Source: Prochlorococcus sp. AG-321-E21
GTDB taxonomy: Bacteria; Cyanobacteriota; Cyanobacteriia; PCC-6307; Cyanobiaceae
Direction: 5' to 3'
DNA: 64,000 nucleotides
Assembly (NCBI GenBank): GCA_003283415.1
Contig: QBXH01000002.1
Span: 1 to 64,000 of the forward strand
Program-made: the position numbers and the translations under genes
The notes under the pieces: generated by a model
The model's input: the letters and a program-made list of their open reading frames with translations, nothing else
What the model was told of the DNA's origin: nothing
Databases searched by the model: none
Shown here: positions 1 to 64,000 of the stretch, piece after piece
Numbering within the stretch: position 1 is the stretch's first letter
Layout of the letters: the number at the start of each line of letters is the position of its first letter

Positions 1-1
1 T

Positions 2-1474
2 GCATTAGCATATGGTTTTGAAAAAAGATCTTCTAATAATGTATTAGTTTTTGATTTGGGTGGAGGTACTTTTGACGTATCTTTGCTAAGGATATCTAAT
101 GGTGTTTTTGATGTAAAAGCTACTTGCGGTGATACTCAACTTGGAGGTAATAATTTTGATTCAAAAATTGTAGATTGGATTGCTGAAAGATTTCTAGAGA
201 AACACAAGATTGATTTAAGAAGAGATAGGCAAGCTCTTCAAAGACTATCCGAAGCTGCTGAAAAAGCAAAATGTGAATTGTCAGGATTACAAAAAACTAA
301 AATATCTTTACCTTTTATTACTACTTGTGATGATGGTCCCTTACATATTGAAGAGGACTTTGACAGGAATTTATTTGAATCTTTGTCTGAAGATCTTCTT
401 GATAGATTACTTGAACCTGTTCAAATTGCTTTAGAAGATTCTGGTTGGGAGGCTGATGAAATTGATGAAGTAGTTCTTGTTGGTGGAAGTACACGTATCC
501 CTATGGTTAAACAGCTTGTTAAGACTCTTGTACCTAATGAACCGTGTCAGTCCGTAAATCCTGATGAAGTTGTCGCAATTGGTGCAGCAATTCAATCCGG
601 AATAATTAGTGGAGATTTACGAGATTTACTTTTAAATGACGTTACTCCTTTATCTTTAGGATTAGAAACAATTGGTGGGCTTATGAAGGTTCTTATTCCA
701 CGTAATACGCCAATTCCAGTACGTCAATCAGATGTGTTTAGTACTTCTGAATCTAATCAATCATCAGTAGTTGTACAAGTAAGACAAGGTGAGAGGCCTC
801 TAGCTTCTGAGAATAAATCATTAGGAAAATTTAGATTATCAGGAATACCTCCAGCACCTAGAGGGATTCCCCAAGTTCAAGTGGCCTTCGATATAGACGC
901 TAATGGTTTGCTAGAAGTCAGTGCAACTGATAGAACCACCGGAAGAAAACAAATAGTAAGTATTTCAGGTGGTTCAAATTTAAATGAACAAGAAATTAAT
1001 AAGATGATCTCTGAAGCCAAGTTAAAAGCATCTGAGGATAAGAAGAAGAGATTGGTTATTGATAGAAAAAATAATGCCCTTACACTAATTGCCCAAGCAG
1101 AAAGAAGATTAAGAGACGCCTCATTAGAATTTGGCCCATATGGCGCAGAACGGCAACAGAGAGCTGTAGAGCTTGCAATTCAGGATGTTGAGGAATTTAT
1201 AGATGATAATGATCCTCAAGAATTAGAAATTTCTGTAAGCTCTCTACAAGAAGCTCTTTTTGGATTAAATAGAAGATTTGCTGCGGAGAAGAAAGTTGAT
1301 AGTAATCCTTTACAAGGTATTAAAAATACTTTTGGTTCCATAAAAGATGAATTGTTTTCAGATGATTACTGGGACGATGATCCTTGGGATAATCAAATGA
1401 ATAGTAATTATAAAAATTCGAGGTATAGTAATTCTAGGGATAGCGATCCATGGGACAATGACTATTTCCTCTAA
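2..1474 (+). CDS. dnaK: DnaK (Hsp70) family chaperone, 5' truncated by window edge
   Basis: Hsp70 ATP-dependent chaperone in the cytoplasm or at the thylakoid surface. The frame is open from base 2, so the N-terminal part of the ATPase domain lies outside the window. Visible are the second phosphate loop DLGGGTFD (about 53-76), LGGNNFD, the adenosine motif VVLVGGSTRIP (about 473-505), the linker DLLLNDVTPLSLGLET and the beta-sandwich substrate domain, then an alpha-helical lid. The C-terminus has no EEVD; it ends in an acidic, Trp-rich tail that repeats DPWDN (about 1345-1470). The downstream dnaJ-type gene overlaps it by 17 bp, so the two probably act as a pair. Cyanobacteria carry several dnaK genes; which paralogue this is cannot be settled from a partial sequence. 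Confidence 0.93.
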   Translation, partial: ALAYGFEKRSSNNVLVFDLGGGTFDVSLLRISNGVFDVKATCGDTQLGGNNFDSKIVDWIAERFLEKHKIDLRRDRQALQRLSEAAEKAKCELSGLQKTKISLPFITTCDDGPLHIEEDFDRNLFESLSEDLLDRLLEPVQIALEDSGWEADEIDEVVLVGGSTRIPMVKQLVKTLVPNEPCQSVNPDEVVAIGAAIQSGIISGDLRDLLLNDVTPLSLGLETIGGLMKVLIPRNTPIPVRQSDVFSTSESNQSSVVVQVRQGERPLASENKSLGKFRLSGIPPAPRGIPQVQVAFDIDANGLLEVSATDRTTGRKQIVSISGGSNLNEQEINKMISEAKLKASEDKKKRLVIDRKNNALTLIAQAERRLRDASLEFGPYGAERQQRAVELAIQDVEEFIDDNDPQELEISVSSLQEALFGLNRRFAAEKKVDSNPLQGIKNTFGSIKDELFSDDYWDDDPWDNQMNSNYKNSRYSNSRDSDPWDNDYFL

Positions 1475-2390
1475 AAAGGATTATTTGTCGATTTTAGGTT
1501 TACCCTACGAATTTGACGATATCGAACTTAAAAAAGCTTTTCGGAGGGAAGCCAGAAAATGGCATCCTGATTTAAATAAAAATGATATCAATGCTGAAGA
1601 TAGATTTAAATTAATTAATGAGGCCTACGAATACTTACGTGATCCTGCAAAGGGGGTTAATCCCAAAAATTTTAGTTCTCCTAATGATGAAAATATAAAT
1701 AATTTCAAAACAGGTTTCCCTGAATATAAAGATTATCTCAATTCTTTATTTGGTTTTGAATACGAATCTGAATTAGATGAAGAAAGCTATGATGATAAAT
1801 CTTCTGATGTTTATGAAGATGAAAACTTAAAAGATGATGAATTTAATAATTACGACTACCCAGCAACATCTCCGTATGAACCACCGCCAGTAAAACTTCA
1901 TCAAGATATAGAAACAATTATCGAATTAACCCCAGAAGAAGCTTTGAGTGGGGCCTCTATATTAATAGAACTAGAAGATCAAACTGTTGTAGAAGTTGAT
2001 ACTCCACCATTTGCTGGAGATGGTTGGAGATTAAGATTAGAAAAAATTGCAACAGGAGGGAAAGATCATTATTTACAATTAAAAGTCCAAACTGAAAACG
2101 GACTTCGTATAGACGGATTACGAGTTCTTTATAAACTAGAGTTATTTCCACCCGACGCCCTTCTTGGCTGTGCAGTAGAGGTTCCAACTCTTGATGGAAA
2201 TGTTACTCTTCAAGTCCCTCCAAAGTCATCAACCGGAAGATTGTTAAGACTTAAGGGTAGAGGTTTGATTTTTGGTGATAATATTGGTGATCAGTTTGTT
2301 GAAATTCTTGTTGTTATGCCTGCTGATATTAATGATGAAGAAATTGCTTTGTATACTAGGCTTCAGGAATTATCACTATCAGATGAATAG
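1458..2390 (+). CDS. dnaJ: DnaJ-type co-chaperone without zinc finger
   Basis: Co-chaperone that stimulates Hsp70 ATPase activity. It has an N-terminal J domain (residues about 8-70) with an intact HPD (WHPDLNKND), an acidic low-complexity linker (about 85-140, rich in D, E, S and Y), and a C-terminal beta-rich substrate-binding region (about 145-305, with GDGWRLRLEKIATGGKDH and LRLKGRGLIFGDNIGDQ). No CxxCxGxG zinc-finger repeats are seen, so it is a type II/CbpA-like J protein. Its ATG lies inside the end of dnaK (17-bp overlap), which implies translational coupling and a shared function. The gene symbol is generic, because picocyanobacteria have more than one J protein. Confidence 0.88.
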   Translation: MTISSKKDYLSILGLPYEFDDIELKKAFRREARKWHPDLNKNDINAEDRFKLINEAYEYLRDPAKGVNPKNFSSPNDENINNFKTGFPEYKDYLNSLFGFEYESELDEESYDDKSSDVYEDENLKDDEFNNYDYPATSPYEPPPVKLHQDIETIIELTPEEALSGASILIELEDQTVVEVDTPPFAGDGWRLRLEKIATGGKDHYLQLKVQTENGLRIDGLRVLYKLELFPPDALLGCAVEVPTLDGNVTLQVPPKSSTGRLLRLKGRGLIFGDNIGDQFVEILVVMPADINDEEIALYTRLQELSLSDE

Positions 2391-2422
2391 TTAAATAATA
2401 TATAGTTAATTAATTTGTTTTT

Positions 2423-2803
2423 ATGGATATTTTTGTTTTACTTTATAACTGCGGAACCGAAAAAGAAGGTATACATTCAATTGAACTAAAAGGTAGAACA
2501 ATTGTCTTAATGTTTGAAGAAAAAGAAGATGCAGAACGTTATTGCGGACTTTTAGAGGCTCAAGATTTTCCGTTACCCTCTGTAGAAAAGATTTCAATAG
2601 ATGAAATTAGAGATTTTTGTACCAAACTAGATTACGAATGTAAATTAGTAGAGAAAAATTTTGTTCCAAAGACTGCTGAAGATAGATTACTAATTTCTCC
2701 TCCTCAAAAAAATTTAGAACTGGAAAATTGGAATGATGAAAAAAGTAATGAAGGAAATATAGATTTAAATTCCATTAAGGAGAATCTTGAAAAGCTTCTC
2801 TAA
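2423..2803 (+). CDS. DUF3110 family protein
   Basis: A 126-residue conserved cyanobacterial protein. The N-terminal half has the DUF3110 pattern: a short beta-strand start (MDIFVLLYNCGTEKEGIHSI), then IVLMFEEKEDAERYCGLLEAQDFP and a DEIRDFC segment. The C-terminal about 40 residues are charged and poorly conserved in appearance. No signal peptide or membrane segment is visible. It sits 32 bp after dnaJ on the same strand and may be in that operon. Its function is unknown; DUF3110 members are found in cyanobacteria and plastids. Confidence 0.8.
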   Translation: MDIFVLLYNCGTEKEGIHSIELKGRTIVLMFEEKEDAERYCGLLEAQDFPLPSVEKISIDEIRDFCTKLDYECKLVEKNFVPKTAEDRLLISPPQKNLELENWNDEKSNEGNIDLNSIKENLEKLL

Positions 2804-2837
2804 CGTTTAAAATAAATCAAAGATAATTAAATTCACA

Positions 2838-3275
2838 ATGACAAAAGCTTTATTTGAGACTGATGCAGGCAATATTAATATCGAATTGTTTTCTAATGAC
2901 GCACCTAATACAGTTAATAATTTCACAAAACTAATTAAAGAAGGTTTTTATGATGGATTAGCTTTTCATCGTGTTATCCCAGGTTTTATGGCTCAAGGAG
3001 GTTGTCCTAACACACGTGCAGGATCTTCAGGCATGCCTGGAACAGGTGGACCAGGATACAATATTAATTGTGAAATTAATTCTAATAAACATCTTAAAGG
3101 TTCTCTATCAATGGCTCATGCAGGAAAAAATACAGGTGGGAGCCAATTTTTTATAGTTTATGAGTCACAACCTCATTTGGATGGAGTACATACTGTCTTT
3201 GGAAAAACAGAGGATATGGATATTGTTTTAAAACTTACAAACGGTTCAAAAATTATCAAAGCCAGCCTGATTTAA
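2838..3275 (+). CDS. Peptidyl-prolyl cis-trans isomerase, cyclophilin type
   Basis: Isomerises Xaa-Pro peptide bonds during protein folding. The 145 residues cover a compact bacterial cyclophilin: [15 protein letters not shown] (catalytic Arg in FHRV), [19 protein letters not shown] (the QFFI motif) and [11 protein letters not shown]. No signal peptide is seen, so it is cytoplasmic. It follows the chaperone genes on the same strand, with a 34-bp gap from the DUF3110 gene, which fits a protein-folding cluster. Its stop codon overlaps that of convergent ribBA in the tetranucleotide TTAA (3272-3275). Confidence 0.93.
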
Positions 3276-5005
3276 TATGATTTTTTATTAAAAATAATAC
3301 TGAAGGTTTCTTTATCTAGATTAAATTTCCTAGTTGATGAGTATAATTCCTCATTTTTTATTGAAAAATTGGTATTTTTCAATTTAATATTGTTTTTTGG
3401 ATGTAAAGCTTGTTGAATATTTTTTGATACGATAATGCCAACTTTTGAGCTTTTATTATATTCTGATAAAAATTGAATAAAGATTTCAATCTTATTAATT
3501 TCATTATCATTAATAGTGAAATATTCTCTGTTTTTGTCATGTAATATTTTCCATACTAATTTAGGCCTATTCCAAAAAGCTAATAATCTAGGAGAGCTTT
3601 CTAACATTATATTTATTTTATTTTTGTCGCAGAATTCAATTATATTATTTTTTATAGGAACTAAATCTATTGATTTAAAGTCACCATCAAGGAAAATTGC
3701 AATATAAGGATCTATATCTATAGAATTTATTTTTTCATCGTCTAACATATGTCCTAGTTTTTGTCTCTTTACATTTAAATATTCAGCATTATGTTCGCCA
3801 GGGCATATAACCAATGGAACTCTTTCAGTAACTTCTATTCCATAGCCACCTAATCCAGCAATTTTTCTAGGATTATTTGTAAGTAGTTTTAACTTTTTGA
3901 TCCCTAGGTCAGTTAATATTTGAGCTCCAACTCCATAATTTCTTAGATCTGCAGGGAAACCCAATTTTTCATTTGCTTCTACAGTATCCAAACCCCCATC
4001 TTGTAGACTGTATGCTTTTAATTTGTTAATCAAACCAATACCTCTTCCTTCTTGTCTTAAATAAACAACAACACCCTCCTCTTCTTTCTCAATCCTTGAT
4101 AATGCAGCCTCTAACTGAGGTCTGCAATCACAACGTAGGGATCCAAAAGCATCACCGGTTAAACATTCTGAATGCATCCTTACTAGTACTGGTTCACTTA
4201 TTTTATTTGACTTTTGCTTTACTAGTGCAATATGTTCAGAGCCGTCAAGTTCATTTATATATCCATATGCCTTGAAATTACCAAAAATACTTGGAAGGAT
4301 TGCATCAGATTTTCTATAAACAAACCTTTCATTCTGAAATCTATAGCTGATGAGGTCTGCAATGGATACTAACTTCATCCCCCATTCTTTCGCATATTCC
4401 TTAAGTTGGGGAAGTCTTGACATTGATCCATCAGGATTTTGAATTTCGCAAATAACGCCAGCAGGATAAAGTCCTGACATAGCAGCAATGTCTACAGCTG
4501 CTTCGGTATGGCCGGCTCTTTTTAATACTCCTCCTTTTTTTGCTCTTAGTGGAAATATATGTCCAGGTCTTCTTAAATCTTCTGGCTTAGTTGAAGGGTT
4601 AATTGCAACTTGTATAGTTTTAGCTCTATCTTCTGCTGATATTCCAGTAGTTACATTATTCTCCGGACCTGCATCTATTGAAATAGTAAATGCAGTTTGA
4701 TTTTCATCTGTATTTCGATCAACCATTAATGGAAGATCCAAGGCATCTAATTTTTCTCCTTGCATTGCTAAACATATAAGACCTCTCCCCTCTGTAGCCA
4801 TAAAATTAATTTGTTGAGGAGTTGCAAACTGAGCTGCACAAATTAAATCTCCTTCATTTTCTCTTCTCTCATCATCAACAACAATTATGCATTCTCCATT
4901 TCTTATGGCAGCTAATGCATCACTTATGGGATCAAATTCTATCTTAAAATTTTCGTTATTATCCAAAATTGTTCCATTATTTGATTTGGGACTTGTTTCT
5001 TTCAT
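3272..5005 (-). CDS. ribBA: Bifunctional DHBP synthase / GTP cyclohydrolase II (riboflavin synthesis)
   Basis: Supplies both precursors of riboflavin. The N-terminal half (about 25-230) is 3,4-dihydroxy-2-butanone 4-phosphate synthase with the metal/substrate loop [11 protein letters not shown] and RPGHIFPL...GHTEAAVDI. The central part (about 230-430) is GTP cyclohydrolase II with the zinc ligands in [20 protein letters not shown] and the loop [10 protein letters not shown] further C-terminal segment of about 140 residues (from about 435) has no motif I recognise and makes the protein longer than minimal two-domain RibBA. The ATG at 5005 is divergent from argC. Confidence 0.95.
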
Positions 5006-5093
5006 TATTACTATTCAATATAGAAAAAAGTGTTTTAATTATTATTTCATTTAACACTTATAATCCTATCTTAAAGTCTGTCAATAAAGAGAA

Positions 5094-6149
5094 ATGAATG
5101 TTGCAATAGTTGGTGCTACTGGTTACGGAGGAATTCAAGCAGTAAATCTATTAAAGGATAATAAACATTATAAAATTTCATATTTAGGAGGTAATAAATC
5201 TTCAGGAACAAAATGGAGCGATAATTTTCCATTCATAAATTTAGATTCTGACAATTTAATTGAAAAAATATCAACAGCTAGAATTGCCGACAAAGCCAAT
5301 GTAGCTTTACTTTGCTTGCCTAATGGAATTTCTTCTACATTAACAAGAGGTTTATTAGAAAAAGGAGTAAAAGTAATTGATTTATCAGCCGATTATAGGT
5401 ACAAGTCTCTTGATCAATGGAAAAGTGCATACTCTAACGAAGCTAGAAAATATAATAGAGATGACGAAGATTTGTGCAGAGAAGCAGTTTATGGACTTCC
5501 TGAAATTAATTTCAAAGAAATATCTAAAGCAAGTTTAATCGCCTGCCCTGGATGTTATCCTACGTCTGCTCTAATTCCTCTTATCCCATTTTTATCCCAA
5601 GGGATTATTGATAACGAAGGTATAGTAATAGATTCAAAAAGTGGTACATCAGGCGGAGGTAGAGAACCACATCAGAAATTATTATTTTCTGAATGTGGAG
5701 ATGGTCTTTCTGCCTATGGACTAATAAATCATAGACATACTTCTGAAATTGAACAAATTGCAAGTTTTATTTCAGGTAATGATATTGAACTTCTATTTAC
5801 TCCTCATTTAATACCAATGACAAGAGGTATGCATTCGACAATTTATGGAAGACTAAGGGATCCAGGTTTGACATCTTCAGATTGTAAAATTATATTAGAA
5901 AATTATTATAGAAACTTTTCTAATATTCGAGTATTACCAGTTGATATTTATCCTTCTACCAAATGGGTCAAGAATACAAACGAAATTCATCTCTCTGTAA
6001 AAGTTGATACTAGAAATGGTCGAATTATTATTTTATCAGTAATAGATAATTTAATTAAAGGACAAACAGGGCAAGCTCTACAAAACCTTAATCTAATATC
6101 TGGTTTACCAATAAATAATGGGTTAGAAATGATTAATCATTACCCATGA
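5094..6149 (+). CDS. argC: N-acetyl-gamma-glutamyl-phosphate reductase
   Basis: NADPH-dependent third step of arginine synthesis. The N-terminal Rossmann motif GATGYGGIQAVNLL (residues 7-20) binds NADPH. The catalytic cysteine is in ACPGCYPT (Cys about 154), followed by DSKSGTSGGGREP and the conserved HRHTSEIEQ. At 351 residues it is full length for the family. It is divergent from ribBA (88-bp spacer) and converges on purN, overlapping its 3' end by 17 bp, so the two transcripts are antisense over the stop codons. Confidence 0.96.
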   Translation: MNVAIVGATGYGGIQAVNLLKDNKHYKISYLGGNKSSGTKWSDNFPFINLDSDNLIEKISTARIADKANVALLCLPNGISSTLTRGLLEKGVKVIDLSADYRYKSLDQWKSAYSNEARKYNRDDEDLCREAVYGLPEINFKEISKASLIACPGCYPTSALIPLIPFLSQGIIDNEGIVIDSKSGTSGGGREPHQKLLFSECGDGLSAYGLINHRHTSEIEQIASFISGNDIELLFTPHLIPMTRGMHSTIYGRLRDPGLTSSDCKIILENYYRNFSNIRVLPVDIYPSTKWVKNTNEIHLSVKVDTRNGRIIILSVIDNLIKGQTGQALQNLNLISGLPINNGLEMINHYP

Positions 6150-6789
6150 ATTTATTCCGGATAATGTATCCGGCCTGAGAAATTGAAAGTGGTAATATTT
6201 TATGTTCTAATAAGTGTAATTTCTTAGTTAATGTCTCTAAATTATCTTTATCCGAGATAGCTACGGCTGCTTGAATAATTAAGGGACCACTATCAACCTC
6301 TGGTTCTACAAAATGTACTGAACAACCAGTGATCTTGGAATCATTTGTTATGGCTTCTTTAATTGCATTACTTCCTTTAAAAGAAGGAAGTAATGATGGA
6401 TGAATATTTATTATTTTATTCTTAAATACATTTACAAACTTTGATGACATGATTTTCATCCAACCCGCCATAACAATTAGTTCTATATCATGTTTTTTTA
6501 TTGTATCAATAATTTCATCCTCAAAATAATCCTTATTTTCATAATCAGTGCTTTTAATTACCTTATATGAGATATTGGAATTTTTAGCTCTTGATATACA
6601 CCCAGCATCTGATTTGTTTGAAATTAAAATTTTAATATCAATATCAAATTTTTTTGATTTAGAGAGGTCAATCAATTCTTGAAAATTTGATCCCTCACCT
6701 GAAGCTAAAATTGCTATTTTCAATTTGGGTGAAAATTCTCTAAGTTGTGTAATTTCAGGTGAAATTAAATAATTGAATGATTTATCCAA
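6133..6789 (-). CDS. purN: Phosphoribosylglycinamide formyltransferase
   Basis: Transfers formyl from 10-formyl-THF to GAR in purine synthesis. The core begins at about residue 23 (KLKIAILASGEGSNFQEL). Catalytic landmarks are INIHPSLLPSFKG (Asn-x-His) and GCSVHFVEPEVDSGPLI (His and Asp). The about 22 residues before the core are an extension of unknown role, though the ATG at 6789 is the best start. The 3' end overlaps convergent argC by 17 bp. A perfect inverted repeat, CCGGATA-atg-TATCCGG, lies inside the coding end at 6157-6173. Confidence 0.93.
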   Translation of the reverse strand: MDKSFNYLISPEITQLREFSPKLKIAILASGEGSNFQELIDLSKSKKFDIDIKILISNKSDAGCISRAKNSNISYKVIKSTDYENKDYFEDEIIDTIKKHDIELIVMAGWMKIMSSKFVNVFKNKIINIHPSLLPSFKGSNAIKEAITNDSKITGCSVHFVEPEVDSGPLIIQAAVAISDKDNLETLTKKLHLLEHKILPLSISQAGYIIRNKFMGND

Positions 6790-6971
6790 GACACTATATT
6801 TTTACTGAATAATAAATGAGATATAAATAAATAAAACCCCTAATAGTATTTATTAAAATTCACAAACATTATTATCTAAAAATAATATAACTAAATAAAT
6901 TGAAATGATTAGTATTTACGGTGAATAAACTAGATATAATGAACAAAATAGGAAAATAGTCAAAATATAAA

Positions 6972-8561
6972 ATGAATAATGATTTTAATTCTTGGGATAA
7001 ATATTGCAACTACCTTTGGTTTGATAAACAAGTAAATATATGGTTAGATATCAGCAAAATAAATTTTACTAGCGATCAAATATTATCTCTAGAAAATAAA
7101 TTTAAAAACGTTTTTTTAGCCCTAAAGGAATTAGAGGCTGGCGCGATTTCAAATATTGATGAGAAAAGACAAGTTGGACATTATTGGTTAAGAAATCCAT
7201 CTGTTGCCCCAAATAATCTTATTAAGGATGAAATCAATAATGAGATTATAGATATTTCAGAATTTGGAAAAAATATATTAGAGGGTAAAATCACTAATAA
7301 TAAAAATCAAAAATATACTGATGTTCTATGGATAGGTATTGGAGGAAGCGGTTTAGGACCTTTATTAATAACTGAAGCATTACAAGAAAACTCTTGTGGA
7401 TTGAATTTTTCATACATTGATAATATTGATCCATTCTTAATAAGTGAGAAATTAGATGAATTATCTGATAAATTGGCTACCACATTATTTGTTGTTGTAA
7501 GTAAGTCAGGTGGAACACCTGAACCAAAAATAGCAATGAATATAATTAAAAAGAATGTAGTAAATAAAAATTTAGAGTGGAACACAAACGCAATAGCAAT
7601 AACAATGCAAGATAGCCAATTATATAAAAAAGCACAATTAGAGAATTGGTTGAAAATATTTAATCTTCCTGACTGGGTTGGAGGCAGAACCAGTATTACT
7701 AGCTCAGTTGGCCTGCTTCCTTTAGCTCTTATTAATCGAGATGTTTCTGAATTTATTAAAGGTGCAGCAATAATGGATGAATTAACTCGGATACCAAATA
7801 TTAAAGATAATCCTGCTGCATTACTATCATCAGCATGGTTTTTTTCTTGTGATGGAATAGGCAAGAGAGATATGGTTGTATTACCTTATAGAGACAGGTT
7901 ACAAGTATTTAGTAAATATCTTCAACAATTAGTTATGGAGTCTCTAGGTAAAAAGTTTAATAGGAAGGGAGAAATTGTTCATCAAGGAATATCTGTTTTT
8001 GGTAATAAAGGATCTACTGATCAACATGCATATGTTCAACAGTTAAGAGATGGTATTGATAATTTCTTTTGTGTTTTTATAGAGTTACTTGATACCCCAA
8101 ATGGTAATTACTATTTTGACTCTGAAAATCCAAAGGAATTTTTATCAGGATTTTTACAAGGTACAAGATCGGCACTATCCAACGAAAATAGGCAAAGCAT
8201 AACAATCACCTTAGATAAGTTAAATTGTTTAACACTAGGGGCATTAATTGCTTTATTTGAGCGAGCTGTTTCTTTTTACGCGGAATTAGTTGATATAAAT
8301 GCTTATGATCAACCTGGTGTTGAAGCTGGTAAAAAAGCAGCAGCAGAAATAATTGACTATCAAAAAAAAGTAACAGAATTATTAAATAATGGGGATGAAT
8401 TATCAATAAAAGAAATTACTTCTCATATTGGAAATTCATCATCTGAGCCAATTTTTTTTATAATTCGTCAAATGTGTTTTGGTAATGAAGACTATCTTAT
8501 AAATGGAGATTGGTCTAATCCTAGTACAATAAAAATTAAAAAAAAATTAGATAATATTTAG
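6972..8561 (+). CDS. pgi: Glucose-6-phosphate isomerase
   Basis: Interconverts glucose-6-phosphate and fructose-6-phosphate, linking the Calvin cycle, glycogen and the oxidative pentose phosphate pathway. Key features are GIGGSGLGP (about 121-129), [10 protein letters not shown] (about 176-185), the PGI signature [14 protein letters not shown] (about 235-248), and [15 protein letters not shown]. The 529 residues are full length for cyanobacterial PGI. It stands alone on the plus strand after a 182-bp AT-rich spacer and ends with a 4-bp stop-codon overlap with convergent leuS. Confidence 0.96.
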
Positions 8562-11134
8562 ACGACAATATTTATAATTCTACCTTTTACAATTATTATT
8601 TTTCTGATTGTTTTTTTATCAATCCATTTTTTTACATTAGGTCTAATTAATGTTTTTTCTTTAATTTCATCATCAGATATATCATTTTCTACATTAATTT
8701 TGTCTCTAACTTTTCCATTGATTTGTATGACTAATTCATAGCTATTTTCCTTTAGGGCCTCTTCATCGAATACTGGCCATTTTTCTAAGTGAACTGATTT
8801 TGAATTACCTATTAAATGCCATAATTCATCTGAAATATGAGGAGCAAATGGAGCTAATAATATGCAAAATTTCATAAGAGCTTCTCTTCTTAAATCTTTA
8901 TTTACATGATTTAGGTTCGATGATATTGAATTATAAAACTTCATTAATTCTGATATTGCCGTGTTAAATTGATTATTTTTTATATCGTTAGAAATTTCTT
9001 TTATGGCAATATTTATTGACTTTAATAATGAATTTTCATTTTCTTGATTTAGTTTATCTTCGCCATGGAAATTATTATTATTTGTGTAATCTGAGAAAAG
9101 TTTCCATATCCTACATAAAAATCTATATTGTCCTTCAACATCAGAATCACCCCATTCAAGATCTTTTTCAGGAGGAGCTTTAAATAATATAAACATTCTT
9201 GCTGTATCTGCTCCATATTTTTTAATTACAGATTCAGGGTCAACACCGTTATATTTAGATTTGGACATTTTTTCAAAAAGAACTTCAAGTTTTGAATTGT
9301 CTTTTGGATCTTTTGGATTAGTTATATCTTTAATATCAGTTGGAGAGATATATTTTCCTGTTATTGAATTTTTATAAGCTGCAGATTGAACCATACCTTG
9401 TGTTAAGAGCCTTTTAAATGGTTCATCAATATCGAAAAGATTGTTATCCCTTAGCGCTTTGGTAAGAAATCTTGCATAAAGCAAGTGTAGAATTGCATGC
9501 TCTACTCCTCCAACATATTGATCAACAGGTAACCATTTATTAATTTTTTCTTTTTCGAATGGTTTTGTTAAAGATTTAGATGAAGGATATCTTAAAAAAT
9601 ACCATGATGAACACATGAAGGTGTCCATAGTATCTGTTTCTCTACTCGCAAAATTACCGCATTTTGGGCATGTAGTTTTAACCCAACTTTGATTACTACC
9701 TAGAGAATTAATTTTATTAGAGGATATTTTAATTTTGTTTGGTAATTTAACCGGAATGTCTTCTTTATTCACTGGCACAGAACCACAATTAGTACATTTA
9801 ATTATTGGAATTGGACAACCCCAATATCTTTGCCTAGAAATTAACCAATCTCTCAAACGAAATTGAATCTTATTTTCTGCCCATCCATTTCGTTCCCCAT
9901 TTTCTGAAATTTGTTTTTTAGCATCACTATTATGTAATCCATCAAAATTATTTGAGTTAATTAAAAAGCCATTATCCGTAAAAGCATTATTTAATTCGCT
10001 GATACTTTTATCTTTATCTTTAATAATTACTTGTTTAATATCAATAGAATTCAATTTGGCAAATTCAAAATCCCTTTCATCATGTGCTGGGACACCCATT
10101 ACAGCTCCTGTTCCGTATTCATCAAGGACATAACTTGCTATCCAAATAGGAATTTCCTTTAAATTTATGGGGTTTATAGCTATTAAATTTGTTGGAATAC
10201 CAATTTTTTTTTGGTCTTTATCTTTAGTTTCTTGTAAATATATTTTTAAATTTTCTAGTTTACTTAAAATTTTATTATCAGATATTTTTTTAATTAAAGG
10301 ATGATTAACGGATATTGCTAAATACGTTACCCCAAATAAAGTATCAGGTCTTGTTGTAAATACTTGTATTTTTTCTTTTTTGAATTCTTCTATTTCAAAA
10401 TTTATATTTGTACCTATTGATTTGCCAATCCAATTTTCCTGCATTACCTTTACTCTTTCAGGCCACTCATTTAATTTTTCTAAATCTTGCAATAACTCTT
10501 CTGCATAATCAGTAATTTTTAAAAACCATTGAGTTAAAAGTTTCTTTTCAACTATCGCTCCAGATCTCCATGATTTGCCTTCAGAATCAACCTGCTCATT
10601 GGCTAAAACAGTATTATCAATCGGATCCCAATTTACCTCAGACTCCTTTTGATAAACAAGACCAGCTTTATGTAATTCCAAAAATAAAAATTGAGTCCAT
10701 ACGTAATAATTTTCATCACAAGTCGCAAATTCTCTATCCCAATCAACAGAAAGACCTAATAATTTTAATTGTGATTTCATATGAGCGATATTTTGTTTAG
10801 TCCACTTATCAGGATTTATTCCTCTTTCTATCGCCGCGTTCTCAGCAGGTAAACCAAATGCGTCCCAACCCATCGGATGTAACACTACTTTGCCTTGAAA
10901 TCTTTGAAATCGTGCAATTAAGTCTGTTATTACATAATTGCGCACATGACCCATATGAAGGTTTCCTGAAGGGTAGGGAAACATGGATAAGGCATAAAAT
11001 TTTTCTTTATTACTTTCTTGCTCATCTGTATTATATAAGTTGTCGTCTTCCCAGATTTTCTGCCATTTACCCTCTATATCTGATGGTTTATATAAATTAG
11101 TTGCTCTGTTATCTGTATTTTCAGAAGTAATCAC
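8558..11134 (-). CDS. leuS: Leucyl-tRNA synthetase
   Basis: Class I aminoacyl-tRNA synthetase charging tRNA-Leu. The HIGH-type motif is HMGH at residues 60-63 ([17 protein letters not shown]). The CP1 editing domain has [20 protein letters not shown] and [15 protein letters not shown]. Zinc-binding Cys pairs follow (CTNCGS and CPKCGN), and KMSKSKYNG is at about residue 622. The C-terminal anticodon-binding region ends in [12 protein letters not shown]. The 858 residues are full length for bacterial LeuS. The ATG at 11134 faces dapF across a 105-bp divergent spacer. Confidence 0.97.
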
Positions 11135-11239
11135 TTATTTTAGATTTAGTAAAATATTATTTTAATATTGATTCTATAAAAAGAAATAGATTGTTAAAGC
11201 TTTATTTTATAATTAAAATTATTAGATATATATTTTTAA

Positions 11240-12100
11240 ATGAACAATATAATATTTGAAAAATATCATGGTAATGGTAACGATTTTATAATAATTGATT
11301 CCAGAAATAATAATATTTACAAAAAATTTCTATCTGAGAAAACAATCGATATAAAAAATTTATGTGATCGACAATTCGGTATAGGTGGTGATGGCGTAAT
11401 TTTCATATTGGAACCTGAGAGAAATAATTACGCAAAGATGATTATCTATAATTCAGATGGTTCGGAGGCTCAAATGTGTGGAAATGGTATCAGGTGTTTA
11501 GTTCAATATCTACACAATTCCAATAAAGGTTCTTATAGTGTTTCTGAATATAGGATCGAAACAAAAGCTGGTATAAAAATTGCTCAATATAATGATGGCG
11601 AAATTACTGTAAAAATGGGAAAACCAATATTAGAAACTAAATCTATTCCAACTAAAATAGATACAAAAATCAATACAATTCCTTCATGCCTCTTTAAAGA
11701 AACGAATTTTGAACAACAGGGATATGCCGTGGGGATGGGAAATCCACATTTGATATTTTTTCTTCAAGATATCACTAAAATATCACTTTCACTATTAGGT
11801 CCAGTGTTTGAAAAACATGAATTGTTTCCTGAAAAAACAAATGTTCATTTTTCCCAAATAATAAATAGAGATAACATTAACGTACTTGTATGGGAAAGAG
11901 GAGCAGGAGCAACATTAGCTTGTGGAACAGGAGCTTGTGCTATACATGTGGCAGCATACAAACTAGGTTTATGTAATTCAAAAACAGTAATAAATCTACC
12001 AGGAGGTAATCTTATAATTAATTGGTCTAGATCAGAAGATGAAATTTTGATGACTGGTAATGCAAAAAAAGTTTTTTCTGGAACATATATTCTAAAATAG
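11240..12100 (+). CDS. dapF: Diaminopimelate epimerase
   Basis: Converts LL- to meso-diaminopimelate for lysine and peptidoglycan. The two catalytic cysteines are in the mirrored motifs MCGNGIRCL (about 77-85) and ACGTGACA (about 227-234). HGNGNDF near the N-terminus is the substrate loop. The 286 residues match the family. The stop codon (12098-12100) directly abuts the ATG of the cysteine desulfurase, so the pair is probably cotranscribed. Confidence 0.96.
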   Translation: MNNIIFEKYHGNGNDFIIIDSRNNNIYKKFLSEKTIDIKNLCDRQFGIGGDGVIFILEPERNNYAKMIIYNSDGSEAQMCGNGIRCLVQYLHNSNKGSYSVSEYRIETKAGIKIAQYNDGEITVKMGKPILETKSIPTKIDTKINTIPSCLFKETNFEQQGYAVGMGNPHLIFFLQDITKISLSLLGPVFEKHELFPEKTNVHFSQIINRDNINVLVWERGAGATLACGTGACAIHVAAYKLGLCNSKTVINLPGGNLIINWSRSEDEILMTGNAKKVFSGTYILK

Positions 12101-13273
12101 ATGGAAGATAAGTATATTTATCTCGATAATGCATCTACAACTCCATTATCTAAGAATGTATTAAATAAAATAAATTCTACATACAAAAACTATTGGAGTA
12201 ATTCATCCTCAACTTATAAATATGGAATTAAATGTGCGACATACCTAGAGAAAATAAGACTTAAAATAGCAAAGATTTTTAATGCAAATACAGAAGATAT
12301 TGTTTTTACGTCAGGCTCTTCAGAATCGACATCATTAGTATTTAGTAATCTTAGTGATAAATATAAGTGTGGAAGAGTTGTTATCTCTAATGTTGAACAT
12401 CAAGCCACAATAATTTCAGCAAATAAGCTTAAAAGAAAAGGGTGGGAAATCTATAAATGGCCAGTTAATAGAGATGGGATTATAAATATATCAAACATTA
12501 ATGAAGTAATTAAAAATAACACAAATCTGGTTTCGCTAATTTGGGGTCAGAGTGAAGTAGGAACTTTACAACCTGTCCAATTAGTTGGAACTAAATGCAA
12601 GGAATTAGATATTTTATTTCATATCGATGGGACACAGATATTAAGTAACGGTATTTTTAATTGGAAAGAACTTAACTGTGATCTATTAAGTTTATCTGCA
12701 CATAAATTTGGAGGTCCTAAAGGCATAGGATTGCTATTAACGAATTCAAAATCTAGATTGTTATTAAAAAATAATGATATTTCACTTTCTCAAGAATATT
12801 CAATAAGACAAGGAACAACTCCGTTGCCATTAATAGCCGGAATGTATCAGTCAATAAAAAATATTAAGGGAAGAATTAAATTCAATACGTATAAAGCCGA
12901 GTTCGAAAATAATAAAAAAGTACTGCTTATAAAATATTTTATAAATAAAATAACTAATAATCCAAATATTAAAATTACAGGTAGTAGTACTGAAAGACTT
13001 CCAAATCACATATCATTTCTTTTATTTAATACGAAATTAGAACCAATAAAAGCTTATAAGGTTGTTAATTATATGTCTGATAATAATGTTGCTATAAGTA
13101 GTGGTAGTGCATGTTCTAGCTCCTCAGGAAAACATAGTCTTACTCTTGAAAATATGGGATATGATAGTAATCAACTTTATTCAAACATTCGTGTTAGTTT
13201 AGGATCAATGAATAAGAAGTCTGATATAGATAGATTATTTAAACTAATTCAAATTTGTATAAAAAAATTCTAA
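12101..13273 (+). CDS. Cysteine desulfurase (IscS/NifS-type, PLP-dependent)
   Basis: Removes sulfur from cysteine for Fe-S clusters, thio-tRNA or other acceptors. Aminotransferase class V landmarks are the N-terminal IYLDNASTTPLS, SGSSESTS, VEHQATI, and the PLP lysine in LSAHKFGGPKG (Lys about 202). The catalytic cysteine lies in SGSACSSSSGKHS (Cys about 338), in the flexible loop typical of group I (IscS/NifS) enzymes. The 390 residues are normal length. It begins the base after dapF ends, and the following DUF1995 gene overlaps its stop by one base (TAATG). Confidence 0.92.
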   Translation: MEDKYIYLDNASTTPLSKNVLNKINSTYKNYWSNSSSTYKYGIKCATYLEKIRLKIAKIFNANTEDIVFTSGSSESTSLVFSNLSDKYKCGRVVISNVEHQATIISANKLKRKGWEIYKWPVNRDGIINISNINEVIKNNTNLVSLIWGQSEVGTLQPVQLVGTKCKELDILFHIDGTQILSNGIFNWKELNCDLLSLSAHKFGGPKGIGLLLTNSKSRLLLKNNDISLSQEYSIRQGTTPLPLIAGMYQSIKNIKGRIKFNTYKAEFENNKKVLLIKYFINKITNNPNIKITGSSTERLPNHISFLLFNTKLEPIKAYKVVNYMSDNNVAISSGSACSSSSGKHSLTLENMGYDSNQLYSNIRVSLGSMNKKSDIDRLFKLIQICIKKF

Positions 13274-13920
13274 TGAATACTATTTATGTGCTACCTAAGG
13301 ATCTTAATGATGCCTTGAAAAATCTTGAAAATTCAATAATCTCTAGTTTAAAACTATCAAGTTTTCGATTTACTGTTGAATTTAATTTCGAGGGATTAAA
13401 ATTTAATAAAATAGGTATAACTATTTATAAGATTCTTGCCAATTATTATAATAATAAAAAAATAAAAAAAAATGTTTTTCTTACTTATTCTGATCCAGGA
13501 GCTGTAGCTTTAGCTCAGAGGGATTATCCAGATATTAAAGAAAATATTTTTACATTTAAAGGTTTTAATGAATCCATTTATATCGATCAGGATGAATCAA
13601 TCTTGATATCGATACTTCCTCAACCTTACGATTTTGATACATTCGAACCTATGTGTGATAACTTTAAAGGTTTGCATTATTCTTTAAATCCAAAATTTGA
13701 AGATGCAAATATTGGGATAGGAAGTGTAATAAGAGAAAGAAGAAAAAACTTTGTAAAAACTTGGTATAACGTTTACTTTCTTCAACCAATTGATAATGGT
13801 GCATTAATGCATTCTTATCCAAATAATTGGTTACTTTTTAAAGAAATTAATAAAAGATATTTATTTAAAAAAGAATTTGATGAAAGACCTGATAATGAAA
13901 CTATTTTTGTAAATTTGTAG
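13273..13920 (+). CDS. DUF1995 family protein
   Basis: A conserved cyanobacterial/plastid protein of 215 residues. The start chosen is the ATG at 13273, which overlaps the previous TAA (TAATG) and gives MNTIYVLPKDLNDAL; an earlier in-frame start at 13255 would lie inside the desulfurase. The fold seems soluble. Recognisable stretches are FTVEFNFEGLKF, VFLTYSDPGAVALAQRDYP and ISILPQPYDFDTFEPMC, matching my recollection of DUF1995. Its biochemical function is not established. Tight spacing places it in the dapF-desulfurase-DUF1995-dacB run. Confidence 0.75.
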   Translation: MNTIYVLPKDLNDALKNLENSIISSLKLSSFRFTVEFNFEGLKFNKIGITIYKILANYYNNKKIKKNVFLTYSDPGAVALAQRDYPDIKENIFTFKGFNESIYIDQDESILISILPQPYDFDTFEPMCDNFKGLHYSLNPKFEDANIGIGSVIRERRKNFVKTWYNVYFLQPIDNGALMHSYPNNWLLFKEINKRYLFKKEFDERPDNETIFVNL

Positions 13921-13922
13921 TT

Positions 13923-15152
13923 TTGAAAGTTTTTAGAAAATTTTATTTTTATATAATTTTAATTTTTGGCTTATTAAGTTTTCCACTTTTAATATGGAAT
14001 TTATTATATACTCAAAAAAATAAATTTTTAAATAACATATATTTTAATTCTGCAGGAATAATTAGGAATAACAAAAAGTGTATAAAATATGATGAATTAT
14101 TATTTAAATCGCTTGATAAGACTTTTAGCGTATCCATTATTAATGAGAATGGTGTTCTTATAAGTTCATATAATGATGATATATTAAGAATACCAGCTTC
14201 AAATTTAAAGTTATTTAGTACTGCATATGTATTAAATAAATTCAAATCCTCAAGAAGTTTTAAAACATCAATATTTAGAAATGGTAAAGATAAATATTAT
14301 TTAGTAGGTCAAGGGGATCCAGATCTTAACTATTCTGATATTTATAAATTACTATCTAATATTACTTACAGTAACAAAATTAATCTGAATATCTTAGAAA
14401 TAAATTCTAAAAATTATTGGCCAAAAGGTTGGACATATATTGATAAGCAATACGATTACGGAGCTCCTATTACAACCTTGGCATTAAATAGTAATGAGAG
14501 TAAATATGAAAATATTGAATACTTAAAAAATACTATAGAAAAATATATTTTTAAAAAATTTCCTTATGCGTCAATAAATATAAATATTGCAGATAATTCT
14601 GAAAAATATTATTTGAATTCATCAATTAAATTGGAATCAATTTCTTCTAATCCATTATTATCTTTAATAACTTTAGCTAATTCTGAAAGCCATAACTTTA
14701 CTGCAGAATCACTTTTTAAAAATGCTTCAAATTCTTGGAATGAGAATGATTATATTAAATTAAAATATTGGTTGAAAAATAGAGGATTAAAAATTGATAA
14801 TTCAACTATTTCTGATGCCAGTGGTCTTTCTAGAAACAATAGAGTAACAACAAATTTAATATCAGAATTCTTGAATAAGATGAAATATTCAAAAAACTTT
14901 AGTACTTACCAGTCTTCACTATCAATTATTGGGGTAAGAGGAACATTGGCTAAAAGATTCACCAAATCAGAATTACAAGGTAAGTTTTTTGGGAAAACAG
15001 GTACTTTATCAAATGTATTTGCGTTATCAGGATATCTATACAAAGATAAGAAACCTCTAGTTATAAGTATTATTCAAAACTCAGAAAATATAGACAGGGA
15101 TAAGACATTTAACCTTTTAAAAAACATCTATAAATTAGAAGGATGTATTTAA
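13923..15152 (+). CDS. dacB: D-alanyl-D-alanine carboxypeptidase, PBP4/DacB type
   Basis: Serine peptidase of class C PBPs that trims peptidoglycan in the periplasm. A hydrophobic N-terminal segment (about 8-30) acts as signal or anchor. The active-site SxxK is in [10 protein letters not shown] (Ser about 93, Lys about 96), an SxN-like SRN is in [11 protein letters not shown], and KTG is in FFGKTGTLS (Lys about 358). The start is TTG at 13923, two bases after the previous stop. It converges on coaD with a 4-bp TTAA stop overlap. The match rests on motifs; overall divergence from E. coli DacB looks high. Confidence 0.85.
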
Positions 15153-15628
15153 TCTTTCTTATAATATTTTTTTAGATCTCTTTCTACGTAATCAGGCACC
15201 ATATGGTTTATTTCACCTCCAAATTTAGCAACCTCTTTAACCAAGGAACTACTTAAAAAACTAAAATTTGTATTAGTAGAAAGAAAAATTGTTTCTATTT
15301 CTGTATTAAGAGATTTATTTGTATGTGCGATTTGAAGTTCATATTCAAAATCACTCATAGCTCTTAATCCTCTTAATATTAGATTCGCGTTAACGTCTTT
15401 TGCACAATCTACTGTAAGACCCTCGTAGGAAATAACACTAATATTTGATAGATGAGATACAGCATTGTTTATTTGTATTATTCTTTTACTAATATCAAAA
15501 GTTGGTTTTTTACTAGTATTTTCCAAAACAGCTACAACTACATTTCCAAATAATTTTTCAGCTCTTTGTATTAAATCAAGATGACCATTTGTTAAAGGAT
15601 CAAATGTACCTGGGTAAAGAATTTTCAT
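15149..15628 (-). CDS. coaD: Phosphopantetheine adenylyltransferase
   Basis: Penultimate step of coenzyme A synthesis, adding AMP to 4'-phosphopantetheine. The nucleotidyltransferase motif [16 protein letters not shown] (residues 5-20) contains the (H/T)xGH-type site. [15 protein letters not shown] and the [12 protein letters not shown] helix are also classic CoaD. The 159 residues are full length. The ATG at 15628 faces the flavin reductase gene, and the end overlaps dacB by 4 bp. Confidence 0.96.
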
Positions 15629-15687
15629 AATTTAATTATGATTAGAAAGTATATTTGGTTAAAATACAATTATTAGTTAAATCAATT

Positions 15688-16176
15688 ATGACATTAAATC
15701 TTGAAGCAAAAAAAATCTTATTAAGAAAAATACCACATGGATTGTTTATTTGCGGAGTGAAAGATGATGAAACAAATGAAGTTAATGGCTTTACTGCTAG
15801 CTGGGTTACACAAGGTTCATTTAACCCTCCCCTAGTTGTTATGGCTGTAAGAGCTGAAGGTTCCAGTCATGAAATAATAAAAAATACTGGAAAGTTTTCT
15901 TTAAATGTTCTGAAAAGTGATCAAAAGGATTTAGCTGCAGTCTTTTTTAAACCACAAAAAGCACTTGGAGGAAGATTTGAATCTGTTGAATTTAATTTGG
16001 GAGAATTTGGTTTACCAATATTAGTTGATAGTGTTGGTGGTGTCGAATGTAAGGTTGTAGGAAATGTTATGTATGGTGATCATACAGTTTTTGTTGGTGA
16101 GGTTTTATCTGCTTATTTAAATAATGATGTAGATTCGTTAAATTTAAATACTACGGGATGGAATTACGGAGGTTAG
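15688..16176 (+). CDS. Flavin reductase-like FMN-binding protein
   Basis: A 162-residue split-barrel flavoprotein of the flavin reductase/NADH:FMN oxidoreductase-like family. Family features are IPHGLFICGVKDD, NGFTASWVTQGSFNPPLVVMAVR (FMN-binding strand and loop), FSLNVL and the C-terminal DHTVFVGEV. The ATG at 15688 (MTLNLEAKK) is preferred; a TTG at 15655 would add 11 residues that lack family character. It lies 9 bp before uvrC. Partner and physiological substrate are unknown. In cyanobacteria the larger flavodiiron proteins carry a similar module; here it stands alone. Confidence 0.85.
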   Translation: MTLNLEAKKILLRKIPHGLFICGVKDDETNEVNGFTASWVTQGSFNPPLVVMAVRAEGSSHEIIKNTGKFSLNVLKSDQKDLAAVFFKPQKALGGRFESVEFNLGEFGLPILVDSVGGVECKVVGNVMYGDHTVFVGEVLSAYLNNDVDSLNLNTTGWNYGG

Positions 16177-16185
16177 AAATAATAG

Positions 16186-18132
16186 ATGAATAATCCTTCA
16201 ACAAAGGTTTCTACTAAAGTATTTGATAAAAAATATAATCTTAAAATTGAATATAAACTTATTAAAAATAAGGAGTTATTAAAATCAAGACTATCTGAAA
16301 TACCAAAGTCTTCTGGTTGTTATCTTTTTAAGGATATTGATAATAACTTACTTTATATAGGCAAATCTAAAACACTAAGAAATAGGGTCAGTAGTTACTT
16401 TAATAATTATGCTGAACTGTCACCCAGATTAAGTCTAATGGTTAGACAAATAACTGAAATTGAAATTATAGTTACAGATAGTGAGTATGAAGCATTAAAT
16501 TTAGAATCAAATTTAATTAAAACAAATAAACCTTATTTTAATATTTTATTAAAAGATGATAAAAAATATCCATATCTTTGCATTACATGGAGCGAAGAAT
16601 ATCCAAGAATTTTTATAACAAGAAAAAGGAGAAATAGAAATAATCTAGATAGATATTATGGACCTTATGTCGATGTTGGACTATTAAGAAATACATTATT
16701 TTTAATCAAAAAAATTTTTCCTTTAAGGCACAGTAAATTATCTAAATCATTTTATCGCGAAATTACAGGAGTAGATTTGGAAAAAATATCATCTGATGAA
16801 TACAAGAAAATAATGAAACAAGCTTCAATGGTTTTTCAAGGTAGAAATGAAGATTTAATAAAAATTCTAGAGAACAAAATGTCTATTTTTTCAAATGAAC
16901 TTCAATATGAGAAAGCAGCTAAAATCAGAGACCATATTAATGGACTACGATTGTTAACAGAATCGCAAAAAATAACTATACCCGACTCTTCAATAAACAG
17001 AGATATTTTTGGGATTGTATCGGAAAAAAACATTGCCAGCATACAAATCTTTCAGATGAGAGCAGGAAAATTAATTGGGAGAATTGGATATAGTCAAAAA
17101 TTGCATGGCCAAACTGAAAGTGAAACCCTTCAAAGAATCTTAGAGGAACATTATATAAATGTAGATAGTATTGAAATACCTTCTGAAATATTAGTTCAAT
17201 ATGATTTTCAAAAATTAATAATAATTGAGGAATGGCTAAGTGATCTTAAACATAAAAAAGTAAAAATTATTAATCCTAAAAGAAGTCATAAATTCAAAAC
17301 TATTGAAATGGTTCAAAAAAATGCGAGATTAGAACTTGATAGAATTTTAAATGGAATTCAAGAAAATGAATCTGCTATTGAGGATCTATCTCAAATATTA
17401 GATTTAAGCATACATCCAAGAAGATTAGAGGGTTATGATATAAGTCATATACAAGGTACAGATGCAGTTGCTTCTCAGGTAGTATTTATTGATGGTTTAC
17501 CATCTAAACAAAATTATAGAAAATATAAAATAAAAGATCCTAATGTATATATAGGTCATAGTGACGATTATGCTTCTATTTATGAAGTAATACATAGAAG
17601 ATTTAGAAAATGGTCGAAATATAAGCTTAATGGAGGGAATCTTAATTCAATAAATAATGTAAAAAAAAGCAGTCTTAATAATGAACTCTTTTCTGATTGG
17701 CCAGATTTGGTGATGATTGATGGAGGGAAAGGGCAATTAAATTCTGCTTATAAAGCATTGGAAGAACTTCATTTAGAGAAAGATGTTATTTTATGTTCTT
17801 TAGCCAAAAAGAATGAAGAAATTTATATACCAGGGATATCAAAACCTCTTGATACAGATTTGAACCAGAAGGGGGTAATGCTCCTGAGAAGATTAAGGGA
17901 TGAAGCACATCGATTTGCCCTTTCTTTTCATAGAAACAAAAGATCTAATAGAATGAATAAATCCCAATTAACTCAGATACCTGGACTGGGTTCATCAAGA
18001 ATAAAGGATTTATTAGAACATTTTAAATCAGTGGATGCCATAAGAATAGCTAGCAAAGAGGAACTTATGAAAGTAAGAGGACTCGGAGTTAATACAGTTG
18101 ACGATATTTATAATTACTTTAATAACGATTAA
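16186..18132 (+). CDS. uvrC: Excinuclease ABC subunit C
   Basis: Makes both incisions in nucleotide excision repair. The N-terminal GIY-YIG domain covers about 37-120 (SGCYLFKDIDNNLLYIGKSKTLRNRV). A UVR motif follows at about 230-260 (NELQYEKAAKIRDHI). The C-terminal RNase H-like nuclease has YDISHIQGTDAVASQVVF and DLVMIDGGKGQLN, and a helix-hairpin-helix region closes the protein (TQIPGLGSSRIKDLL, MKVRGLGVNTVDDI). The 648 residues are complete. mfd, which recruits this system to stalled polymerase, is also in the window. Confidence 0.96.
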   Translation: MNNPSTKVSTKVFDKKYNLKIEYKLIKNKELLKSRLSEIPKSSGCYLFKDIDNNLLYIGKSKTLRNRVSSYFNNYAELSPRLSLMVRQITEIEIIVTDSEYEALNLESNLIKTNKPYFNILLKDDKKYPYLCITWSEEYPRIFITRKRRNRNNLDRYYGPYVDVGLLRNTLFLIKKIFPLRHSKLSKSFYREITGVDLEKISSDEYKKIMKQASMVFQGRNEDLIKILENKMSIFSNELQYEKAAKIRDHINGLRLLTESQKITIPDSSINRDIFGIVSEKNIASIQIFQMRAGKLIGRIGYSQKLHGQTESETLQRILEEHYINVDSIEIPSEILVQYDFQKLIIIEEWLSDLKHKKVKIINPKRSHKFKTIEMVQKNARLELDRILNGIQENESAIEDLSQILDLSIHPRRLEGYDISHIQGTDAVASQVVFIDGLPSKQNYRKYKIKDPNVYIGHSDDYASIYEVIHRRFRKWSKYKLNGGNLNSINNVKKSSLNNELFSDWPDLVMIDGGKGQLNSAYKALEELHLEKDVILCSLAKKNEEIYIPGISKPLDTDLNQKGVMLLRRLRDEAHRFALSFHRNKRSNRMNKSQLTQIPGLGSSRIKDLLEHFKSVDAIRIASKEELMKVRGLGVNTVDDIYNYFNND

Positions 18133-18237
18133 AATATGTTTTTTTAATTTATTACTATAAAAATTATTCATACATGTTGATATTTTTATTATTTAATTGA
18201 ATTACTAAGTAAGATTAATCTAGTTGATAATTAAATA

Positions 18238-18774
18238 ATGTTCTGGAGAAAATCAAAACTTTTAATTTTATATTCTACGGTTGATGGTCATACAAAAAAT
18301 ATATGCGAATATATTTACAATAAATTGAAAGGCAAAAAAAGAATAAGTATATATTCAATAGAAGAATCAGAAAATTATAAATTAGAAGACTTTAATGAAG
18401 TTGTTATAGGGGCAAGTGTTAGATATGGATATCACAGGAAGAATGTTTATGAATTTGTTCAGAAAAATTTAGAGGAATTAAATAATTTAAAAACAGCTTT
18501 CTTCTCTTTAAATTTGACGGCAAGAAAACCAGAAAAATCCACTCCTGAAACTAACCCATATATTATAAAATTCTTAAAGAAAGTAAAATGGAATCCTTCA
18601 ATTAAAGAGGTTTTTGCAGGTAGATTAGATTACCCAAGTTTGGATACGCTTAATAAATTAGCGATTCTATTTATAATGTTCATAACTAATGGTCCAAAAG
18701 ATACTTCAAAAACATACGAGTTAACAGATTGGAAAAAAGTTGATAACTTAATAAATTCAATATCAAAATTTTGA
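18238..18774 (+). CDS. hemG: HemG-like protoporphyrinogen IX oxidase (flavodoxin family)
   Basis: Predicted quinone-linked oxidation of protoporphyrinogen IX to protoporphyrin IX, the step before the haem/chlorophyll branch. The 178 residues follow the E. coli HemG plan: flavodoxin FMN loop LILYSTVDGHTKNI (about 8-21), VVIGASVRYGYHRKNVYEFV, the long-insert-loop signature AFFSLNLTARKPEKSTPETNPY (about 101-122), and a C-terminal TYELTDWKKV. The HemG-specific loop separates it from ordinary flavodoxins. A 105-bp gap upstream suggests its own promoter. HemG is best known from gammaproteobacteria, so transfer is possible, although its base composition matches its neighbours. Confidence 0.85.
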   Translation: MFWRKSKLLILYSTVDGHTKNICEYIYNKLKGKKRISIYSIEESENYKLEDFNEVVIGASVRYGYHRKNVYEFVQKNLEELNNLKTAFFSLNLTARKPEKSTPETNPYIIKFLKKVKWNPSIKEVFAGRLDYPSLDTLNKLAILFIMFITNGPKDTSKTYELTDWKKVDNLINSISKF

Positions 18775-18788
18775 TACTTTTTTCATAA

Positions 18789-19436
18789 ATGAATAAAAAA
18801 GAGTTAACAGAATTAAGTTTAAAAATAGATAAATATAGTTGTCCACATATTATAAATTTTCATTGTCATACGAAATTTAGCGATGGGAGCTTTGATCCAG
18901 AACAATTATTAGATCAAGCTTTTATAAATAAAATAAAATTTATATCCATAACAGATCATCACACTGTTAAAGCACATGATTTTATTGAACGTAATAATAT
19001 TCTCGAAAAATATCCAACTGATTCATTTAAACTAATTTCTGGAATTGAAATAAATTGTTTACTTCTAGGATGCTTAGTTCATGTTATTGGATTAGGAATT
19101 AATATAAAAAGTACTCATCTAACACCTTATGTTCAAGGCGAGTCACCAATTGGGAATGATTTACACATTAAATCAGTAACCAAGGCAATCAGATTAGCTG
19201 GAGGTTTATCTTTTCTTGCACATCCAGCGAGGTACAGAATTCCCTTTTATAAACTTATCCCAGAGGCTAATAAGCAAGGAGTTGATGGGATTGAAGTTTG
19301 GTACGATTATGATTTAAAAGAAAGATGGCAAGCAAGTAATTTTGTATGTTCAGAGATAAATAAAATAACCGAAAGCCTTAATATGCTTAAAACCTGCGGA
19401 ACAGATAGTCATGGATATTCATTATTGGGCAGATAA
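18789..19436 (+). CDS. PHP-domain metal-dependent phosphoesterase
   Basis: A 215-residue protein of the polymerase-and-histidinol-phosphatase superfamily. Metal-binding motifs appear in order: FHCHTKFSDGSFDPEQLL, ITDHHTVKAHD, SGIEINC, FLAHPARYR and a terminal GTDSHGYS. These correspond to the trinuclear-metal site of YciV/TrpH-like PHP proteins, which hydrolyse nucleotide phosphates such as 3',5'-bisphosphates. The substrate here is unknown. It is 14 bp after the hemG-like gene and ends one base before convergent cobN. Confidence 0.85.
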   Translation: MNKKELTELSLKIDKYSCPHIINFHCHTKFSDGSFDPEQLLDQAFINKIKFISITDHHTVKAHDFIERNNILEKYPTDSFKLISGIEINCLLLGCLVHVIGLGINIKSTHLTPYVQGESPIGNDLHIKSVTKAIRLAGGLSFLAHPARYRIPFYKLIPEANKQGVDGIEVWYDYDLKERWQASNFVCSEINKITESLNMLKTCGTDSHGYSLLGR

Positions 19437-19437
19437 A

Positions 19438-22400
19438 CTAGTATTCGTTTTTCTCAATTTTGGCATCAGCCATATTAACAATCTTTTTTAAATTTTCTAA
19501 TATTTCTGGAGTATGGTCATTCCACATTTCTCTATTAATAATCTCAAGAAATCTTTGGGATAAATCTCGTAAGGCCCATGGATTATTCTCGATAAAAAAC
19601 TTTTTAAGGTTCTCATCACATATCCATGAATCATATATTTGGGTATAACACCAATCAGATACGATTTCCGTTGTTGCATCATAAGCATATAAATAATCGA
19701 GCGTTGCAGAAAACTCAAAAGCACCTTTATATCCGTTTTCCTTCATTCCATCAATCCATTTTGGATTAAGCACTCTTGTCCTAACAACCTTATTTATTTC
19801 ATAGCTTAATTTATTTATTTTAGATAAACGATATTTTGATAAATCACCATGATATATTTCAGGAAATTTGCCTTGAAGTTTATTTATTGCTGATGATATG
19901 CCTCCTTGAAATTGATAATAATCATCAGAATCTAAAATATCATGTTCTCTGTTATCTTGATTATGAATAACTACTTGAATATTTTTAAGCGCTTTTTCTA
20001 ATTCTTTTTTATTTTCGATAGGTTCATTTCCATCAGAATATATCCACTTACTCCAGTTTAAATAAGAATCAGCAAAATCATTTATATTTTCCCAACTAGA
20101 ATTAGATATAAGTTCTTGTAATCCAGCTCCATATGATCCAGGTGCAGAACCAAAAATTCGATTTAAAGAATCTCCGTCTTTATAAGATGCTGAAATTGGA
20201 TTTAATTTTTTATCTTCGTCAAGTTGAGAAACTAATTTTATAGCTTTGTAAACTAAAGATATTAATTGAGGAAATGCATCCCTAAACATACCCGAGATTC
20301 TTAAAGTAACATCAACTCTTGGTCTATTAAGAATACTTAAAGGAATTATTTCTATATCAATGACTCTTCTAGAAGGACCATCCCAAATAGGTTTTACCCC
20401 TAGCAAATACAATATTTGACAAACATCCTCCCCTCCGTTTCTCATAGTAGATGTAGCCCATACAGAAATTGCTAATTTTTTAAGGTCTTGTCCATGATCC
20501 TGTTTATATAAATCAATTATTTGAGAAGCTGATTCACATCCAACAATCCATGCCGATTCTGTTGGTAAGCCTCTGGAGTCAACAGAAAAAAAATTTTTAC
20601 CTGTAGGTAGAACTTCAGTTTTACCTCGTGTTGGAGCTCCTGATGGTCCGCTACTTACATATATTCCATTTAAAGCATTTATAAATGATGCCTTCTCATT
20701 TATGGTCGATGTAACTATAGGTTCAAATATTTCTTTATGAATTAGATTAAAAAAATCTTTATGTTTTTTATCTACATTAAATAATAATAATATTTTTTTA
20801 TTTTCTAATATTTCTAATTCATTTAGGGTTATTTGATCTTTGTAAAAGTAATGATAAATTAAATATTTTGCTTGATTTTCTATAAATTCTAATGCTCTTC
20901 TAAAGCTATTGATATTATCTTTTGAATAATTACTAATAATTTCTTTATCGTTATCATTAAGAACTTGATCATAGTTATTAGTCCATGGATCTAAATCTAA
21001 ATTAAGATTTGAAGCGATGTATTGGATTATCCCACTACGTTTTGAAGTTGGAACTCTTGCAATACTTATGATTAAATTAATTTCATTTATAAATTTTTGT
21101 CTACTTCCAAAAATGTGAAGACCAGTTCTTATTTGTGATTCTTTTAGTTCACATAGATATGAGTCAATTTTTTCAATTTTATTTGATTCGTCAAAAAATA
21201 TAATATCTTTAAAATCGTTTTTAATAATTTCTAATATAGATTTTTCAATAATGTTTATTCGCTTAGAATTTAATAACTTAGCCTCATAGTATTCGTCTAA
21301 AAATTGTTCTAAAATCGAGAGTTTTCCATACAAATCAGATCTATCTAAAGGAGGTGTTAGATGATCAATTATTGTTGCATGAGTTCGCCTTTTTGCTTGC
21401 GATCCTTCTCCTGGGTCATTAACAATAAATGGATATATATTTGGAATTGGTGGACAAATAATACTCGGGAAGCATTCATCACTAAGTCCTATAGATTTTC
21501 CTGGTAACCATTCAATAGTGCCATGTTTACCTATATGACAAATAGCATTCGAATCAAATTTACTTTCAATCCAATAATATTGGGCTAGATATCTATGGGG
21601 TGGTGGTAGATCTGGAGAATGTATATCTTTATTAGATTCAATATCGTAACCTCTTTGAGGCTGAATTAGTAAACATATTTTTCCAAATAAAAGACCATTA
21701 ATCGAAAAACCTTGTTTTTCTAAATCTTGAGAATTAGATGGAATACCCCATCTATCAACGATAAGATTTTTAGGTTTAAGGGATAGTTTGTTCCAAAATT
21801 CTAAGTATTCATTTAATGATAAAAAATCAAGAGGTTTATTATTTTGAGATTCAATATCATTTGTTCTAGTTTTTATAAGTAACGAAATTAGTTCTGATGA
21901 ATTTTTAGGTAATTCTCCAGAACCAAGATCATAACCTTCATCTTTTAACCAATAAAGAATATTAAGGACAGACTGCGGAGTATTTAATCCGACTCCATTT
22001 CCAATTCTTCCATTTTTTACAGGATAATTTGCAATTACTAATGATATCTTTTTATCAAAATTATTTAAATTATTTAGTCTTAGATAATTACTTGTAAGTT
22101 TTGTTATCCATTTAATATTTCCAAAATCAACTTTGTAACTTGTAATTTTGCTACATAAGGTTCTATTTACAGAAATAACTTCTTTAAAAGCACAAGGTTT
22201 TGTTGTAATTCGTCCATCAAATTCTGGAATAATTATTTGCATTAATAAATCTGTCGGATTCATTCCAGTTGATGAGTGCAACCAATTATTTCTGGATTTA
22301 TTAGAAGAGAGTATTTGAAGGATTGGAAGATTAAGTGATTTAAAGATATTCAAATTATTATCTATATTTTCATTAGAACTATTAAGCGAGGAAGAAAAAG

Positions 22401-23175
22401 AGGTAGTTGTTATTAGTAGTCTTATATCTTCTTTTTTAAAAAGATTAATCAATTCCTTCTGAACATCATAATTTTTTAAAGTTGAAATAAATACTGTTTT
22501 AGGTGACAAACCATTACTCCTTAGCTGAGATATTAATTCATTTGATAATTCAATTTCATTAGCTAAAAACAATGATTTATAAGAAATTATTCCAACCTTT
22601 AATCCTTTTTCATTTTTCCAATCATATTGATAAGGATCTGGATAGCTGACGTTAGAGATATATTTTTTTGGAATATTAGTTTCATTAGATGATAGATAAC
22701 TTAAACAATAAAGAAATCTTCGATAATTCTCCTTTCCTCCTGACTTAAGAAGCTTACTAATTTTTAATGAAGTATCTAAATCTACGCTACTTAATTCATT
22801 TAGTGATAAATCCTCTTCATCAGTTCCAGAAAGAATTAAAAGAGTCCTATTAAGATTTACTTCTTTCCATTTTATTAATTGTTCAAGTCCATAACTCCAT
22901 GTCCCTTTATCACCAAACAATCTTAAAACAACTATTTTTGCATGATTTACTGTTTTTAAAAAATAATTATCTATTTGTGCGAATGTATTTAGGTTTGAAA
23001 TTTCTAATGCTCTAAAATTATCCTGGAATAAAAGAAATTCTTTATCTTCAATTAAATCAGAAATTATATTAATATCAGCTTTTACGCTTGTGATAAATAT
23101 AAAATCAGCTTTAGGATGTTCAATTAAATCAACGTTATTATTTTCATTTCCAGCAATATTTAATATCCTATGCAT
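19438..23175 (-). CDS. cobN: Cobaltochelatase subunit CobN
   Basis: Large subunit inserting cobalt into the corrin ring, related to ChlH of Mg-chelatase. The 1245 residues show the CobN/magnesium chelatase domain: [20 protein letters not shown], the strongly conserved [44 protein letters not shown] and, nearer the C-terminus, [21 protein letters not shown] and [14 protein letters not shown]. It is full length. The ATG at 23175 is divergent from ilvE (71 bp). With cobU and metH nearby it supports corrinoid synthesis and use; marine picocyanobacteria are known to make pseudocobalamin. Confidence 0.95.
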   Translation of the reverse strand: [1245 protein letters not shown]

Positions 23176-23246
23176 TTATATATAACAATTAGGTTTAGAA
23201 TACTTAAGTAAGTTAGAACAATTTTAACTCATTTCTAAAATAAAAT

Positions 23247-24161
23247 ATGCAAGAATTTCTTCCATATGCCTGGTTTGAAGGTAAGTGTATACCCTTTAAA
23301 GATGCAAAAATCTCAATAGCAACTCATGCACTTCATTATGGAACAGCAGCCTTTGGAGGAATGAGAGCTATTCCAAATCCATCTAATAAGGATGAATTTC
23401 TTTTATTTAGAACAGATAAACACATAAAAAGGTTATCTCAAAGTGCAAGATTGCTTTTAACAGAAATATCTGAAGAATATATATTTAATGCACTAAAAAC
23501 AATATTAAAAAAAAATAAACCTACAAAACCGATCTATATAAGGCCTTTTGTTTATACAAGTGATTTAGGTATCGCTCCAAGATTACATAATATAGAAACT
23601 GATTTCTTCATTTATTGTATTGAACTAGGAGACTATTTATCTCCCGATGGGGTGTCTTGTAGGATGAGTAGTTGGACAAGACAAGAAGATAGATCTCTAC
23701 CTTTAAGAGGTAAGATAAGTGGTGCCTACATTACCAGTTCATTAGCCAAAACAGAGGCTAGTTTATCAGGATTTGACGAAGCATTGCTGTTAAATTCTAG
23801 TGGTAAAGTAAGTGAAGCTAGTGGAATGAACTTATTTATAGTAAGAAATGGTGAACTGATTACTCCAGGAGTTGATCAAGACATCCTAGAAGGAATTACT
23901 AGAGCTAGTGTTATTGAATTGGCGAAATCGTTTGGTATAAATGTTATTGAAAGACCTGTTGATAAAACAGAATTACTTATTGCTGATGAAGTATTTCTAA
24001 CTGGTACAGCAGCTAAAATTACACCTGTAAAGCAAATAGAATCAACAAATTTTAATAATGATCGTCCCATAATGAAAAAATTGAAAAATAAGCTTATCGA
24101 AATAACGGAAGGCCGCTCACAAGACTATGATGATTGGATAACACGTATTGATATTAGTTAA
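23247..24161 (+). CDS. ilvE: Branched-chain amino acid aminotransferase
   Basis: PLP class IV aminotransferase for Leu, Ile and Val. Features in the 304 residues are the N-terminal WFEGKCIPFKDAKISIATHALHYG, IRPFVYTSDLGIA, KISGAYITSSLAKTEA (PLP Lys), and the class IV signature region EASGMNLFIVRNGELITP...ILEGITRASVIELA, then FLTGTAAKITPV. It is full length. It is divergent from cobN and 24 bp upstream of metH, so the two amino acid genes are probably cotranscribed. Confidence 0.95.
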   Translation: MQEFLPYAWFEGKCIPFKDAKISIATHALHYGTAAFGGMRAIPNPSNKDEFLLFRTDKHIKRLSQSARLLLTEISEEYIFNALKTILKKNKPTKPIYIRPFVYTSDLGIAPRLHNIETDFFIYCIELGDYLSPDGVSCRMSSWTRQEDRSLPLRGKISGAYITSSLAKTEASLSGFDEALLLNSSGKVSEASGMNLFIVRNGELITPGVDQDILEGITRASVIELAKSFGINVIERPVDKTELLIADEVFLTGTAAKITPVKQIESTNFNNDRPIMKKLKNKLIEITEGRSQDYDDWITRIDIS

Positions 24162-24185
24162 TTTTTATTTTTTTTCTTTTAAATT

Positions 24186-27100
24186 ATGGTTTCATTTAGA
24201 AATTATTTAAATAGAGATGATAAACCAATTATTATTTTCGATGGTGGGACAGGTACCTCTTTTCAAAATTTAAATTTATCATCACATGATTTTGGTGGAG
24301 ATGATTTAGAGGGTTGCAATGAAAACTTAGTCATATCCTCTCCTAATACTGTTGAACAAGTACATAATTCATTTCTTGAAGCAGGTTGTCATGTAATTGA
24401 AACCAATACATTTGGTGCTTCATCTATTGTTTTAGACGAATATAGTATTTCTAATAAAGCTTATGAAATCAATAAAAAAGCAGCTCAGATAGCTAAAAAA
24501 TGTGCAAATTTATTTTCATCTATTAATACTCCTAGATTTGTCGCTGGATCAATTGGGCCAACAACAAAATTACCAACATTAGGTCATATTAGTTTTGATA
24601 AGCTTAAAGATTCATATGAAGAACAAATAAATGGTCTAATTGACGGAGGTATTGACCTTCTATTGATTGAAACATGCCAAGATGTTTTACAAATAAAATC
24701 AGCATTATCTGCTTCTCAAGAAGTTATTAAAAACAGGAATATTGAATTACCAATAATGATATCCATAACTATGGAAACCACAGGCACGATGCTTGTCGGT
24801 TCAGATATAGCCTCTGCATTAACAATATTAGAGCCATACAATATTGATATTCTGGGACTGAATTGTGCAACTGGCCCAGTTCAAATGAAAGAACATATTA
24901 AGTATTTAGCTGAAAATTCACCTTTTGCAATTAGTTGTATACCTAATGCAGGATTACCTGAAAATATAGGAGGTGTTGCTCACTATAAATTAACTCCATT
25001 GGAGTTGAAAATGCAGTTAATGAACTTTATTTATGATTTTAACGTACAACTTATTGGCGGATGTTGTGGTACTACTCCTGAACATATCAAGCATTTATCA
25101 TCAATCATTGAGGAAATAGTTGATAAAAAAATAAATAAAAGACTTCCTACTGTAAAAACAAATTTTGTTCCTTCAGCAGCTTCTATATATAACGCAGTTC
25201 CATATAAACAAGATAACTCAATATTAATAGTTGGAGAGCGTTTAAATGCTAGTGGATCAAAAAAAGTAAGGGAATTACTAAATGAAGATGATTGGGACGG
25301 CTTGGTATCAATTGCTAAACAACAGCAAAAAGAAAATGCTCACATACTAGATGTCAATGTTGATTATGTAGGAAGAGATGGAGTTAAAGATATGAAAGAA
25401 ATTACCTCAAGATTAGTTACAAATATAAATCTTCCATTAATGATAGATTCAACAGAAGCAGATAAAATGGAAAGTGGATTAAAAACTGTAGGAGGAAAAT
25501 GCATAATAAATTCAACAAACTACGAAGATGGAGATGACAGATTTAATCAGGTCTTAAAACTTGCATTAGATTATGGTGCTGGAATAGTAATTGGAACTAT
25601 TGATGAAGAAGGAATGGCAAGAACATCACAGAAAAAATATGACATTGCAAAAAGAGCATTAATTAAAACTAGATCAAGTAGCCTCGCTGATTATGAGATA
25701 TTTTTTGATCCTTTAGCATTGCCAATATCTACTGGAATTGAAGAAGATAGATTAAATGCTAAAGCAACTATTGAAGCTATATCAAAAATAAGAAAAAGCT
25801 TTCCAGATATTCATATTATTTTAGGGATATCTAATATTAGTTTCGGGCTTTCACCATTATCAAGAATTAATCTAAATTCAATATTTCTCGATGAATGTAT
25901 AAAGGCAGGATTAGATTCAGCGATTATTGCACCAAATAAAATATTGCCTCTTTCAAAAATATCTGCTGAAACAAAAAAATTATGTTTAGATTTAATTTAT
26001 GACAGAAGAAATTTCGAAAATGAAATATGTATATATGATCCATTAGTTGAACTAACAAAAGCATTCCAAGATATAACAATCAGTGACTTTAAAAAAGCAT
26101 CTACTTCAAACAAAAACCTCACCTTAGAAGAAAAACTTAAAAACCATATTGTAGATGGGGAAAAAATAGGTTTAGAAGAACAATTAAATAATGCGCTTAA
26201 AAAATACAAACCACTTGAAATAATTAATACTTATTTATTAGATGGAATGAAAGTAGTCGGTGAACTATTTGGATCCGGCCAAATGCAATTACCTTTTGTA
26301 TTGCAATCAGCGGAAACAATGAAATTTGCTGTTTCAGTGCTTGAACCACATATGGAAACAGTAGATGAAAAAATATCTAACGGAAAATTACTAATAGCAA
26401 CTGTTAAAGGAGATGTTCATGATATAGGTAAAAATTTAGTTGATATAATTCTCTCAAATAATGGTTTTGATGTAATCAACCTTGGAATTAAGCAAGATGT
26501 TTCAGCGATTATTGATGCACAAAAAAAACATAAAGCAGACTGTATTGCTATGAGTGGTTTACTTGTTAAATCTACAGCATTTATGAAGGATAATTTAGAA
26601 GCATTTAACAATGCTGAAATTAATGTTCCAGTTATTCTTGGAGGTGCAGCATTAACTCCAAAATTTGTGAATGAAGATTGTAGTCAGATATATAAAGGTA
26701 AAATTTTGTATGGGAAAGATGCTTTTACAGATTTACAATTTATGAATGACTATATGGATAGTAAAAAGAAGGGCAATTGGTCTAATGAAAATGGTTTTAC
26801 TAATACTGATGATACTCAAATTAAATTAGCTTCCCCAAGGTCTTCCGCTAAAGATAAAAATTTAAATAAAAATTTTGAAAAGACCAAAAGTATTCAATTA
26901 ATTGAGAATTTTAATAGATCTAATTTTGTAGAGGAAGAGGAACCCATAAAAGCTCCATTTTTGGGAACTAGAGTTCTTCAAGATATTGAAATAGACTTTG
27001 ACAAACTAATTTTTTATCTGGATAAAAAAGCATTATTTAGTGGTCAATGGCAAATAAAAAAAAATAAAGGTCAATCAGTAGAAGAATACAATAATTATTT

Positions 27101-27746
27101 AGATTCATATGCAAATCCATTACTTGAAAAATGGATCAATATTATTTTAGATAAAGGCTTAATTTCACCAAAAGCAGTCTATGGTTACTTCCGTTGCGGG
27201 AGGAATGATAATAGTATTTATCTCTTTGATAATGTATCAAATAAAAGAATTTCTGAATTTAACTTTCCTAGACAAAAATCGGGAAATAATCTTTGTATTG
27301 CTGATTTTTACTGTGATCTTAAAAATAATGATCCAGTAGATATATTTCCAATGCAAGCAGTAACAATGGGGGGAATAGCTAGCGAATATTCCCAAGAATT
27401 ATTTAAAGCTGATAAATATAGTGATTATTTAATATTTCATGGTTTAACCGTTCAATTAGCAGAAGCTCTTGCAGAATATGTTCATTCAATAGTAAGAATT
27501 GAATGCGGATTTAAATCATATGAGCCAAACAATAACCGTGAAATATTAGCTCAAAAATATAGAGGAGCTAGATACTCATTTGGTTATCCAGCTTGTCCTA
27601 AAGTTTCTGATTCAAATATACAATTATCATTATTGGATACAAAAAGGATTAATTTAACAATGGATGAATCAGAGCAATTACATCCTGAACAAAGTACTAC
27701 TGCTATAATTTCACTTCATTCAAAAGCAAAATATTTTAGTGCATGA
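24186..27746 (+). CDS. metH: Cobalamin-dependent methionine synthase
   Basis: Transfers methyl from 5-methyl-THF to homocysteine via a corrinoid. All four modules are visible in 1186 residues: the homocysteine-binding barrel (about 1-310) with zinc ligands in LNCATG and [10 protein letters not shown]; the pterin-binding domain (about 345-600, [30 protein letters not shown]); the corrinoid cap and Rossmann domain with cobalt-ligating His in [14 protein letters not shown] (about 740-755); and the activation domain (about 915-1186, with [12 protein letters not shown]). A Lys/Asn-rich linker precedes the last module. The gap from ilvE is 24 bp, too short for a cobalamin riboswitch. Confidence 0.97.
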
Positions 27747-27754
27747 ATAAATCA

Positions 27755-27973
27755 TCAATTATTTTCAAGATAATCTATTATTTCTTCTTGAAGTTCTTCA
27801 ATAATTTCAGAATCACTAATATCGATACCTTCACCGGCGGCATCTTGAATTAATTCAAGATAATATGATGCTCCATCACTTGATAAGAATTCAATTGCTG
27901 ATGTTTCATCACATTCCTTAAAAGCATCAATTAGAGATTTAAATGCTATGTTTTCAGTAAAGTCCCAATCCAT
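27755..27973 (-). CDS. Conserved small acidic protein, function unknown
   Basis: A 72-residue, strongly acidic protein starting with ATG at 27973 and ending in an Asp/Glu-rich helix (SEIIEELQEEIIDYLENN). It appears soluble and helical, with no Cys and no signal peptide. It is convergent with metH (8-bp gap) and divergent from the DUF2237 gene. Codon use is like its neighbours. I do not recognise a family; it resembles small conserved picocyanobacterial hypotheticals. Confidence 0.65.
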   Translation of the reverse strand: MDWDFTENIAFKSLIDAFKECDETSAIEFLSSDGASYYLELIQDAAGEGIDISDSEIIEELQEEIIDYLENN

Positions 27974-28081
27974 ATTGAAAAAGAGCTTATTAAAAGTATT
28001 ACCTCTTCACCCCCCATATTCGTCAACCCTTTTTTAAGAAATGTACGAGTATTTATTATTATTTAAATAAATTCACTAAAA

Positions 28082-28474
28082 ATGAGTCAAGAAATTCAAA
28101 AAAATATTGAACATTTAAATGTCTTAGGACAAAAACTTGAGGTATGCAGCTGCAAACCTCTAACAGGCTGGTTTCGAGATGGATTTTGTAAATACGATTC
28201 AAATGATGGAGGAAATCATTCAATTTGCTGCGTAATGGATGATAATTTCCTTAAATACAGTAAATCACAAGGTAATGATTTAATAACTCCTATGCCTATG
28301 TATTCATTCCCAGGATTGAAAGATGGAGATCATTGGTGTATCTGTTTAGATAGGTGGAGACAGGCACTGCTTGATGGCTTAGCACCTCTGGTTATTTTAG
28401 AGGCTACAAATATAATAGTTTTAGAATCTGTATCGTTAGAAAAATTAAAAGAATATCAATTTAATAAAAAGTAA
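28082..28474 (+). CDS. DUF2237 family protein
   Basis: A 130-residue protein with the DUF2237 pattern: LGQKLEVCSCKPLTGWFRDGFC near the N-terminus, NDGGNHSICCVM, FLKYSKSQGNDLITPMPMYSFPGLKDGDHWCIC, and RWRQALLDGLAPLVILEATN. The many conserved Cys residues could bind metal or be redox active, but no role is established. It stands alone on the plus strand, with a 57-bp gap before the Ap4A phosphorylase-like gene. Confidence 0.85.
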   Translation: MSQEIQKNIEHLNVLGQKLEVCSCKPLTGWFRDGFCKYDSNDGGNHSICCVMDDNFLKYSKSQGNDLITPMPMYSFPGLKDGDHWCICLDRWRQALLDGLAPLVILEATNIIVLESVSLEKLKEYQFNKK

Positions 28475-28531
28475 TTCCAAATTAATTATCTTTTTTAAAA
28501 TGATTATAAGAATTTATTTCTATTTTTATAA

Positions 28532-29362
28532 ATGAGAAATGAAAAATATTGGGTTAAAGCATTAGATCAAACTCATTTATCTATTACCAATAATGGCTTA
28601 TTTCCTTTAAAAACGACTGTCGTAACAAGGGAATATTACAATAAAAATGATTTTATAATTAGAGAACTTGATACTTCAAGATTTAAGAAAAAAAATAGTT
28701 ATGGTCCAAATCAGAATCCATTTAACCCATGGGATAAGATACTTGAAGTTGATAAAATTGGAACTAATCATCAACTAATACTAAATAAATATCCTGTACA
28801 AAAGGGTCATATTTTACTAATAACTAATACTTGGAGACCTCAAGATGGATGGTTAGATATTAATGATTGGATAGCTATACAAATGGTAAATGAAGATACA
28901 AGTGGCCTATGGTTTTTTAATAGTTCTCCCATAGCAGGAGCAAGTCAACCGCATAGGCATTTTCAGCTTTTAAGAAGAGATCATGGTGAAATTATTTGTC
29001 CAAGAGAGAAGTGGTTTTTAGATTTTGAAAATAATAATGATCAAGATAGCAAGCTTAAGAAAAATGCTGTTGTCTCAAAATTTAACTTTTTAGATAATTC
29101 AATAAATATTTATAATTTATACTTAGAACTTTCAAACAAAATTGGTTTAGGAAATCCAATTGATGATGAAAAACCAAGATTTCCTTACAATATTTTAATT
29201 ACAAATAATTGGATAGCCATAATTAAAAGAAAGTATGATCACGTCCATGGATTTAGTGTTAATGGGTTAGGTTTTGCAGGATATTTACTAGTCACAGAAA
29301 AATCTAATATTAATTATTTAAAGAAATATGGACCAGAGCAACTTCTTGAAAATTTTGTTTGA
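28532..29362 (+). CDS. ATP adenylyltransferase (Ap4A phosphorylase)-like protein
   Basis: A member of the HIT superfamily branch that phosphorolyses diadenosine tetraphosphate to ATP and ADP. Supporting features in the 276 residues are NPFNPWDKILEVD, HQLILNKYPVQKGHILLITN, WFFNSSPIAGASQPHRHFQLL (the H-x-H-x nucleotide-transfer triad region) and the C-terminal YNILITNNWIAIIKRKYDHVHGFSVNGLGFAGYLL. It is complete. The end is 3 bp from a convergent small gene. The substrate is inferred from the family. Confidence 0.85.
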   Translation: MRNEKYWVKALDQTHLSITNNGLFPLKTTVVTREYYNKNDFIIRELDTSRFKKKNSYGPNQNPFNPWDKILEVDKIGTNHQLILNKYPVQKGHILLITNTWRPQDGWLDINDWIAIQMVNEDTSGLWFFNSSPIAGASQPHRHFQLLRRDHGEIICPREKWFLDFENNNDQDSKLKKNAVVSKFNFLDNSINIYNLYLELSNKIGLGNPIDDEKPRFPYNILITNNWIAIIKRKYDHVHGFSVNGLGFAGYLLVTEKSNINYLKKYGPEQLLENFV

Positions 29363-29365
29363 AAA

Positions 29366-29542
29366 TTAACTACTAACTTCAACTTTGTCTCTGGAAATTT
29401 GATTTTCTAGAACTTCTATTGAAGCACTTACTGATGCAATTTTTCTTTCTAGAGAATCCTTGATGTAGTTAAGCATTTCTAATTTCTTTTTTTGATAAAA
29501 AGACTTTTTTTCTTCTGAGGATTTAAAGTTACAGTAGAACAT
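29366..29542 (-). CDS. Small coiled-coil hypothetical protein
   Basis: A 58-residue protein starting at the ATG at 29542 (MFYCNFKSSEEKKSF). A TTG at 29617 would add 25 residues, but the ATG start gives a compact protein and is preferred. The sequence is highly charged; the second half (MLNYIKDSLERKIASVSASIEVLENQI) has heptad-like spacing of hydrophobics that suggests a coiled coil. No family recognised. It is convergent with the Ap4A phosphorylase-like gene and 71-147 bp from the divergent RHH/J-domain gene. Confidence 0.55.
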   Translation of the reverse strand: MFYCNFKSSEEKKSFYQKKKLEMLNYIKDSLERKIASVSASIEVLENQISRDKVEVSS

Positions 29543-29688
29543 TTTTTTTATTTTATTATAAAAATTTATCTTGTTGAGACGTGACTTATAAAAAGCAAGA
29601 TTTTGATTTAAAGACAATCTAATTATTTAGACTTTCATAATATGAATACAATTAATATTTTTGTTCTATTATAAAAAAAAATGATTAA

Positions 29689-30702
29689 TTGAGTAATTCT
29701 GAGAATTCAAATACAAAAAGAATTTCAATTGATTTGCCAGAAGAGTTAGTTTCTAGGTTTGATCAATTACGAAAAGAATGGGGTTTTAGAGCAAGAGGAC
29801 CTGTAATAGAAAAGTTGCTTACAGAAATTCTTCAAGAAGATGAATTATTACCTAAAAGTCAACAACAGACAATTGATTACAACGAAAAGGGGAATATTAA
29901 TGAATACTCAAACTTTGATGAAAATAGTGCTTTAGTCCTTATTAAATCTGATAAGGATGAGAGTACTAGTACAGAATCCCAAGAAAAAATTCATTTAAAT
30001 AATAAAGAAGTTAATGAAAAACCAAACTTAAATATCAACCTACCTAATTTTGTTGGGAAAAAAGTTAAAAATCTGAGAAGAAGTATAAATATTGAAAAGA
30101 CAAAACAAAAAATTAATGATATTCAAATTAATACAATTAAGGAAAATGATTTAATTAAATGTCGAATTGAAATTATAAGCCATTGGAAAAACCTATATGG
30201 ATCAATTCCAAATGAACAAGTAATAGAAGCATCTATTGATTGGTTTTGTATAGATATTTGGCCAAATATTGATGGAACCGAGCAGTTGCCATTCACCTGG
30301 AGTGCCGCAAATAAATTAATGTCGGATTTATGCCCTTTTTGGATAAAACAAACTCCCTCCTTAGAGTTAGTTATTTTAATGATAGGTGTATTAGAAGATC
30401 CATTTGCAACATCTGATTTAATAAATAGGGTCCCAACATTAGTAAGAAGATTTATAAGTAGGTTTAAAAGAAAAAATAAAGGAAATTCATTTGAAGCACT
30501 TGATTCAACAATGACTGTTCATGGAGCTCTAAAATTATTAAATTTATCCACCGCCGCAGGTTCAGCACATACATTAAATAAAATACGAGAAGCATATAAA
30601 ATTAAAGCTTTAGAAACCCATCCAGATTCTGGTGGATCCACTGACGAGATGAGGAAATTAAATGATGCATATCAATTGCTTAAAAATATGTATAGAAGGT
30701 AG
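29689..30702 (+). CDS. Putative ribbon-helix-helix / J-domain fusion protein
   Basis: A 337-residue protein of unknown role. The N-terminus (about 9-48, RISIDLPEELVSRFDQLRKEWGF then VIEKLLTEIL) looks like a ribbon-helix-helix DNA-binding module. Residues about 55-150 are low-complexity and charged. A conserved-looking globular part follows (about 155-270, HWKNLYGSIPNEQVIEASIDWFCIDIWPNIDG). The last about 60 residues are a J domain with intact HPD (His311-Pro-Asp, ETHPDSGGSTDEMRKLNDAYQLL). The start is TTG at 29689; an ATG just upstream hits a stop. It suggests Hsp70 recruitment to DNA or to a repressor. The RHH call is inference from pattern. Confidence 0.75.
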   Translation: MSNSENSNTKRISIDLPEELVSRFDQLRKEWGFRARGPVIEKLLTEILQEDELLPKSQQQTIDYNEKGNINEYSNFDENSALVLIKSDKDESTSTESQEKIHLNNKEVNEKPNLNINLPNFVGKKVKNLRRSINIEKTKQKINDIQINTIKENDLIKCRIEIISHWKNLYGSIPNEQVIEASIDWFCIDIWPNIDGTEQLPFTWSAANKLMSDLCPFWIKQTPSLELVILMIGVLEDPFATSDLINRVPTLVRRFISRFKRKNKGNSFEALDSTMTVHGALKLLNLSTAAGSAHTLNKIREAYKIKALETHPDSGGSTDEMRKLNDAYQLLKNMYRR

Positions 30703-31109
30703 TATTAGTTATCTTATATAAGACTTAATCTAGGTCTTAATAAAAGTCTTATATAAGAATATAAAGATAGTAACTTAAATAAAAATAATCTCTATAAGTA
30801 TTTCCTGTTTTCATGGAAGTTAAATGTAAATAATGCATATCAAATAATTCGAATTAATTAAAATAACCTGTATTAATTTTCTTATAAAAGACTTAATGCA
30901 ATACATCTAGTAACCACTCACTATGTAAAAGAGTTGAATAATTTTATATAATAAGTATTACTTGTCTCAGAAAGGACTCATATATAGTCTATTTATGAAT
31001 CTCATATAAGACAATCAATATATAGTCTAATTTTATTTATTGTCCTTTATTTGTCCATTTTTGAATTATTGAACTAAAATCCTTAATATAACTAGGGTTT
31101 TAATTATGA
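30703..31109. repeat. Non-coding spacer with repeated TCTTATATAAGA-type palindromes
   Basis: About 400 bp with no credible gene. The 12-bp palindrome TCTTATATAAGA occurs perfectly at 30712-30723 and 30747-30758. Related elements are CTTATAAAAGACTTAAT (from 30881), ACTCATATATAGTCT (about 30976-30990), TCTCATATAAGAC (about 31000-31012) and ATATATAGTCT (about 31018-31028). The density of AGACT/AGTCT next to TATA-rich cores is unlike other spacers here. It could be a cluster of repressor operators, or merely low-complexity AT-rich DNA. Confidence 0.55.
30712..30758. promoter_or_regulatory. Pair of perfect 12-bp palindromes, candidate operator
   Basis: Two identical copies of TCTTATATAAGA with starts 35 bp apart, 10 bp after the stop of the RHH/J-domain gene. 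Copy one is followed by CTTAAT and copy two is preceded by AG. Ribbon-helix-helix proteins typically bind short palindromes as dimers of dimers, so the neighbouring gene product is a plausible ligand; this is inference. A role as mRNA 3' structure is less likely because a 12-bp palindrome has no loop. Confidence 0.35.
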
Positions 31110-31132
31110 AGTACTGCCTTAAAGACAGTACT
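31110..31132 (-). terminator. Hairpin at the end of the small secreted-protein gene
   Basis: Inverted repeat AGTACTG (31110-31116) and CAGTACT (31126-31132) with a 9-nt loop; it overlaps the TAG stop of the minus-strand gene ending at 31131. No long U tract follows on the minus strand, so termination may be inefficient or the stem may protect the mRNA end. Confidence 0.4.
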
Positions 31133-31379
31133 ACTTAGCTTGAAGCTTTTGAAGAACTGTTTCTCTCTCAATACTAGGAACGTCGCTCAAGCCATTAGCG
31201 TCAAACCAAGGAGCACTTGCCCAGTCAAATCCATCTCCAAATGTATTATCTGGAGAAGCTATATACCAATGGCATGATGAATCTGGGACATCGACTGCAC
31301 ATTTAGACCAATCATCTGACCACTGAGGGACTTGGACCCAAAGAACTGATGATAACAACAATGAGAGGATATTAAACAT
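31131..31379 (-). CDS. Small secreted or membrane-anchored protein, function unknown
   Basis: An 82-residue protein from the ATG at 31379 (MFNILSLLLSSVLWVQVPQW); an ATG four codons upstream (31391) is also possible. The first about 17 residues form a signal peptide-like hydrophobic segment. The mature part is acidic and aromatic with two cysteines (SKCAVDVPDSSCHWYIASP) that could form a disulfide, and it contains FGDGFDWASAPWFDANG. I recall similar small proteins in marine picocyanobacteria but know of no function. It is isolated between the palindrome-rich spacer and pheT, on the same strand as pheT. Confidence 0.7.
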   Translation of the reverse strand: MFNILSLLLSSVLWVQVPQWSDDWSKCAVDVPDSSCHWYIASPDNTFGDGFDWASAPWFDANGLSDVPSIERETVLQKLQAK

Positions 31380-31446
31380 GTCTATAATCATAAACGATCA
31401 GATAGTTATACATGATTATTATTTTTCTTATCTAAGAATTATGCCT

Positions 31447-31463
31447 AGACTAAAAAGTAGTCT
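31447..31463. other. Short inverted repeat upstream of the small secreted-protein gene
   Basis: AGACTA-aaaag-TAGTCT forms a 6-bp stem with a 5-nt loop, followed by CATGTAAGATT. It shares the AGACT/AGTCT words with the palindrome cluster at 30703-31109. It lies between the pheT stop (31485) and the secreted-protein start, so it could be an operator or a weak end-of-transcript hairpin. Confidence 0.3.
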
Positions 31464-31484
31464 CATGTAAGATTTGTAATAACT

Positions 31485-33950
31485 CTAATCTCTCAAATGA
31501 GTAAGGAATTTTTTTTCTATTGTTTTTACAATGCTTTCATGAAGCACTGCGATATCAGATTCTAATAATGTTTTTTCAGAATCTCTATAAGATAATCTAA
31601 ATGTGTAGCTTGTAAAATTATTTCCAAAACTATTATCATCATAAACATCAATTAGATTAACATCTTCCAATAATTTTTTACCAGATTTCTTTATTTGTAA
31701 AATTATCTCACTTACTAAGTATTTTTTATTAAATATAAAATTAATATCTCTTTCAATTTTTGGAACAGTCGAAAATTGTTTATATATTGGTATCCATTTA
31801 TTTTTTCTAGTACTTGCTTCTAATATATTGTTTATTTTTAAACTAAATAGATAAATTTTATTTAATACTTTTTTATCAGAAATTAATTTCGGGTGAATTT
31901 CACCAAAATATCCGATTTCTTTACCTTCAGTAAATAATATAGAGGACCTGCCTGGATGAAGAAAATCTATAGTTTCAGTTGGTTTGTCTTCAATTTTTAA
32001 ATTTAATATTGTTAATGCCTCTTTTAACTTGCCTCTTGCCTCGTAATAATTCAAATTTTTATCTTTATTTGAGCCTAACCATTTTTCAAATTTATTATTC
32101 CCATAAATAGCTCCATTTAGTATTTCTTCTTGTAATAGATCTGGTTTTTTATGAAATATATTTCCAACTTCAAATATCCAACAATAATCATTTCCTGACT
32201 TAATATTTTGATTACATATTTTAATATGTGCTTGCCATAAATTATCTCTTAAACAACTTGTTTCCTGCAGTAATGGATTTGAAATTTTGATTAAATTATT
32301 ATTATTATCTGGTACGAGTGAATAAGACAATACTTCATTAAATCCATTATTTATAAATCCTGTTTTTAACTTCCTTAGAGCTATTTGAGAAGAAGAGAGC
32401 TTTCCTGGTTTTATTGGGTTTGGTAGAGTTAAATCAAACATATCGTAACCTATCAATCTTGCAATTTCCTCTATCAAATCTATTTCTCGTAATAAATCTT
32501 GCGACCTGTTAGGAATAATTTCTACATCCCATCCATATTCTTTATTAGTTAGGGTGCAACCTATTAGCTTTAATTTTTCTGTTATTTCAGCGTCAGTTAA
32601 ATATTTTTTTTCAAAAGGAACTACTTTATCAGAATTCTCATTTCTAATAAGTCTTGGGCCAAGAATTTTATGAATTCTCTCTCTCCTCAATGGTATTAAT
32701 ATTTCTGTACTAGGCCTATCTATGGAAGTATTAATAATTGGATTATGAATGATAAAGTATTCTTTTAAAATATTTATAGCGCGAGAAATTGAATCTAATG
32801 TATTTTTATAAGAAATACCTTTTTCATATCTACTACTAGATTCTGTTCTAATTCCAATTTCTTTGGATGATTTTCTTATAGTAACAGGATTAAAAACAGC
32901 TCCTTCAAGATAAATAGAGGTTGTATTATTATTAACAGCCGTTTCTAAACCACCAATCACACCTGCTATAGCAACAGGTTTATTGTCACAAGCCACAATA
33001 GTAATATTTTCATTTAATTTATAATTCTCTCCGTTCAAACACAAAAGACTTTCATTATTATTTGCTTTTCTAACAGAAAAATCCTCAAATGAAACCTCTC
33101 GCCCTATTAAAATCGATAATTTGTCTTTATCAAAGGCATGTAATGGTTGCCCTTGTTCTAAAAGAATGTAGTTTGTTATGTCCACCAAAAGATTAATAGA
33201 TTTAATACCTGATTTATCTAAACGATCTTTGAGCCATGCTGGTGATAATTTCTTTCCACTAACAGAGTCAATATGACTAATTGAATAAAGACAATTTTTG
33301 GTAATGGCTTCAGTACAGAGATTAAAATCTTTATAAGGATTAATTTTACATGTATTTTTTAATTTTGGAATGTTTAACTTTGTTTCTAAAAGAGCAGATA
33401 TTTCTCTTGCTATGCCAACTACAGACATTCCATCAGGTCTATTAGCAGTAATTGCTAAATCATAAATGTAGTCATTTAGATCAAGTAATTTAGCTCCTGG
33501 GGTCCCTAATTTATGTTTAAAAGCTAAATCCTCATTAATAATGGCGATTCCTTCACTGGTATCTTCAATTCCTAATTCCTCGAATGAACATATCATTCCT
33601 TCACTCATAACTCCTCTTATTTCACTTTTTTTAATTGTTAAATTTATCGCACTTAAATGAGCTCCAATAGTAGCAACATATACATGTATATTTGGTTTTA
33701 CATTTTTAGCTCCACAAATTATTTGTAGAGAATTAGAACTTCCAATATCAACACAACATATGGATAATTTATCAGAATTCACATGTTTGACTACTGATAA
33801 AACTTTTCCAAGAACAATACCTTTAACATTTTTTGAGCAATCAATAAGTGACTCAACTTCGAATCCACCTATTGATAGTTTTTCAGATAAAGCCTCCGGT
33901 GTAGTGTTTATTTCAACTAGAGATTTTAACCAATTCTGAGAGACCTTCAT
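31485..33950 (-). CDS. pheT: Phenylalanyl-tRNA synthetase beta subunit
   Basis: The beta chain of the alpha2beta2 enzyme, carrying editing and tRNA-binding functions. In 821 residues: an N-terminal EMAP/OB tRNA-binding domain (about 40-150, VLGKVLSVVKHVNSDKLSICCVDIG), the B3/B4 editing core (DITNYILLEQGQPLHAFD), B5 (IPNRSQDLLREIDLIEEIARLIGYD) and a C-terminal ferredoxin-fold anticodon-binding domain (about 725-821, FSTVPKIERDINFIFN; SYTFRLSYRDSEKTLLESDI). It is full length. The ATG at 33950 is divergent from rpmG. pheS is not in the window. Confidence 0.97.
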   Translation of the reverse strand: MKVSQNWLKSLVEINTTPEALSEKLSIGGFEVESLIDCSKNVKGIVLGKVLSVVKHVNSDKLSICCVDIGSSNSLQIICGAKNVKPNIHVYVATIGAHLSAINLTIKKSEIRGVMSEGMICSFEELGIEDTSEGIAIINEDLAFKHKLGTPGAKLLDLNDYIYDLAITANRPDGMSVVGIAREISALLETKLNIPKLKNTCKINPYKDFNLCTEAITKNCLYSISHIDSVSGKKLSPAWLKDRLDKSGIKSINLLVDITNYILLEQGQPLHAFDKDKLSILIGREVSFEDFSVRKANNNESLLCLNGENYKLNENITIVACDNKPVAIAGVIGGLETAVNNNTTSIYLEGAVFNPVTIRKSSKEIGIRTESSSRYEKGISYKNTLDSISRAINILKEYFIIHNPIINTSIDRPSTEILIPLRRERIHKILGPRLIRNENSDKVVPFEKKYLTDAEITEKLKLIGCTLTNKEYGWDVEIIPNRSQDLLREIDLIEEIARLIGYDMFDLTLPNPIKPGKLSSSQIALRKLKTGFINNGFNEVLSYSLVPDNNNNLIKISNPLLQETSCLRDNLWQAHIKICNQNIKSGNDYCWIFEVGNIFHKKPDLLQEEILNGAIYGNNKFEKWLGSNKDKNLNYYEARGKLKEALTILNLKIEDKPTETIDFLHPGRSSILFTEGKEIGYFGEIHPKLISDKKVLNKIYLFSLKINNILEASTRKNKWIPIYKQFSTVPKIERDINFIFNKKYLVSEIILQIKKSGKKLLEDVNLIDVYDDNSFGNNFTSYTFRLSYRDSEKTLLESDIAVLHESIVKTIEKKFLTHLRD

Positions 33951-34051
33951 TTATTTTTTTTGTCTAATGATACTAAAAGATAAGTAAATATATGCAAAAT
34001 AGTTTCTTGAAGTTGTACAATAGAAAATTATACATCAACGTATTAATCAAA

Positions 34052-34246
34052 ATGGCGAAAAAAGGCACAAGAGTTGTCGTAACCTTAGAATGTACTGAAG
34101 CTAGAACGAGTTCAGCACCAAGAAGATCTAATGGTGTTTCAAGATATACAACTGAAAAAAACAAAAGGAATACAACAGAAAGATTAGAACTTAAAAAATT
34201 CAATCCACATCTAAACAAAATGACTATTCATAAAGAAATCAAATAG
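34052..34246 (+). CDS. rpmG: 50S ribosomal protein L33
   Basis: Large-subunit ribosomal protein. The 64 residues from the ATG at 34052 ([16 protein letters not shown]) match the cyanobacterial L33 start; earlier in-frame codons from 33992 are not family-like. The sequence continues [23 protein letters not shown], the standard L33 core. It lies 16 bp before rpsR, a common pairing in cyanobacteria and plastids. Confidence 0.97.
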
Positions 34247-34262
34247 AAATCATCTAAAAACA

Positions 34263-34484
34263 ATGCCAAATTCAATTTTTAAAAAACAATTATCACCTAT
34301 CAAACCAGGTGATCCGATAGATTATAAAGATGTTGAGCTTCTAAAAAAATTCATAACTGAAAGAGGCAAAATATTACCTAGAAGAATGACTGGTTTAACT
34401 TCCAAACAACAAAGAGATCTAACATTGGCTGTGAAAAGAGCGAGAATTGTTGCTTTGTTGCCATTTGTTAATCCAGAAGGATAA
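34263..34484 (+). CDS. rpsR: 30S ribosomal protein S18
   Basis: Small-subunit protein binding S6 and 16S rRNA. The 73 residues include [35 protein letters not shown] and the terminal [12 protein letters not shown], all canonical S18. It is the second gene of an rpmG-rpsR unit. The RNB nuclease starts 38 bp downstream and may be cotranscribed. Confidence 0.98.
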
Positions 34485-34522
34485 TTCTTAAATAATATTA
34501 CTTAAATAATATCTAAAAATAT

Positions 34523-35707
34523 TTGAGAGATTTAACTAATTTAAAAACTTTTATTATTGATTCTAATGACCCAAAAGAAGTTGATGATGCTTTTTCATTC
34601 GAATTAATAGAAGGCAACATAAAAAAATTATGGATACATATCAGTAATCCATGCAAGCTATTTTTAACAGATTCGGAAATTGATATTGAGGCAAGAAGAA
34701 AGAGTAGCAGTCTCTACTTAATTAATCAATATATACCTATGTTGCCAACCGAAATTATAAATGAAGCAAATTTAAATCAAAACAAAATATCAGATACAAT
34801 AAGCGCTTCAATTATATTTAATGAGGATGGTTCAATAAATAAATATGAAATAGTAGAGGCAAAAATAAAACCTAAATATCAATTAATATATGAAGATGCA
34901 GAAGAAATTATTGAATTAGCTCCTAAAGAAGAAATTGAAATTATAGAAATAAAAAACTTAATACTTAAAAGTATTAAATATCGGGAGACACAAGGTGCAA
35001 TTATCTTTGATACTCCAGGTTATAAAATTAATATTATTAATGATAAAGTTGAAATTAATAATGTAGAAAAAAGTATTTCACAACAAGTTGTATCTGAATT
35101 AATGATACTTATGGGTTATGTTACTAGTTTATATTTGTTTGATAATAATATAGCGACTCCATATAGGACACATAAAATTAATTGTAATGCAAAAGAAATA
35201 TTAGAAAGATATAAAGATAGTGAAATAAAGTATTCAATATTAAAGCAATATATGGGTAGAAGTTATATTACTACAAAGGCTAATAAACATGAATCTTTAG
35301 GTCTGTCAAAGTATACTCAGTGTACTTCACCTCTAAGAAGATACTTAGATCTTATTGTTCAGAGACAGGTGTTTAACAATATTAATAATTTTGAGCTTCT
35401 AAACCAAAATAAAATCAATGAAATAATAGAATTTACCAAAGCAAAACAATCAGAAAATAATAATATTTATAAAAATGATAAATTAAATTATTTAAATATA
35501 TTCTTTGCTAATGATAATAAAACTTCTTATAAAATAATATTTATTAAATGGATAAATAATAAAAAAAGTATAGCCTTAGTTTTTTTTCCAGAATATTCAT
35601 TAGAACTACTAATTGTTCTATTTATTTCTATAGAAACATATACTAATAAAATATATAAAGTTAAATATAATATAAGTCAAAATAATCTTTTAGAGTTTAT
35701 TCACTAA
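34523..35707 (+). CDS. Short RNB-family 3'-5' exoribonuclease (RNase II/R-like)
   Basis: Hydrolytic processive RNase catalytic core. The active-site segment is at the very N-terminus: IIDSNDPKEVDDAF with D13, E19, D21 and D22 aligning with the metal-binding acidic residues of the RNB domain. The conserved end of the RNB fold is also present (TSPLRRYLDLIVQRQV, about 270-286). No cold-shock domains precede it, and the C-terminal about 90 residues are only weakly S1-like. At 394 residues it is much shorter than E. coli RNase II or R. The start is TTG at 34523. It follows rpmG-rpsR. A second, longer RNB-like protein lies at 48471-50690. Confidence 0.88.
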   Translation: MRDLTNLKTFIIDSNDPKEVDDAFSFELIEGNIKKLWIHISNPCKLFLTDSEIDIEARRKSSSLYLINQYIPMLPTEIINEANLNQNKISDTISASIIFNEDGSINKYEIVEAKIKPKYQLIYEDAEEIIELAPKEEIEIIEIKNLILKSIKYRETQGAIIFDTPGYKINIINDKVEINNVEKSISQQVVSELMILMGYVTSLYLFDNNIATPYRTHKINCNAKEILERYKDSEIKYSILKQYMGRSYITTKANKHESLGLSKYTQCTSPLRRYLDLIVQRQVFNNINNFELLNQNKINEIIEFTKAKQSENNNIYKNDKLNYLNIFFANDNKTSYKIIFIKWINNKKSIALVFFPEYSLELLIVLFISIETYTNKIYKVKYNISQNNLLEFIH

Positions 35708-35753
35708 AGTCTATTGTAGAAACTATTTTTGTTAATATAAATAAAAAGATATT

Positions 35754-37287
35754 ATGAGTTTTGTAATTACTACACCACTATATTATGTAAACGATAAACC
35801 GCACCTAGGAAGTATATACCACGTTGATTTGCGATTCAATTGCTAGATATAAAAGACTTTCTGGAGAAAACGTCATTTTCATTACAGGAGTTGATGAACA
35901 TGGCTTAAAGATTCAAAGAACAGCCTCTCATAAAGGAGTTGATCCTCAATCTCATTGCGATGAGATTTCAAATATCTTTATTCAAAATTGGAAGGCTTGG
36001 GACATAACACACAATAAATTTATAAGAACAAGCTCTCAAAATCATGAATTAATGGTCCATGAATTTTACAGTAGAGTAAAAAAATCTGATGATATATATA
36101 TGGGAGTCCAAAAAGGATGGTATTGCGTTGGATGTGAAGAATTTAAAGATAATCCAGATAATTCACCTAAGCATAAATGTCCTATTCATCAAAAAAATCT
36201 GGAATGGAAAAATGAGGAAAATCTTTTTTTCAGATTGTCAAAATACCAATTACAAATAGAAGAACTTGTTAATAAACCTTCATTTATACAGCCAATACAA
36301 AGAAGAAATGAAATTATCAACTTTGTATCCAAAGGATTAAAAGATTTCTCCATATCCAGAACAAATGTTTCATGGGGTATAACAGTTCCAGAAATGGATA
36401 ACCATACTTTTTACGTTTGGTTTGATGCTTTGCTTGGTTATGTCAGCGCAATAAGTTCGGATATGAAAGATTCTTCATTGGAAGAGTCAATTAATAATGG
36501 TTGGCCTGCTGATATACATTTAATTGGTAAGGATATTTTAAGATTTCATGCTGTCTATTGGCCTGCCATGCTTCTTTCTGCTGGTATGAAGCTGCCTAAA
36601 AAAGTCCTTGGACATGGCTTCCTAACACGAGAAGGTCAAAAAATGGGGAAAAGCTTAGGAAATGTTTTAGATCCAAATCTCTTATTAACTAAATATGGTA
36701 AAGAAGCTGTTAGATGGTATCTACTAAAAGATATATCGTTAGGTAGTGATGGTGATTTTCAAAATAGAAGGTTTGTTGACATTATTAATAATGATTTGGC
36801 AAACACAATTGGTAATTTATTAAATAGAACATCTTCAATGTCTAGAAAATGGTTTAATAATATGGTTCCAAAGATGGAACCTTCTAGTAATGATAATTAT
36901 TTAGAATTATATTCAACAAAAAAAGTTAAAAAATATATAAAACATTTTGATTCATATGAATTAGATTTGGCTGCTAATGAAATACTTGATTTTGCTATTA
37001 AAATAAATTTATATCTTAATGAAAAACAACCTTGGATATTAATTAAAGAAAAAACAAATATCTCTAATGTAAGTAATATTATTTATAATGTGTTAGAAAG
37101 TACAAGGATAATAGGCTTATTTTTATTGCCATTATTACCTGATTTATCAAAAAATATTGATTTACAACTTGGTTCAATATATAAGAAGGAAATATCATGG
37201 AATGAACAATTAAATTGGGGGTTATTAAAACAAGAATCTTTATTACCACCTCCCTCTCCAATTATAAATAAGCTTGAATATGATTAA
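35754..37287 (+). CDS. metG: Methionyl-tRNA synthetase, frameshifted near the N-terminus
   Basis: Class I synthetase charging tRNA-Met. The ATG at 35754 opens MSFVITTPLYYVNDKPHLGSIY, carrying the HIGH-like motif PHLGS, but this frame meets a stop (TAG) near 35844. The rest continues in another frame: YTTLICDSIARYKRLSGENVIF, the zinc-binding CVGCEEF...CPIHQ and GQKMGKSLGN (KMSKS-like). The frames would join if one TA dinucleotide were restored in AGTATATACC (35811-35820). Translation from TTG 35824 would lack the HIGH motif and be inactive. metG should be essential, so this is a sequencing/assembly error or a very recent lesion. Confidence 0.9.
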
Positions 37288-37903
37288 ATTTTATAAATTA
37301 TTATTTTTGATTCCGATATTTATTATTGGATGTAAAAGTAATAGTTTAATTAATAAAGATTTTAGTCAAGTTATTTATAATTTTGATATGAATATTTTTT
37401 CAACTGAAGGGGAAAAGTTATTTTCAATTAAAAGTCCTTCTTCTAGTTATGAAAATAAGAGTAATATTTTTAAACTAAATGAAACTACAATACATATACT
37501 TAAAAATAATGAAACTGAATATATTATTAATTCAGACAAATCTAAATTATCTAATAATAAATTACTAGAGTTAAATGGAAATGTTTCAGTAAAAAACTTC
37601 ACTCAAGAAGCTGATAAATTATATGCAAATAGTTTTACATGGGATATTAGTAATATTGAGTATGTATTAATCGGTAATGTGAAATTTGAAAATAATACTC
37701 TTATTTTAAGTTCTAATAAAGCAATACTAAATAAAGCCGATAATATAATTAAATTTTTTAGTCCAGTAAAGTATAAAATCAAAGAAAGTAATAATGAATC
37801 TGTCTATGAAATTAATTCTGAAAATGCGTTTTATAATATCAATACTAAATCTGTAAGATTTACATCAAAAGAAGATAAAGTCAGGTCCAAAATATATTTC
37901 TAA
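37280..37903 (+). CDS. lptC: LptC-like lipopolysaccharide export lipoprotein
   Basis: Predicted periplasmic component of the Lpt bridge carrying LPS to the outer membrane. It has an N-terminal hydrophobic segment with a lipobox-like IIGCKS (Cys about 18), then a beta-rich domain typical of LptC/OstA-fold proteins with repeated strands (TEGEKLFSIKSPSSSYENKSN, KLLELNGNVSVKNF, GNVKFENNTLILSSNKAIL). The ATG at 37280 overlaps the end of metG by 8 bp; a TTG at 37274 is an alternative start. It ends with a 4-bp CTAA overlap with the convergent gene. The family assignment is from pattern and length. Confidence 0.75.
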   Translation: MIKFYKLLFLIPIFIIGCKSNSLINKDFSQVIYNFDMNIFSTEGEKLFSIKSPSSSYENKSNIFKLNETTIHILKNNETEYIINSDKSKLSNNKLLELNGNVSVKNFTQEADKLYANSFTWDISNIEYVLIGNVKFENNTLILSSNKAILNKADNIIKFFSPVKYKIKESNNESVYEINSENAFYNINTKSVRFTSKEDKVRSKIYF

Positions 37904-38526
37904 AAACTATTTTTTACAAATATATTGTTTAATTTTTTGGACCAGTTTTTAATCCATTTTTCATCTGACTTTGTAAAACATCTATAACTCCATCCTCCTA
38001 TTAAAATAAAAGATTTTTGATTTATTGGAATTATTATAATTGAAGGCACGTTAGAGCAAAAGCTGAAAAATTCTTCTCTTCCAGGATAAAATTTTGTATT
38101 TGCTAAAGAAATTAACTTCATGTCTTTTATAGCTCTCAAACATGTTTCGCCGGGTTTAAAGATATTATTAGAAGTAATACCTCTTTTTAATATATTTTTA
38201 CCATCATTGTGAATTAATATAGAAGCTGCTGCTGTTGATGTTAATATTGCCTCTGAGCCCCAAGCTAATTCTTCTAAAATATCGCTAGGTAAATTAGGAT
38301 CAAATATAAACTTATTTTCTCCTTTTAATTCAACTCTCTCTGCCAAATTAGGATTAAATTGTTTAAATAAAAAACCTATCAATACAATTATTACAGATGA
38401 TATCGCAGATAAAACTTGAGCTCTTTCAAGAGCTGGAGATATTGATTCTATTGAAAAAAAATTTCCTAATTGAAATAAAAAAAGTATAGAGCCAATAATT
38501 ATTAACGTTTTGCCATTAAAATTCAT
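37900..38526 (-). CDS. CCB2/CCB4-like cofactor assembly protein (cytochrome b6f)
   Basis: Resembles the CCB2/CCB4 family that attaches haem ci to cytochrome b6 at the thylakoid membrane. The N-terminus has two hydrophobic helices (TLIIIGSILFLFQLGNFF and VLSAISSVIIVLIGFLF), followed by a soluble domain with LAERVELKGENKF, LAWGSEAILTSTAAASILIH and a C-terminal GGWSYRCFTKSDEKWIKNW. The ATG at 38526 (208 residues) is preferred over TTG at 38547. I rely on recollection of the family pattern, so a search is needed. It is convergent with the LptC-like gene. Confidence 0.65.
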   Translation of the reverse strand: MNFNGKTLIIIGSILFLFQLGNFFSIESISPALERAQVLSAISSVIIVLIGFLFKQFNPNLAERVELKGENKFIFDPNLPSDILEELAWGSEAILTSTAAASILIHNDGKNILKRGITSNNIFKPGETCLRAIKDMKLISLANTKFYPGREEFFSFCSNVPSIIIIPINQKSFILIGGWSYRCFTKSDEKWIKNWSKKLNNIFVKNSF

Positions 38527-38638
38527 ATATACATTTTGAAGGTTCAATTTATAAATACTTTGAGTAAGTCTATTAGATTTTTATATTAAAGAAACTCGGG
38601 CTTATAGTTTATTATTATATAATTGTCCTAAAACTCAA

Positions 38639-38950
38639 ATGATTAAGTCTTTTTATAAATCCTTTTTTTCACTTTTAATGATAGGTTTTCTTTTTATTGC
38701 ATTACCAATGAGAACTTATGCAGAAACTTTTTATAATATTGGCGATTTGTTTATAGTTAGTCAACAAAAAACAATTATTAATTATGAAAAAAGTCAGCCA
38801 TCTGCAATTGATAATCCAGTAGTTGATCCAAATTTTAATGCCATGAGAGCTGAGGATACAGATACCTCAACTGCAACTTATATTGTTATTGCTTTATTAG
38901 TCGCGGCTACAGTAATACCTCTTGCAACATGGTGGTTTTTCTCTAAATAA
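38639..38950 (+). CDS. Small exported protein with C-terminal membrane helix
   Basis: 103 residues with a signal peptide-like start (FFSLLMIGFLFIALPMRTYAE; cleavage likely after TYA), a polar stretch of about 45 residues (YNIGDLFIVSQQKTIINY...DPNFNAMRAEDTDT), and a C-terminal transmembrane helix (ATYIVIALLVAATVIPLATWWFF). This predicts a single-pass protein exposed to the periplasm or lumen. No family recognised. It is 9 bp before cobU on the same strand, so cotranscription is likely. Confidence 0.7.
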   Translation: MIKSFYKSFFSLLMIGFLFIALPMRTYAETFYNIGDLFIVSQQKTIINYEKSQPSAIDNPVVDPNFNAMRAEDTDTSTATYIVIALLVAATVIPLATWWFFSK

Positions 38951-38959
38951 TATTTATTT

Positions 38960-39508
38960 ATGAAATCCAATGATTATAAATTATCCAAAGTCATATTCAT
39001 AACTGGTGGGACAAAAAGTGGGAAAAGTGAATTTGCAGAATATTTAGGTAGAAAAATTAATAAAATTACTTACATAGCATTATCTGAGCCCAGAAAGGAA
39101 GATATTGCTTGGGAAAAAAAAATTCTTCAGCATCGTTTACGAAGACCAAAAGATTGGGAATTAGTTGAGACCAATAATTTAATTAGTACATTAAATAATC
39201 AAACTGGCCCTTTATTAGTTGATTCAATTGGCGGTTTTATTATGGAGAACATCAATAAAAATGATGAGGAATGGAATTTAAAAATTTATTTGCTTTTAGA
39301 TCTGTTAAAAAAGAGGAAAAAAACAACTTTAATCGTAGGAGAACAAGTAGGTTGGAGTTTGGTCTCAGAATATGAAATTGGCAATAAATATATAGAACGA
39401 CTTGGAGATCTTCAAAAGAAAATAACTAGAATTTCACAAGAGAATTGGCTGACATTAAATGGTAGAGCAATAAAATTGGATAATATAAGTTTTGAAATAC
39501 CTACTTAG
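38960..39508 (+). CDS. cobU: Adenosylcobinamide kinase / adenosylcobinamide-phosphate guanylyltransferase
   Basis: Phosphorylates and guanylylates adenosylcobinamide in lower-ligand loop assembly of cobamides. The 182 residues start with a P-loop (VIFITGGTKSGKSEFAEYLG), then ITYIALSEPRKED, KKILQHRLRRPKDWELVE (the His that takes GMP), LLVDSIGGFI and TTLIVGEQVGWSLVSE. It is full length. With cobN and metH in the same window it supports an intact corrinoid route. trmL starts 3 bp after its stop. Confidence 0.93.
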   Translation: MKSNDYKLSKVIFITGGTKSGKSEFAEYLGRKINKITYIALSEPRKEDIAWEKKILQHRLRRPKDWELVETNNLISTLNNQTGPLLVDSIGGFIMENINKNDEEWNLKIYLLLDLLKKRKKTTLIVGEQVGWSLVSEYEIGNKYIERLGDLQKKITRISQENWLTLNGRAIKLDNISFEIPT

Positions 39509-39511
39509 AAA

Positions 39512-39988
39512 TTGGAAATTTCACTTTTTGAACCAAGAATTCCACAAAATACTGGAAGTATAGCCAGAACTTGTGCGGCTTTTGATCTTACATTAAATTT
39601 AATTGAGCCTTTAGGTTTTCAATTAGAAGATAAATACTTAAAAAGAGCTGGACTCGATTATTGGCCATTAGTAAAATTAAAAAATTATCCTAACTTTAAT
39701 AAATTTAAAGAATCCAAAATAAATAAACGAATTATAGGATTCAGTAAAAAGGATGGGATTTTTTTGAATGACTTTAGATTTCTTGAAGATGATATTTTAT
39801 TATTCGGTAGAGAGGATACTGGCTTACCTAATAACGTTATAAAAGAATGTGATTCATTAATATCAATTTTTATGCCTAATGTAGCGCTAACCAAAAATGA
39901 TAAGAAAGGTGTTAGAAGTCTGAATTTATCCGTTGCGTGTGGAATTGCAATATATGAGGCTAATAAGCAAATAAATTTTAAAAAATGA
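39512..39988 (+). CDS. trmL: tRNA (cytidine/uridine-34-2'-O)-methyltransferase TrmL (SPOUT)
   Basis: Methylates the wobble ribose of tRNA-Leu isoacceptors. The 158 residues show the SPOUT trefoil-knot motifs: EISLFEPRIPQNTGSIARTCAAF, DILLFGREDTGLP and IFMPNVALTKNDKKGVRSLNLSVACGIAIYE. The start is TTG at 39512, three bases after cobU. It is followed 35 bp later by a tRNA gene with a CAU anticodon. Confidence 0.92.
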   Translation: MEISLFEPRIPQNTGSIARTCAAFDLTLNLIEPLGFQLEDKYLKRAGLDYWPLVKLKNYPNFNKFKESKINKRIIGFSKKDGIFLNDFRFLEDDILLFGREDTGLPNNVIKECDSLISIFMPNVALTKNDKKGVRSLNLSVACGIAIYEANKQINFKK

Positions 39989-40023
39989 CAATTACGACAA
40001 GTCATGATTTAAAATAAAAGGAT

Positions 40024-40097
<74 letters not shown>

Positions 40098-40123
40098 CTA
40101 TTTATAACGTGTGACACTATTAA

Positions 40124-40483
40124 TTAATTTTTTTTATTTTTATTCATTATATTTTTAAAAAACTTAAATTCAATAAAATCATTAATCATTTGAACTTCAT
40201 CATTCATAGAACCATTATTTAAATTAAGATTATCTTCAAAATGATTATTTTCACTATTTGAACTAATATTAGAGATCAATAACCCATCACTACTATAGTT
40301 TTCAATTTCGTTTGATATTTTATCTCTAGAGCTCTTTAGTATACCTCTAGAATTAAGTGCCTCTTCAACTAAAATTCCAGTTACTTTTGATTGACTTAAT
40401 CTTTTATCATTACAAATTTTATCAATTATATTCTGCACTTCCGAACTTGGTAAGAATCCAATTCTTTTTCTTTGCGAGGGCAT
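40124..40483 (-). CDS. Small protein with RHH/CopG-like N-terminus
   Basis: 119 residues; the ATG is at 40483. The N-terminal about 45 residues (MPSQRKRIGFLPSSEVQNII then SQSKVTGILVEEALNSRG) look like a ribbon-helix-helix module: a short strand, then two helices with the VEEAL pattern. The remainder is low-complexity, Asn/Ser/Asp-rich. It ends close to the tRNA. Just upstream of its start is an imperfect inverted pair, ACACT (40501-40505) and AGTGT (40517-40521), that could be an autoregulatory site. The function is unknown and the DNA-binding call is tentative. Confidence 0.6.
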   Translation of the reverse strand: MPSQRKRIGFLPSSEVQNIIDKICNDKRLSQSKVTGILVEEALNSRGILKSSRDKISNEIENYSSDGLLISNISSNSENNHFEDNLNLNNGSMNDEVQMINDFIEFKFFKNIMNKNKKN

Positions 40484-40555
40484 AAAAATGGTTTATTGTT
40501 ACACTTGCATATTATTAGTGTTGCACTATATTAAATTTAAGTCAACTTAAACTAT

Positions 40556-40708
40556 ATGCAAATTTTAATAATTCCACTTGGATTCATGCTGTGGTATTTA
40601 GCTTATGAAGCTAAACCAATAAATAATGATGAAGCAACAAGTTTATGGGAAGAAGAAAATTATATCAAAAGGACAAAGTTATTACATATCCTGAAAGAGA
40701 GTTTTTAA
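40556..40708 (+). CDS. Tiny protein with N-terminal membrane helix
   Basis: 50 residues from the ATG at 40556. It starts with a hydrophobic stretch (MQILIIPLGFMLWYLAYEA) and then a charged tail (DEATSLWEEENYIKRTKLLHILKESF). This is a typical layout for small single-pass membrane proteins. No family recognised; coding status rests on the clean hydrophobic/charged pattern and position in a run of similar small genes. The next about 260 bp (to 40970) hold no credible gene. Confidence 0.5.
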   Translation: MQILIIPLGFMLWYLAYEAKPINNDEATSLWEEENYIKRTKLLHILKESF

Positions 40709-40970
40709 ATTATTAAACATATTAAAAATAGTAAATTTTCCTCTAATTTTTAGGAAATATATATAAGAAATTATTTTATTTGATTTGTCACTTTTAAATT
40801 ATGCTTAGGATGTCTTTATCTGAGACAAACAATTTATAGGATAGAAAATAAAATGTTGAATTTTTCCATATAAACTTTATTTGTGTTAAAAAGCTATTAA
40901 TAGTTCAAATAAAATTATTTAAATAAGGCAATTATTATTACTATAATTATAGAAATCAAATAAAATCGTT

Positions 40971-41129
40971 ATGAATTTAAAAGAGAGAGGAATAACCGTA
41001 GGAGATTTATTGATAATATTATTATTAGTATTATCAACTTTATTTATAATAAATAAGGTTAAAGAGAAAAATAAGCAAATTAATTTTTATCTAACTCCTA
41101 ACGAAATTATAACTGCCGAAAGATTCTAA
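40971..41129 (+). CDS. Tiny single-pass membrane protein
   Basis: 52 residues from the ATG at 40971. A short amphipathic start (MNLKERGITVGD) leads into a strong transmembrane helix (LLIILLLVLSTLFIIN) and a basic then polar tail (KVKEKNKQINFYLTPNEIITAERF). The GITVGDLL start faintly resembles the N-methylated helix of pilin-like proteins, but no processing site is evident. Its stop abuts the stop of the next, convergent tiny gene. Confidence 0.55.
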   Translation: MNLKERGITVGDLLIILLLVLSTLFIINKVKEKNKQINFYLTPNEIITAERF

Positions 41130-41285
41130 TTATTTAGAAAAAGGGAAGTCAACTTCTTTCCCATTACAAAACCGATCGAGCATTATTTCAGAACTAGCTT
41201 TGCTTACTTCACAAAAATGATTATCTCTAGTAGGTTTTAAAAGATCTCTGTGAATTTTATTATTTTTAATAACTTTAGAATTCAT
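41130..41285 (-). CDS. Tiny hypothetical protein
   Basis: 51 residues from the ATG at 41285: basic start (MNSKVIKNNKIHRDLLKPTRDN), then HFCEVSKASSEIMLDRFCNGKEV and a short hydrophobic end. It has two cysteines and is probably soluble. It converges exactly on the preceding gene (stops at 41129 and 41130). No family recognised; moderate-to-low certainty that it is translated. Confidence 0.45.
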   Translation of the reverse strand: MNSKVIKNNKIHRDLLKPTRDNHFCEVSKASSEIMLDRFCNGKEVDFPFSK

Positions 41286-41351
41286 TTTTTATATCGTTAC
41301 TTTATTTATAATATAAATTATTTTACTAATTTCATTATTCTCTATATTTGT

Positions 41352-41519
41352 TTAATATTTAGATTTAAAAGTTTCCCATTTCATGTTTTCTTCTAATTCA
41401 TTAATACTTTTAGAAATTGATACTAGATTCACTAATTGAAGAATTTGATTTTTATTTAATCTATCAGTAGCAATTAGTCGATTAATCTTTTTCAGAACAA
41501 TTTCATCATTAATATTCAT
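41352..41519 (-). CDS. Tiny helical hypothetical protein
   Basis: 55 residues from the ATG at 41517-41519 (MNINDEIVLKKINRLIATDR). Regularly spaced hydrophobics and charged residues suggest two helices (KKINRLIATDRLNKNQILQL and VSISKSINELEENMKWETF). No Cys, no signal peptide, no known family. It is followed upstream by about 220 bp of AT-rich DNA without a gene (41520-41738). Confidence 0.5.
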   Translation of the reverse strand: MNINDEIVLKKINRLIATDRLNKNQILQLVNLVSISKSINELEENMKWETFKSKY

Positions 41520-41738
41520 ATTTAATTGCCTTCTTTTGTTTAACCTTTTTTTTTTAACTTGATGGATTTAAATGTTGAGAAATAGATAATCAATGAAATA
41601 ATTAACTAACTGACTGACTCAAGAAAAAATTAAATACTAATTCCAATTATATTAAAAACACATTAATATTCGAGAAATATATACAAAATTACTAACCTCA
41701 TTTTTATTTAATTTCGTTTAGTCTATTAAAAAAGATCA

Positions 41739-41909
41739 ATGAAAAACATAAACAACTCTGAATTTATATCTAGGAGCGAGGTGAACGATATGATTGAGAG
41801 TGCTATTAGAAGGCACAATAGGAGGTCAACTATAATATCAAGCGTTTTAGGTTGGATTTTAATAGGAGGATATTCTTTTGGTTTGTTTCAAGTAGTACAG
41901 AACGTTTAA
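41739..41909 (+). CDS. Tiny membrane protein with basic N-terminal region
   Basis: 56 residues from the ATG at 41739. The N-terminal half is polar and becomes strongly basic (SRSEVNDMIESAIRRHNRRS); the C-terminal half is a transmembrane helix (TIISSVLGWILIGGYSFGLF). The arrangement suggests a cytoplasmic N-terminus. An AGGAGC-type purine stretch lies inside the gene, not upstream. No family recognised. Confidence 0.5.
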   Translation: MKNINNSEFISRSEVNDMIESAIRRHNRRSTIISSVLGWILIGGYSFGLFQVVQNV

Positions 41910-41971
41910 GAGCTCATTAGATTATAAAATAGTCTATTTAATGTTAAATTAAGATAACTTATCTAATTACT

Positions 41972-42190
41972 ATGAGAGAATATATTAATACAAATCTAAA
42001 AGTTATAGAGACTCATTTAAGGAAAAGAACCAAAAAACTTTCTAAATTAAATAGTAACTCAATTAGCGAGGAGTTTAAAGAATGGTATGAACCCTTATTT
42101 GATAAAGAATTAATTTGGACGTTACCAGACTTAACTAGAAATGAAAGATATACAAACTTTTGTAGATCAATTAGGAAAAAGATTAGTTAG
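41972..42190 (+). CDS. Small basic hypothetical protein
   Basis: 72 residues, strongly basic at both ends (THLRKRTKKLSKLN and CRSIRKKIS), with an acidic aromatic centre (EEFKEWYEPLFDKELIWTLPDL). It is probably soluble; the basic ends could bind nucleic acid, which is speculation. Part of the tiny-gene cluster after the tRNA; 4 bp from the next convergent gene. Confidence 0.55.
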   Translation: MREYINTNLKVIETHLRKRTKKLSKLNSNSISEEFKEWYEPLFDKELIWTLPDLTRNERYTNFCRSIRKKIS

Positions 42191-42194
42191 AGAA

Positions 42195-42353
42195 TTAGTT
42201 TCCTAAATTTATATCATTAATTTTTAAATAAAAGTATCCAGCAAAACCGACGATATTTAATATCAAAACGAACAGCCATGCATTGATTGGTTGATCACGA
42301 TCTAACTTTTTAATTTTAAGTTTTGATCTTAGTCTTTCTAAATAATTAGCCAT
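42195..42353 (-). CDS. Tiny single-pass membrane protein
   Basis: 52 residues from the ATG at 42353: a very basic N-terminus (MANYLERLRSKLKIKKLDRD) and one transmembrane helix (INAWLFVLILNIVGFAGYFYL). By the positive-inside rule the N-terminus should be cytoplasmic. No family recognised. The size, charge bias and hydrophobic block make it a convincing small gene. Confidence 0.55.
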   Translation of the reverse strand: MANYLERLRSKLKIKKLDRDQPINAWLFVLILNIVGFAGYFYLKINDINLGN

Positions 42354-42445
42354 AATAATTAATAATATTTAAATATTTTTTTATTAACTAATTTTAAATA
42401 ATAAAAATAGATTTAATAAAAAATTAAAGTTAAAAGACTTTCATA

Positions 42446-42532
42446 TTATTTAGTTTTATTTTCATCTTCTCTTTTAATAGGGTATTTAATCAATTCTCTT
42501 TTAAGATTCTTTATTAATTTAGAATAACTCAT
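42446..42532 (-). CDS. Possible 28-residue basic peptide
   Basis: A 28-residue frame from the ATG at 42532 (MSYSKLIKNLKRELIKYPIK), very Lys-rich. It may be a real small protein of this cluster or a chance frame in AT-rich DNA. Included because its start, codon use and position resemble its neighbours. Confidence 0.3.
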   Translation of the reverse strand: MSYSKLIKNLKRELIKYPIKREDENKTK

Positions 42533-42676
42533 TATTGTAAATTTCCTTGTTAAGGACTGATGCCATTTCATAGATACATATTATAGAATTACTTGCTATA
42601 TTATAATCGTAAAAATTATTATAAATTTAAGGTATTAAAACCCCAAAATTTTATCAAAAAAAGGATCACAAATTCC

Positions 42677-43261
42677 ATGAGTTTTAGAGTAGGTCAACAA
42701 GCCCCAGATTTCACTGCAACGGCAGTAATTGATCAAGAATTTAAAGACATAACTCTTTCAAGTTACAGAGGCAAATGGGTTGTGCTGTTTTTTTATCCAC
42801 TAGACTTCACTTTTGTTTGTCCTACAGAAATAACAGCATTCAGTGATGAATTTAATAAATTCTCTGACTTAAACACTGAAGTATTAGGAGTATCTGTAGA
42901 TAGTAAACATTGCCACTTAGCTTGGATACAAACACCTAGAAATGAGGGCGGTATAGGTGATATTAACTATCCTTTAGTTTCTGATTTGAAAAGAGAAATT
43001 TGCCAGTCTTACAACGTACTTAATGATGATGGAGAAGCGGATAGAGGTTTATTTCTTATAAATCCAGAAGGGATAGTAATGCATACTACAGTTAATAAAG
43101 CTCCTGTAGGAAGAAATGTTGACGAAACTCTAAGAATACTTCAGGGTTATCAATATGTAGCAGCCAATCCAGATGAGGTCTGCCCTGCAAACTGGACTCC
43201 AGGAGAGAAAACAATGCTAGAAGATCCAAAGGGAAGTAAGGATTATTTCTCTGCCCTTTAA
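42677..43261 (+). CDS. 2-Cys peroxiredoxin
   Basis: Thiol peroxidase that removes H2O2 and organic peroxides using thioredoxin. The ATG at 42677 ([17 protein letters not shown]) is preferred, with AAAGGA just upstream; in-frame codons from 42593 look non-coding. The peroxidatic Cys is in [14 protein letters not shown], and the resolving Cys is in [15 protein letters not shown]. The 194 residues are full length for the typical AhpC/Prx1 group. A perfect 16-bp hairpin follows the stop. Confidence 0.96.
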
Positions 43262-43276
43262 ACTGAGATAAGTAAG

Positions 43277-43317
43277 TTATTCAATACTTTTTTATCTAAT
43301 CAAAAAGTATTGAATAA
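43277..43317. terminator. Bidirectional hairpin between convergent genes
   Basis: A perfect 16-bp inverted repeat, TTATTCAATACTTTTT (43277-43292) and AAAAAGTATTGAATAA (43302-43317), with a 9-nt loop, 15 bp after the peroxiredoxin stop. It also includes the stop and last codons of the minus-strand membrane protein (TAG at 43296-43298). The A/T tracts sit inside the stem, so it can serve as a terminator or stabilising end in both directions. Confidence 0.65.
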
Positions 43318-44057
43318 TATAAAAGTATCAATAAGTAAAATATAAAAAAGTTAAAAATTGGTGAAATTTCTTTTCTATATGGTTTTGGAACTCTCCAATC
43401 ACTTAAATATGAATCGTATGAAATATACGACCACAAATAAAAGAATATTTCAATAACTAACAGAATAATAATATTGATAATACTAATATTGTCGAATGTC
43501 GAAATATCGAATTGAGTTAAATCAGTTGATAAACTATTGTTAATTCGTATATACCAATTGACAACAGAAATTATAAAATAATTTATTAAAGTAATTTTTT
43601 TTATAATTAATTTAGTTCTTTTAAATATTAATAAAATAGATATAATCGGTACGATAATTATTTGTTTATCAATAAAAATATTAAATTCAAACAAGTCATT
43701 ATTATTACTTATAATAAAGTTATAAATTACATTTAAATTTATAAAAATATATACTGATAAAAGAGTTGAGAGTGTGACTAAAATAATTGATGTTATTAAG
43801 AGTAGAAACTTACCTCTAAAATTATTCCTTTTAGTAGCTTTATGAGAAATAAATTTATAATCTGTATACTGACTTAAAGAATTAATGATTACAAAAATTG
43901 GTACAAGTAGACCGCTTAAATAATATAAAATTTTATAAATACTAAAAGTATTAATATCAAATAAATATAAATTTAACCATTGTTTTTGAACTATAGGAAA
44001 AAGTAACACTAATAATAAAATTTTGGATATCCTTACTAGGCTAAATTTTATTATCAA
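43296..44057 (-). CDS. Multi-pass membrane protein, function unknown
   Basis: 253 residues, very hydrophobic and AT-rich. About six transmembrane helices are visible: ISKILLLVLLFPIVQ, ILYYLSGLLVPIFVIINSL, FLLLITSIILVTLSTLLSVYIFI, IIIVPIISILLIF, IINIIILLVIEIFFYLWSYI and the C-terminal FNFFIFYLLILLYYSI. A conserved-looking cytosolic patch is YDSYLSDWRVPKPYRKE near the C-terminus. No family recognised. It lies 34 bp downstream of the FtsH-like gene on the same strand and is probably cotranscribed with it. Confidence 0.7.
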   Translation of the reverse strand: MIIKFSLVRISKILLLVLLFPIVQKQWLNLYLFDINTFSIYKILYYLSGLLVPIFVIINSLSQYTDYKFISHKATKRNNFRGKFLLLITSIILVTLSTLLSVYIFINLNVIYNFIISNNNDLFEFNIFIDKQIIIVPIISILLIFKRTKLIIKKITLINYFIISVVNWYIRINNSLSTDLTQFDISTFDNISIINIIILLVIEIFFYLWSYISYDSYLSDWRVPKPYRKEISPIFNFFIFYLLILLYYSILFD

Positions 44058-44091
44058 GGTAAAACTTTTTATTTTAAATTAATTTATTAAA

Positions 44092-45846
44092 TCATACTTT
44101 TATTAAATTAGAACTTATTTTTCTAAAAATATCATTCTCTATGGTTTCTTTTATTATTAAAATATCAACTAATTTCTCCAATAAAATTCGATTATTACTT
44201 ATGATATTCATGGCATTATTTAATGAAATCTTAGAAATATTGATAATTTCATTGTCTATTTTGGAGTAAGTATTATCAGCTATGATTGATTTATTCTTGA
44301 CAAAACCATCTCCAATTAATAATTCGCTACTATTCTCTATAGAAATAGGTCCTATTATGGAGAATCCATATTTAGTTACCATTTCTCTCACAACATTTGT
44401 TGCATAAGATATATCATTAATTGAGCATTGAGTAATTTCATTTTTACCATAGACTATCGTTTCAGCAGCCCTCCCTGCTAAGGCTATTTCAATTTTAGTT
44501 AACAATAATTTTTTTGAAATTAAACCACTTGATATAGTATCTTCGTCTGGATTAATTTTCGTATATCCCCCCATGTAGCCTGATCTAGGAAGAATTGTTA
44601 TTTTATCTACTGAATCGATGCCATTTCTAACGGCAGATACAATTGCACGTCCAACTTCATTATATGCAACTATTTTTTTCATATTTTGAGAAGAAACAAT
44701 AGAAGTACGAAGACCAAGAGTAACTTTATCTAATGCAGCCTCTATATGGTCATCACAAATGAATTTAGATTCTTCTCTAGCACAATGTATAGCACTTTCA
44801 TTCATTAAATTTGCCAAGTCAGCTCCAGAAAAACCTACTGTTCTTGTAGCCCAATATGCTAAATCTACATTTTTAGAAAGTGGTTTCGTTAAAGAATGAA
44901 CTGCGAGTATTTTTTTTCTACCATCTAAATCAGGTAACATTACTTCAATTTTTCTATCGAATCGCCCTGGTCTCAGAAGAGCAGAATCTAAAATATCTGG
45001 TCTATTTGTAGCAGCAATAACGATAATACCCGAATTATCCACAAAGCCATCTAGTTCCGTTAATAGTTGATTAAGAGTTTGTTCTCTTTCATCATTACCT
45101 CCTCCGATTCCAGAACCTCGTTGCCTTCCAATAGAATCAATTTCATCGATAAATATTATGCAAGGAGATTTTTCTTTAGCTTTTTCAAATAAGTTTCTAA
45201 CTCTACTTGCTCCAACACCAACAAATAGTTCAACAAATTCTGAAGCGGCAATAGAAAGGAAAGGAACTCCTGACTCGCCGGCAATAGCTTTAGCTAATAA
45301 TGTTTTCCCAGTTCCTGGAGGGCCTATTAATAGAATCCCTTTAGGTACTTTTGCTCCAAGATCTGTGAATTTTTTTGGTTCATTAAGAAATTTTATTACT
45401 TCTTTTAGTTCTTCAGCAGCTTCTGGAACTCCAGCAACATCATCAAATCGTGTATCTACATCATCAATAGTGACGAATTTGGATTTATTTTTACCAAAAC
45501 CTAAAGCTTTTGAAGCAAGTTTGGAGGTACTCCGCAATATTAAAACAACTGCGATTAAAAAAATTAAAAAAAGACCAACTGATGCAAAAGAATTTGCTGA
45601 TGTTAATTCTTTACGACTGTTATTAATGGTTAGCTCAACGTTATTTTCGGATGCTTTTTCAATAATTAATTGGTCATTATAAAGGATAGGTATTTTTTCT
45701 TTAATTCCATTTTTATAAAGAACGTCGATTTCCCTCTTTCTAGGATAAAAGTAAATAGATTTTATATTCCCCGAATCTAACTCTAATAAGAGATCAGAGT
45801 AGCTTTTTTTAGAATTTGAATATGAGAAATTTGATTTAAAGAACAC
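44092..45846 (-). CDS. FtsH-like AAA protein lacking the HExxH protease motif
   Basis: A membrane AAA protein related to FtsH/FtsHi. It begins with GTG at 45846 and has a periplasmic-type N-domain, one clear transmembrane helix (about 88-110), and a complete ATPase: [24 protein letters not shown] (Walker A), [15 protein letters not shown] (Walker B) and the SRH ([11 protein letters not shown]). Where FtsH has HEAGH, this protein has [10 protein letters not shown] (N396-R400, bases 44647-44661): both zinc-ligand His are gone although Glu is kept. The downstream ligand region ([15 protein letters not shown]) remains. The first FtsH membrane helix also appears absent. Unfoldase or chaperone activity without proteolysis is expected, possibly in hetero-oligomers. 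Confidence 0.92.
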
Positions 45847-45981
45847 TAATCTTCATTAAAATATAATAAATAAAGCATAAAAGCTTAGGGAAATAATTGC
45901 AGTATTTAAAATAAATATACTCAAATATTTGAGAGATAACCATTGAAAGGTTATATTAATAAATGGATATAATAAATTAGT

Positions 45982-46155
45982 ATGGCCGTTCCAAAGAAGA
46001 AAAAATCAAAGAGTAAGAGAAATCATAGACATGCTGTTTGGAAAGGTAAAGCAGCATTAGCTGCTCAAAAAGCTATGTCACTAGGTAAATCTGTTTTAAC
46101 TGGTAAAGCACAAGGATTTGTCTATCCAATTGATGAAGAAGAAAGTGATGAATAA
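45982..46155 (+). CDS. rpmF: 50S ribosomal protein L32
   Basis: 57 residues from the ATG at 45982 ([20 protein letters not shown]), the standard cyanobacterial L32 start, with [27 protein letters not shown]. No zinc-binding Cys are present, as in the plastid/cyanobacterial Cys-less form. It is divergent from the FtsH-like gene with a 135-bp spacer and ends 5 bp before a convergent gene. Confidence 0.96.
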
Positions 46156-46160
46156 TCTGG

Positions 46161-46487
46161 CTAAGATCCTAATTTAAAGGCTTCAAGTATTACAGCGTAA
46201 GTTGCACCAATTCGAATTTTATCAATTATTGACCACAAGTAAAATAAACTTGAATCCCTAGATGGTTTAACTCTAATTATTAGCTCAATAATAAATATTA
46301 TTATAGGAACCATTATTAACTCATTTTGGCCTTCAGAAATGAATTTAGTAACGAAATTTGCAAATAAAAAATAACCTATTAAAACAGAAATAATATTAAT
46401 AGATTTTGATTTCCAAGAGGAACTTAAAAAACCAAACAATAAATTATTAAATTGATCATTAATTCTTGAGAATTTTGTATTTTGCAT
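46161..46487 (-). CDS. ycf20: Ycf20/DUF565 family membrane protein
   Basis: 108 residues resembling Ycf20 (DUF565), a thylakoid-type membrane protein of cyanobacteria and plastids. It has an N-terminal helix with NTKFSRINDQFNNLLFGFLSSSWKSKSI, two or three hydrophobic segments (IISVLIGYFLFANFV, LIMVPIIIFIIELIIRV), and the C-terminal SLFYLWSIIDKIRIGATYAVILEAFKLG typical of the family. Plant homologues are linked to non-photochemical quenching. It abuts the HAD gene (1-bp gap) on the same strand. Confidence 0.75.
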   Translation of the reverse strand: MQNTKFSRINDQFNNLLFGFLSSSWKSKSINIISVLIGYFLFANFVTKFISEGQNELIMVPIIIFIIELIIRVKPSRDSSLFYLWSIIDKIRIGATYAVILEAFKLGS

Positions 46488-46488
46488 T

Positions 46489-47238
46489 TTAAAGAGTCAT
46501 CAAATATTTTTCCAAGTAGTCAAAATCAACATAGTTTCTATCAAGCTTAGGTCCTTTAATAACTTTAGCTTTGCAACTTTCATTACCTAGACAATCTATA
46601 AAACAATCTAAATCTATATCTTTATCAATATCAGCTGGAATATTTGAAGGAACATAAATAGTAGGAAGTTCAGCTGCTAATGAAGATCTGAGTCCAGGAG
46701 TAGAATCTTCAAAAACTATAGATTTATTAAATTTTATACCGCTTAATTTCATCGCTTTCAGGTAAGGCATAGGATTTGGTTTATGAAATTGAACGTCATC
46801 ACTTGAAATGATAAATTCAAATGGACTAAACTCTTTAAATAATTGCTTAATTATTAATTTTGCTTGTTTCTTAGAACTTGAAGTAACTATAAATTGTCTT
46901 ACTTTTTTTTTTTGTAGTTCCCTTATTAATCGATTAACACCCATTTTGAGTGATAAAACATTATTTTTTTTTACGTAATTAATATAGTGATATTGTTTTC
47001 TTTCATGAATCTTCTTAACTTCTTGATTATTCATCGAGTTATTTATTAATTTTGAATAATAAGAAATTCTATTTTTACCTCCATTTATTTTTAATAGATT
47101 TAAATATGTAGATATATCCCAATTCCAATTAAGATTAAAATCATTAAATGCGTAATTAAAAGCTGGTAAATGAGCTTCTAATTCAGTATTAGCAATTGTC
47201 CCATCTAAATCCCAATAAACACCTTCAAGGTAAGTCAC
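46489..47238 (-). CDS. HAD-superfamily phosphatase (CbbY/PGM-like)
   Basis: 249 residues of the haloacid dehalogenase superfamily. Motif I is VYWDLDGTIANTE (Asp nucleophile and acid-base Asp), motif II is QFIVTSSSKKQ, and motifs III/IV are in QFHKPNPMPYLKAMK and IVFEDSTPGLRSSLAA. The helical cap follows motif I, as in CbbY, beta-PGM and plastid SHB17-like sugar phosphatases. The substrate cannot be assigned from sequence. It is upstream of ycf20 in a two-gene run. Confidence 0.88.
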   Translation of the reverse strand: MTYLEGVYWDLDGTIANTELEAHLPAFNYAFNDFNLNWNWDISTYLNLLKINGGKNRISYYSKLINNSMNNQEVKKIHERKQYHYINYVKKNNVLSLKMGVNRLIRELQKKKVRQFIVTSSSKKQAKLIIKQLFKEFSPFEFIISSDDVQFHKPNPMPYLKAMKLSGIKFNKSIVFEDSTPGLRSSLAAELPTIYVPSNIPADIDKDIDLDCFIDCLGNESCKAKVIKGPKLDRNYVDFDYLEKYLMTL

Positions 47239-47258
47239 AGAGAGTTAAACAATATTAT

Positions 47259-47336
47259 TTATTTGCGAAAAAAAACAAGCGCAATTATTGCTGGTCCAGC
47301 CAATGCAACAACGGCTAAAGGGATAAGAGTTGCCAT
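47259..47336 (-). CDS. psb30: Psb30/Ycf12-like photosystem II small subunit
   Basis: A 25-residue peptide from the ATG at 47334-47336: MATLIPLAVVALAGPAIIAL followed by VFFRK. The single hydrophobic helix with AGP and a basic C-terminus matches the pattern of Ycf12/Psb30, a peripheral one-helix PSII protein near cytochrome b559. The cyanobacterial versions I recall have a longer N-terminus, so this would be a minimal form. It sits between the HAD gene and the divergent YkgJ-like gene. Confidence 0.6.
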   Translation of the reverse strand: MATLIPLAVVALAGPAIIALVFFRK

Positions 47337-47417
47337 AGGATAAATTATATAATGTGATACTATTTTTACAAATAAACCTTTCAACTGTACCTATACGTTA
47401 CAAGATTGAATTAAATT

Positions 47418-47765
47418 ATGAAGTCATGGAGTTGTATAGAAAATTGTGGAGCCTGTTGCCGTTTCGATTTAGCGGAGAGAGATAATATTACAGGAGTACT
47501 AAGCAGTAAAGATATAGCTTTAATAAATTCCATGACTGGTAAAGATGGATGGTGTAAATATCTTGATAAATCAAAAAGAAAATGCATGATTTATGAAACT
47601 AGACCACATTTTTGTCGTGTAAATGAATTTTCAAAATCATTCAAAAGTTATCTAAAAAATGGTGATGGATTTCTAATAGATTGTTGTAAACAACATATCT
47701 CCTCTATTTATGGAAGAAAAAGTATACAAATGAAGGCTTTTAAAACGGCTGTTTCAGAGAAATGA
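47418..47765 (+). CDS. YkgJ-family cysteine cluster protein
   Basis: 115 residues with the zinc/iron-chelating cysteine cluster of the UPF0153/YkgJ family: SCIENCGACCRFDL at the N-terminus, WCKYLDKSKRKCMIYETRPHFCR in the middle and DCCKQH near the end. Cytoplasmic metal binding, probably Fe-S or Zn, is expected; no specific role is known. It overlaps the first GDT1-like gene by 4 bp (ATGA), so they are translationally coupled. Confidence 0.88.
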   Translation: MKSWSCIENCGACCRFDLAERDNITGVLSSKDIALINSMTGKDGWCKYLDKSKRKCMIYETRPHFCRVNEFSKSFKSYLKNGDGFLIDCCKQHISSIYGRKSIQMKAFKTAVSEK

Positions 47766-48088
47766 ACATTGATTTAGAAAAAAAAGAAATAAAAGAAGAA
47801 AAAAATTTTTCATCTATATTTATAACAACATTTACTACCATATTTATTGCTGAACTTGGTGATAAAACACAATTAGCCACGCTATTATTAACTGCAGAAT
47901 CAGGTAAACCAATTGTTGTTTTTATAGGTAGTTCGATAGCATTAATAGGTTCTAGCTTAATAGGTGTATTAATTGGTAAATGGTTATCAAATAAAATATC
48001 ACCAAGTAGATTTGGCTTTTTTACTGGTTTATTAATGTTAATAATTAGTATATTTTTAGCTTATGACATTATAAAACCTTACATATAA
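47762..48088 (+). CDS. GDT1/TMEM165 family transporter, first half-size subunit
   Basis: Half-size member of the UPF0016/GDT1 family of Mn2+/Ca2+ cation transporters. The signature ELGDKTQLATLLL lies in the first transmembrane helix (from about residue 34), followed by two further helices (IVVFIGSSIALIGSSLIGVLIGKWL and FFTGLLMLIISIFLAYDII). One copy of the motif means it must pair, presumably with the adjacent second half. It overlaps the YkgJ gene by 4 bp and is directly followed by the second half. Confidence 0.88.
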   Translation: MNIDLEKKEIKEEKNFSSIFITTFTTIFIAELGDKTQLATLLLTAESGKPIVVFIGSSIALIGSSLIGVLIGKWLSNKISPSRFGFFTGLLMLIISIFLAYDIIKPYI

Positions 48089-48400
48089 ATGATTTTAAGT
48101 TTATTCCTATCGACATTTCTAACAATATTTATTGCCGAACTAGGAGACAAGACTCAGTTTGCTACGTTAACAATGAGTGGCACATCCAATAGACCTTTAG
48201 CCGTTTTTTTAGGTTCATCAACTGCTCTTGTATTAGCTAGTTTAATAGGTGTATTAGCAGGTGGATCAATTTCCAATTTTGTTTCTGAAATAATATTAAA
48301 ATCTATAGCATCTGTTACTTTTTTTATCTTAGGTACAAGACTTCTCATAATTTCATCTAATTCAAATAAAAATGATAATAATGAGAGAGATATTAAATAG
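48089..48400 (+). CDS. GDT1/TMEM165 family transporter, second half-size subunit
   Basis: 103 residues carrying the second copy of the motif (ELGDKTQFATLTMSG) and three hydrophobic helices (LSLFLSTFLTIFI, PLAVFLGSSTALVLASLIGVLAGG, SIASVTFFILGTRLLIIS). Its ATG directly follows the stop of the first half. Together they reproduce the two-repeat architecture of full-length cyanobacterial Mn exporters such as Synechocystis Mnx, so a heterodimer exporting Mn2+ across the thylakoid or plasma membrane is likely. Confidence 0.88.
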   Translation: MILSLFLSTFLTIFIAELGDKTQFATLTMSGTSNRPLAVFLGSSTALVLASLIGVLAGGSISNFVSEIILKSIASVTFFILGTRLLIISSNSNKNDNNERDIK

Positions 48401-48470
48401 TTTTTTGATTAGAAATAAAGATATAATATAAATATATTTTTTATACATTTGTTAGATATTTAAAGTCATT

Positions 48471-50690
48471 ATGTTTACAACTTCTTCGATAATTGAAAAT
48501 TTATCCAAAGATGAAGGTTTGGACTATAAAAAATTATGCAGATTATTAAAATTATCAAAAAAAGCAGATAAGGCCAAATTAGACATAGCATTGAGAGCAT
48601 TAGAAGAGCTTGAAATAATAAATAAAAATAATGATAATGAATATTTTAACGTTCAAGAAAGTAATTTTTTAGTCGCTAAAATCAGATGTAGCAGTAAAGG
48701 TTATTGTTTTGCAGTAAGAGAAAACAACAAGGAAGATATTTACATTAAAGAAAATTTACTTAACCATGCATGGAATGGGGACAGAGTTTTAGTAAGAATA
48801 ATTAAAGAAGGTGTAAGAAGAAGATCACCGGAAGGGATGGTAACTTGCATTCTTGAAAGAACAAATCAAATACTTTTGGCAAAAGTTGAAATAATCAAGG
48901 AGGAGGTTTATGGCATTCCTATTGATGACAGGATACTATCTAAAATTAAGCTTCCAAAAAAAGATGCAAAATATAAATTTAATTCTGATGAAAAAAATAT
49001 AGTAAAAATAGAAATCGATTTATTCCCAATTTGCCAACAAGAAGGTGTTGGTCATGTCATAAAGGAACTAAAATTGAATAATAACGAAAAGTTAGATACA
49101 GATTTCGTATTATCCAAAAGCAATATTAATAAAATTGATAAGTTTCAAATTCCAGTAATAAGTGATATCAAAAAACAAAAAAGACTTGATCTATCAGACA
49201 AAAAATCATATATGTTCAAAAGTTGGAGTGCTAAAAATTCGCCAATACTTCCAATTTTTCAAATTGAAAAAAATAAAAATAACACCTTTAAACTATGGGT
49301 TCACACAAATTCAATTGCAGAAAGATTAGATCTAACCAGTAAAAAATCCTTTCAAATTTTCTTTGATAGATTTCAATCATTTCCTCTACTAGACAACTGG
49401 CAAAACTATCTAAGTGAAGAAATAAGTATTGCAGCAAAATTTAATAAAAGCAAAATAAATGATGCTATAAGTTTGTGTATAGATATTAATAGTGAAAATG
49501 AAATAATTAATTGGTCATTCCACTTAACAAAGGTGAAATGTTCCCTAGTAGTTGAAAATCAACATCTAGAGGCTCTCTTAACAAGAAAAAATAAAGCCAG
49601 AATTACATCTAGAATTCTTAAACCAATTAAAGACTACGTAGATGATTTAGATAAAATTATAGAAATTTCAAAAGAATTTAGAAAAAAACAATTATTGAAT
49701 GGAAAGATTGAAATATCTAAAACAAATAATAATATTGAATCTTTAAATGAATTATTAATTCACAATCCTGCTGATTTTTCAAAAGAATATTTTGAACCTT
49801 TAAACACTCATGATATCCAAACATATATATCCCCATTACTATACGAGGCAAATTCAATATGGTTCGACCATTCAAATAATTATGGCTTAAATAATGCATC
49901 ATATATTTCCCAAAAATTAGATTACCTAAATGTTAGTGAAATTATTAAAAATTCAGAATTAATAGATAGTAATATAGAACTTGACGAAAATGGGACTCTT
50001 TCATTTACTAAATTAGTTGAATTATGCAGTGATGATAATAAAAAAAGGATCTTGAATAAAATATTAATTAACGCACTAAGGGATAATGAAGTTACATTAA
50101 TTTCAAAAGATCAATTTTTTAATGAATCAGAAAATATTATTTCTCCTTGGACTTTACCTTCATTTGATATTATTAATTTAATTAATCAATTTAATATTTA
50201 TAATTTGATAATTAATGGAAAAAGAAATAAAAATAGTAGAGGAAATATTATTAATATCATGAATAAAGATTCTTGGAAAAATGTTAATTGGGACATATAT
50301 AATTCATCAATTATAAAAAATATGGATTTAATATTTTCAAAGCTTTTAATCGATAAAATTAACGAATATAAAAATAAAGTAAAACAATTCAGATCAAATA
50401 TGATAAATATAAAACAAGTTAGAAAAGCTGAAAATTTTATAGGGAATAACTATAAAGGATTAATAATGACAGTTCAAAGTTATGGTTTTTTTGTAGAGAT
50501 ATCTGAATTAAATGTTGAAGGTTTAGTACATGTAAGCACGCTTAGTAACGATTGGTATGAATATAGATCTAGACAAAATTTATTAATTGGAAGAAAGTCG
50601 AAAAAATCATACAAGATAGGTGATTTAATAGATATCAAAATTATTAAAGTTGATATTCTAAAATATCAAATAGATCTTGAATTAGTGTAA
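48471..50690 (+). CDS. RNB-like protein (RNase II/R family) with degenerate active site
   Basis: 739 residues with the domain order of RNase II/R: N-terminal winged-helix-like segment (about 1-60), cold-shock/OB region (about 65-140, VAKIRCSSKGYCFAVRENNKEDIYI, WNGDRVLVRII), an RNB-like middle and a C-terminal S1 domain (about 650-739, KGLIMTVQSYGFFVEISELNVEGLVHVSTL). The IDxxxxxDxDDA acidic motif is not found; the nearest counterpart is KSKINDAISLCID, and the TSPxRRYxDL motif reads ISPWTLPSFDIINL. Nuclease activity is doubtful; RNA binding seems kept. A catalytic RNB core is encoded separately at 34523-35707. Confidence 0.75.
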   Translation: MFTTSSIIENLSKDEGLDYKKLCRLLKLSKKADKAKLDIALRALEELEIINKNNDNEYFNVQESNFLVAKIRCSSKGYCFAVRENNKEDIYIKENLLNHAWNGDRVLVRIIKEGVRRRSPEGMVTCILERTNQILLAKVEIIKEEVYGIPIDDRILSKIKLPKKDAKYKFNSDEKNIVKIEIDLFPICQQEGVGHVIKELKLNNNEKLDTDFVLSKSNINKIDKFQIPVISDIKKQKRLDLSDKKSYMFKSWSAKNSPILPIFQIEKNKNNTFKLWVHTNSIAERLDLTSKKSFQIFFDRFQSFPLLDNWQNYLSEEISIAAKFNKSKINDAISLCIDINSENEIINWSFHLTKVKCSLVVENQHLEALLTRKNKARITSRILKPIKDYVDDLDKIIEISKEFRKKQLLNGKIEISKTNNNIESLNELLIHNPADFSKEYFEPLNTHDIQTYISPLLYEANSIWFDHSNNYGLNNASYISQKLDYLNVSEIIKNSELIDSNIELDENGTLSFTKLVELCSDDNKKRILNKILINALRDNEVTLISKDQFFNESENIISPWTLPSFDIINLINQFNIYNLIINGKRNKNSRGNIINIMNKDSWKNVNWDIYNSSIIKNMDLIFSKLLIDKINEYKNKVKQFRSNMINIKQVRKAENFIGNNYKGLIMTVQSYGFFVEISELNVEGLVHVSTLSNDWYEYRSRQNLLIGRKSKKSYKIGDLIDIKIIKVDILKYQIDLELV

Positions 50691-50754
50691 TGATTAATAT
50701 TTTATCAATTCTCAAGATTTAATAAAAAATCTCAAAGAATAATTAACATTTAAA

Positions 50755-51213
50755 ATGAATCCTAAAACAAAGAACTTAATATTAAGTATTTTATTAATTA
50801 TAATAATACAAATATTATTATTAATAAATAACAGGCAAAAAACCACTTTTAGATATTTAATTTGGAATATTCAAGATGTAAGTATAGGTAGATTAATATT
50901 TTTCTCTTTTGTTTCAGGTTTGTTAATGAGTTCTCTATTAAATAAAACTGTAATTAATAATTTTCCGACAAATCATGTATTTGAAAAAGAAGATAAAACA
51001 ACACATAATGATGATGATTCAATTGAAAGAGATGATATAAATGAACCAAACGATATTACCCCTGAAAGGGATTTACGTGATCCTCAACCCACGATTTCTG
51101 TTAATTACCGTGTTATAAAAAATAAAGGAGTTAATGAATTTACAGATAAATACGACACAATAAATAATTCCCAATATGTGGATGATTGGAATAATGATGA
51201 TTCTGAATGGTAA
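50755..51213 (+). CDS. LapA-domain-like membrane protein with acidic tail
   Basis: 152 residues. Two N-terminal membrane helices (NLILSILLIIIIQILLLIN and IGRLIFFSFVSGLLMSSLL) with the short loop between them resemble the LapA/DUF1049 domain. The rest is hydrophilic and acidic (EDKTTHNDDDSIERDDINEP, NNSQYVDDWNNDDSEW), probably disordered in the cytoplasm. The function is unknown; LapA-type proteins are linked to LPS assembly in proteobacteria. It follows the RNB-like gene after 64 bp. Confidence 0.65.
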   Translation: MNPKTKNLILSILLIIIIQILLLINNRQKTTFRYLIWNIQDVSIGRLIFFSFVSGLLMSSLLNKTVINNFPTNHVFEKEDKTTHNDDDSIERDDINEPNDITPERDLRDPQPTISVNYRVIKNKGVNEFTDKYDTINNSQYVDDWNNDDSEW

Positions 51214-51293
51214 AAAATTAATTAAAAATATTTATAAAATCTGATAAATTTGTACTTATAATGAAAACTATATCTAAGGTTTAATCTGCTGTT

Positions 51294-52202
51294 ATGGAAG
51301 AAAATTTACAATCAATAAAAGGAGATGGTGGAAACCAAGAACCTCCTTTAAAAGAGGTTATTAATGATATTGATGGTAAAGAAGGTAAAACAACCATAAG
51401 AAATGAAAATCTACCAGATCCTAATAATGAAATAGTTGAAGAAGAAAATTTCAATAACGTAAACAAGGAAATAAATAATGAAAAAGCGAATGAGGAAAAT
51501 TCAAATAAACTAAATAAAGATAAGGATATAAAAAAAGTTAATGAGGAAACTTTAAATAAAGTAAACAAAGATCTAAATAATGAAAAAGCGACTGAGGAAA
51601 ATTCAAATAAACTAAATAAAGATAAGGATATAAAAAAAGTTAATGAGGAAACTTTAAATAAAGTAAACAAAGATCTAAATAATGAAAAAGCGACTGAGGA
51701 AAATTCAAATAAACTAAATATAGATAAGGATATAAAAAAAGTTAATGAGGAAACTTTAAATAAAGTAAACAAAAATCTAAATAATGAAAAAGTTGGAGAG
51801 AAAACCTCAACACCTTTGAAAGTAAAACCAAAAAAGGAACTTCCTATTGAAAAAAAACCTTTTAATGAATTTATTAATGATCATTTATTACCTTCTATAA
51901 TCCAGGAATTTAAAGTCAGAGGTTTTGAAGTCAGAGAAATTAACCTTAAAAACACCTCAAGACCAATTGCTAGAGATAAATGCTGGGTTATTTATTGCGA
52001 GATAAAAGACATTTGCAACTTTTGGCTGTCATTTGAAAAAGAAGATATCAGTTCCTTAAAAAGTATTTCATTATGTAAAACCAATCAGAAACCTAGCGTA
52101 ATTGAATCATTTTTAATAGATGAAAAAAGAATAACACTCAAGTTAATTATTTCTAGAATTCTTCAAAGATTGAATGGACAGAAACTAATTGGAATTAATT
52201 AA
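51294..52202 (+). CDS. DUF2996 family protein with tandem-repeat N-terminal region
   Basis: 302 residues. The C-terminal about 115 residues (from FNEFINDHLLPSIIQEFK to RILQRLNGQKLIGIN) match the cyanobacterial DUF2996 pattern. Before it lie about three copies of a 34-residue Lys/Asn/Glu-rich repeat (unit around NKVNKDLNNEKATEEN), preceded by an acidic stretch. The repeat is likely disordered or helical-extended and may vary in copy number between strains. No signal peptide. It lies upstream of acsF (84-bp gap). The function is unknown. Confidence 0.75.
   Translation: MEENLQSIKGDGGNQEPPLKEVINDIDGKEGKTTIRNENLPDPNNEIVEEENFNNVNKEINNEKANEENSNKLNKDKDIKKVNEETLNKVNKDLNNEKATEENSNKLNKDKDIKKVNEETLNKVNKDLNNEKATEENSNKLNIDKDIKKVNEETLNKVNKNLNNEKVGEKTSTPLKVKPKKELPIEKKPFNEFINDHLLPSIIQEFKVRGFEVREINLKNTSRPIARDKCWVIYCEIKDICNFWLSFEKEDISSLKSISLCKTNQKPSVIESFLIDEKRITLKLIISRILQRLNGQKLIGIN
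51459..51791 (+). repeat. 102-bp coding tandem repeat
   Basis: Units begin with GTAAACAA at 51459, 51561, 51663 and 51765, a spacing of exactly 102 bp (34 codons). Copies 2 and 3 are nearly identical, copy 1 differs at a few bases at its start, and copy 4 is partial, fading after about 51791. The near identity points to recent duplication or homogenisation; all copies keep frame in the DUF2996 gene. Confidence 0.95.
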
Positions 52203-52286
52203 AAAGTCTGAAAGAATAACACCTAGTTAACTTTTCACTCCAAAAATCAATTAATAGTAAATAATAGTATTAATGAAATAAAGAAA

Positions 52287-53459
52287 ATGTCGCAACAAAC
52301 TATTGAGTCAAATAATAGAAAATCTGTGAATAAGGGTAAGGATATCGCCAAAGATACAATTTTAACCCCGAATTTTTATACAACAGATTTTGAAGCTATG
52401 GAAAAAATGGACTTATCCATTAATGAAGACGAACTAGAGGCAATATGTGAAGAATTTAGAAAAGATTACAATAGGCATCATTTTGTACGAAATAAAGAAT
52501 TTGAGGGTGCTGCAGATAAATTAGATCCTGAAACGAGAGAACTATTTATTGACTTTCTGGAAGGAAGTTGTACTTCAGAATTTTCAGGTTTCCTTTTATA
52601 TAAAGAATTAAGTAAAAGAATAAAAGACAAGAATCCACTTCTTGCAGAATGTTTTGCCCATATGGCCAGGGATGAAGCAAGACATGCCGGGTTTCTGAAT
52701 AAGTCCATGAATGACTTTGGATTACAGTTAGATTTAGGATTTCTAACAGCTAATAAAGATTACACATATTTTGCACCAAGAGCCATTTTTTATGCGACAT
52801 ACATATCAGAAAAAATTGGATATTGGAGATACATAGCAATTTATAAGCACCTTGAAAAGAATCCTGGCGGTAAAATATTCCCACTTTTTAATTTCTTTGA
52901 GAATTGGTGTCAAGATGAAAATAGGCATGGTGATTTCTTTGATGCATTAATGAAAGCACAACCTCGAACAGTCAAAACATTAAGTCAAAAGTTTGAAATC
53001 TTTGGCTATACCTTTAAACATCCAATTTTTGATTATTACCATAGATTTAGATATTTTTTAAATAATCACCCTATTGTTTCTAAATTATGGTCCAGATTTT
53101 TTCTACTAGCAGTTTTTGCAACTATGTACATTAGAGATCTTGGCACTAAAAAAGATTTTTATGGAGCACTTGGTTTAAATGCTAAAGAATACGACCAGTT
53201 TGTTATTAACAAAACCAATGAGACATCTGCCAGAGTTTTTCCTGTTGTTTTAAACGTCTATGATGAATCTTTTTACAAAAGACTAGACCGAATAGTTGAT
53301 AATGGTACTCGATTATCAGAGATAGATAAGAAAGATAATCCATCTTTAATAAAAGTTTTTTCTAAATTACCTATCTTTTTATCAAACGGTTATCAACTGA
53401 TAAGACTATACTTATTAAAACCTCTCGAAAGCGAAGATTTTCAACCATCAATAAGATAA
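52287..53459 (+). CDS. acsF: Mg-protoporphyrin IX monomethyl ester (oxidative) cyclase
   Basis: Aerobic diiron enzyme forming the isocyclic ring E of chlorophyll. The diiron ligands are in two ExxH-type sites: [13 protein letters not shown] with [13 protein letters not shown], and [11 protein letters not shown]. The 390 residues start [13 protein letters not shown] and have the family's [10 protein letters not shown] near the N-terminus. It is full length. It precedes tldD by 36 bp. The oxygen-dependent form is expected in an aerobic marine cyanobacterium. Confidence 0.97.
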
Positions 53460-53495
53460 TCTGACCTATAAAGGAGCTAAAGTAATAAGATTCCA

Positions 53496-54920
53496 ATGTT
53501 ATCTTCGAGTATTAAATCAAGCGAAATTAGATTTGGGGAATGTAATAAACAACTTTTAGAAGAAGTCATATTCTATGGCATTGGTCTTGGTGCTGATTTT
53601 ATAGAGTTATTTATTGAAAATTCAGATAATTCAAGTGTTCTTGCAGAAGAAGATTATATTACAAGTGTAAGTCCATCTTTCGGGAAAGGTGCTGGAATAA
53701 GAATTTTCAAAGACAAAAGAGATGGTTTTGTTAGTACTAATGACTTATCAAAACATGGATTAATGAGATCGATTTCTCAAGCAATTCAAATGTTAGATAT
53801 ATCCGAAAAAACTAATAACTCAATTTTTAATGGACTGTATAAGCTTAGAGATTATAGTAAATCAAAAATTGATTGGCTTACGGAAGTGCCCACAATAAAC
53901 GAAGTAAGCGAAAAATTATTACTTAGCACTAAGGCATTAAAAAAAGATAAGAAAGTAGCTGTTAGGAAAGGTAGTTACACAAGAAATTGGCAAGAGGTAA
54001 TAATAGCTTCTAGTGACGGAACTTATGCTACTGATATTAGGTTGCATCAAACAGTGGGTCTCAACATAATTGCAAATGATGCTCAATATAGATCGAGCGG
54101 TAGTAGAAGGTTTGGATCTCATGGAATTCCCAATGAATTTAAATCATGGGATCATGAAAAGGCTGCTAACGAAGTTTATGAGAGTTCAATGAACATGTTG
54201 TACGCAGATTATGTTCAAGCAGGACAAATGCCCGTAGTGCTAGCAAATAAGTTTGGTGGAGTTATATTTCACGAGGCATGTGGACATTTACTTGAAACAA
54301 CACAGATAGAGCGAGGAACTACTCCATTTAGCGATAAATTAAACGAAAAAATAGCACATGAATCAGTAACAGCTATAGATGAAGGCCTATCAGAAGGATC
54401 ATTCGGTTCATTATCGATTGATGATGAAGGTATGGAACCAGAGAAATCAGTTCTTATTAAAAATGGAGTATTAAAGAAATTCATATCTGACAGAGCAGGT
54501 GAATTACGTACTGGACATAAAAGGACGGGTAGCGGAAGAAGGCAAAATTATTCATTTGCTGCAGCATCAAGGATGAGAAATACCTTTATAGCTAAGGGAG
54601 ATTATACTAAAGACGAATTAATAACAAGTATTAGCGATGGACTTTACTGTAAATCTATGGGTGGGGGAAGTGTCGGAGCGACAGGCCAATTTAACTTTTC
54701 TGTTGAAGAGGGTTATTTAATAAAAGATGGTAAGTTAACCAAACCTGTAAAAGGTGCAACCTTAATTGGAGATGCAAAGGATGTCATGCTAAAAATATCA
54801 ATGTGTGGGGACGATTTAGAATTAGCTCCTGGGTTCTGCGGTTCAATAAGCGGTAGTGTCAATGTAACAGTTGGACAACCTCATATTAAGGTTGATGCGA
54901 TAACTGTAGGTGGCCGATAA
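53496..54920 (+). CDS. tldD: TldD-type metalloprotease subunit
   Basis: Catalytic half of the TldD/TldE protease that degrades unfolded peptides. The zinc-binding HExxxH is in GVIFHEACGHLLETT (about residues 255-269), with downstream GSFGSLSIDDEGM and the C-terminal GFCGSISGSVNVTVGQP. The 474 residues are full length. It is followed after 2 bp by its partner pmbA (tldE). Confidence 0.95.
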   Translation: MLSSSIKSSEIRFGECNKQLLEEVIFYGIGLGADFIELFIENSDNSSVLAEEDYITSVSPSFGKGAGIRIFKDKRDGFVSTNDLSKHGLMRSISQAIQMLDISEKTNNSIFNGLYKLRDYSKSKIDWLTEVPTINEVSEKLLLSTKALKKDKKVAVRKGSYTRNWQEVIIASSDGTYATDIRLHQTVGLNIIANDAQYRSSGSRRFGSHGIPNEFKSWDHEKAANEVYESSMNMLYADYVQAGQMPVVLANKFGGVIFHEACGHLLETTQIERGTTPFSDKLNEKIAHESVTAIDEGLSEGSFGSLSIDDEGMEPEKSVLIKNGVLKKFISDRAGELRTGHKRTGSGRRQNYSFAAASRMRNTFIAKGDYTKDELITSISDGLYCKSMGGGSVGATGQFNFSVEEGYLIKDGKLTKPVKGATLIGDAKDVMLKISMCGDDLELAPGFCGSISGSVNVTVGQPHIKVDAITVGGR

Positions 54921-54922
54921 AA

Positions 54923-56275
54923 ATGAATGCAACTAAAATAACAACTCAAATTTCAAATGCAGCAAATCTATTAAATATCAAAAAATGGGATTATGGTGCT
55001 AGTTTCTCTAGTGATTTTTCAGTTCAAGTTGATAAGGGTGAAGCAAAACAGCTTAAAGCATCACAAAAACAGGTCATAACATTGAGGGTGTGGAATAAAC
55101 TAAACCTAGTTGGTATTACTACTACAAGTGATCTTAGTGAGACAGGTATTAGAAAAGCTTTAAATCAAGCGAACATAGCTGCTAATTTTGGTAATAAAAA
55201 TGAAATTACTGATTTTTCCCCTTTAGCAAAAGATCCTATACAAGTAAAAGAAACCGATAAAAAAAGTCCTTTAGGAATAAAAAAATTACTTAAGATATTA
55301 AGAGAGGCTGAATTAAAACTACTAGACAGTCATGAGGCTATTAAATCAATTCCGTACAACGGATTATCAGAAAGTTTTTACGAAAGAATTTATGCTAATA
55401 GTGATGGTGCATTAAGAAATTATTCTAAAAGTCAAGCTGCCTTATACCTTTACGCAAGAGCAGAAGAAGAGGATAAAAAACCCCGTAGTTCAGGCTCAGT
55501 TAAAGTTGCTTATGGAGTTGATGATATTGACATCGAATCATGCATTAAAGAAGCTTCCAGGAAAACTATTGCACATTTAAATTATTCATCAATTAAAACT
55601 GGTAAATATTTAATCTGTCTTGCCCCTGAAGCTTTCTTAACAATGATGAATGCCTTTAGTTCAATGTTTAATGCGAGAAGCATTATTGACGGCGTAAGCT
55701 TATCAAATAAAAACTCTATAGGCGAAATATTATCAATTCCAGCTTTGAATATATATGACGATGGACTTAATGAAAGAAATATATCTTCAGCTCCATTTGA
55801 TGGCGAAGGAACTCCCACAAAAAAAATAAGTTTAATTAATAAAGGAAAATTAGAAAATTTCCTACATTCAGAATCAACAGCTAAAGTTTTTAAAACTAAA
55901 CCTACTGGACATGCTGGACTAGGATCAAAAGTATCAGTTTCTCCTGACTGGCTTGTGGTAGAGAGATCAACTGAATGTTCGGAATTAAACAAATCATTGG
56001 ATCATAGTAAATATGAAGGAGAATATGTATATATTGAAGAATTAAATGCTATTCATGCAGGAGTTAGAGCTAGTCAAGGTTCATTTTCTCTTCCTTTTGA
56101 GGGATGGCTTTATAAAAATGGGAGAAAATGTTCAATTGAATCAGCCACTGTCGCAGGAGATATTAAATATCTATTAAGTAATATTATTAATATTGAAAAA
56201 GAAGAAGAAGTAACTACAAGTGGAATTTCTCCACATATATGGATTAATGAATTATCTATAACTGGTGACGAGTGA
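54923..56275 (+). CDS. pmbA: TldE/PmbA-type protease subunit
   Basis: Partner subunit of TldD; it has the same fold but lacks the HExxxH zinc site, as seen here. Conserved parts in the 450 residues are KQLKASQKQVITLRVW, LIALAPEAF-like CLAPEAFLTMMNAF, APFDGEGTPTKKISLI and GSFSLPFEGWLYKNGRKCSIE. It lies 2 bp after tldD, and fmt starts in its stop codon (GTGA overlap). Confidence 0.93.
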   Translation: MNATKITTQISNAANLLNIKKWDYGASFSSDFSVQVDKGEAKQLKASQKQVITLRVWNKLNLVGITTTSDLSETGIRKALNQANIAANFGNKNEITDFSPLAKDPIQVKETDKKSPLGIKKLLKILREAELKLLDSHEAIKSIPYNGLSESFYERIYANSDGALRNYSKSQAALYLYARAEEEDKKPRSSGSVKVAYGVDDIDIESCIKEASRKTIAHLNYSSIKTGKYLICLAPEAFLTMMNAFSSMFNARSIIDGVSLSNKNSIGEILSIPALNIYDDGLNERNISSAPFDGEGTPTKKISLINKGKLENFLHSESTAKVFKTKPTGHAGLGSKVSVSPDWLVVERSTECSELNKSLDHSKYEGEYVYIEELNAIHAGVRASQGSFSLPFEGWLYKNGRKCSIESATVAGDIKYLLSNIINIEKEEEVTTSGISPHIWINELSITGDE

Positions 56276-57258
56276 GAATTATCTTTTGGGGTACTCCTGA
56301 ATATTCAGTTAAAAGTCTTGAAGTATTAAAAAATTTTGATCATGATATTGTTGCGGTAATAACCCAGCCTGATAAGAAAAGATCTAGAGGTAATAAATTA
56401 ATACCATCACCGGTAAAGGAATATGCAACTAATGAAGGTATTCCAGTTTTTACTCCAGAAAAAATAAAGAATAATATTCAATTCATTAGAAAACTTAAAG
56501 AATTATCATGCGATTTGTTTATTGTGATTGCCTATGGAAAGATATTACCCAAAGAGATATTAGATATTCCTAAATATAAATCATGGAATGCTCATGCTTC
56601 ACTACTTCCTAGATGGAGGGGTGCCGCACCAATTCAATGGTCAATATTAGAAGGAGATGAATTTACCGGTGTTGGAATAATGAAAATGGAAGAAGGTTTA
56701 GATACTGGAGATGTATTAGTTGAAGAACAAATAAAAATTGAGAGTAATGAAAATCTTCAAACATTAACGAAAAGATTAAGTCATTTATCATCAAAGTTAT
56801 TATTGAAAGCAGTAACAGAAATAGAAAAGAACAAAAATCGGGGTATTAATCATTTACTTAAAAAACAAATAGATTATCCAAGAAAAATTAAATATGCAAG
56901 AATGATTAACAAAGCAGATTTCCTAATAAATTGGGAAAATACTTCAACAGATATTTATAGAAAAATAAGTGCCTTATACCCAAGAGCCAGTTCGACATTT
57001 AAACATAAAAATATTAAGATAATAAAAATTAAAATTTTAACAACTGATGAGATAAAAGATAATAATTATAAAATTGTAAGTAATAAATTTGAACCAGGTT
57101 TTATTATTGGTTTTATAGAAAATGAAGGCATTATCATAACAACAAAAACTGATCCTATTCTTTTATTAGAAGCAAAAATAGAAGGAAAACGTGTATCTAG
57201 TAAAAATCAACTTATACAACAATTAAATCCTGTAATTGGCCAAAAATTTTCAGACTAA
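56272..57258 (+). CDS. fmt: Methionyl-tRNA formyltransferase
   Basis: Formylates initiator Met-tRNA. It starts with GTG at 56272, overlapping the pmbA stop (GTGA). The N-terminal formyltransferase fold shows RIIFWGTPEYSVKSLEVL, AYGKILPKEIL, WNAHASLLPRWRGAAPIQW (catalytic Asn-His) and MEEGLDTGDVL (Asp); the C-terminal OB-like domain binds tRNA. The 328 residues are complete. It ends with a 4-bp CTAA overlap with convergent terC-like gene. Confidence 0.96.
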   Translation: MRIIFWGTPEYSVKSLEVLKNFDHDIVAVITQPDKKRSRGNKLIPSPVKEYATNEGIPVFTPEKIKNNIQFIRKLKELSCDLFIVIAYGKILPKEILDIPKYKSWNAHASLLPRWRGAAPIQWSILEGDEFTGVGIMKMEEGLDTGDVLVEEQIKIESNENLQTLTKRLSHLSSKLLLKAVTEIEKNKNRGINHLLKKQIDYPRKIKYARMINKADFLINWENTSTDIYRKISALYPRASSTFKHKNIKIIKIKILTTDEIKDNNYKIVSNKFEPGFIIGFIENEGIIITTKTDPILLLEAKIEGKRVSSKNQLIQQLNPVIGQKFSD

Positions 57259-57965
57259 GTTATTTGCTCTCTCTTGGAAAAACCCCAAATGAATGAACTA
57301 AATATCAAAATATAAAAGTAATAATCTGGAAGAATTGCCTCTGTAATTAGTGTATTTAAAAGAAGCTTTATACCTACAATAAATATAGCTATGTAGCCGG
57401 CAGTTTCTAATCTTAAAAAGTTTTCTAAAAGCTTAAGAAATATACCTGAAGTAAATCGTAATGCTAATACGCCTATAATTGCTCCAAAAATAATAAGAAT
57501 ATATTGATCACTAATTGCAACAGCTGTTGTAATACTGTCAATTGAAAATGCAAAATCAGTCAAAGAAAGCAAGAAAACAATTCTTAGAAATTTTAAATTA
57601 TTATTAGTGTTGTCATTGTCTGATTCACCGATATTGCTATCACTACTAAAAAAAACATTCGAAATAAATAAATAAATTAGATATAAACCTGCAAAAATTC
57701 GAATTATGATATATTTCAGAAGAATATTAGATAATAAAATAAGAAATATTCTAAATAATAAAGAAATAGTGATGCCTATATTTAAAGCTTTAGATCTTAA
57801 AACATTACTTTCAAGAGATTTAGTAAGAGATGCCAAAGCAATAGCGTTATCGGCAGATAGCAACAATTCTAAAATAATCAATATTGGTAAAAGTGTAAGA
57901 ATCTCTGACCAACTATCCACCTGATCAAGCGTTGGAATAAAGGAATTTATTGCGGCTGAATCCAT
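57255..57965 (-). CDS. TerC-family integral membrane protein
   Basis: 236 residues with about seven membrane helices. TerC hallmarks are LELLLSADNAIALASLTKSL (acidic helix 2) and the second acidic helix LTDFAFSIDSITTAVAISDQ, both probably metal-binding within the membrane. Plant and algal TerC is needed for thylakoid membrane protein insertion, while bacterial relatives handle Mn2+ efflux; either role is possible here. The ATG at 57965 is divergent from mfd. Confidence 0.88.
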   Translation of the reverse strand: MDSAAINSFIPTLDQVDSWSEILTLLPILIILELLLSADNAIALASLTKSLESNVLRSKALNIGITISLLFRIFLILLSNILLKYIIIRIFAGLYLIYLFISNVFFSSDSNIGESDNDNTNNNLKFLRIVFLLSLTDFAFSIDSITTAVAISDQYILIIFGAIIGVLALRFTSGIFLKLLENFLRLETAGYIAIFIVGIKLLLNTLITEAILPDYYFYILIFSSFIWGFSKREQIT

Positions 57966-58039
57966 TAATTATTATTCACAATCTTTGTAAAATATAATAT
58001 AATATAAGCTAAAGAAGTAATCAAGTTTATTAAATATAA

Positions 58040-61000
58040 ATGAGTCTGAATTCATTAATTAGTTATATTTCAAATTCACAAATAATAGCAGAGTTAATAA
58101 AAAGAATTAAAAATAATAATGAACTAAACATCATTGGCTCTAGTAGATATGCAAAATCTATTATTATAAATAGTATTGCGAAAAAAGAACAAAAAGATAT
58201 TTTACTAATTAGCCCTAATGAAGAGATTGCCTACAAATGGTATGGATATTTTGATAGTATAAATGATAGAAATGTATTATATTATCCACCTAGTGAAAAT
58301 TTACCATATTCATCGGTAAATAAATCTAAAGAGACTGAATATACACAGTTATCAGTTATCTCAAAACTTATAAAAAATAAAAAAGAAGATCTTAACATAA
58401 TAATAGCAACCGAAAGATCCCTTCAACCGCATTTAATTAATAAGAAAATATTTAAGGAAAATATATTAACTCTTATTAAGGGTATAGAATTAGAAATAAA
58501 AGAGTTAACTAATAAGCTAGTTTTACTCGGATATAATAAAGAAAATTTGACTTCTACAGAAGGCTCATGGAGCAGACGAGGAGAAATTATTGATATTTAT
58601 CCTGTTAATAATGAACTACCTATAAGAATAGAATTCTTTGATAATATTATTGATAAAATAAGAGAATATGATCCAGTTACACAAAGAACTTTAGATAGTA
58701 TTAGTAATGTTGAAATTGTACAAGTTGGATGTAATTTATTAATTAAAAAAAAATTAGAAAAGTTATCGGAAGAATATATATTTAATTCAGAGGATATAAC
58801 AACTAAAAATAATCTTGATAGATACTTAGGAATAATTGAAGAAAGTCCATCAAATCTTGTTAATTATATAAATGATGAAACAATAATTGTCATTGACGAA
58901 AAAGAGGAATGTAATAAATTTGCTAATAACTGGTATATTGAATCAGATAATAATTTTAATCAATATAAAGATGAAATCTCCAATAATTTAAAGTCTAATA
59001 AAATAAATACAAAAGTTAGATCTAATCTTCATGAAAAATTTGAATCCATTTTACAATCTTTAAGCAATTATAATGTAATAAATTTATATGAATTTGAGAC
59101 AAAAAGAAATATTGAAAACAGATTTCTTTTATCAGATAAACGAGTAAATTCATCTTCTAAAAACATAGGTAGGCTATCAAAAGAAGTAAATAAATTTATC
59201 TTAAATAAAGATAAAGTCTGGATATTATCTGCGCAACCACTGAGAACAAGAAGTTTATTTTTTGAGCATGATTGTAACACAAATTATCTAGATAATCCCA
59301 ATGATCTAGATAGCGCAAATAAATTAATTGATAATTCGATACCAGTTATTATTAAAAATAAAAATAACTATGAAATAGAAGGATTTTATTTACCAATATG
59401 GAAAATAATTTTAATAACAGATAAAGAATTATTTTCCCAGCAAGCTTTGTTTAACAATGTTTTTATAAGAAAAAGAAAAAGGAGTATAAATTCAAATATT
59501 AATGTAAATAAAATAAACCCAGGAGATTACATAGTTCACAAAAACCATGGAATTGGACAATTTTTAAAATTAGAAAAAATCAACATAACAGGTGAATCAA
59601 GAGACTACTTAGTTATTAAATATCTTGATGGAAAAATTAGTGTTGCGGCTGATCAACTTGGGAGTATAAACAGATATAGATCTACTGGCAAAATTAATCC
59701 CAAAATCAATAAGTTAGGCGGTACAGAATGGTTAAAAATCAAAGATAAAAATAGAAAAATTATAAAAAAAGTTGCTGTAGATATATTAAAACTCTATGCA
59801 AAAAGGGAAAAACTTAAAGGTCATATATTTCCTGTTGATGGACCATGGCAAAAAGAATTAGAAGAGTCATTTCCATATCAACCTACTCCAGATCAATTAA
59901 TTGCAGTTGAAGAAATAAAAATTGATATGCAAAGTGATAAACCAATGGATAGATTAGTTTGTGGGGATGTGGGGTTCGGCAAAACAGAAGTAGCTGTAAG
60001 AGCAATTTTTAAAGCAATTACATCTGGAAAGCAGGTAATCTTACTTGCTCCAACAACAATTTTAGCTCAGCAACACTGGAGAACTTTTTATAATAGATTT
60101 TCGCCCTATCCAATAAAAGTTTCTCTACTGAACAGATTTAAAACTAATACAGAAAAAAATGATATTTATGCTGGTTTAAAAAATAATAAAATTGATTTAG
60201 TTGTAGCTACTCATCAAATTTTAGGAAAAGAAATAGAAATAAAAAATTTAGGATTACTTGTTATCGACGAAGAACAAAGATTTGGAGTTAGACAAAAAGA
60301 AAAAATTAAAAATATTAAAACAAATATTGATGTTCTTACTCTTTCAGCTACCCCAATACCAAGAACTTTATACATGAGTTTGTCTGGTCTTAGACAAATG
60401 AGCTTATTAAATACTCCACCTCCTTCAAGAAGATCAATTAAAACGTATTTATCTGAGATTGATATGGATGTAATCAGAACTGCAATAAGTCAAGAACTTG
60501 ATAGGGGTGGTCAAATTTTCTATGTTCTGCCAAGAATTTCAGATATTGATCAAGCTGTTAATAAATTAAAAAATATGTTTAAAGATTTAAAGTATATTGT
60601 CGCTCATGGACAAATGAATGAATTAGATCTTGAAAACGCAATGATTGCATTTAATAATGGTGAGGTAGATTTAATGATATGCACAACAATTATTGAAAGC
60701 GGATTAGATATACCAAGAGTAAATACAATTATTATTGAAGATTCACATAAATTTGGGCTGTCACAACTTTATCAATTACGTGGAAGAGTCGGCAGAAGTG
60801 GTATACAAGCTCATGCTTGGTTATTTTATCCAAATGTAAACAAAATTAATGACGCCTCAAAGCAAAGACTTAAGGCTATCAAAGATTTTTCTGAACTAGG
60901 AAGTGGATATCAATTGGCGATGAAAGATATGGAAATAAGAGGGGTTGGTAGCTTACTGGGCGAAGAGCAAAGTGGAAAAGTTAATGCCATAGGATACGAT

Positions 61001-61555
61001 CTATATATTGAAATGCTTCATGAAGCAATCTCAGAAATAAATGGTCAAGAAATACCCGAAGTAAATGATACTCAAATAGATTTACCTATCAACGCTTTTA
61101 TTCCTGCAACTTGGATATTAAACCGAGAAGAAAAATTAGATGCATATAAATATGCAACTGAATGTACTAGCGATGAGGAGCTTGCAGATTTGGCAATTGA
61201 CTGGTCAAATAGATACGGAGCTTTACCCAAACCAGTTGAATCCCTAATACTATTAATGAAGTTAAAATTATTAGCCAAAAAGTGTGGCTTTAATAAAATC
61301 AAACTCAAAAAACCAAATATAATAATAGAAACTAGATTAAAAAACTCAACATTTAAAATTATTAAAAAAGGTTTGCCAGCAAATATTCAAAATAAATTTA
61401 ATTTTTTCGAGGATGATCAATTCTCAAAAATAACTATTAGAGGATTAGGTATCACTGATATTCAAAATCAAATTGATCAGTTAATTTATTGGTTAGGCTT
61501 ATTTGTAAATGAAATCAATAACTTCGAAAAAGATACAGCCGATACAAAAGTTTGA
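58040..61555 (+). CDS. mfd: Transcription-repair coupling factor Mfd
   Basis: DNA translocase that removes RNA polymerase stalled at lesions and recruits UvrA. In 1171 residues: an N-terminal UvrB-like region (about 25-400), the RNAP-interacting CarD-like domain (about 490-570, NPGDYIVHKNHGIGQFLKLEK), the RecG-like helicase core with Walker A GDVGFGKTEVA (about 643-653), DEEQRFGV and LSATPIPRTLYM, and motif VI QLRGRVGRSG. The TRCF C-terminal domain closes the protein. It is full length. uvrC is also in the window. Confidence 0.97.
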   Translation: MSLNSLISYISNSQIIAELIKRIKNNNELNIIGSSRYAKSIIINSIAKKEQKDILLISPNEEIAYKWYGYFDSINDRNVLYYPPSENLPYSSVNKSKETEYTQLSVISKLIKNKKEDLNIIIATERSLQPHLINKKIFKENILTLIKGIELEIKELTNKLVLLGYNKENLTSTEGSWSRRGEIIDIYPVNNELPIRIEFFDNIIDKIREYDPVTQRTLDSISNVEIVQVGCNLLIKKKLEKLSEEYIFNSEDITTKNNLDRYLGIIEESPSNLVNYINDETIIVIDEKEECNKFANNWYIESDNNFNQYKDEISNNLKSNKINTKVRSNLHEKFESILQSLSNYNVINLYEFETKRNIENRFLLSDKRVNSSSKNIGRLSKEVNKFILNKDKVWILSAQPLRTRSLFFEHDCNTNYLDNPNDLDSANKLIDNSIPVIIKNKNNYEIEGFYLPIWKIILITDKELFSQQALFNNVFIRKRKRSINSNINVNKINPGDYIVHKNHGIGQFLKLEKINITGESRDYLVIKYLDGKISVAADQLGSINRYRSTGKINPKINKLGGTEWLKIKDKNRKIIKKVAVDILKLYAKREKLKGHIFPVDGPWQKELEESFPYQPTPDQLIAVEEIKIDMQSDKPMDRLVCGDVGFGKTEVAVRAIFKAITSGKQVILLAPTTILAQQHWRTFYNRFSPYPIKVSLLNRFKTNTEKNDIYAGLKNNKIDLVVATHQILGKEIEIKNLGLLVIDEEQRFGVRQKEKIKNIKTNIDVLTLSATPIPRTLYMSLSGLRQMSLLNTPPPSRRSIKTYLSEIDMDVIRTAISQELDRGGQIFYVLPRISDIDQAVNKLKNMFKDLKYIVAHGQMNELDLENAMIAFNNGEVDLMICTTIIESGLDIPRVNTIIIEDSHKFGLSQLYQLRGRVGRSGIQAHAWLFYPNVNKINDASKQRLKAIKDFSELGSGYQLAMKDMEIRGVGSLLGEEQSGKVNAIGYDLYIEMLHEAISEINGQEIPEVNDTQIDLPINAFIPATWILNREEKLDAYKYATECTSDEELADLAIDWSNRYGALPKPVESLILLMKLKLLAKKCGFNKIKLKKPNIIIETRLKNSTFKIIKKGLPANIQNKFNFFEDDQFSKITIRGLGITDIQNQIDQLIYWLGLFVNEINNFEKDTADTKV

Positions 61556-61628
61556 AATATTAAATTAATATATATTGATCGCGAATTAGCTTTAATTCAG
61601 TTAGGTTTATAAAAATTTATTTTAATGC

Positions 61629-61790
61629 ATGGGCGAATACATTGATGTAGGATTGCAAACTTCGATTTTACCTTTTACTTTATTACTTTCTTCAATTTTC
61701 GTTGGGGCATACGCTTTATTTGGTTATGAGACGGAAAATGACGATGATGATTCAGATTCTGGAAGTGGTGGTTTAATGAATCCTATTTAA
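61629..61790 (+). CDS. Tiny single-pass membrane protein with acidic tail
   Basis: 53 residues from the ATG at 61629 (MGEYIDVGLQTSILPFTLLL); an ATG 4 bp upstream is in another frame and stops at once. One transmembrane helix (ILPFTLLLSSIFVGAYALFG) is followed by an acidic, Gly/Ser-rich tail (ETENDDDDSDSGSGG). The size and layout resemble small photosynthetic-membrane proteins but I do not recognise it. Its end overlaps the convergent gene by 8 bp. Confidence 0.6.
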   Translation: MGEYIDVGLQTSILPFTLLLSSIFVGAYALFGYETENDDDDSDSGSGGLMNPI

Positions 61791-62151
61791 ATGTATATTG
61801 TCTAGATTTTCTTTTCGCTACTTTAATTAATCTAGAAAAAGTACCCAAGATCAAAATAAAAGCGAATATTAAGGAGATCACTACAAATAAAGCTATACAA
61901 ACTTGGAATGAATAAGATATCAACTCTAAAATATTAGCCTTTAATTTACTGAAATTATTTAAAAGATTATTGAAAATAGATATTTTATTGGGAATCAAAT
62001 AATTAAGATAAATTATCAAAATACCAAAAGAAAACATAAAGAATGATTCTTTTATTAGTTTACTTTTAGATTTTCTTCTTAGAGATAACTTTTTTTTAAA
62101 AAGAAAGTTATTAGAGTTATTATTCAAATTGGGTATTTTTAAATCAGCCAT
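61783..62151 (-). CDS. Small membrane protein, function unknown
   Basis: 122 residues with a basic N-terminus (LFKKKLSLRRKSKSKL) and two hydrophobic segments (FFMFSFGILIIYLNYLI and QVCIALFVVISLIFAFILILG), then a basic end (LIKVAKRKSRQYTFK). Probably two-pass with both ends cytoplasmic. No family recognised. It is the last gene of the minus-strand block from 63589 down to 61783. Confidence 0.65.
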   Translation of the reverse strand: MADLKIPNLNNNSNNFLFKKKLSLRRKSKSKLIKESFFMFSFGILIIYLNYLIPNKISIFNNLLNNFSKLKANILELISYSFQVCIALFVVISLIFAFILILGTFSRLIKVAKRKSRQYTFK

Positions 62152-62204
62152 TTATATTAATAAAGCTATTTGAATAATGTATCAATCTTCTAAATGAATT
62201 TTTT

Positions 62205-62825
62205 TTATAATAACTTGCTTATGGATTTAATGCTAATTAGTATGTTTTTATTATTTAAAAATGAGAATTTATCATTATCATCATAAATATAGATAAATGC
62301 TGAAGAAACAAGAAAAATAGAGATTAAGGAAACTAGTGGAGGCAGTAAGAATTTCGAAATACTTTTTTTATTCGATAAAAATAAATTCCTTTTATTTTTT
62401 ATACTTTTATATTCCTTTGAATAAATATTTTTAACTTTATTTGAAGAACTTAATTGATCAAAGCAACTTATTATATCTGCAAAAACGGAATTCCCAATCG
62501 TTATATTTAAAGGTTTCACATTGGGCTTAGAACTTTTTAAAAGAAGGATATGTGTATAAAAATTTTCAGACTTAATATCAATCAAATCAGATTCGTATGA
62601 TTCAATTTCATCATTTAGAAAGGAATTAGAGTAAAAGTAAAAAGCCTTCATTATTGACCTAAGATGATCTAAATTTCCTTCAATAACGGGCTTATCAATA
62701 ATCATAAGTTTCCATTGAGAAATAATTGATATATTATCTTTATTTTCATTATTGGAATAATCCGGTAATCCAACAATTTCAAGACTGACGGATGATTGAT
62801 TAAATAAATATTTATTTTGCAACAT
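62205..62825 (-). CDS. DUF4335-like protein
   Basis: 206 residues. The N-terminus (NKYLFNQSSVSLEIVGLPDY, ISQWKLMIIDKPVIEGNLDHLRSIMKAFYFY) fits the cyanobacterial DUF4335 pattern: a beta-rich start with xLEI, then a strand ending in a Gly-Asn/Asp-x-x-x-Leu helix. A single membrane helix lies near the C-terminus (FLLPPLVSLISIFLVSSAFIYIY). It directly follows the DUF3038 gene (1-bp gap), the usual cyanobacterial neighbour, which strengthens the call. The function is unknown. Confidence 0.65.
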   Translation of the reverse strand: MLQNKYLFNQSSVSLEIVGLPDYSNNENKDNISIISQWKLMIIDKPVIEGNLDHLRSIMKAFYFYSNSFLNDEIESYESDLIDIKSENFYTHILLLKSSKPNVKPLNITIGNSVFADIISCFDQLSSSNKVKNIYSKEYKSIKNKRNLFLSNKKSISKFLLPPLVSLISIFLVSSAFIYIYDDNDKFSFLNNKNILISIKSISKLL

Positions 62826-62826
62826 A

Positions 62827-63351
62827 TCAATAATTAAATAAAATTGTTCTTAACTTTTGAGAACCATCATCTGAAATACACAAAGCTAATGTAAGTAAGA
62901 TATTAATAAAAACCTCATCATTACAACTGGAATCAATCAGCCGTTTAACTTTCATACTATTAGTGTTAAATCTTTCACTAATTAATTCAATATATCTGCT
63001 CTTAAATTCAGTCCAGGGTTTAGGATTCCTAATTAAATCATCTCTAGATTGGAGAATTTGTCTTATATAAGGATATAAAACTTTTGACATTTCAGCAGTA
63101 AGTTGAATTAACGCTTCAAATTCCTCTAATTTAATTTTGTTATTATTAAACGAATTCCTCATTGAATTATTATTCCTTAATTTCCAAATGAAAATTTTAT
63201 TAGGTAAAACTTTATTTAAATTAAGTTTTCCTGACAATGAAAATAGAGATTCCGCACCATTTAAATCAATAGTTTCTAATGCTAATAAAAGTAAATCTAA
63301 TCTTTGAATAGATTCTTTTGAAATCCGTTTTCCCTTAGATAAAATTGTAAT
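62827..63351 (-). CDS. DUF3038 family protein with unresolved start
   Basis: The DUF3038 domain is clear: SIQRLDLLLLALETIDLNG, then FIWKLRNNNSMRN and FEALIQLTAEMSKVLYPYIRQIL. The domain starts about 45 codons upstream of the first usable start, TTG at 63237. The frame is open back to a stop at 63367-63369 but has no ATG, GTG or TTG beyond 63237. The end given here is the ATT at 63349-63351. An ATG at 63359-63361 is out of frame by one base, so a small indel near the second codon is the likelier cause. It is upstream of the DUF4335-like gene. Confidence 0.7.
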   Translation of the reverse strand: MTILSKGKRISKESIQRLDLLLLALETIDLNGAESLFSLSGKLNLNKVLPNKIFIWKLRNNNSMRNSFNNNKIKLEEFEALIQLTAEMSKVLYPYIRQILQSRDDLIRNPKPWTEFKSRYIELISERFNTNSMKVKRLIDSSCNDEVFINILLTLALCISDDGSQKLRTILFNY

Positions 63352-63391
63352 AGTTAACCATGAGAGCTATCTAGGAATTATAACAGAATAT

Positions 63392-63589
63392 TTATAATGT
63401 ATTTTGAAATAAAAAACTATATAATTCATCCAGCTCTTCAATAGTTAATAGACCGTAACTCCAAAGAAGAATAGGAAGTGGGCTATTATTATTAATTGAC
63501 AACTTTATTCCTAGTTCAATTGAAGACTCTTCTAATCCTATTTCATTTACAAGAAAAGATATTATTTTTTTATTTGAATAGTTAATCAT
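63392..63589 (-). CDS. DUF2949 family protein
   Basis: 65 residues from the ATG at 63589. The pattern fits cyanobacterial DUF2949: a short N-terminal helix (NKKIISFLVNEIGLEESSIELGIKL), then PLPILLWSYGLLTIEELDELYSFLF. It is small and soluble with no known function. It starts 5 bp after the stop of the UbiH-type gene and precedes the DUF3038 gene. Confidence 0.75.
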   Translation of the reverse strand: MINYSNKKIISFLVNEIGLEESSIELGIKLSINNNSPLPILLWSYGLLTIEELDELYSFLFQNTL

Positions 63590-63594
63590 ATATA

Positions 63595-64000
63595 TTATTT
63601 AATATATGAATAAATAATAGACTTGGTCATATGATTTAAGATAATTCTTCTTACAAAAAGAAACTTATTTAAAAGAAGAAAAGAGATTTTTCTTAATGGT
63701 ATTAATATAAGGTTGTTATTCGCAAATAACTTAATTAAAGAATCTGTTATCACTATAGTTGATGTAATATCAAGAGATCTCCTGAAATAATATTTGTATT
63801 TAAATATATTTAAAGATTTACTACTTGTAGATAAATCTCTTGCAAAAATATCATATATAACATTAACATCTCTCCAGCAAGTATTTAATCCTTGTCCACC
63901 AACAGGGTGAAATGTATGAAATGAGTCACCTACAAATACAACATTTTTGGAATTAAAAATTGGTAGAGATAAAGATAAAGAAACGGGGAAGATATTAATT
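63595..64000 (-). CDS. UbiH/VisC-type FAD-dependent monooxygenase, C-terminal part only
   Basis: The frame enters from the right edge and ends with TAA at 63595-63597, so only the last about 135 residues are present. The diagnostic FAD-binding motif FVGDSFHTFHPVGGQGLNTCWRDV lies at about 63860-63930. Such enzymes hydroxylate ring carbons in quinone or other aromatic synthesis; the exact substrate is unknown. The C-terminal tail (FLLLNKFLFVRRIILNHMTKS) is hydrophobic and basic. It is upstream of the DUF2949 gene on the same strand. Confidence 0.88.
   Translation of the reverse strand, partial: INIFPVSLSLSLPIFNSKNVVFVGDSFHTFHPVGGQGLNTCWRDVNVIYDIFARDLSTSSKSLNIFKYKYYFRRSLDITSTIVITDSLIKLFANNNLILIPLRKISFLLLNKFLFVRRIILNHMTKSIIYSYIK

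Follow-up and report, generated by a model that had tools for sequence, protein, structure and literature searches.

The stretch of Prochlorococcus sp. AG-321-E21 DNA analyzed here (64,000 nucleotides; positions 1 to 64,000 of contig QBXH01000002.1; hereafter the window) encodes an FtsH protein that has lost both histidine ligands of its zinc site and carries an intact set of ATPase motifs. It belongs to a clade of FtsH4 proteins from the genus of MED4 (hereafter the genus) and from six further groups, with a broken zinc motif in every genome read. In the same lineages the membrane protein UPF0182, which most active relatives encode downstream of ftsH4, has been shortened or lost. This coincidence suggests that FtsH4 and its membrane-protein neighbour probably work together. 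The earlier note on this DNA had proposed the downstream membrane gene as a possible partner, an idea that gains from the gene pairing, the remnant homology and the joint reduction or loss of UPF0182. Few phototrophs are as abundant as Prochlorococcus.

Identity of the protein and loss of its zinc site

The gene begins with a GTG codon and its 584-residue product matches the Pfam models AAA (160 bits), AAA_lid_3 and Peptidase_M41 (146.8 bits; cut-off 29.9), as well as the TIGR01241 FtsH_fam model (636.5 bits; cut-off 600). The AAA+ module with its Walker A and B motifs, FVG pore loop and arginines of the second region of homology (SRH) is present, as is the M41 domain; the HExxH zinc site is absent (NEVGR), and a single helix is found in place of the two N-terminal transmembrane helices. 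An AlphaFold model of the protein (mean pLDDT 75.6) still contains the predicted M41 helices, and its top Foldseek hits are E. coli FtsH, followed by the Ycf2-FtsHi motor. The protein fits the definition of FtsHi-type pseudoproteases (AAA and M41 domains, no HEXXH) as worded in an excerpt of PMC6460958. The features of the region are compiled in Table 1.

Table 1. Position of ftsH4, its motifs and the neighbouring genes in the window
Feature	Position	Strand	Basis
ftsH4 orthologue (pseudoprotease FtsH)	44092..45846	-	domain matches; MED4 FtsH4 primers exact on orthologue L008
Single transmembrane helix, about residues 87-105 (FtsH TM2), no TM1	45532..45588	-	hydropathy; helix 78-115 in model
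Walker A GPPGTGKT, residues 175-182	45301..45324	-	
Pore loop FVGVG, residues 208-212	45211..45225	-	
Walker B IIFIDEID, residues 230-237	45136..45159	-	
Second region of homology with arginines, residues 279-298	44953..45012	-	
NEVGR in place of HExxH, residues 396-400	44647..44661	-	alignment to E. coli FtsH (7vhp), motif reading
Asp 478, presumed third zinc ligand equivalent, kept	44413..44415	-	alignment to 7vhp
mini-UPF0182, 253 aa, multi-pass, best read as a C-terminally truncated UPF0182 (PF03699) remnant	43296..44057	-	34 bp after ftsH4; profile comparison
Region between divergent ftsH4 and rpmF, 135 bp	45847..45981	.	
rpmF	45982..46155	+	identified by reading sequence; divergent from ftsH4
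DUF565 gene	46161-46487	-	Pfam
HAD hydrolase gene	46489-47238	-	Pfam

The MED4 and MIT9313 types were recognized among the orthologues through published FtsH4 qPCR primers (Table 1 of PMC6300248): the MED4 primers match L008, which reads NEVGR, with zero mismatches, and the MIT9313 primers match L166, which reads HEIGH, equally perfectly. By these matches the window gene is an orthologue of Prochlorococcus FtsH4, and the FtsH4 named in the relevant parts of PMC6300248 and PMC11262661 is the same gene as the window orthologue group.

The NEVGR segment aligns with HEAGH of E. coli FtsH (7vhp; within the stretch AYHEAGHAII), with Glu E397 kept and both histidine ligands gone, exactly at the residues and bases that the earlier note had given. 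Two further M41 genes are present in the window's own genome (1.31 Mb, 73% complete), both with HExxH. With two of three zinc ligands missing (Asp 478, retained, being what we take to be the equivalent of the third), the window protein should not cleave peptides, judging from its sequence.

An orthologue with at least 74% identity occurs in 77 of the 101 genomes of the genus sample and in 28 of the 29 whose completeness reaches 90%; the remaining one, G098 (97% complete), has no FtsH4 orthologue and only three M41 genes. In the family sample, FtsH4 is matched at E 1e-158 in 258 of 300 genomes, and the motif was read in a part of this sample (24 genus, 24 other inactive and 47 active genomes). 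Both histidine ligands are absent from all 68 genus genomes with a readable motif (66 NEVGR, one NEAGR, one NEGGR), which rules out a sequencing error or a strain mutation; the check for HEAGH in close relatives, proposed in the earlier note, thus returned none among these genomes. Three named Prochlorococcus records, possibly duplicates of some of them, also read NEVGR. All 24 genomes read in the six further groups (g4, g11, g17, g27, g39, g56) likewise have a broken HExxH motif, in the forms NEVGK, HEAGR, HEIGK, HQIGK, NEAGK, NEVGR, NEIGR, YEIGR, NEIGI, NTIGR, QIIGK, QQVGR, RNASK and RESAR; from their genome size and their position in the tree we infer that these groups belong to Prochlorococcus. 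All remaining genomes and records read, including the MIT9313 type, have HE[IV]GH (51/51). Single-genome ftsH4 copies with one in-frame stop were encountered in G125 (L214), G193 (L222) and G107 (L142), and are either decaying or assembly errors.

Origin of the inactive clade and constraint on FtsH4

Duplicates and rows shorter than 520 residues were excluded from the main tree, which leaves 115 rows; FtsH4 of the genus makes up 11 of these. When the tree was calculated without the motif columns, the 35 inactive rows formed one clade (SH-aLRT 99) that is nested among active Cyanobiaceae FtsH4 proteins, and this clade was also recovered in an LG+G4 tree without L208. Mapping of the residue changes on the tree requires one change of the second His, eight of the first His and three of the Glu; every inactive row except one has Lys or Arg in the second His position. 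In the residue counts, the HL group consists of 11 orthologues and three active paralogues, the latter accounting for its three His. A single change of the second His, combined with multiple changes of the first His and the Glu, indicates that the zinc site was broken once, at the second His, and was then eroded in parallel; multiple independent inactivation is consequently rejected for the second His, whereas the first His and the Glu did change repeatedly. Motifs intermediate in this conversion of a protease into a pseudoprotease are still present (HExxK, HQxxK, NExxR), and HExxK and HQxxK are read as its surviving intermediates. In a proxy for the species tree that was built from the three other FtsH paralogues of 17 genomes, the inactive genomes and G098 group together (support 92).

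Orthology of Cyanobiaceae FtsH4 to Synechocystis FtsH1 is unsupported by the tree, in which the reference groups come from Microcoleus, Dolichospermum and Cyanobiaceae: the Cyanobiaceae FtsH4 proteins branch apart from the FtsH1/2-, FtsH3- and FtsH4-type groups, types that we assigned from N-terminal features. The most divergent FtsH4 is L208 of G103 (SYRNASK, 574 aa, branch length 1.56), which still has a mini-UPF0182-like open reading frame downstream. A cyanobacterial FtsH from Microcoleus FACHB-1515 (L209) branches beside the Cyanobiaceae FtsH4 clade and may be an extrafamilial relative.

One strong hydrophobic stretch is found in the window protein, and the second-best is weak in FtsH4 rows, most of the active ones included, whereas FtsH1/2-type and FtsH3-type paralogues have two. 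Since a stop closes the frame two codons before the GTG, and the divergent rpmF begins only 135 bp away on the opposite strand, no first membrane helix is encoded. The earlier note had seen this helix as missing from a protein starting with GTG, and so it is, with the frame closed upstream; its absence, however, is a feature of the FtsH4 clade, because eight of the ten active orthologues examined also lack TM1. Helix loss is therefore not tied to protease loss, and its interpretation as a part of the inactivation is rejected; judged from these orthologues, the missing first helix predates inactivation and is common to most active copies examined. In L155 and L156 a hydrophobic stretch lies far upstream, within a frame that is defined only from stop to stop.

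Walker A, Walker B and the SRH, described as canonical in the earlier note, are indeed so, and they are, together with the pore Phe, fixed or nearly fixed across the inactive clade. The Walker A Lys, the Walker B Glu, the pore Phe, the sensor Asn and two SRH arginines are invariant in all inactive rows checked; R298 is replaced by Lys in one inactive row, and other AAA motif positions, for instance in the pore loop, vary slightly outside the genus. The dN/dS values, calculated according to Nei-Gojobori on chosen rows, are rough because dS often exceeds 1. They amount to 0.081 for FtsH4 in the genus (AAA 0.053, M41 0.122), to 0.076 in g56, and to 0.013 to 0.027 for the three active FtsH paralogues of the genus, three to six times below its FtsH4; a set of active FtsH4 proteins from other groups gave 0.155, a value from distant and partly saturated pairs. 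With NEVGR in 66 of the 68 genus genomes and a dN/dS of 0.081, near-fixation of the motif and purifying selection, both points on which the earlier note had hinged, are borne out; as to gene decay, which it had named as a refutation, the aligned part of the gene is free of in-frame stops in all 68 genus genomes. The ratio of M41 to AAA branch lengths, with L208 excluded, is 1.82 in the inactive clade (13.40/7.37) versus 1.36 in active copies (12.82/9.45), so that relative to AAA the M41 domain of the inactive clade evolves about 1.3 times faster. The higher dN/dS than in active paralogues and the faster M41 domain point to a weaker constraint, and inactive FtsH4 looks as if it has been kept as an ATPase under weaker constraint than the other FtsH proteins of the genus.

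The downstream membrane protein and its coupling to ftsH4

In active lineages near the inactive clade, UPF0182 (PF03699) is encoded directly after ftsH4, for example by L174 (903 aa, E 2e-221) and by the MIT9313-type L166 (E 3e-152). In inactive lineages other than g56, a multi-pass protein of 250-277 aa stands at this place. Neither the product of 43296-44057 in the window (no Pfam match at E 0.001 with hmmscan) nor its short relatives L139, L216, L227, L212, L208, L150 and L008 (no PF03699 match at E 1) are recognized by single-sequence searches. In profile comparisons with hhalign, the non-HL short proteins match UPF0182 over positions 20-280 (prob 98.9, E 2e-17), and the HL short form matches those of the other groups (prob 96.7, E 4e-10); directly against UPF0182, the HL form gives a weak match (prob 79.6, E 1.5e-5). 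Furthermore, an LSDW-like motif is found at an equivalent place close to the end. Given these profile alignments and this motif, the product of the downstream gene is best read as UPF0182 minus its last membrane helices and its C-terminal domain. It resembles UPF0182 in its alignment to the N-terminal transmembrane part and in its place after ftsH4, and differs in retaining about 260 of about 900 residues and in having no Pfam match of its own.

The short open reading frame is intact in 60 of 60 HL genus genomes with enough downstream sequence (median gap to ftsH4 33 bp; dN/dS 0.33); the contigs of the remaining eight genomes, out of 68, break off too early to show it. No remnant adjoins ftsH4 in the six g56 genomes (6/6), and the HL short form has no match elsewhere in three g56 genomes or in G098, although a protein this divergent could easily be missed in such a search. 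Since the inactive FtsH4 of g56 persists without the adjoining remnant, the partner seems not to be needed there. A structural model of UPF0182 is good in the membrane part only (best Foldseek hit E 0.31), and a sequence search for solved relatives yielded one chance-level hit (E 0.66).

Positions of both ftsH4 and UPF0182 were available for 104 genomes, in 101 of which both lie on one contig. In 100 of these 101, UPF0182 follows ftsH4 within 3.5 kb and in the same orientation (directly adjacent in 40, not adjacent in 60); the two genes are far apart in G162, and they sit on separate contigs in G380, G374 and G345. PF03699 is matched in 44 of the 47 genomes with an active FtsH4, only partially in G107 and G121, a count from which four named active records are left aside; the three without a match are G108 (99% complete, g9), G122 (62%) and G384 (79%). 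Individually searched genomes with an inactive FtsH4 gave no match in any of 48 cases (24 from the genus, 24 from the six other groups). Because the inactive genomes form one clade, this coincidence counts as one event plus g26, not as 48 independent cases. The g26 genome G126 (99% complete) lacks both ftsH4 and UPF0182 and groups with an active lineage (support 83), and on this gene content it is a second joint loss. The coupling is not strict, since g9 keeps an FtsH4 orthologue without UPF0182 in eight of eight genomes (e.g., L228); G108, the g9 genome with a motif read, is active (HEVGH). Full UPF0182 and HEIGH are present in G125, yet its ftsH4 contains one in-frame stop, and G172 has a UPF0182 fragment at a contig edge, with FtsH4 not found.

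The DUF565 and HAD hydrolase genes are found upstream of ftsH4 in many loci of the family. Further along in the window lie tandem, adjoining half-size genes for GDT1 (PF01169) divalent cation/proton antiporters (47762-48088 and 48089-48400, both on the + strand).

Known pseudoproteases and possible functions

That an FtsHi-like kind of protein occurs in Prochlorococcus is already known in print: a single sentence in PMC6460958, repeated in a passage of PMC8197885, counts one FtsHi in P. marinus SS120 by the absence of HEXXH. This SS120 protein very probably belongs to the same gene family as the window gene; the statement concerns one strain, and that passage describes no orthology, origin, distribution, selection or partner. 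The literature searched, namely open-licence papers mostly at title level, yielded nothing on the inactive clade, on its origin in steps or on a coupling with UPF0182. None of the papers listed for UPF0182 has the term in its title or abstract, and two of them also contain FtsH. The FtsH4 protein of MED4 and its relatives, which has been treated as homologous to Synechocystis FtsH1 (passages of PMC6300248 and PMC11262661) with functions presumed to be parallel (PMC11262661), should not cleave; the words "zinc" and "inactive" are absent from PMC6300248.

The plastid FtsHi proteins (FtsHi1, 2, 4 and 5 with FtsH12 and Ycf2; 8xqw, 8xku) share with Prochlorococcus FtsH4 the FtsH architecture and the loss of HExxH; Prochlorococcus differs in having one gene, one membrane helix, and UPF0182 in place of FtsH12 and Ycf2. 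The earlier note had suggested a free-living cyanobacterial counterpart of FtsHi. This stands insofar as FtsH4 is a conserved pseudoprotease that is under purifying selection and whose ATPase motifs are intact, and is weakened with respect to descent: because the loss took place a single time within Cyanobiaceae FtsH4, surrounded by orthologues that still have HExxH, the protein would be a free-living analogue of separate origin, as judged from a tree without plant rows.

Inactive FtsH4 descends from an active, single-helix picocyanobacterial FtsH4 whose gene is paired with that of a large membrane protein, UPF0182. The second zinc His was lost in the ancestor of a clade comprising the genus of MED4 and six small-genome groups, with MIT9313 outside, and in the same descendants UPF0182 was cut to its N-terminal transmembrane part or lost. 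What remains is, judging from sequence, a membrane-anchored AAA+ subunit that keeps the checked ATPase and substrate-threading residues and should cut no peptides; with mini-UPF0182 as membrane partner, the remaining pair would unfold, dislocate or scaffold a client instead of degrading it. We infer the physical complex, the ATPase activity, the hexamer and the client. Most simply read, the two proteins are functional partners that jointly gave up an output domain each. On balance, we favor with modest confidence the view that inactive FtsH4 is an ATP-driven membrane unfoldase, dislocase or scaffold that remodels a client and is paired with mini-UPF0182. It is a more tentative proposal, and one we consider somewhat less likely than not, that picocyanobacterial FtsH4 and UPF0182 form one membrane machine from which the MED4 clade discarded the zinc site and the C-terminal half of UPF0182 together. 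If true, this stripped ATP-driven remodeller of dead FtsH and mini-UPF0182 would be a bacterial equivalent of the plastid FtsHi motor that evolved convergently, and would for the first time open UPF0182 to functional study. The present results already give UPF0182, a family without a known function, a testable partner.

Alternatively, inactive FtsH4 could be a regulatory subunit, joining active FtsH paralogues of the cell in mixed hexamers and reducing or redirecting the proteolysis they carry out. Its intact AAA motifs would suit this role, cyanobacterial FtsH proteins build FtsH1/3 and FtsH2/3 heterocomplexes according to an excerpt of PMC9020784, and plastid FtsHi is part of a motor complex with Ycf2, as far as entries 8xqw and 8xku describe it. 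However, the tree separates Cyanobiaceae FtsH4 from the other three paralogue groups, the protein has no first membrane helix, and what is conserved beside its gene is UPF0182 rather than another ftsH; we regard a regulatory role as unlikely.

It appears quite improbable that FtsH4 is a vestige that lost its job with UPF0182, is slowly decaying and persists only because its loss is slow. The relaxed M41 domain, a dN/dS of 0.08 set against 0.013-0.027 in the active paralogues, the repeated erosion of His, Glu and Asp, the absence of the gene from G098 and the in-frame stop of the G193 copy would all be expected of such a relic, but the 68 stop-free genus copies, the nearly invariant ATPase motifs at a dN/dS far below 1, and the neighbour that is intact in 60 of 60 genomes with a dN/dS of 0.33 speak against it.

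That FtsH4 is still a protease by way of another metal site is scarcely credible: the Glu and the third-ligand Asp are retained in the window protein and the M41 helices are still predicted in its model, yet both His ligands are replaced, by Asn and Arg, and the Glu and Asp also vary in relatives, which is incompatible with one shared alternative site.
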